A stretch of 23,780 nt of DNA, from the IMG/VR virus record IMGVR_UViG_3300027963_003159, positions 1 to 23,780 of that record; one strand, given 5' to 3'. Under the pieces are notes generated by a model, which saw nothing but the letters and a program-made list of their open reading frames with translations, was not told where the DNA came from and did not search any database. Below, piece after piece: positions 1-23,780 of the stretch. Every line of letters starts with the position of its first letter. The first letter of the stretch is position 1. Made by a program: the position numbers and the translations under genes. The DNA is from a virus.

Positions 1-58
1 CTCTCGCACCTCGACTTTCTTGCGCTATCCGTCGGATTTGACGCGAAAAGGCTAAAAT

Positions 59-442
59 ATGTCGAAAAGCCGCCGTGGGCCTTATCGCAAGGCGCCCGCT
101 CTGGACCCTCAACTTGCGGCAACCTTGCCTCTTGTGGACTACCTGCGGGCAAGCGTGACGCAGCTCGAGGAATGCGCGGAGCGCGCGACGGAGTCGGGAA
201 GCTGGCAAGCCGTGTCGGCGCTCAAGCTTCGGGCGCTCCAGACGCGCGCGGATCTCGACGCGGCGATCGAGAAGGCCAACCGGCCCGACGAGAGCATGAG
301 CGACGAGCAGCTGCTCGGCATCATCGTCCAGGCCGTGGCGCAGCTCCCGCCGCAACACCTAGAGCGCATCGAGGAAGCCGTCGCCATCCGGCGTGGCGGG
401 TCGCCCCTCCGCCTGGTCAAGACCGGGACCGACGACGCATGA
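59..442 (+). CDS. putative terminase small subunit
   Basis: This 127-residue protein is called a small terminase subunit mainly because of its position. It lies directly upstream of the large terminase, and its TGA stop overlaps that gene's ATG (ATGA at 439-442). It has a basic N terminus (MSKSRRGPYRKAP) followed by a mostly helical, charged body, which would fit a DNA-recognition protein that forms a ring and loads the packaging motor. No clear helix-turn-helix motif could be picked out by eye. An AAAAGG ribosome binding site at 46-51 lies 7 bases before the ATG. It could instead be an unrelated small head-region protein; a profile comparison would be needed to settle this. Confidence 0.6.
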   Translation: MSKSRRGPYRKAPALDPQLAATLPLVDYLRASVTQLEECAERATESGSWQAVSALKLRALQTRADLDAAIEKANRPDESMSDEQLLGIIVQAVAQLPPQHLERIEEAVAIRRGGSPLRLVKTGTDDA

Positions 443-1830
443 GCCTGTCTGCCCTCGCGCGTGCAGCGGACACCTTGCAGCGCAGGGCAGTCGCGGACCC
501 CCTCGCCTACTTCAACCCGACGCCCCCGCAGCTGGCCTTCCTGAGTAGCACCGCCCCGATCAAGCTGGCGCGGTCGGGCAACCAGCTCGGGAAGACGACG
601 ATGGGGCTGGTCGACTGCATCTACCGGTGCCTCGGCAGCCATCCCTACACGCTGGTCCGCGCTGCACCGATTGAGGCGTGGGTGGTCGTCGTGTCATGGG
701 AACAGAGCCTGTCGATTCAACAGAAGCTCTGGAACCTGCTCCCCAAGGACGCTATCGACCCAGAGACTACGTACACCCCAGGGCGGGGCCTGAAAGGCAA
801 GACACCCGTGGTCCGCTTCCTCAATGGGAGCGTTTTAAGAATCCGCACGGTGAACCAAGGTGCCCTTGCGTTAGCGGGTTCGACTATCGACTACGTCATG
901 ATCGACGAACCGCCCCCGCAGGCCGTCTGGTCCGAGCTGGTTCCACGCGTCATGCGCAACCGCGGACGGATCGCCGTCACGCTGACGCCCATCGGTGCGC
1001 CCCTCGGGTGGCTTCGCGACCTGGTCGAGAAGCGCGTCGTGCAGGACCTACACTTTCCCTTGACCGTCGAGAACACCACGCCTATCGGCGGGCGTCCTCT
1101 CCTGACGCAGGAGGATATCGACCGCCTCGAGGCGCAGATCCTGCCGATGGAACGGCGCCAGCGCATCCACGGGGATTGGGATGCGGGCTTCTCCGAGGGG
1201 CGCATCTTCTCAGGCTTCGACCCGATCGCGCACGTCTCGGACATCCTGCCCGAGGGGGAGTGTCAGGTCGGGATCGGCATCGACCACGGGTCCGAGGGCG
1301 GGTCGCAGGTCGCCACGCTCTGCGTCGTCTCGCGAGACGGTGGCGTCGAGGGGAACCCGCGGTTCTGGATTCTGGACCAGACCGTGTCGAACGGGACGAC
1401 GACGCCGGAACAAGACGCGCGCGACATCCTGAACATGCTTCGCCGGAACAACATGCGCGTCGAGTCCGTGGATCGCTGGACAGGCGACCGCAAGCACGGC
1501 GGCAGGCGCTGGGGCGGGAAGAAGAGCAACGCCCTGTTGATGCAGGGCTTCGAGCGCGAGCTGCGCCTCCCCATTGGCGCGCTGGGCTTCCGCATTCACA
1601 CGGCGTGGAAGCCTGCCGGCTCAATCTACGAGGGCGTCCGCATCCTGAACTCGGCGATGCTGCGACACGATCTCATCGTTCATCCGCGCTGCAAGCAGTT
1701 GATCGAGGACCTGAAGATGTGGGACGGGTCGGACGACGAGCATAAGCACGGGATTGACTCCCTGCGTTATGGGGCCATTGAGCTCGTCACGCGACGGCTA
1801 TACGTCCCCCACGCCGTGAGGATTGGCTGA
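439..1830 (+). CDS. terL: terminase large subunit
   Basis: This is the packaging ATPase and nuclease that drives DNA into the prohead and cuts the concatemer. In the 463-residue protein, Walker A is GNQLGKTT (47-54), Walker B is VMIDE (153-157), and the following TLTP (181-184) fits the coupling motif. The C-terminal RNase H-like nuclease is suggested by GIGIDHG (D282), acidic residues in DRWTGD (345-350) and HGIDSLRYGA (D440), a form of the usual late nuclease aspartate before an ALRY-like helix. The length is normal for the family. The start at 439 is chosen because it overlaps the upstream stop. The frame is open further upstream, but that part is an arginine- and alanine-rich shadow of the preceding gene. 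Confidence 0.95.
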   Translation: MSLSALARAADTLQRRAVADPLAYFNPTPPQLAFLSSTAPIKLARSGNQLGKTTMGLVDCIYRCLGSHPYTLVRAAPIEAWVVVVSWEQSLSIQQKLWNLLPKDAIDPETTYTPGRGLKGKTPVVRFLNGSVLRIRTVNQGALALAGSTIDYVMIDEPPPQAVWSELVPRVMRNRGRIAVTLTPIGAPLGWLRDLVEKRVVQDLHFPLTVENTTPIGGRPLLTQEDIDRLEAQILPMERRQRIHGDWDAGFSEGRIFSGFDPIAHVSDILPEGECQVGIGIDHGSEGGSQVATLCVVSRDGGVEGNPRFWILDQTVSNGTTTPEQDARDILNMLRRNNMRVESVDRWTGDRKHGGRRWGGKKSNALLMQGFERELRLPIGALGFRIHTAWKPAGSIYEGVRILNSAMLRHDLIVHPRCKQLIEDLKMWDGSDDEHKHGIDSLRYGAIELVTRRLYVPHAVRIG

Positions 1831-3605
1831 TGCAGGTACCCGTCATCTCTTCGGACGCCTACGAGGTCCGTCGCATCGAGCACACCCGCCTCCGTCGCCG
1901 CTTGCTCGAGGGGACGTGGGAGGAAGACCTCCACAACCGCCTGCAGATCCATCTCGGCACGGTGCGTAAGGCGGCGTGGGGCTACCCGGACATGTCGTCC
2001 AACATCTTCCGGCAGATTGCGCGTTCGCTGAGCGCCCTGTACGTCATGCCTCCGGACGTGACTCACCCGACAATCAACAACGCCGTCTTCCTGTCGGAGA
2101 CGATCTCTCGCTCGGGTTTGTGGGCGACGATGAACCGGTTCCAACAGCTGGTCGTCGGATGCCGTGAGTATTGGCAGCGGGTGCACGTGAGCGCCGACGG
2201 TCGGCTGACGTTCCGTCCGGTGGCGCCCGACATGACCATCGCCCGGTCCTTCGCAGACCGTCCCGACTACCCGGTGTCGGTGCATGAGCTCCGCGAGCGC
2301 CTGGACGAGAAGGGAGAGACTCGGTGGACGTGGGACGTCCTCGACGTCTCAAACCCTGAGAACCCGATCTACGAGGTCCGCGCCTACATTGACGGCGGGA
2401 AGATGGGCGAGGACCTGTCGCAGGTGTACCTGGGCGGGAGCTACTCGGGCGCCGCTTACCCGTATCGTCGCAACGACGGGCGCCCCATCCTGCCGTACGT
2501 CCTGTACCACGCAGAGCGTATCGGCGACCGTCTCTTCGACGCGTACGAAGGCGTCGAGGTAGTCGAGGGGTCGCTGAACATCGCGGTCACCTACTCGATG
2601 CTCTTCCACGCCATCAAGGACTCGAGCTGGCCGCAGCGGTACATCGTCGGCGCGGAGCCGCAGGGCGGGACCATCCAGGGCGACGTCGCCTCGGCTCGCC
2701 GCGAGGTCGTCTCTGACCCCGCGACTGTCCTCCTGTTGCGCGCGACGGATGAACAACAACCCGTCATCGGGCAGTGGCAAGCGGGCGCGGACGTGACCGC
2801 CCTGGAACAGACCATCGCCGCGTGCGCCAACCGTCTCGCGCAGGACGCGGGCGTGTCTCCCGCCGACATTCAGCGGATGGGCGGGACGGCGCGTAGCGGG
2901 TATGCGATTGCCCTAAGCAATGAGTCCAAGCGGGACGCGCAACGCTCCTACGCGCAGTCCTTCCGCGCGTCCGACGAGCAGCTCGTCATGACCGCGGCGA
3001 TCCTGTTGAACCGGGTCACAAACACGAAGTACCCGGAAGGCGGGTACTCGGTACAGTACCGCTCCATCCCTCTCTCGGGCTCAGAGCTCGACGCGCGCCG
3101 CAAGCACGCGCTCGAACTGCTGGATGCTGGGTTGATGACTCGCGTCGAAGCTCTGCGCCTGTTTGACGACTCGCTCACCGAACAGGACGCCGCGGCGATG
3201 CTCGCCGAGATCGACGCGATGAATAAGGCGCGCGAGCTCGAGCACGAAGCCGCCGAAGAGGCCGACCTCGAGGAGGAGGGCGACGCCCCGACCTCTGAGG
3301 AGGAGATGGCCCCGACCGCTGAAGAGCAGATGACCGCCGATACCGCAGCGCCTACCGACAGTGTCGCCGCCGCCGCGACGGCAGCGGGTCAGCCTGCTAG
3401 CGCCGTGGCGCTGAATGGCGCACAGGTACAGGCCGCGCAGGGCATCATCACCTCAGTTGCGAAGGGCGAGCTCCCGCGCGCTACGGGCGTGGAGATGTTG
3501 GTCCAGTTCTTCAACATGGACCCGGCTGCGGCTGACACGCTGATGGGTACGGTCGGCGACACCTTCACGATTCAGGCGGAAGTTCCGAGTGCCGATCGTC
3601 AGTGA
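1830..3605 (+). CDS. portal protein
   Basis: This 591-residue protein fits a phage portal, the dodecameric ring at one capsid vertex through which DNA passes and onto which the terminase docks. The evidence is its place directly after the large terminase (TGATG overlap at 1828-1832), its size and its overall character: a mixed alpha/beta N-terminal two thirds and a long helical region around residues 320-470. A strongly acidic, Ala/Glu/Thr-rich linker spans about 470-525. The last block, about residues 527-572 and beginning LNGAQVQAAQGIITSVAKGE, resembles a C-terminal module recalled from many phage portal proteins. The last 17 bases overlap the next gene. Confidence 0.88.
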   Translation: MQVPVISSDAYEVRRIEHTRLRRRLLEGTWEEDLHNRLQIHLGTVRKAAWGYPDMSSNIFRQIARSLSALYVMPPDVTHPTINNAVFLSETISRSGLWATMNRFQQLVVGCREYWQRVHVSADGRLTFRPVAPDMTIARSFADRPDYPVSVHELRERLDEKGETRWTWDVLDVSNPENPIYEVRAYIDGGKMGEDLSQVYLGGSYSGAAYPYRRNDGRPILPYVLYHAERIGDRLFDAYEGVEVVEGSLNIAVTYSMLFHAIKDSSWPQRYIVGAEPQGGTIQGDVASARREVVSDPATVLLLRATDEQQPVIGQWQAGADVTALEQTIAACANRLAQDAGVSPADIQRMGGTARSGYAIALSNESKRDAQRSYAQSFRASDEQLVMTAAILLNRVTNTKYPEGGYSVQYRSIPLSGSELDARRKHALELLDAGLMTRVEALRLFDDSLTEQDAAAMLAEIDAMNKARELEHEAAEEADLEEEGDAPTSEEEMAPTAEEQMTADTAAPTDSVAAAATAAGQPASAVALNGAQVQAAQGIITSVAKGELPRATGVEMLVQFFNMDPAAADTLMGTVGDTFTIQAEVPSADRQ

Positions 3606-4002
3606 GCGCCAACGCCGCTACCTGGCGGCGACGCACCCGGACGTGTTGCGCCGCTTCCTCGAGGAGGGGGCCCGCGCAGGGTTTCGCGCGCCTCCGGCAG
3701 TCGCACGCGAGGCTAAGCGCGGCCTAGAACTGCGCGAGAAGTTCAACCGTGGCGGCACGCCCATCGGCGCACGCCGCGCGAGCCAGCTCGCCAACCGCTC
3801 GGTGCTCTCGGTTGAGACCATCCGGCGCATGGTGGCATACTTTGATCGACACGAGGTCGACCTCGAGGCGCCCGCGGCGCGTCCTGGTCACCCCGGCTAC
3901 CCATCCGCGGGTCGGATCGCCTGGCTACTTTGGGGCGGAGACTCGGGACGCGCTTTCGCACGGCGTGTCTTGCGGGCCTACGAAGCAACCCGCAAGGAGT
4001 GA
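3589..4002 (+). CDS. conserved phage domain protein with a WLLWGGD motif
   Basis: This 137-residue basic protein starts at a GTG inside the end of the portal gene. The only recognisable part is a two-block domain: RGGTPIGARRASQLANR followed by SVETIRRMVAYFDRHEVD, then GYPSAGRIAWLLWGGDSG near the C terminus. The same arrangement is recalled in uncharacterised phage proteins of the portal and capsid region, either alone or fused to larger head proteins, but its function is not known to me. The N terminus (SERQRRYLAATHPDVLRRFL) looks helical. The gene is followed after 2 bases by the scaffold-like gene, so a role in the virion or in head assembly is inferred from context only. Confidence 0.75.
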   Translation: MPIVSERQRRYLAATHPDVLRRFLEEGARAGFRAPPAVAREAKRGLELREKFNRGGTPIGARRASQLANRSVLSVETIRRMVAYFDRHEVDLEAPAARPGHPGYPSAGRIAWLLWGGDSGRAFARRVLRAYEATRKE

Positions 4003-4004
4003 CC

Positions 4005-4559
4005 ATGCCCGACGAGACCGTGACCCCCGACGATGTCGGCACCTCGCGTGCCGAGGAACGAATCCGCGCCCTGTCCGCTGAGCGCAAGCAGTTGCGCGAG
4101 AGCTACGCCGAGCTCCAGAGCCGCTACGAGCAGCAGGCCGAGCTCGTGAAGCAGGCGGACACCTACAAGGCGACCGCCGCCGAGTGGGAGACCAAGTTCT
4201 CTCAGGCGCGCACGCAGTGGGAGACGGAGCGCGAGCTCTTCTCCCGCGGCATCACCGACCAGGAGGGCATGGACTTCGTGCGTATGGCGTACGACCGCCT
4301 CCCAGCGGAGGGCCGTCCTCCTCTCGGTGAGTGGCTTGCGGGCGACAAGCTCCCGAAGGCAGTGCGCGCGTACATGCCCGAGGGCGGAACGCCTCCCGCG
4401 CCTTCCGCTCCACCGGCGCCGCCTCCTCCCGCGGCAAACGCTGGCGCGACGAACGCCCCGAAGGGAGCCCCGTCGCAGTACTCGCCCGAGGCGATCTCTC
4501 GCATGAGCCCCGCCGAGTACAAGGCTGCTCGCGCGGCGATCCTCGGGCTGGACCGCTAG
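4005..4559 (+). CDS. putative scaffolding protein
   Basis: This 184-residue protein lies directly before the major capsid gene, the usual place for a scaffold. Residues about 15-75 are rich in Glu, Gln, Lys and Arg and look like a long coiled coil (RAEERIRALSAERKQLRESY). A Pro/Ala-rich linker lies around 125-150 (PPAPSAPPAPPPP), and a short helical C-terminal segment ends ARAAILGLDR. This layout, an acidic helical rod, a flexible linker and a small C-terminal capsid-binding helix, is typical of scaffolding proteins of HK97-fold capsids. AAGGAG 3 to 8 bases upstream of the ATG at 4005 supports this start over an earlier in-frame one that would overlap the preceding gene. Confidence 0.72.
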   Translation: MPDETVTPDDVGTSRAEERIRALSAERKQLRESYAELQSRYEQQAELVKQADTYKATAAEWETKFSQARTQWETERELFSRGITDQEGMDFVRMAYDRLPAEGRPPLGEWLAGDKLPKAVRAYMPEGGTPPAPSAPPAPPPPAANAGATNAPKGAPSQYSPEAISRMSPAEYKAARAAILGLDR

Positions 4560-4570
4560 CAGCTGGACGC

Positions 4571-4607
4571 GTGCGCGTAGCCTACAAATGCGGTAGGCTA
4601 CGCGTAC
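4571..4607 (+). promoter_or_regulatory. strong hairpin in the leader of the major capsid gene
   Basis: CGCGTAGCCTAC (4574-4585) and GTAGGCTACGCG (4593-4604) form a perfect 12-bp stem around the 7-base loop AAATGCG. The stem extends to 15 bp with a G-T pair, a T-A pair and a G-C pair at its base. It lies between the scaffold-like gene and the capsid gene, about 70 bases before the capsid ATG. No T-run follows, so it is not a standard intrinsic terminator. RNA processing, transcript stabilisation or partial attenuation are all possible. Confidence 0.6.
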
Positions 4608-4676
4608 CCGTCGGGTCGAGCCCCGTATCAGCGACGCCGGGATGACGACCAACCATCATCATCGAGGTACGCCACA

Positions 4677-5597
4677 ATGGCTCTCACCGAATACTCGACT
4701 CTCTCCGGCAACGCCCGCGTTGCCGCTGTCCTCGCTCAGGAGATCGTGCTGAAGCTCGCCGACCGCGCGAGCCTGCACAATCACTCGAGCCTCATCAACT
4801 TCGGCAACATGGCGGGCCGTGGCTCCGCGGCGCTTCAGGTCCCCATCGTCGGTCTCGACGGGTCGGACCTCCTCAGCTCCGCTGCCGACGGCGCGGTCGT
4901 GGCGAACACCACGCTTACGTCCACCGCGGCCACGCTCACGATCGGGCGCTTCGCGCTCCGCTACGACTTCACGGACCTCGCCGGCCTCACCGACTCGATC
5001 GGGCTGAACGCGCAGCGCCTCGCGGAGAGCATGGTCGGTAGCACGGTCATGGCCTTCCAGAACGCGCTCTGCGACGTCACGGACGGCTTCACGACGACTG
5101 CCGGCGTCTCGGGCGTCGACATGAGCGTGGATGACTTCTACTCCGCACAGTTCGCCCTCACGCTCGCCAGCGTGCCGGGTCCCTACATCGCCATCCTTCA
5201 CCCCCGCCAGCTCGCCGACTTCCAGTCGAGCCTCCGCGCGGAGTACGGCGCGACGCAGTTCGTCATGGCCACGCAGGACATGCTGAACATCAAGGGCCAG
5301 GGCTTCGCCGGCATGTTCAACGGTGTGGACATCTTCGTCTCCTCGAAGGTCCCCACCGCGAACGCTGGTGCAGACCGCGCTGGCGCGATGTTCGGGCGCG
5401 GTGCCGTCGGCTACGTCGAAGGCTCCCCGTTCCCCATCGTCGGCGCTGGCGGCGTGGTGACCCCGGCGGGCACCCCGGTCGTGGTCGAGTTCGATCGCAT
5501 CGTCGGCGGCGGGACCACCTCGATCCTCGCCAGCTACTACCTCGGCATCGGCAAGCTCCAGGACAGCATGGGCGTGTCGATCATTACCGACGCGTGA
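4677..5597 (+). CDS. major capsid protein
   Basis: This 306-residue protein is called the major capsid protein from its place after the scaffold-like gene, its size and its composition. It is rich in Ala, Gly, Ser and Thr with no coiled coil, as expected of an HK97-fold shell subunit. An N-terminal helix (LSGNARVAAVLAQEIVLKLA) is followed by a region with an extended-loop character (residues about 45-90) and a central alpha/beta domain containing AILHPRQLADFQSSLRAEYG, a pattern seen in P22-coat-like and related capsid proteins. It begins at ATG 4677 with GAGG about 10 bases upstream. It has a 117-base leader with a strong hairpin, the longest gap among the virion genes. Confidence 0.85.
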   Translation: MALTEYSTLSGNARVAAVLAQEIVLKLADRASLHNHSSLINFGNMAGRGSAALQVPIVGLDGSDLLSSAADGAVVANTTLTSTAATLTIGRFALRYDFTDLAGLTDSIGLNAQRLAESMVGSTVMAFQNALCDVTDGFTTTAGVSGVDMSVDDFYSAQFALTLASVPGPYIAILHPRQLADFQSSLRAEYGATQFVMATQDMLNIKGQGFAGMFNGVDIFVSSKVPTANAGADRAGAMFGRGAVGYVEGSPFPIVGAGGVVTPAGTPVVVEFDRIVGGGTTSILASYYLGIGKLQDSMGVSIITDA

Positions 5598-5624
5598 GCG
5601 TCATCCTTTAGCTAGGAGAGCACT

Positions 5625-6257
5625 GTGGCAGTCACCTTCACCGACACAACCAACGCCGCCGGACCGACCTTCGCGGGTCGTCCCGCTACGCAGACGGCGG
5701 GAGGAGCTCCCAAGCTCAACCTCCCGACGAGCGCGCAGTGGTGGTACATATGGCATCCGGCGCGCTGGCAATGTATCGACGGAGAGTGGCTGCCGGTGCT
5801 CGCTCAGCTGCGGGCCACCCCCGGGGTGAACGCCGTCGACAAGGACGGCGACACGTCTGGGGCGGAGACCAAGCTCCGTCGAGAGCACTGGACCGTGATC
5901 CCGTGGGACGTGATCGAGGGCGGGTACGTCGTCGAATACGATGGGGTGCGGGGTCCGGTGCGCCTGTCGCGGTGGGAAACCCCGCGCATGGTGGCGGGGC
6001 AGGTGGTCATCACGCCCGACGAGACAGGCTACCGGGAGTTCCTCCGGGGTCTTGTCTCGTCGGGTGTGGTCCGCGCCCCCGACCCCTACACGACTGACGC
6101 GATCAAGGAACGCCAGCGTTTCCGCGTCGCCGAGAACTCCAAGCGTGCCGCTAACGACCCCGAAGCCGCGCGCCGCCTGGAGGCCGACAAGGCCCTCCTC
6201 GCGCAGATGGACTCCGCTAAGGTGCCGACCGCGCAGTCGCGCAAGGGGCGCGCATGA
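5625..6257 (+). CDS. conserved head-region protein of unknown function
   Basis: This 210-residue protein starts at GTG 5625 behind a good AGGAG site. It follows the major capsid gene and so is probably a virion or head-completion protein, but I do not recognise its family. The N-terminal 30 residues are low in complexity. Residues 35-130 are Trp- and Tyr-rich and probably beta-rich (QWWYIWHPARWQCIDGEWLP, EHWTVIPWDVIEGGYVVEY). Residues 130-210 are helical, charged and end in a basic tail (AQSRKGRA), which could bind DNA or another head protein. The stop overlaps the start of the next small gene (ATGA). Confidence 0.65.
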   Translation: MAVTFTDTTNAAGPTFAGRPATQTAGGAPKLNLPTSAQWWYIWHPARWQCIDGEWLPVLAQLRATPGVNAVDKDGDTSGAETKLRREHWTVIPWDVIEGGYVVEYDGVRGPVRLSRWETPRMVAGQVVITPDETGYREFLRGLVSSGVVRAPDPYTTDAIKERQRFRVAENSKRAANDPEAARRLEADKALLAQMDSAKVPTAQSRKGRA

Positions 6258-6391
6258 GCGAGCGAAAGGATATCAGGGACGCGAAGGAGCGGTTCGCCGC
6301 GACTCTCGTCAAGAACGGTATGCGCCCCGAGCTCGCTGAGAAGAAGGCGAAGGAACAGGCGCAGAAGCACGACACCAAGAACAGCCGCTAG
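6254..6391 (+). CDS. 45-residue charged small protein
   Basis: This short gene encodes 45 residues beginning MSERKDIRDAKERFAATL and ending KHDTKNSR, with nearly half of its residues charged. It looks like two amphipathic helices separated at MRPE (ELAEKKAKEQAQKHD in the second). The ATG overlaps the stop of the preceding gene (ATGA at 6254-6257), and it fills almost exactly the space before the next gene, which supports its being real. It has no recognised family. Small charged helical proteins in this position can be capsid-binding or head-assembly accessory proteins, but that is inference. Confidence 0.6.
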   Translation: MSERKDIRDAKERFAATLVKNGMRPELAEKKAKEQAQKHDTKNSR

Positions 6392-6415
6392 CCCCCGCTA
6401 GCATCGGAGCCCCCG

Positions 6416-6652
6416 ATGGCAGTCAAGACTTCCCAGAACATGCGCTCGGGCGTGGCCGCCGTCGGCTACATCGTCAAGGCGCTCCCCGCTGACCTTCCGT
6501 CCGCGGCCCCGACCGTTACCTCGGGCGCTGGTGTTCCTTCGGCCACCGAGCCGAATGGTAGCATCTACCTCCGCACCGATGGCGCGAACGCCGACCAGGC
6601 GATCTATGCGCGCATCTCGGGCGCCTGGGTCGCGATGAAGGGCGCCACCTAA
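6416..6652 (+). CDS. small virion-region protein, possibly capsid decoration or head fibre
   Basis: This 78-residue protein starts at ATG 6416 behind GGAG. Its second half, EPNGSIYLRTDG followed by QAIYARISGAWVAMKG, follows a short beta-rich pattern (PNGSLYLRTDG, then a Tyr-Val-Arg strand, then GAWVAV) recalled from small phage head and fibre proteins. The position, two genes after the capsid protein and directly before a head-tail connector-like gene, fits a capsid-associated protein. Its TAA stop overlaps the ATG of the next gene. The exact role cannot be decided from sequence alone. Confidence 0.55.
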   Translation: MAVKTSQNMRSGVAAVGYIVKALPADLPSAAPTVTSGAGVPSATEPNGSIYLRTDGANADQAIYARISGAWVAMKGAT

Positions 6653-7422
6653 TGTCGTCGTCCGACACGGAATACGCGCCGCGGTTCTCCATTCCGGAGT
6701 TCATCGAGCGCGGACGCGACAACAAGATCACCGCTCCGGTCTACCGGAACGGTGCGCTTGTCGCTCCGGTGTCGGGCACTGTGTCCGTCTACAAGGCCGA
6801 CCAGGCCGCGGTGGTCAACGCCGCCGTGGTCACCATCGTTGGGAGCGTGGCCACCTACACGATCCCCGCCGTGTCCATCGGGTCGCTCGTATTGGAAGAC
6901 GGATGGCTGGTGGAGTGGAACCTCCTAATGCCGGATGGCGTCGCGCACGTCTTCCGGCGCGACGGCGCTCTCGTCCGTCGCCGCCTCTACCCTGTCATCG
7001 CGGATATCGATCTGCTCCGTCGCCACCGCGACCTGGGGCAGCTCCGCGAGGCGGGCGTGACCTCGTACCAGGACTATCTGGACGAGGCGTTCTGTATGAT
7101 TGAGAACCGCCTCATCAGTGGGGGCAAGAGACCCTACTTGGTGATGTCCCCCGCGGCGTTCCGCGAGGCGCACGTCTGCCTGACGCTTCATCTGGTGTGG
7201 CAGGACTACGCCACGTCGGCGGGCGATACCTCGCGCTATCAGCAGCTCGCGGACTCCTACGGGCAGGCCTACGAGAACGCGTGGCAGCAGCTCACGTTCC
7301 ACTACGACACGACCGACGAGAACGTCGTGAACGTGGACCGCCGAAACTCGGGTAGCCCGACGCTCTGGCTCAACTCCACGGGTGGGCAGTACCCGCTTGG
7401 GTATCGCGGGATCCGTTCGTGA
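6652..7422 (+). CDS. putative head-tail connector (adaptor) protein
   Basis: This 256-residue protein appears to have two parts. The N-terminal part (1-110) is beta-rich (ITAPVYRNGALVAPVSGTVS, VATYTIPAV, GWLVEWNLLMPDG) and looks like an immunoglobulin-like or beta-sandwich domain. The C-terminal part (115-230) is a helical bundle beginning LYPVIADIDLLRRHRDLGQL and containing FREAHVCLTLHLVWQDYA. The helical part resembles adaptor proteins of the HK97 gp6 and SPP1 gp15 type that dock below the portal. The neighbours support this: capsid genes upstream and a tail-terminator-like gene downstream. The start overlaps the previous stop (TAATG), and its own stop overlaps the next GTG. Confidence 0.6.
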   Translation: MSSSDTEYAPRFSIPEFIERGRDNKITAPVYRNGALVAPVSGTVSVYKADQAAVVNAAVVTIVGSVATYTIPAVSIGSLVLEDGWLVEWNLLMPDGVAHVFRRDGALVRRRLYPVIADIDLLRRHRDLGQLREAGVTSYQDYLDEAFCMIENRLISGGKRPYLVMSPAAFREAHVCLTLHLVWQDYATSAGDTSRYQQLADSYGQAYENAWQQLTFHYDTTDENVVNVDRRNSGSPTLWLNSTGGQYPLGYRGIRS

Positions 7423-7877
7423 AGACGCGCGCAGAGGTTCGCGCTGCCTTCGACGCTCAGGTTGGGGCGCTCTCGGGCTGGACGCGTTCCCGCTTCGCCG
7501 CGGACGTCTTCGGACGTGACGTGCAGGGCCTAATGGGCACCGGCAAGCTTTACGCCGTCGGGCTCGGCGACACGAACAATCGCATGGGCGGCACCGGGAA
7601 CGGCTACCGCGGTCGCCCTGGGCAGGGCCTCCTCGTGGAGACATCCATCGTGGTGCGTTGGGCTTACTCGATCCGGATGAAGGACCAGACGCTCTCCCGC
7701 GACGAGGGCGAGGCCGCTGGGCAGGAGGTCATCGCGGCCTGCGAGGCGTACAACGCTACGTGGCCGGGTGAGCTCAAGGTTCAGCTTCAGACGGTTACAT
7801 CGGAGGTGACCGATAGCGGGGAGTGGTTCCTCGGGTCGGCGACCTTCCTCGTCCTCCACGCCCTCCCCATCAGCTAA
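7419..7877 (+). CDS. putative tail terminator protein
   Basis: This 152-residue protein fits a tail terminator, which caps the tail tube and joins it to the head. It sits between the connector-like gene and the tail tube gene. It has the alpha/beta layout typical of the group: an N-terminal helix, a central strand pair (LLVETSIVVRWAYSIR), a long helix (LSRDEGEAAGQEVIAACEAY) and two C-terminal strands (KVQLQTVTSEV, WFLGSATFLVLHAL). The start is a GTG overlapping the preceding TGA (GTGA at 7419-7422), which suggests coupled translation. A head-closure protein is the main alternative. Confidence 0.6.
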   Translation: MKTRAEVRAAFDAQVGALSGWTRSRFAADVFGRDVQGLMGTGKLYAVGLGDTNNRMGGTGNGYRGRPGQGLLVETSIVVRWAYSIRMKDQTLSRDEGEAAGQEVIAACEAYNATWPGELKVQLQTVTSEVTDSGEWFLGSATFLVLHALPIS

Positions 7878-7889
7878 GGAGCTAACATC

Positions 7890-8387
7890 ATGGCGATTTC
7901 CTCTGTCGTGAAGAACTTCCGGGACGGCCTCCTGGTCGTCTCCGACGCCACCACGCCCACCCCGATCAGCCTCACTGTGCAGTATGAGGCGGGCGACTTC
8001 AGCCTGTCCGGCTCCAATGAGGGAAACACCGAGGTCACGACGTACCTGGACCGCGGCGAGCTCGGCACGCTCCGCAAGACGAACCGCCTCTTCCCGAGCG
8101 GGTCGTTCACCGCGCACTTCACGGACATTCGGTCGGCTGAAAAGACCCTGTGGGCGCTCGCCACGTGGTCGGGTCCATTCGCCGTCGGCGTGCAGTCCAT
8201 CGCCGGAAGCGACGTCAAGACCTACAAGACCCTCGTTTGGACGGTCGAGGGGACGAACTTCGGGGACGCGGCGGACCACGTCCTGACCCTCGGTGACGTG
8301 CGTATCGACTCGGTGGACGTGGCGGAGGGCGACCCCAACTCCTACACGATCAATTTCACGGTCTACGGTACGGTGGTCGCAACCTGA
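7890..8387 (+). CDS. major tail tube protein
   Basis: This 165-residue protein is most likely the tail tube subunit that stacks as hexameric rings around the tape measure. It is beta-rich throughout (ISLTVQYEAGDFSLSG, GSFTAHFTDIR, TYKTLVWTVEGTNFG, YTINFTVYGTVVAT), the usual pattern of tube proteins, in which a strand-rich barrel ends with a C-terminal strand. A very good AAGGAG site precedes ATG 7890. It lies between the terminator-like gene and the tail assembly chaperone pair, exactly where a tube protein is expected. A GC-rich hairpin follows it, which would help separate expression of this abundant protein from that of the genes downstream. Confidence 0.8.
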   Translation: MAISSVVKNFRDGLLVVSDATTPTPISLTVQYEAGDFSLSGSNEGNTEVTTYLDRGELGTLRKTNRLFPSGSFTAHFTDIRSAEKTLWALATWSGPFAVGVQSIAGSDVKTYKTLVWTVEGTNFGDAADHVLTLGDVRIDSVDVAEGDPNSYTINFTVYGTVVAT

Positions 8388-8411
8388 CGGGTTGCGCGGC
8401 GTGCAAGTAAG

Positions 8412-8439
8412 ACGCCCCTCGGCTATGGCTGGGGGGCGT
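8412..8439 (+). terminator. hairpin after the tail tube gene, possible leaky terminator
   Basis: ACGCCCCTCGG (8412-8422) pairs with CTGGGGGGCGT (8429-8439) over 11 bp, including two G-T pairs, around the 6-base loop CTATGG. It lies 24 bases after the tail tube stop and 19 bases before the next ATG. Only a short TTCT follows, so termination would be partial at best. It could also act as a 3' stability element for the tube mRNA. Confidence 0.5.
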
Positions 8440-8458
8440 TCTACTATCCGGAGGTTCC

Positions 8459-8809
8459 ATGTCCGTCGTCGTTCAGCTCGGTGCCCACTCTGTCTCGCTT
8501 CGTGCGCCGCCTTCCTCGATGGTCCGGCGCGAGGTCGCCGTCGCGATGTCCACCTCCCCTCTGCGCGGTCTGTGCGCCGCCCTGGGCGTGTGCTGGGGCG
8601 GCAAGCCGCTCAAGGCCAAGTACACCTACCAGCCCCTCCCCTACGGCGGCGAGGTTTTCGACGAGCTCATGGCGCTGGGCATCCCCGAGGGCGACATCTA
8701 CGAGGCGGGGCAGAAGGCCCTGGCGCTCTGCGTCGAGGTCCCCACCGAGGAAGCCGTCGCGCGTGCCGAGGGTTTTACCGCTCCGCAGACGGAGCCCTCG
8801 ACGCCGTAG
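8459..8809 (+). CDS. tail assembly chaperone, short form (lambda gpG-like)
   Basis: This 116-residue protein takes the place of lambda gpG, which keeps the tape measure soluble while the tube assembles. The call rests on position (after the tube protein, upstream of the tape measure), size and the presence of a -1 frameshift site close to its 3' end. Residues 40-100 look helical with small strands (FDELMALGIPEGDIYEAGQK). GGAGG at 8450-8454 is the ribosome binding site. Codons 105-106 (GGT TTT) form part of the slippery heptamer GGGTTTT. Ribosomes that do not slip continue for 10 more codons to the TAG at 8807-8809. Confidence 0.78.
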   Translation: MSVVVQLGAHSVSLRAPPSSMVRREVAVAMSTSPLRGLCAALGVCWGGKPLKAKYTYQPLPYGGEVFDELMALGIPEGDIYEAGQKALALCVEVPTEEAVARAEGFTAPQTEPSTP

Positions 8810-8997
8810 CGATGGAGATCGGGCTCACGTGGTGCGGCGACCCCGACGCCTTCTGGTCGTGGCCCCTCGAGACACAGGAGCGCGTCCTCGGGTGGTACCG
8901 TGCGCGCCAGCCGGCTCCGAAGAAGCGCAAGCGGGCATTCCAGCCGCGCGAGAATGATACGGTAGACCCAGCGGCGCGAGCCTTCTGGGGGTTGTAG
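8459..8997 (+). CDS. tail assembly chaperone, -1 frameshift product (lambda gpGT-like)
   Basis: The -1 frame is open across the whole short chaperone gene and continues to a TAG at 8995-8997. A -1 slip on GGGTTTT (8770-8776) would join residues 1-106 of the short form to 73 residues starting YRSADGALDAVAMEIGLTWC, giving about 179 residues. The added part contains DPDAFWSWPLETQERVLGWY, a Trp-rich helical pattern typical of the second chaperone segment, and then a basic stretch (KKRKR). A separate ATG at 8812 in this frame has no visible ribosome binding site, which favours frameshifting over independent translation. The extension is expected to bind the tape measure or tail tube, by analogy with lambda. 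Confidence 0.7.
8770..8795 (+). promoter_or_regulatory. -1 programmed ribosomal frameshift site
   Basis: The heptamer G GGT TTT (8770-8776) is in the correct phase (X XXY YYZ) relative to the chaperone start at 8459. Three bases later, GCTCCG (8780-8785) and CGGAGC (8790-8795) form a 6-bp hairpin with the 4-base loop CAGA that could stimulate slipping. The spacer is shorter than the 5-8 bases typical of known sites. The zero frame ends 31 bases after the heptamer at 8807-8809. Confidence 0.72.
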
Positions 8998-9578
8998 TGG
9001 GCATGACGGTGAAGGTTGGACGCGTGCGGGCCGAGATCGATCCGAAGCTGGAGGCCACCATCCGGCAGATGTTCGACCTGTCCTACCGAAAGATCGTGAC
9101 CTCGCTCGAGGAGATTGGCGAGGAGGTCTCGATGGATGCACGCCTCAATTGGTACAAGGGCGTGCTTCGTCGCACGGGCGAGACCGGGAAGGTTGGGTAC
9201 AGTATGATTCTTCTTCCCGATAAGCTTCAGGTTGTGGTCCATCCCGACGCGACGGACAGGACCTACTATGTGCGTCGTCCTGGCCCAAACTCGACGGTCA
9301 CTATCGGGACGGACGAGTTCACCTACGCGCGCATGATGTCCATCTACAGGAAGACGGGGCAACTGCCCTCAGAGTTCCGCGACATCGCGCGTTTCACGCC
9401 GAATGGGCGACCGACCGGGCTCTACAAGCGAGAGCCAAACCCGAAGGCAAGCGACGGCGGCAGTCAGTGGAAGACGTGGGTCCTCGATCCCGGCAAGCGG
9501 CTAGCCAAGCGGCTAAGGGACAGGGGAAGCGAGGAGCTGAACGAATACGTTGAGCGCAAGCTTCGGAGGGTCGGCTGA
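8997..9578 (+). CDS. putative HK97 gp10-like or minor tail protein
   Basis: This 193-residue basic protein lies between the chaperone pair and the tape measure gene. Residues about 25-90 have the feel of the HK97 gp10 family of tail-completion or neck proteins: a helix (YRKIVTSLEEIGEEVSMDAR), then a short RTGE turn and strands (KVGYSMILLPDKLQVVVHP). The match is by eye only. Residues 90-193 are less familiar and end in a basic helix. GTG 8997 overlaps the upstream TAG (TAGTG) and has GGGGG 5 bases upstream. An ATG two codons later at 9003 is the alternative. A gp10-like gene would normally lie before the tube gene, so this position is unusual and the family call is tentative. Confidence 0.5.
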   Translation: MGMTVKVGRVRAEIDPKLEATIRQMFDLSYRKIVTSLEEIGEEVSMDARLNWYKGVLRRTGETGKVGYSMILLPDKLQVVVHPDATDRTYYVRRPGPNSTVTIGTDEFTYARMMSIYRKTGQLPSEFRDIARFTPNGRPTGLYKREPNPKASDGGSQWKTWVLDPGKRLAKRLRDRGSEELNEYVERKLRRVG

Positions 9579-11527
9579 TGGCAAGTGAGATTGACCTCAA
9601 GGTATCCGCTGACATCGGCGACCTCCGGCGCCAGCTCGAGAGCATCCCCGGCATCACGGCAGAACAAGCGCGCCTCATGGTGGCAGAGCTGGACCGCGGC
9701 TACAAGCGTGCCGAGAAGGCCGCGGCGTCGGCTGCGAAGGCTACCCGCGCGTCGATGAAGCAAGCCGAGGAGGCCACGCGCAAGGCGAGCGAGGCGGGTA
9801 AGGAGCTGGGCGACCGCTTCGGACACGTCGGTAGCGGCGCAGGCAAGCTTGCCGGGGCCCTCGACATGCTGGCCCCCGGCCTCGGGTCGGTGGGGCAGGG
9901 CATCGCGGACATCGCGGACGTTGGCGAGGTCGCCGCGGGGAGTCTCGGCTCATTCGCAGCTCCCGCCGTGGGAGCCCTCGCCGCGGCGGCGCTACTCGCG
10001 GTCCCGGTCATCATGCATCTCAACGCCGAGATGGAGGCGGACGCCGAAGCCGCGCGCGTGATGGGAACGGCGCACGCCTATGCCCGGCAGGAGCTCGAAC
10101 TCCAGCGCACGGCCACGCTTGACCTTGCCGTGGCTACAGGAAGCATGACCGAGGCCGCTAGAACCGAAGCCGATATCCGGGCTCAGTCCGGTCAACGTCT
10201 CGGTGACTACCTCGAGACGCTTACGAAGACGACGCAGGAGACGCTCCTCGCAGAGAATAAGGTCCGCGCCATCGCGAACACGATGGGCGACCTCGCCACG
10301 GCGGGCCTGTCCGTCGTCGGTCCCCTCCTCCTGGTCGCGGAGGCGATGGGCGCTCAAGTCCCCACGGTTTCGGACCTGACCTCGAAGCTCACCGACTATA
10401 TGGGCCTGACGGGTAAGGTCGCGAAGGCCGAGCAGAACGCAGCTACCGCGCATACCGTAGCCACCGAGGCAGCCAAGAAGACGCGGGACGCGCAGATCCG
10501 CGCCTCGCAGGCGAAGGCTACGCATGTCGCCGCATCGGTGAAGCTCACGAAGGCGCTCAAGGAAGAGACGGTCCAGATGGACGCTCTTGAGGCGGCGCAA
10601 CGGACGATCGAGCAGGCGCGCACCGCGGAGCTCACGGAGTCGCAGAAGCTGACGGAGCAGCTCGGCAAGCTTTCGGCGCAGCGTGCGGAGCTCGCCGCGG
10701 CTGGCAAGCTCACGCCCGAGCTCGCGGCCCAGAGCGCGGAGGCCGAGGTCGCGCTCGCGAAGATGGTCGCGGATGCTCGCATCGAGGAGGACCTCCGCGC
10801 CATCGAGACTACGGAAGCCTACGAGCAGGCGCAGGCATCCGAGCGCGCGAAGCGCATAGAGGAGGATCTGGAGGCAAACCGCGAGTATTGGGCGCGGCGC
10901 CAGGAGATCGCGACGATGGCGACCGACGTGGTGGCCGCCTATTCGCAGTATGCTCTCGACCAGAGCGTGCAGGGCTACGAGGATGCCCTCGCCGCGCAGG
11001 ATGCCCTCGGGAAGAAGGCGACCGATGCGGAGAAGGCCCGCGCCGCCGAAGAGGTCGCGGAGAAGCGCAAACAGGCGATGATCGCCTTCCTTATCGACAA
11101 GGCGGCGAAGCTCGCCCAGGCGCTGACGGCGACTGCCCTCGCGACAATCAACGCCCTGTCGTTGCCCCCTGCGCCTAACTACGTGGCGGCAGGCCTCGCC
11201 GCGGCGGGCGGCGCGATTCAGGTAGCGACCATCGCCGCCGCGCGTCCGAGCTTCCACTCTGGCGGTATGGCCGACTTCAGCCCCGACGAGGCGTCTGCGG
11301 TCATCCGGCGCGGTGAGGCCGTGCTTTCCCCGCAGGGACGTCGTGCCCTGGGCGACGACACGATCCGCGCCGCCAACGCGGGTATGGGCAGCGGACAGAC
11401 CATCATGGTGCAACAGGTCTACCGGCACCGCGTCTTCGACTCGTTCGTGCAGGACAACCTCCGGACACGCGGTCCCCTGTCGCGGGCGTTAGGTGCGGGT
11501 GCACGCGCAGGCCAGCGGAGGAGCTAG
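9578..11527 (+). CDS. tail tape measure protein
   Basis: This 649-residue protein sets tail length and occupies the tube lumen before DNA ejection. It is Ala-, Glu- and Lys-rich with long coiled-coil stretches (about 30-80, 270-400 and 430-520). A hydrophobic segment spans about 120-147 (AAPAVGALAAAALLAVPVIM), as many tape measures have for membrane passage. A second hydrophobic patch lies near 505-550. The C-terminal block from about 558 (FHSGGMADF, RRGEAVLSPQGRRALG) matches a recurrent tape-measure ending with the pattern HxGG, then RRGEAVLxPQG. The start overlaps the previous stop (TGATG). At roughly 1.5 angstroms per residue the tail would be near 95-100 nm; that figure is an estimate from the family rule. 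Confidence 0.9.
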   Translation: MASEIDLKVSADIGDLRRQLESIPGITAEQARLMVAELDRGYKRAEKAAASAAKATRASMKQAEEATRKASEAGKELGDRFGHVGSGAGKLAGALDMLAPGLGSVGQGIADIADVGEVAAGSLGSFAAPAVGALAAAALLAVPVIMHLNAEMEADAEAARVMGTAHAYARQELELQRTATLDLAVATGSMTEAARTEADIRAQSGQRLGDYLETLTKTTQETLLAENKVRAIANTMGDLATAGLSVVGPLLLVAEAMGAQVPTVSDLTSKLTDYMGLTGKVAKAEQNAATAHTVATEAAKKTRDAQIRASQAKATHVAASVKLTKALKEETVQMDALEAAQRTIEQARTAELTESQKLTEQLGKLSAQRAELAAAGKLTPELAAQSAEAEVALAKMVADARIEEDLRAIETTEAYEQAQASERAKRIEEDLEANREYWARRQEIATMATDVVAAYSQYALDQSVQGYEDALAAQDALGKKATDAEKARAAEEVAEKRKQAMIAFLIDKAAKLAQALTATALATINALSLPPAPNYVAAGLAAAGGAIQVATIAAARPSFHSGGMADFSPDEASAVIRRGEAVLSPQGRRALGDDTIRAANAGMGSGQTIMVQQVYRHRVFDSFVQDNLRTRGPLSRALGAGARAGQRRS

Positions 11528-11530
11528 CAC

Positions 11531-14500
11531 ATGGGGACCGCATACACGCCCGACGCCCTACGGGGCATCCTCATTCCCGACCCGCGCATCTCGCCGTCGA
11601 AGACGGGGACAGGGTCGACCTACACGCAGGCCGAACCTCAACCGGGTGTGCCGCAGCCGTCCTCCGCTACGTCTCTCACTCTCGAGACGAGCGGCAAGCA
11701 GGGCGACACGACGATCCTCGTCCAGACCGTGCGCGCAGGCGGTGCCGTGACGACGGACGCCATCCGTGCGGGCGCGTTCGCCTGGCAGGAGACAGGCGGG
11801 CAGTGGCAAGGCTGGGACGGCCCCCTCGGGTACGCTGGGTTTGAGCCTGTGCACGCGTGGGGTAGTGGCGGCGCGACGCCGCTCTACACCTACCCGCACG
11901 CCATCTACACCCGCAACGGAACGCGCCTCGTGTCGGCTCAGAGCACGGTAGCCCTCGGGCTGGTACAGAGCTGCGTCGTGCATCGCCGGGACCAGCTGGG
12001 GGCCTCAACCATCACGACCGTCGTCTCCAGCTCGGCAACAGGCCAGCCTCTCCACTCCTGTCTGCTCGAGCTGCCTGACCGCTTGCTTCTTCTTGTCGCG
12101 TACGATGACCTTCCGAGCGTAGGGCTTCAGGTTCGCGTCTACGCGAGCGAGGACGACGGCGGCACGTGGGCGCTTCAGAGCAGCGCGGCCCTCCCCGCCT
12201 ACATCGACACGACGACGACTACCGTGCGCCGTCTTCGTGCCGCCTACCAGGGCGGGCAGGTTCTCATGATGCTTGCCGTGCGTGTCCCGACGGCGACCGT
12301 CCCCGACACGCTCTGGCAGTATGCCAGCGCCGACGAGGGCATGAGCTACGCGCTAGTCGAGGCCGTCTCCGGCACCGACGCGGCAAGCGTCCACACGGGC
12401 GGCGTGCACGACATCTACGCCATCCCCGACGTGGGCTTCGGCGTGGTCTACTGCGGTTCCTCGCGGACTACGTGGGGCGCCACGTCGACGACCCTCAGCA
12501 AGCGCCTTGGGAGCGCCTACAGTCGCTGGACGGACATTGACCCTGTGCAGGTAGGGCTACTCGCTCCCGCGACGACCCTGAGCGCGGGGAACCTGCTTAG
12601 CGACGATACGGAACTCTGCGCTGCCGTGGACGAGGACGGGCAGATCTACGCGCTGGCCCCGAACTCAAGCAACGCCCAGCGCGTGCGTCCTGCTCGCAGC
12701 TCTGACGGCGAGACGTGGTCTGTCCTCGGGCAGGCGGCGAACCTCGTTCATTCGCTCGACTTCGGTGGAGAGCGCGTCACGTCGATGGTCGCGGTCTGGT
12801 ACGCCGGCACCCTGCACGTCATCCATACGGTCGACGCCACGACGGTGTACGACGCCCAGCTGGGAGACACGGCGCTCTCCGGGTACACGTCGGCGACGCT
12901 GCCGATGCTCCCCGCGGTGCAGATGGGCTCTGACTACTCGGCAGGGTCCTACATGACGTGGGAGCCTTGGTGGGCTCCGGACGCCATCGGGTGGACCGTC
13001 ACGACCATCGGTGCCCCGACGACGACGCTGACGGGCGGCGCCATGCAGATCTCGGCGGGCGTCGCTGAGGTCCGCACCTACACGCATACACGCGCGACGG
13101 CGCTGACCGCCGCGCACACGGTGCAGGCCCTGTGGGAAGTGGACCCTGATTCGGGCACCGCTACCGAGACGCTCCTCACGGCGGCAAGCAACACGTCCAC
13201 GTACCGTCTCCGGGTACGCGTCACGACCACGCAGGTCCTCTGCTACGACGACGTGAGCGGCGTCCTCCGCATGACGTACAACCGCACGGGGTCGCAGTAC
13301 GTGCACGTGCGTGCGTGGCTCTCCAACCAGGGCGGCACGGGCAGCGCTACCGTGTGGGTCTGCGAGATCGACGGCATCCACGAAGTCGCCCGCGACTTCA
13401 TCCGCATCCTGTCGAACGACGCGATGACGGACGCAGGCTTCACCGCCGCGGCGCAGTCTGTGAAGATCGGGCAGACGGGTCAGGGCGTGTCGAACTGGCG
13501 CTACTGCGCGTGGCAAGGGAGCGCGCAGATGAGCTCTCCGCACGGGCTCTCCATCCCCTCGCAGGTAGGTGGGCGAGACTTCAGCTCGAGGTCCCTGACG
13601 CTTTCGGACGGCCTCCGCGTGCGTGCCGTCGGCGGGCCTGCCGCGCTCGATGACCTGTGGACCATTGCGCCGCGGTACGGTCACGGTATCGCCGCGCTGG
13701 ACTCCACCTCGCCGTCCGTGACGTACCGCTCTACCGGGACGGCTTCCGCGCAGATCTTCGTGTGGGAAACGGATACGACGGCAGCGAACGTCTCTCCGCT
13801 TATGGGCCCCGTCGGTGCCCTGTACCTGGGCGGGACCAACTTCCGGACGGCTACTCTCGAAGGCCGAAACGCCTTCGGTGTGTATGTCAGTATCGGTACG
13901 TGGGACGCGAGCGCAGGACAGGCCGGGCTGAAGTGGGTTCGTCGCGGAAACACCATTTACCCCGACACTACGTCCAGCGCGGGCACGTATTGGTACCCGC
14001 ACGGGATGCTGGACGGGGCGCGGTTCACGTTCGACACGGCGGCTGGGCCTGTGCGGGCCATTCAGTACCAGACGGAAGGAGCGTGGACAAACGCCGCCAC
14101 GAAGCACGCACGCGCTACCCTCTTCGGCGACGTGTCGGCAGTAGCCCTCAGCGGCACCGCGGGAGCGTTCCTCGCCACGGGCGGGCTCCTGGTCTGGAAC
14201 AACGACCCTAGCTACTCGGCGTACAGGCTGACCATCCCGGTGCAACAGGTCGCCGAGACGTACTACGAGCTCGGCGTCGTCGTCCTCGGGCACCTCGCCG
14301 TCTTCGGGCGGCGCTATTCGTGGGGACGGTCGCTCACCTCGGAGCCGAATGTGGAGCTCCGCACGGGCGCGAACGGACGGCGCACGTCGCAGGTAGCCGG
14401 GCCGACGCGCCGCGCAGTGGAGTTCGGCTGGACTGACGCCGCGGACCAGAGTGCCTTCGGGGTAGACCAGACGGCGAGCACGCCCGACTTCTTCTACGGG

Positions 14501-14791
14501 TCCTCGACTGGAACGCCCGAGGCCGCGGCGGCGAAGATGGACGGCCCCGCCCTCATGCGTGGGATTGTCGAGCACATCGAGGGGCCCGCGACGCCCGTCG
14601 TCTACGTGGCGCACCTCCCGCGCGTGGCCCTTGGGACCACGCAGATGGTTGTGCACCCCGACCTTCACCTCTATGGGCGCATCGTCTCGGACGTGTCCAT
14701 TGAGACGGTACAGGGGGCAGAGTGGCTGGGTGTCGGCACGACGGGTGAGATGGTCCGCACGTCCAACATCCGCCTTGAGGAGGAACTGTGA
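11531..14791 (+). CDS. large tail protein with Asp-box motifs
   Basis: This 1086-residue protein is the largest in the window and follows the tape measure, where distal tail or side-fibre proteins lie. Residues about 125-450 contain Asp-box-like turns: SEDDGGTW (206-213), SADEGMSY (266-273) and SSDGETW (390-396). These suggest a sialidase-type beta-propeller fold. Residues about 480-665 look like a lectin-type beta-sandwich (TYRLRVRVTTTQVLCYDD, YVHVRAWLSNQGGTGSATVW). The remaining 420 residues are beta-rich and unassigned. The catalytic residues of a true sialidase cannot be confirmed, so binding is as likely as cleavage. GGAGG precedes ATG 11531, and the stop overlaps the next GTG. Confidence 0.65.
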   Translation: MGTAYTPDALRGILIPDPRISPSKTGTGSTYTQAEPQPGVPQPSSATSLTLETSGKQGDTTILVQTVRAGGAVTTDAIRAGAFAWQETGGQWQGWDGPLGYAGFEPVHAWGSGGATPLYTYPHAIYTRNGTRLVSAQSTVALGLVQSCVVHRRDQLGASTITTVVSSSATGQPLHSCLLELPDRLLLLVAYDDLPSVGLQVRVYASEDDGGTWALQSSAALPAYIDTTTTTVRRLRAAYQGGQVLMMLAVRVPTATVPDTLWQYASADEGMSYALVEAVSGTDAASVHTGGVHDIYAIPDVGFGVVYCGSSRTTWGATSTTLSKRLGSAYSRWTDIDPVQVGLLAPATTLSAGNLLSDDTELCAAVDEDGQIYALAPNSSNAQRVRPARSSDGETWSVLGQAANLVHSLDFGGERVTSMVAVWYAGTLHVIHTVDATTVYDAQLGDTALSGYTSATLPMLPAVQMGSDYSAGSYMTWEPWWAPDAIGWTVTTIGAPTTTLTGGAMQISAGVAEVRTYTHTRATALTAAHTVQALWEVDPDSGTATETLLTAASNTSTYRLRVRVTTTQVLCYDDVSGVLRMTYNRTGSQYVHVRAWLSNQGGTGSATVWVCEIDGIHEVARDFIRILSNDAMTDAGFTAAAQSVKIGQTGQGVSNWRYCAWQGSAQMSSPHGLSIPSQVGGRDFSSRSLTLSDGLRVRAVGGPAALDDLWTIAPRYGHGIAALDSTSPSVTYRSTGTASAQIFVWETDTTAANVSPLMGPVGALYLGGTNFRTATLEGRNAFGVYVSIGTWDASAGQAGLKWVRRGNTIYPDTTSSAGTYWYPHGMLDGARFTFDTAAGPVRAIQYQTEGAWTNAATKHARATLFGDVSAVALSGTAGAFLATGGLLVWNNDPSYSAYRLTIPVQQVAETYYELGVVVLGHLAVFGRRYSWGRSLTSEPNVELRTGANGRRTSQVAGPTRRAVEFGWTDAADQSAFGVDQTASTPDFFYGSSTGTPEAAAAKMDGPALMRGIVEHIEGPATPVVYVAHLPRVALGTTQMVVHPDLHLYGRIVSDVSIETVQGAEWLGVGTTGEMVRTSNIRLEEEL

Positions 14792-16440
14792 CCGACCGCT
14801 GGACGCCCGCCCAACTATCTGAGACTATCCGCTGGGTCCTAAAACTCGAATACGCCGGCGGCACCTGGTACATGACCGACGAGGCCATGACCATCGACGA
14901 CGGCACAGGCGGGACCATTGTCCTGACGGACGGCCTCCTCGAGACGGGCGACACGGTGGAGAGCATCGACCTGTGGGCGACCGAGGCCCCCCGGCGGTCC
15001 TGCTCCGTCGCGTTCGACCTCGGCATCGACGTGGCCGCGCTTATCGAGGAGGGGCACGACCTCGCCGGCTGCGTGGCCGAGCTGGCCCAGCTCGCCGATG
15101 GGGACCCGTGGACCGCCCGCCGTCCCTTCGTGCGCGGGCGTCTAGTCGAGCCTCAGTATGGGGCCCAGGGCGAGGGCGTGCAGGCGAGCATCGAGCAGGA
15201 TGTGCTCACGGATGACACGCAACTCCGCACGGTTGAGGTATCGCCCAACGTCTTCGGCGCGGCGGCGGCGGCGGCTCTCGGCTACATCTACGTCCCTGAG
15301 GCGAACGATAGCCCAGACGCCAACATGGTCATCCCGCTCATCCTCGGGACGCCCGGCGCAGGCACTACCCCGGGTAGCAAGGCAGTACGCGTTCGCGGGA
15401 TCGTGGACCCAGTCGCACCATTCCACGGGTTCTCGGCGTGGCTCATTGCAGGCCACGCCGTCGAAGCCACGTCGGTAACGCTTAGGGGGCAGGACACGTC
15501 CTCGGCGTCGTTTCCGGTGCAGTACATCACCCTGCCGACGGGTGAGGTGGTAGCGTACGTCCTCGATGACATCGACGCCGCGGCTCCCGTGTGGACGAAC
15601 ACCACGGAGACTGCCGTGGTCTTGTGGGATGCAGGCGGCGGGCTCATTGACCAGAACTACGGTGCTCTCCGCTACGCTGGAGACTACGTCGCGTGGCTTC
15701 TCGCGCTGACGGAGCAAGAAGTCGACCACGGACGCGTCAACGCTGCAAGGCTTGCCCTTAGTGCCTACCAGGTGGGCACCTACATCGATGAGACGGTGTC
15801 CGTCTCCGAGTACATCCGTGAGGCGATCCTCGACATCGTCCCGGTGTCCATGATGGTCGGGCCGCGCGGCGTCTACCCGTATGTGTGGCGCTGGGACGCG
15901 ACCAGCGAGGATGCCGTCGCGGCGTGGGACCTCACGACGGACCTCGACATCGCGCGGGAGAGCGTGGTCACCTACGAGGACGCCGACCGTGTCGCCAACA
16001 CGGTGCAGCTCCTCTATGGGTGGGCACCTCGCGTCGACACCTACACGCGCGAGATGTGGGCGGTAGGCGACCCCGCCTCACGTCCTCGAGGACTTCGATT
16101 CGGGGGCGCGTCTTCGTTGGCCCTGAGCTACTGGAGCGACCCCATCCTCGCGCGGTCGACCGTGAGGTACGGCGTGAGACGTGACGCGCTAGAGACGGCC
16201 ATCGTCCACGATGACCTGACGGCATCCCGCGTCCTCGCGTGGCGCTCCCGCCGGTGGGCTCTGCCGTCGCGCGTGGTCGAATACTCTGCGCCGCAGACCT
16301 ACGGATGGGTGGAGCCCGGCGACTACGTGACCGTCACCGACCCGGACCTCGCGTGGACCGAGCGTCTGTGTCTAGTGCAGTCGAGGGCGTGGGCCTCGGA
16401 CGGGTCGGTGCGATACACTCTGCGCGTACAGGAGGGCTAG
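14788..16440 (+). CDS. putative baseplate hub or tail-tip protein
   Basis: This 550-residue protein lies two genes after the tape measure. Its N-terminal 100 residues carry short strands and an acidic character (TIRWVLKLEYAGGTWYMTDE). A middle region is Asp-rich, and the last 50 residues (GDYVTVTDPDLAWTERLCLV, then a terminal strand ending YTLRVQEG) resemble the closing beta domain of hub-type tail proteins, in which GDxVxVxD is a recurrent turn. This fits a hub that closes the tube tip and carries the fibres. A GTG at 14788 overlaps the TGA of the previous gene, and AGGAGG lies just upstream. The assignment is from position and general pattern, not from a decisive motif. Confidence 0.6.
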   Translation: MTDRWTPAQLSETIRWVLKLEYAGGTWYMTDEAMTIDDGTGGTIVLTDGLLETGDTVESIDLWATEAPRRSCSVAFDLGIDVAALIEEGHDLAGCVAELAQLADGDPWTARRPFVRGRLVEPQYGAQGEGVQASIEQDVLTDDTQLRTVEVSPNVFGAAAAAALGYIYVPEANDSPDANMVIPLILGTPGAGTTPGSKAVRVRGIVDPVAPFHGFSAWLIAGHAVEATSVTLRGQDTSSASFPVQYITLPTGEVVAYVLDDIDAAAPVWTNTTETAVVLWDAGGGLIDQNYGALRYAGDYVAWLLALTEQEVDHGRVNAARLALSAYQVGTYIDETVSVSEYIREAILDIVPVSMMVGPRGVYPYVWRWDATSEDAVAAWDLTTDLDIARESVVTYEDADRVANTVQLLYGWAPRVDTYTREMWAVGDPASRPRGLRFGGASSLALSYWSDPILARSTVRYGVRRDALETAIVHDDLTASRVLAWRSRRWALPSRVVEYSAPQTYGWVEPGDYVTVTDPDLAWTERLCLVQSRAWASDGSVRYTLRVQEG

Positions 16441-16443
16441 GAC

Positions 16444-16830
16444 ATGGCGACCGCGACTCATACTCAGTTCGGGAGCCGTACACGGCTCACGGTGACGGGC
16501 ACCTTGACGAGCTACGGCGCCGGGACGCGCCTGCCTATCGCGACGACGGGCGCAAGCTCGCTCGTCGAGGTGCTCCGCGTCAAGCTCCAGCGCACGGCCG
16601 GGACCGCGACTACCTTCACGCCGCGCGTCTTCTCGACGTCGGCGGGCACCGCGGGCTCTGTCGCTCAGCAGTTCGTGGGCTCCGCGAACGCCATCGCGGA
16701 CCTCTTCGACGTCGCGTGCTCGGGCGTGGTCTTCGACACCGATACGACCGGGAACCTCTACCTCGAGCCCGGCCCGAACGCCGGCTCGGACAACGCCTTT
16801 AGCTACGAGCTCGTCATCGAGGTGCTCTGA
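16444..16830 (+). CDS. small beta-rich tail-tip protein, function unknown
   Basis: This 128-residue protein starts at ATG 16444 just after the hub-like gene, with GGAGG upstream. It is rich in Thr, Ala, Ser and Gly and alternates short strands (RLTVTGTLTSYGAG, LVEVLRVKLQRTAG, AFSYELVIEVL), giving a beta-sandwich impression. No enzyme motif is visible. Its stop overlaps the start of the glycine-rich putative adhesin (TGATG), so the two are probably translated together and may form part of the same tail-tip or fibre complex. The function is not recognised. Confidence 0.6.
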   Translation: MATATHTQFGSRTRLTVTGTLTSYGAGTRLPIATTGASSLVEVLRVKLQRTAGTATTFTPRVFSTSAGTAGSVAQQFVGSANAIADLFDVACSGVVFDTDTTGNLYLEPGPNAGSDNAFSYELVIEVL

Positions 16831-17717
16831 TGGCTGGCACGCAGGTCTTCCCGACTGTCCCGTCGACGGGCGGCACCTCGACTAGCGCCGAGTACATGCT
16901 CGGGGTGTTCGGCGACGGCAGCGACGGCAGCTTCACCTACACCCCTGGCTCCCACACCATCTCGCGGGAATGGAACTACCAAGACCTCACCATTCAGGCG
17001 GGGGCGACGATCAAGCCCGCGGGCTTCCGCATGTTCGCGCGGGGCACGCTGACGAACGCAGGTAGCTTCAACGACGATGGGAATGCAGCGGTTGGTTCGA
17101 CTCTGGGGGCGGCGCTCGCAGCTCGTCAGTTCCTTGGCGCGCAGTCTGGCGCAGGTGCCGCGGGCCGCAACACGACGGGCGCGGGCTCCGCTGGCGGCAC
17201 GATCTCGTCCAGCTCCTACGGCTCCCTCGGTGTCATGCCGACGGGCGGCACGGGGGGACAAGGCGACGGAGGCAACGTCGGCGGCGCAGGCGGCGCGGCT
17301 ACTGCTGGTTCGGCTCGATGGGCCTCGCTGCTGGTCTATGGCCGCGGCTCGACTGCGGTGAATGGTGGCTCAGGCGGCGGGGCAGGCGGGTGCCAGGTCG
17401 GCACGGGTACCGCTACCTCGGGCGGCGGTGGGTCAGGCGGCGGCGATGTGTACATCGCGGCGCGGTTCATCGTGAACACGGGAACCATCTCCGCCCTCGG
17501 CGGCAAGGGCGGCGATGCCGTGTCGACGGGTAACGGAGCGGCTGGCGGCGGCGGCGGCGGCGGCGGCGGGCACGTCGGCATCGTCACGCAGACCCCTAGC
17601 GCCTCCATCGGTGGCGTCGTGTCGGCAGCCGGCGGTAGCGGCGGCGCTGCGGCTGGCACAGGTACCGTCGGTAGCGGCGGCGCGGCTGGCTCTGTCTCGT
17701 ACCTCATCCTCGCGTAG
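16830..17717 (+). CDS. glycine-rich tail protein, putative adhesin
   Basis: This 295-residue protein has two parts. Residues about 30-85 form a strand-rich segment (FTYTPGSHTISREWNYQDL, TIKPAGFRMFARGTLTNAG) like the start of a right-handed beta or fibre-attachment domain seen in many environmental phage tail proteins. Residues about 100-290 are dominated by Gly, with Ala, Ser and Thr, in repeated GGxGG-type runs including nine consecutive Gly (239-247), interrupted by short strands (DVYIAARFIVNTG, HVGIVTQTPSASIGG). Such glycine-rich runs resemble the polyglycine-helix sandwich of T-even gp38-type receptor-binding adhesins. The similarity is in composition and pattern only. It probably contacts the host surface. 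Confidence 0.65.
   Translation: MAGTQVFPTVPSTGGTSTSAEYMLGVFGDGSDGSFTYTPGSHTISREWNYQDLTIQAGATIKPAGFRMFARGTLTNAGSFNDDGNAAVGSTLGAALAARQFLGAQSGAGAAGRNTTGAGSAGGTISSSSYGSLGVMPTGGTGGQGDGGNVGGAGGAATAGSARWASLLVYGRGSTAVNGGSGGGAGGCQVGTGTATSGGGGSGGGDVYIAARFIVNTGTISALGGKGGDAVSTGNGAAGGGGGGGGGHVGIVTQTPSASIGGVVSAAGGSGGAAAGTGTVGSGGAAGSVSYLILA
17544..17570 (+). repeat. GGC trinucleotide run coding for polyglycine
   Basis: Eight consecutive GGC triplets followed by GGG lie in frame and encode nine glycines in the glycine-rich tail protein. Slippage in multiples of three would change loop length without breaking the frame. Confidence 0.85.
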
Positions 17718-17725
17718 GAGCGTCC

Positions 17726-17923
17726 ATGCCCTTCCTCGTTGTGCCTACGGGCTTCCCCTCTGAGACTGCAACCGAGCTGGCCCTCGCCAACGGGTGCGCT
17801 GGCTTCTACACGGGCATCCCGCCCAAGTGGGTGGCGCTCTCCCAGGAGCAGGGCTGGACGCTCCCGTGCGTCATCGAGACGGACGAATACGACAACGTCC
17901 TGTCGTGGACCCCGGTGGCCTGA
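17726..17923 (+). CDS. 65-residue tail-region protein, function unknown
   Basis: This small gene encodes 65 residues (MPFLVVPTGFPSETATELAL, then a Gly- and Trp-containing middle, ending NVLSWTPVA). AGGAG at 16716 plus 1000, that is 17716-17720, is part of the preceding stop region and gives a well-placed ribosome binding site for ATG 17726. It lies between the glycine-rich putative adhesin and a fibre-like gene, with one base before the next GTG start. It carries no transmembrane segment and no known motif. A small structural or chaperone role for the neighbouring tail proteins is possible but rests on context alone. Confidence 0.6.
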   Translation: MPFLVVPTGFPSETATELALANGCAGFYTGIPPKWVALSQEQGWTLPCVIETDEYDNVLSWTPVA

Positions 17924-17924
17924 C

Positions 17925-18437
17925 GTGGCGCGCATCCCGCTCTATCGAGATGCAAGCTCGGCGAAGGTAGCGGCGACGCTCAAGGCCGGGCAGAACATCA
18001 CGATCACCGATACCGAGGTCGGCGGCGTCCTCCAGGTGACCATCGCCGCGTCAGGCGGCGGTGGAGGCGGCGGGACGCCTGCGACTACGGTCGTGTCGGG
18101 TACGACGCCGGGCCTTCAGCCTGTCGTGGGGACCTCGACGGACTACGCGCGTGGGGACCACTCCCACGGCACGCCGCCCGTGCCCGCGCATACGACTCTC
18201 AGCTCGCTCGCGTGGACTTCGGCGGGGCATACCGGGAGCTCCACTGCCGTCGCCGCGTGGAACGGTGGCGGGACCGCTACGGTCGTGCAGGCGACGGCTG
18301 ACGAAACGATGCTGGTACGACGTGCGGGCATCCTGCAGTGGGTGCCTGTCGTCGCAGCTGCGGTGGTCATCCAGCAAAACCTCTCTAGCGACTTCGCCTT
18401 AAGCGTCATCGACATAGGGGGGATCGCGACCACATGA
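17925..18437 (+). CDS. fibre-like tail protein
   Basis: This 170-residue protein starts at GTG 17925, one base after the preceding stop. The frame is open further upstream, but no methionine codon falls between the upstream stop and the body, and earlier starts would overlap the preceding gene. After an N-terminal strand region (SAKVAATLKAGQNITITDTE) and a Gly run (SGGGGGGGTP), it contains TDYARGDHSHGTPPVP, a short segment that recurs in phage fibre proteins and often precedes trimeric domains. The last third is strand-rich. It is likely a short fibre or fibre-linking protein. Its stop overlaps the next ATG (ATGA at 18434-18437). Confidence 0.6.
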   Translation: MARIPLYRDASSAKVAATLKAGQNITITDTEVGGVLQVTIAASGGGGGGGTPATTVVSGTTPGLQPVVGTSTDYARGDHSHGTPPVPAHTTLSSLAWTSAGHTGSSTAVAAWNGGGTATVVQATADETMLVRRAGILQWVPVVAAAVVIQQNLSSDFALSVIDIGGIATT

Positions 18438-19411
18438 GCCTTACTGCACTTAGCCACCAATACGTCGGACAGAGCACGACGACTGCCGTGACCGCGGCGG
18501 CGCAGTTGGACGCCCTGTGGACTCTTCTCACGGCTACGACCTACTTCGACGGGAGCACGCGCACGCCGGGCAGCGGGAACGCCTGGACGTGGGCCCGCTA
18601 CCAGAACGGTGGTGTAACGGAGGCCGTCTATGGGACGCCCCCGACCGGGTCGATGGCTCAGCGTGTGCTGGTCGCCGGGTACGCAAGTGCGCCCACGCCA
18701 GCCATTACGATGCTGACACCGGACACAGCGCAGACGACCACGCTGCACATCGGCATCTCGCTGAACTCAGGCGCGTTCACAAGCTACAACGCCGCGCTTC
18801 CCTTCGGCGCAGGCTCGCGATGGTCCGGCTATTGGCGTCTTAGCGGTGGCGTCTCGGCAGGCATCACGCCGACGGATTGGCGCTACTACGAGACGGCAGA
18901 GACTGTCGTGCTGGTCTGCTCCGTGCAGGGCACCAATCATCGCGTCGGTCACGCTGGGGCGATCATTGACCCGGAGACAGTGGACGCGGTGGATGCAGAG
19001 ACGGACGGTCGCGTCTATGGGATGTACGTCACGGGCGGCGGCAACAACATCGCGAGCTCGATGCTCTCGTCCGTCGCGGCGCAGGGGAACTGGTACGTGC
19101 ATGGCGGGATTGCCGGATACACGCATAGCGGCATGTTCTCGCCGGGCACATCCACGTTCCTGACGTTGACGCGGGCTAACTTTCTCAACACATCGCTAGC
19201 CCATGTCCTGACTACCAGCACGGGACGGTCGCCTAGATGGCCGATGCTATTGAACCGTGGCGGGACAAACTTCGCGGGCCGACTTCGCGAGGTGACGTGG
19301 ACTCCAGACGGTACGCTCGGAAGCGGTCTCGTCGCCGGACTGACGACCGTCGGCTACCGCATCTCGTCCTCTACCACGTCCTCTAGTGAAACTGTCCTCC
19401 TGGTGCGATGA
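18434..19411 (+). CDS. tail-region protein of unknown function
   Basis: This 325-residue protein follows the fibre-like gene with an ATGA overlap. It is beta-rich and Thr/Ser/Gly-rich, with motifs such as GNAWTWARYQNGGVTEAVYG, SGYWRLSGGVSAG and TVVLVCSVQGTNHRVGHAGA. There is no coiled coil and no recognisable catalytic motif. The position in the tail-tip region and the composition suggest an exposed virion protein, perhaps another fibre or baseplate accessory protein. I do not recognise the family. Its stop overlaps the ATG of the next small gene. Confidence 0.6.
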   Translation: MSLTALSHQYVGQSTTTAVTAAAQLDALWTLLTATTYFDGSTRTPGSGNAWTWARYQNGGVTEAVYGTPPTGSMAQRVLVAGYASAPTPAITMLTPDTAQTTTLHIGISLNSGAFTSYNAALPFGAGSRWSGYWRLSGGVSAGITPTDWRYYETAETVVLVCSVQGTNHRVGHAGAIIDPETVDAVDAETDGRVYGMYVTGGGNNIASSMLSSVAAQGNWYVHGGIAGYTHSGMFSPGTSTFLTLTRANFLNTSLAHVLTTSTGRSPRWPMLLNRGGTNFAGRLREVTWTPDGTLGSGLVAGLTTVGYRISSSTTSSSETVLLVR

Positions 19412-19605
19412 TGACCTACCTTGAGCAGATCGAGCAGTACGTCGCCGCCTACCCGGAGACGGCGCAGGCGCGGCTTCCTGAAGCGTGCGGCGTGACCACT
19501 CTGCCCGCGTTTCCGCACGTCATCGTGCACGTATGGGCAGAGGACTACTGCGAGCTCGAGGACGCGAACGGCGCGGACATCGCGAGGTTTCGTCTCGTCG
19601 GTTAG
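19408..19605 (+). CDS. 65-residue protein, function unknown
   Basis: This gene encodes 65 residues starting MMTYLEQIEQYVAAYPETAQ, an acidic helical N terminus, followed by a strand-rich half (FPHVIVHVWAEDYCELED). The ATG at 19408 overlaps the stop of the upstream tail gene (ATGATGA), and a second ATG follows at once. It is the last gene before the lysis cassette. No family is recognised. Its conserved spacing and coupling argue that it is a real gene and not a chance frame. Confidence 0.55.
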   Translation: MMTYLEQIEQYVAAYPETAQARLPEACGVTTLPAFPHVIVHVWAEDYCELEDANGADIARFRLVG

Positions 19606-19627
19606 TGCGCCTCTAAGGAGAGCCAAC

Positions 19628-19936
19628 ATGCCCGAGACTACGCCCCCGCGGTGGAGTGACCGCTTAGTCTCTGTGCCTGTATGGACGTTGCTCCTTATCG
19701 GCGCTGCGACCGTAGGCGGCACGGGCATCGCGGGCGGCTACCTGAGCGAGGCCAAGGCCGCGCCGGCTATCGCCGCCGAGGACCTGTCCGACATGAAGAG
19801 GATCCTCGCGCGTATCGACGGGCGCTTGGAGGGCATGGAACGCGAGGGCGCGGCCCTCCGCTCCGAGCTGGTCAGCCTGCGCCGAGACGTGAACACGCTG
19901 CGCGCTGATGTCGACGCCATCCAGCGCGGGCGCTAA
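19628..19936 (+). CDS. membrane-anchored coiled-coil lysis protein (spanin- or holin-like)
   Basis: This 102-residue protein has a short basic N terminus, one hydrophobic segment at about 15-38 (VWTLLLIGAATVGGTGIAGG) and a C-terminal heptad-rich coiled coil at about 50-100 (MKRILARIDGRLEGMEREGA). An N-terminal inner-membrane anchor with a periplasmic coiled coil is the layout of an Rz-type inner-membrane spanin. Some holin-like proteins of phages look similar. It starts a three-gene cassette with the putative holin and endolysin. AAGGAG at 19615-19620 lies 7 bases before ATG 19628. No lipoprotein partner with a lipobox is visible in or near the gene. Confidence 0.55.
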   Translation: MPETTPPRWSDRLVSVPVWTLLLIGAATVGGTGIAGGYLSEAKAAPAIAAEDLSDMKRILARIDGRLEGMEREGAALRSELVSLRRDVNTLRADVDAIQRGR

Positions 19937-20364
19937 TGGACGCCGATAGCGGGCTTGATGTCGCAGAACGCGTCACCGACGACGCCGTGCTGCTCGAGGG
20001 GCTTGCCGCCACGGACGCGCCTACTGTCGAGGCGTTCTCTTCCCTGTACGACACGCAGGGCGGGACCGTAACGGCCATCGCGTTCGGCCTTGGCGTCGTC
20101 GTCGTCGTTCAGCTCCTCGTGGCGCGCATCTTCGCCGGCGCGAAGACCATGGTTGAGGCGCTCACCTTCTTCGCGACGGCGATGGTGTCGGTCCTCGTGG
20201 CCGTCTACCTGTGCGACCTGCTCATCGCCGGGCCGGACGTACTCCTCCTGCAAGAGGGCGAGCGGTCCTCCATCGTCTCGTTCATCGAGGACATCTGCCT
20301 TATGACGTTCGCCTACTTCTTCGGCACGAAAACCAGCACCGGGGGCACCAATGACGCTAACTGA
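19936..20364 (+). CDS. putative holin
   Basis: This 142-residue protein has an acidic N terminus of about 40 residues, then two strong hydrophobic segments, about 43-66 (TVTAIAFGLGVVVVVQLLVA) and 72-98 (ALTFFATAMVSVLVAVYL), and a weaker third near 112-130 (FIEDICLMTFAYFFG). It lies directly before the endolysin and overlaps it by 14 bases. That context and the small multi-pass layout suggest a holin that opens the inner membrane for the lysin. The 40-residue hydrophilic N terminus is longer than in many holins. Another phage membrane protein is possible. The ATG overlaps the previous TAA (TAATG). Confidence 0.6.
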   Translation: MDADSGLDVAERVTDDAVLLEGLAATDAPTVEAFSSLYDTQGGTVTAIAFGLGVVVVVQLLVARIFAGAKTMVEALTFFATAMVSVLVAVYLCDLLIAGPDVLLLQEGERSSIVSFIEDICLMTFAYFFGTKTSTGGTNDAN

Positions 20365-20800
20365 GCACTTCAGCTTCGAGGAGCTCACCCGCACGGGACA
20401 GAGCGCTCTCCAGGACGCCAACCGACGCGAGGCGCGCGACTACATCGACAAGCTGAAGCTGGTCGCGGAGATGCTCGAGGTTATCCGCGCGAAGTTCGGC
20501 GCCGTCCGCGTGAACTCTGGCTTCCGAGGCCCCGCCGTCAACGCGGCAGTGGGCGGAAGCGCCACGTCGCAGCACTCCAAGGGCGAGGCCGCAGACATCG
20601 TTTGCCCCTCGACTACCGTGGATGAACTGCACCGATGGATCGTCACCGAGTCCGGCCTGAAGTTCGGACAGTGCATCCTCGAGAAGCCCGCCGGCAGCGC
20701 GTGGGTGCACATCTCCCTGGGCGCTCCTTACCGCGACCCGAAGAAGTGTGGCGAGTCGCTCGCCTTCGACGGCAAGACCTACACGCCGAAGCGTTACTAG
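20351..20800 (+). CDS. endolysin, M15 peptidase family
   Basis: This 149-residue protein fits the zinc peptidase family M15 (D-Ala-D-Ala carboxypeptidase or L-Ala-D-Glu endopeptidase type), which cuts peptidoglycan peptide stems. Visible motifs are VNSGFRGPAVNAAVGGS (54-70), SQHSKGEAADI (73-83), which supplies zinc ligands H75 and D82, and WVHISL (118-123), which supplies the third ligand H120. E111 is placed near the usual catalytic acid. The length is that of a single catalytic domain with no separate cell-wall-binding domain and no signal peptide, so export would depend on a holin. It overlaps the putative holin gene and is preceded by GGGGG. Confidence 0.88.
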   Translation: MTLTEHFSFEELTRTGQSALQDANRREARDYIDKLKLVAEMLEVIRAKFGAVRVNSGFRGPAVNAAVGGSATSQHSKGEAADIVCPSTTVDELHRWIVTESGLKFGQCILEKPAGSAWVHISLGAPYRDPKKCGESLAFDGKTYTPKRY

Positions 20801-20882
20801 GCGCTGGGGGAACCCTACCCCAGAAAGGCGGCGCGCTACCTCGGCATGGTGTCGAGGCGGCGCGTCGTCTCGCTATGGGGTA
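20801..20882 (+). promoter_or_regulatory. inverted repeats after the endolysin gene, possible terminator or attenuator
   Basis: CTGGGG (20804-20809) pairs with CCCCAG (20818-20823) around an 8-base loop. A second hairpin pairs CCTCG (20839-20843) with CGAGG (20853-20857). TACCCCA (20816-20822) could instead pair with TGGGGTA (20876-20882), which would exclude the first hairpin. AGGCGGCGCG occurs twice (20826-20835 and 20855-20864). No T-run follows, so the role is uncertain. Confidence 0.4.
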
Positions 20883-20902
20883 CGTGTCCCTCAGGAGGTC
20901 AC

Positions 20903-21088
20903 ATGCCCTACGATCCCGCTGAGCTAGTCGAGCTGCCCGCGGAAGTTCTCGCCGTCATCGCGGAGATCCGCTCTGCTACCCGTGCAGGCGGCGACGGCGG
21001 GACGAAGGTCACGCGCGCAGAGCGGAAGCGCATCGTGAAGGCCGCGCTCCACCTCGCGTACGTCCTCGGGCGGGATGGGCTCGACTAG
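20903..21088 (+). CDS. 61-residue protein, function unknown
   Basis: This small gene starts at ATG 20903 behind an excellent AGGAGG (20893-20898); an earlier in-frame ATG at 20846 lacks such a site. The 61 residues begin MPYDPAELVELPAEVLAVIA and end HLAYVLGRDGLD, and they look entirely helical, with a basic middle (KVTRAERKRIVKA). It is the last rightward gene of the late block. Its stop lies one base from the stop of the leftward recombination operon. A DNA- or protein-binding role is possible, but no family is recognised. Confidence 0.6.
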   Translation: MPYDPAELVELPAEVLAVIAEIRSATRAGGDGGTKVTRAERKRIVKAALHLAYVLGRDGLD

Positions 21089-21089
21089 T

Positions 21090-21284
21090 TTATCGCTCGC
21101 TAATGGTCGCCAGCTGCGAGCGGTCGTGCAGTAGCGCGGCCTCTTGCTCTTCGGCGTACGCTTCGACCTCGTCCAGCTGGACCATCGCCGCGACGATGGC
21201 TTGCACGTGAGCGATCCGGCGGTCCTGCGCGTACTTCTGGCGGAGCGCCTCGAGGCGCTGGCGCAGGGCGCCGGATGGGATCAT
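21090..21284 (-). CDS. 64-residue protein at the end of the recombination operon
   Basis: This leftward gene encodes 64 residues (MIPSGALRQRLEALRQKYAQ, then an acidic helical half rich in Glu and Ala, ending LATISER). The start at 21284 is chosen because it overlaps the stop of the Gp157-family gene (ATGA), the spacing used repeatedly in this genome. An ATG two codons earlier at 21290 is possible. It is probably a coiled-coil or helical-bundle protein. It is the last gene of the leftward operon, so a role in replication or recombination is inferred, but no family is recognised. Confidence 0.6.
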   Translation of the reverse strand: MIPSGALRQRLEALRQKYAQDRRIAHVQAIVAAMVQLDEVEAYAEEQEAALLHDRSQLATISER

Positions 21285-21784
21285 CGCCATCGGACACCAC
21301 GCTTGCTCTCCAGGTGGAACCCTTCGGGAAGCTCTTGCCCCGCCTTCGCGGCCTTCAGGGCGGCGGCGCGGTCGGGCTCTACCTTGACCCTACGCCACGT
21401 CTCGGGCCATGCGGACACATCCTCAGGGCCGACAATGGACTGAGTCTCAGCGAGCCACGCCGAATAGGTGGGGGCCTTCACCTTCGGCTCCTCGCCCATC
21501 GCCTCGCGAGCCAGCAGAAGCCCCGTGGCCAGCGCCTTCACGTGCTCGGAGACGTTCTCGCACGTCTTCCGCTTGGCGCGGAGGGCCTTCTCCTCGCGCT
21601 CGAGCAGCTCCGCTTCCGCTTCCATGCGCCTTACCAGGTGCATGCAGGCGAGGACCTTATCCTCGCTCTGCTCGATCCACGTCGAGAGGAACGCCGCGGT
21701 CTCCTCGCTCAGGAGGCCCGAGTTCTCTTCGATCTCCATCTGCACGCGGGCAGCGCCGCGCATGAGGTCGTACGTCGTCGTCAT
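21281..21784 (-). CDS. Siphovirus Gp157-family protein
   Basis: This 167-residue protein matches the layout of the Gp157 family of phage proteins. The N-terminal half is a long coiled coil (EAEAELLEREEKALRAKR, EHVKALATGLLLAREAMG). A conserved short-strand region follows (KVKAPTYSAWLAETQS), and then the block RRVKVEPDRAAALKAAKAGQ, typical of the family's VKPEPDKxAIKKAxKxG pattern, ending in a basic tail. The family was named from Streptococcus thermophilus phages and linked to altered phage sensitivity, but its molecular role is not firmly known. It often lies beside recombination genes, as here after erf. AGGAG lies 5 bases before the start. Confidence 0.88.
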   Translation of the reverse strand: MTTTYDLMRGAARVQMEIEENSGLLSEETAAFLSTWIEQSEDKVLACMHLVRRMEAEAELLEREEKALRAKRKTCENVSEHVKALATGLLLAREAMGEEPKVKAPTYSAWLAETQSIVGPEDVSAWPETWRRVKVEPDRAAALKAAKAGQELPEGFHLESKRGVRWR

Positions 21785-21792
21785 GTGTACTC

Positions 21793-22521
21793 CTAGAACG
21801 GAAAGCCGGGGCCGTCTTCATCGGTGGGCGGAGGCGGGGCATCGAGGAGGGGGCCGCGCGTCTGCGGGACAGGCCCGCGGGGCTTCTCCCCGTACTTCCA
21901 GATGACGCCCTGGCAGTTCTTGTCCTTGCACTTGAAGTCGGGTGCCTTCGGGTTTGTCTTCTTCTCCCGATTGTCCCACATCGAGCCCGAGCACGTAGGG
22001 CACGACGGGTCGATGCCCGAGGCCACCGGCCCGATGCGCTCGACGCTCTCGACACGCCCACCGAAGGCGTCGGCGACACGTTGGGCCTGCACCGGGGCAC
22101 GCTGGGGCGGGGCCTGCGTGGGGGCGTGTTGCGCCGCCTGCCCATCGTCGTCCTCGGGGGCGACCCCGACCGCGGCCGCAAGCGCATATCGACGCAGGTA
22201 GGTCACAACCGACCCCACGGCGGCGGGGCTCTGGTCGCGGGGGAGGGCCGCGCAGACCGAGGCGATGTGCTGACCGCTCTTGTGGAGCAGGATGGTCGTG
22301 ACGGTCGCGCTCCCGTCCTCGAGGCGACCCGGGTGCTGGGAGACGCTGAGGCCATTCGCCGACAGGGCGGCGCGGCAGGCGTCCCACACGCTCGACAGGT
22401 CGGCGTAGCTCGACTTAAACGCCGGGTTCGTGCGGTCCTTGACCGCGCCTTGAATCGAGCCCTGCGCGATGGCGAGGGCGGTAGCGAGCTGATCCAGCTC
22501 GGGAGACTGAGAGAGGATCAT
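21793..22521 (-). CDS. erf: ERF family single-strand annealing protein
   Basis: This 242-residue protein belongs to the ERF family, which anneals complementary single strands during phage recombination. The core (about 9-125) contains NPAFKSSYADLSSVW (32-46) and GSVVTYLRRYALAAAVGV (103-120) followed by EDDDGQ (123-128), the family signature. A Gln/Pro/Ala-rich linker follows. A zinc-ribbon-like set of cysteines is seen at C174, C177, C198 and C203. The C terminus is acidic and ends DEDGPGFPF, like the tip of SSB proteins. The start at 22521 overlaps the stop of the upstream gene (ATGA) and has GGAG upstream; a longer in-frame start at 22611 would overlap that gene extensively. Confidence 0.92.
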   Translation of the reverse strand: MILSQSPELDQLATALAIAQGSIQGAVKDRTNPAFKSSYADLSSVWDACRAALSANGLSVSQHPGRLEDGSATVTTILLHKSGQHIASVCAALPRDQSPAAVGSVVTYLRRYALAAAVGVAPEDDDGQAAQHAPTQAPPQRAPVQAQRVADAFGGRVESVERIGPVASGIDPSCPTCSGSMWDNREKKTNPKAPDFKCKDKNCQGVIWKYGEKPRGPVPQTRGPLLDAPPPPTDEDGPGFPF

Positions 22522-22754
22522 CGGCTGAACTCCGGTGCGATGACGGTCACGCCCGAGGACGTCGTGTGGGTGATGGTCCCGCGGAGGGAGGGAGACGGGT
22601 TCCAGTCCCACCCAAGCATCGTTGCTCCCTTGGGCGGGCGGTTGAGGGTCACGCTCGCGCGGCCCTCATTGTAGGCGACGTACGCGATGTCTTCGGCGTG
22701 GTGCTGGAGGAGGAACGTGAGGAGGTTTGCCAGGGGAAGCGCGTGGTGACTCAT
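22518..22754 (-). CDS. 78-residue protein, first gene of the recombination operon
   Basis: This leftward gene encodes 78 residues. The first 30 are His- and Leu-rich and probably helical (MSHHALPLANLLTFLLQHHA), and the rest is strand-rich (YVAYNEGRASVTLNRPPKG, ITHTTSSGVTVIAPEF). No known motif is seen. It is the first gene of the leftward operon, directly facing the XRE gene across the control region, and its stop overlaps the erf start. The ribosome binding site is weak (GGGG immediately before the ATG). Its function is unknown; the location suggests early expression together with recombination genes. Confidence 0.6.
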   Translation of the reverse strand: MSHHALPLANLLTFLLQHHAEDIAYVAYNEGRASVTLNRPPKGATMLGWDWNPSPSLRGTITHTTSSGVTVIAPEFSR

Positions 22755-22766
22755 GCCCCATAACTA

Positions 22767-22777
22767 GCAAGCCTTGC
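22767..22777. promoter_or_regulatory. short palindrome in the divergent control region
   Basis: GCAAGCCTTGC is an 11-base palindrome (arms GCAAG and CTTGC with a central C). It partly overlaps the proposed rightward -35 element. It could be a weak second operator, but it differs in sequence from the larger palindrome at 22789-22804. Confidence 0.4.
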
Positions 22778-22800
22778 GATACGCGCAACTGCACTATAGT
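22774..22800 (+). promoter_or_regulatory. candidate rightward promoter of the XRE operon
   Basis: TTGCGA (22774-22779) and TATAGT (22795-22800) are separated by 15 bases and match sigma-70 -35 and -10 boxes in 4 and 5 of 6 positions. Initiation 6-8 bases after the -10 would fall at about 22806-22808, directly before the ATG at 22809. The spacer is shorter than ideal, which is common for regulated promoters. Confidence 0.6.
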
Positions 22801-22804
22801 GCAG
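22789..22804. promoter_or_regulatory. perfect 16-base palindrome, candidate operator
   Basis: CTGCACTATAGTGCAG is a perfect inverted repeat. It covers the TATAGT -10 box of the rightward promoter and, being symmetric, also reads TATAGT on the opposite strand. It lies 5 bases before the start of the XRE-type regulator, the natural candidate to bind it as a dimer. Confidence 0.72.
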
Positions 22805-22808
22805 GCTC

Positions 22809-23030
22809 ATGCAGTACCACACCCTCGGCACCCTGATCCGACTCCACCGGGAGCACCTCGAGATGTCGCGCGCGGAGCTGGCCCGACAGATCGGCGTGCA
22901 CCCGTCGCAGCTCACGCGCTGGGAAGCAGGCGACCACAAACCCTCCCTGTCAGCGATGGTCGCCCTGGGCAAGGCCCTCGATGTCGACGCGGTGGAGCTC
23001 ATGAGCGCCGCCGCCGTGGATGCGCGATGA
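22809..23030 (+). CDS. XRE-type helix-turn-helix regulator
   Basis: This 73-residue protein is a single XRE/Cro-cI-type DNA-binding domain. The helix-turn-helix is SRAELARQIGVHPSQLTRWE (20-39), followed by AGDHKPSLSAMVALGKALDV, the usual GxxxPS turn and fourth helix. There is no separate dimerisation or peptidase domain, so it resembles Cro or the C proteins of restriction-modification systems more than a full cI repressor. A perfect palindrome over its own -10 box suggests autoregulation. No ribosome binding site is seen before ATG 22809, and the likely transcription start lies within about 3 bases of it. Its stop overlaps the start of the next gene. Confidence 0.88.
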   Translation: MQYHTLGTLIRLHREHLEMSRAELARQIGVHPSQLTRWEAGDHKPSLSAMVALGKALDVDAVELMSAAAVDAR

Positions 23031-23233
23031 GCCGCACCGTCATTCCTTGGAACGCGCTCCCCGCGCAGCTCCCCGTGCAGACTACCGCCGTGGTCTACCT
23101 GTTGCTCCAGCACTTCGACGCGCCGGGATGGGTGCGTGGCGTGGTCGGGACGTTGCTTGCGCTCTTGTGGGCGGGGTCCATCATCCGCATGTGGAACCAG
23201 AAGGCGAAGCCGTTGCCGGGGTACGGCGAATGA
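23027..23233 (+). CDS. small membrane protein, function unknown
   Basis: This gene encodes 68 residues with a short hydrophobic stretch at about 16-30 (PVQTTAVVYLLLQHF) and a stronger segment at about 36-54 (VRGVVGTLLALLWAGSIIR), followed by a basic tail (MWNQKAKPLPGYGE). It is coupled on both sides: its ATG overlaps the XRE gene's stop, and its own stop overlaps the RusA gene's ATG. A membrane protein between a regulator and a recombination nuclease is unexpected. Possible roles are a superinfection-exclusion protein or a small holin-like protein, but there is no direct evidence for either. Confidence 0.65.
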   Translation: MSRTVIPWNALPAQLPVQTTAVVYLLLQHFDAPGWVRGVVGTLLALLWAGSIIRMWNQKAKPLPGYGE

Positions 23234-23658
23234 CCGCCGACTACACCATCGGCTTGGTCCCCCGCGGGGCCTCACGTCCTCGGGCAGCTCGAGGAGGTGG
23301 GCGCGTCTACATGCCTCCCGAGCACCGCGCGTGGATGGACGCCGCGGTCACCATGCTGCGAGAGCAGCGCCAGGGGGAGGCCATCGCCGGCCCCGTGGCC
23401 ATTGAGATCGTGGCCATCTGGCCGATGCCCAAGGCGCGTCCCGCTTGGTGCGACCGTGAGCGGTGGAAACGCCGGCAGGAGACGCTGGGCATCCCCTACG
23501 CCACGAAGCCCGACCTAGACAACGTCGGGAAGATCGTGCTCGACGCCCTAGTCGAAGCAGGCATCCTCGCGGACGATCGCTTCGTGGTAGACTTCAACAT
23601 CAGCAAGCGGGCCGTGCCCGAGGCAGGCCGCATCGACGTGTGGGTGACCTCCCTCTAG
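23230..23658 (+). CDS. rusA: RusA-type Holliday junction resolvase
   Basis: This 142-residue protein belongs to the RusA endodeoxyribonuclease family, which cuts Holliday junctions during phage recombination and DNA processing. The signature KPDLDNVGKIVLDAL (93-107) holds the catalytic aspartates D95 and D97 and the lysine K101. It is followed by ILADDRFVVDF, in which D115 or D116 supplies the third acidic residue. A final strand region (GRIDVWVTSL) is as expected. The length is close to that of E. coli RusA (120), with a somewhat longer N terminus. The start at 23230 overlaps the previous stop (ATGA). Together with the leftward erf gene it gives the phage its own recombination set. Confidence 0.9.
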   Translation: MTADYTIGLVPRGASRPRAARGGGRVYMPPEHRAWMDAAVTMLREQRQGEAIAGPVAIEIVAIWPMPKARPAWCDRERWKRRQETLGIPYATKPDLDNVGKIVLDALVEAGILADDRFVVDFNISKRAVPEAGRIDVWVTSL

Positions 23659-23711
23659 AAAGTTCACGCGTCCCCCTTGCGCGCTTCACACGATATGGGT
23701 AATCCTAGGTC

Positions 23712-23727
23712 GTCGTCACCTGACGAC
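23712..23727 (+). promoter_or_regulatory. hairpin directly before a ribosome binding site
   Basis: GTCGTC (23712-23717) pairs with GACGAC (23722-23727) around the 4-base loop ACCT. AGGAGG starts at the next base (23728-23733). The hairpin does not cover the site itself but could influence access to it. The 80-base gap around it has no other clear feature; no good promoter was found. Confidence 0.4.
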
Positions 23728-23738
23728 AGGAGGACCCA

Positions 23739-23780
23739 ATGAGCCTGTACGACACCCTTCGCTGCCTCTACTACGACCCG
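23739..23780 (+). CDS. start of a phage protein cut by the window edge
   Basis: Only the first 14 codons are inside the window (MSLYDTLRCLYYDP). AGGAGG at 23728-23733, 5 bases before ATG 23739, makes this a convincing start. The opening resembles a common type of small phage protein beginning M(G/S)LYDTxRCEYPLP, whose function is not known to me, but 14 residues are too few for a firm assignment. Confidence 0.55.
   Translation, partial: MSLYDTLRCLYYDP

Follow-up and report, generated by a model that had tools for sequence, protein, structure and literature searches.

How is a small repressor gene controlled when it stands back to back with a recombination operon across a gap of 54 bp? The question is raised by a 23.8-kb viral contig, IMGVR_UViG_3300027963_003159 (23,780 nt, 67% GC), the whole of which is the window analysed here, and which belongs to a family of small environmental phages. 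The gap, at 22755-22808, parts a minus-strand operon encoding a 78-aa protein, an ERF annealing protein, a Gp157/Gam-like protein and a 66-aa protein from a plus-strand unit encoding a 73-aa XRE protein, a 68-aa hydrophobic protein and RusA (Table 1). The true start of the ERF gene may be 22521. The 78-aa protein has no matches in Pfam, PHROG or NCBIfam, though it is present in all relatives in the clade. A near-identity search with the record gave no match among named phages, and searches with the terminase, capsid and ERF proteins, which returned only distant matches, did not identify the host.

Table 1. Genes and putative control elements around the divergent XRE/ERF gap
Feature	Position	Strand	Evidence
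Gp157 / Mu Gam-like protein	21281-21784	-	Pfam/PHROG-type profile matches
ERF single-strand annealing protein	21793-22611	-	Pfam ERF 3.3e-23, phrog_2324 2.5e-36
78-aa protein, first gene in ERF operon	22518-22754	-	conserved in 11 related contigs
Candidate 78-aa/ERF operon promoter TTGCGC-N16-TAGTTA	22761-22788	-	conserved block
Dyad TTGCG-N5-CGCAA, proposed weaker operator	22774-22788		arms invariant, centre variable
XRE promoter TTGCGA-N15-TATAGT (predicted)	22774-22800	+	highest matrix score in window
Perfect 16-bp palindrome CTGCACTATAGTGCAG over XRE -10, proposed as main operator of XRE	22789-22804		13 of 16 columns invariant, 11 non-identical contigs
73-aa single-domain XRE/HTH_3 protein	22809-23030	+	Pfam HTH_3 1.2e-13
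68-aa hydrophobic protein	23027-23233	+	ATGA overlap with XRE gene
RusA-like Holliday junction resolvase	23230-23658	+	Pfam RusA 2.8e-21

The interval between the XRE and RusA genes is a variable slot. It holds nothing in L006, where the 68-aa gene is missing and RusA directly follows XRE with an ATGA overlap; it measures ~200-310 bp in the window, L007, L018 and L020, and ~1.1-1.2 kb in L003, L005 and L014. Past RusA, at 23660-23742, we also observe a third conserved promoter-like block, CTTGCGCGCTTCRCACGATATGGGTA, with TTGCG again at a -35-like place. This block is followed by a short hairpin, GTCGTCACCTGACGAC, immediately 5' of a strong SD; the L014 counterpart, CCGTCGCTTCGACGG, carries paired changes, and the hairpin may be a translational control element.

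The first-pass annotation described a perfect 16-base palindrome covering the TATAGT -10 box of the XRE gene, and the sequence bears this out, with TATAGT at 22795-22800. The palindrome by itself proves nothing, because about one such element is expected in the record by chance (1.07 palindromes of at least 16 bp per window in first-order Markov simulations, 2 observed); the chance of finding one inside the 54-bp gap is p ~0.001 under a first-order Markov model. The second perfect 16-bp palindrome, AGCGCCTCGAGGCGCT at 21244-21259, lies within the 66-aa gene and is probably a product of chance in GC-rich coding DNA. It is comparative conservation, not palindrome statistics over the whole record, that settles that the putative site in the gap exceeds chance. 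CTGCACTATAGTGCAG is single in the record even when up to two mismatches are allowed. A search in related phages, which the annotation had proposed, recovers it once per record in 9 of 9 relatives at the same tolerance, and in phages carrying it the palindrome always adjoins XRE. In the viral collection there are 11 exact matches, 9 of them within this phage family; for the other two, in L093 and L094, an XRE homologue could not be detected, and these matches are probably fortuitous. A role of the palindrome as an RNA hairpin was rejected, the site being upstream of the predicted transcript, and Rfam gave no match.

The XRE and ERF proteins led to 11 further contigs, two of them showing no differences across the gap. 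Gap identity averages 89% among the 11 non-identical sequences, a lower bound given that an extra base in L020 was left unaligned, versus 59% and 58% at the four-fold sites of the XRE and 78-aa genes, respectively; only 5 of 21 four-fold columns of XRE are invariant. The principal runs of invariant bases lie at 22773-22778, 22784-22798 and 22800-22802. The promoter spacer bases 22784-22794 are invariant, and none of them is required by sigma-70. In particular, bases 22789-22794 are invariant although sigma-70 makes no base-specific demand there, which points to a bound protein. The prediction of an operator over the -10 box together with a leaderless start is well supported by sequence comparison.

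The XRE promoter scores 8.6 with an E. coli sigma-70 matrix, the best value on both strands of the window (99th percentile of random 60-mers, 5.5), a matrix that may not suit the host; a strict promoter scan passed over this promoter because its spacer is 15 nt. With the -10 hexamer ending at -7, position +1 would be 22807, giving a 2-nt leader, in line with the earlier prediction of a start within about 3 bases of the ATG at 22809. The claim that no ribosome binding site is visible also stands, with anti-SD pairing of just -2.6 kcal/mol for XRE, compared to about -6 to -12 kcal/mol for most other genes in the record. Most of the other weak-SD genes overlap an upstream gene; XRE is the first in its unit. 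The codons preceding the XRE ATG are CTC, AGG, TGC and TAG, and since the in-frame TAG lies within the -10 box, there is no earlier in-frame start. An internal start at M19 was rejected as well, this residue being Ile in L008. The distance from the -10 box to the ATG is 8 nt in every relative, although bases 22803-22807 vary. The fixed spacing, the blocked earlier start and the near-nil SD, taken together, make it likely that the XRE mRNA is leaderless or nearly so.

The picture of one palindrome and one leaderless gene is largely supported but too narrow: the data point to a pair of adjoining dyads and, probably, to a leaderless start of both divergent genes. The second dyad, TTGCG-N5-CGCAA, abuts the palindrome, and each arm supplies a candidate -35 box for one of the two divergent promoters. 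The inner pair of this dyad is A-T in L018 and L015, C-G in L014 and L020, and unpaired in the other members; the L014/L020 dyad reads TTGCGCTAAGCGCAA, and a half-site YTGCRCT is common to the dyad and the palindrome. A genome-collection pattern scan with the TTGCG repeat gave, among the matches listed, only scattered ones in unrelated bacteria. On the ERF side, the candidate promoter is followed by 6 nt and then by the ATG of the 78-aa gene at 22754. With the E. coli matrix, which may not suit the host, its score is close to the background level. The 78-aa gene likewise has an in-frame TAG inside its -10 box, and this side probably starts leaderless too. L020 keeps the 6-nt gap to the 78-aa ATG, with TAGGGT, and in the distant relative L038 TAGTTA is found 17 nt from a good TTGACG, as is TACTTA in L042. 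A possible third dyad, GCAAGSCTTGC, lies at 22767-22777 and is broken in L020.

The XRE gene product was annotated as a single-domain protein, and this assignment holds: the 73 residues match HTH_3 (PF01381) with 51.3 bits against a cut-off of 23, the only HTH_3 match in the whole record, and AlphaFold2 predicts a five-helix Cro/C1 fold (pLDDT 91). The folds closest to the model are those of P22 c2, C.BclI, C.AhdI and 434 Cro, of which P22 c2, 434 Cro and C.AhdI are dimeric operator binders. The P22 c2 N-terminal domain and 434 Cro are the nearest to XRE in solved sequence and folds, but identity is ~30% and the operator sequence differs. P22 c2 has a further C-terminal domain. A profile search with XRE detected no clear member outside the clade (one weak partial match, L314), and phage tblastn found only generic repressors with <40% identity.

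Within the clade, the recognition helix, SQ[LV]TRWEAG, is invariant. More distant relatives, with ERF ~43-55% identical, keep the XRE/ERF divergence; they have an SD (GGAG) before XRE, lack CTGCACTATAGTGCAG, and carry SAIKAYENG and similar sequences in place of the clade helix. Upstream of ERF, in L021-L042, the predicted promoters face each other, each strand having a TTGAC box at its outer side, with overlapping -10s and an abundance of dyads; this is a textbook bidirectional arrangement. Operator and recognition helix change together in this comparison. Against this, L014 (TATACTGCCG) and L003 (TATAGTGCGA) have a palindrome with a damaged right half, yet the helix shows no matching change. 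The proximity of gene and site, the invariant helix where the operator is kept and the lack of the operator in relatives with another helix suggest that the XRE protein itself binds the palindrome. Given that the distant relatives are SD-led and use another promoter, the predicted leaderless layout is special to this clade.

We consider it reasonably likely that an XRE dimer represses its own leaderless transcript via the palindrome, and probably acts at the weaker dyad and on the ERF/Gp157 operon as well. A dimer of the 73-residue protein would sit on the palindrome, across the -10 box of its own gene, and bar RNA polymerase from that box, resulting in negative autoregulation as the protein accumulates. 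XRE would probably also bind the abutting TTGCG-N5-CGCAA, more weakly, and the -35s of the two divergent promoters would lie under the occupied dyad, probably limiting the ERF/Gp157 operon. Transcription on either side would begin at the AUG or no more than ~2 nt from it, so that neither message would need an SD. In this scheme, the sequence elements with their conservation and spacing and the order of the genes are observed and the protein fold is predicted, while we infer XRE binding, the start points, and the sign and targets of regulation. The proposed setting in a recombination switch agrees with the neighbours ERF, Gp157 and RusA; a lysis/lysogeny switch is unsupported, because the neighbourhood of the gap yielded neither an integrase or resolvase nor another XRE-type (CI-like) gene. 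In 10 records, which are possibly incomplete, no tyrosine integrase or resolvase was detected.

The two abutting dyads, the weak -35, the predicted leaderless start and the C.AhdI/C.BclI-like fold of XRE would all fit a loop of the C-protein kind as well. In such a loop XRE would first bind the upstream dyad and switch on its own poor promoter, with its 15-nt spacer and weak -35, and at higher level would fill the palindrome and repress. Leaderless autoregulated transcripts are indeed known for C proteins of restriction-modification systems, as previously noted for this locus: the C transcript of C.Csp231I, with two CTAAG-n5-CTTAG boxes, is leaderless (PMC4824078), and so is that of C.AhdI (PMC5333194). 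Like these, XRE is a single-domain protein of similar size and fold, with a predicted leaderless mRNA and arm-N5-arm dyads in the promoter; two tandem dyads are present upstream of the gene, as in C proteins, and both might be XRE sites. However, we regard such a loop as unlikely. Of the two dyads the downstream one looks stronger, whereas the loop would call for the opposite, and the centre of the upstream dyad lies ~26 bp 5' of the start, in the interval from -35 to -10, a usual repressing position. Unlike in the C-protein systems, the dyads abut and overlie the -35/-10 elements, and activation by XRE is hypothetical. XRE also fails as a member of the C proteins by context, its neighbours being ERF, Gp157 and RusA, with no restriction or methyltransferase gene among them.

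TATAGT is present on both strands of the palindrome, and the minus-strand combination GTGGTA-N16-TATAGT scores 6.7; the palindrome could accordingly be a symmetric -10 that fires both ways, leaving the ERF operon with a leader of ~32 nt and only XRE leaderless. Promoters of this kind are common in bacteria (PMC10268837), and the distant clade has its face-to-face promoters with overlapping -10s. Nevertheless, this is improbable: the symmetry reaches several bases past the -10 hexamers, the minus-strand -35 falls inside the XRE reading frame and is not retained in L018/L020, this reading gives no account of the conserved TAGTTAT that immediately precedes the 78-aa gene, and the ERF leader would have no usable SD. 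Least probable of all is that the palindrome is a site for a host repressor such as LexA, with the switch answering DNA damage and XRE acting elsewhere: recombination genes are plausible SOS clients and TGCACTATAGTGCA resembles a putative Fibrobacter-type LexA motif, TGCNCN4GTGCA, but this motif was not found in the literature searched, there is a single site per phage, always adjoining XRE, and the site of a host factor ought to be present in the relatives with another XRE as well, which are without it.

Autorepression by XRE therefore has to be compared with the phage switches proper. In PY54, the cI and cro mRNAs both begin at the AUG, and the binding site of Cro is a 16-bp palindrome (PMC4488713). 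The present locus shares with that system a small HTH repressor, a single 16-bp palindromic operator, divergent genes and predicted AUG starts. By contrast, the target of Cro in PY54 is cI and apparently not its own gene, and the gap there is 116 bp, whereas here the palindrome overlies the regulator's own -10 box in a 54-bp gap and the opposite operon encodes ERF instead of CI. The lambda cI mRNA transcribed from PRM is the other precedent for a leaderless autoregulated repressor message (also cited in PMC4488713), but the two-domain CI, three operators and lysogeny of lambda are not seen here. Membership in the lambdoid CI/Cro type fails on the partner repressor, the opposite gene encoding the 78-aa protein and the record containing only one HTH_3 match.

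Each element of the proposed switch is already known, and the switch is a neat new example of a kind familiar from lambda-type phages and restriction systems; in the literature, we found no description of this combination with ERF/RusA divergence. A bolder interpretation, to which we give limited credence, is that two leaderless promoters paired within 54 bp, their -35s fused in one operator, would allow a single 73-residue protein to time ERF annealing versus RusA resolution with no CI partner, as a minimal recombination timer. The locus offers a small, testable switch in which natural variation assigns nearly every base of the control region, and the leaderless clade stands beside SD-led sister clades with the same gene order, so that the loss of leaders can be studied. 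The arrangement suggests that the ERF-type recombination genes of small phages may be under direct Cro-like control.
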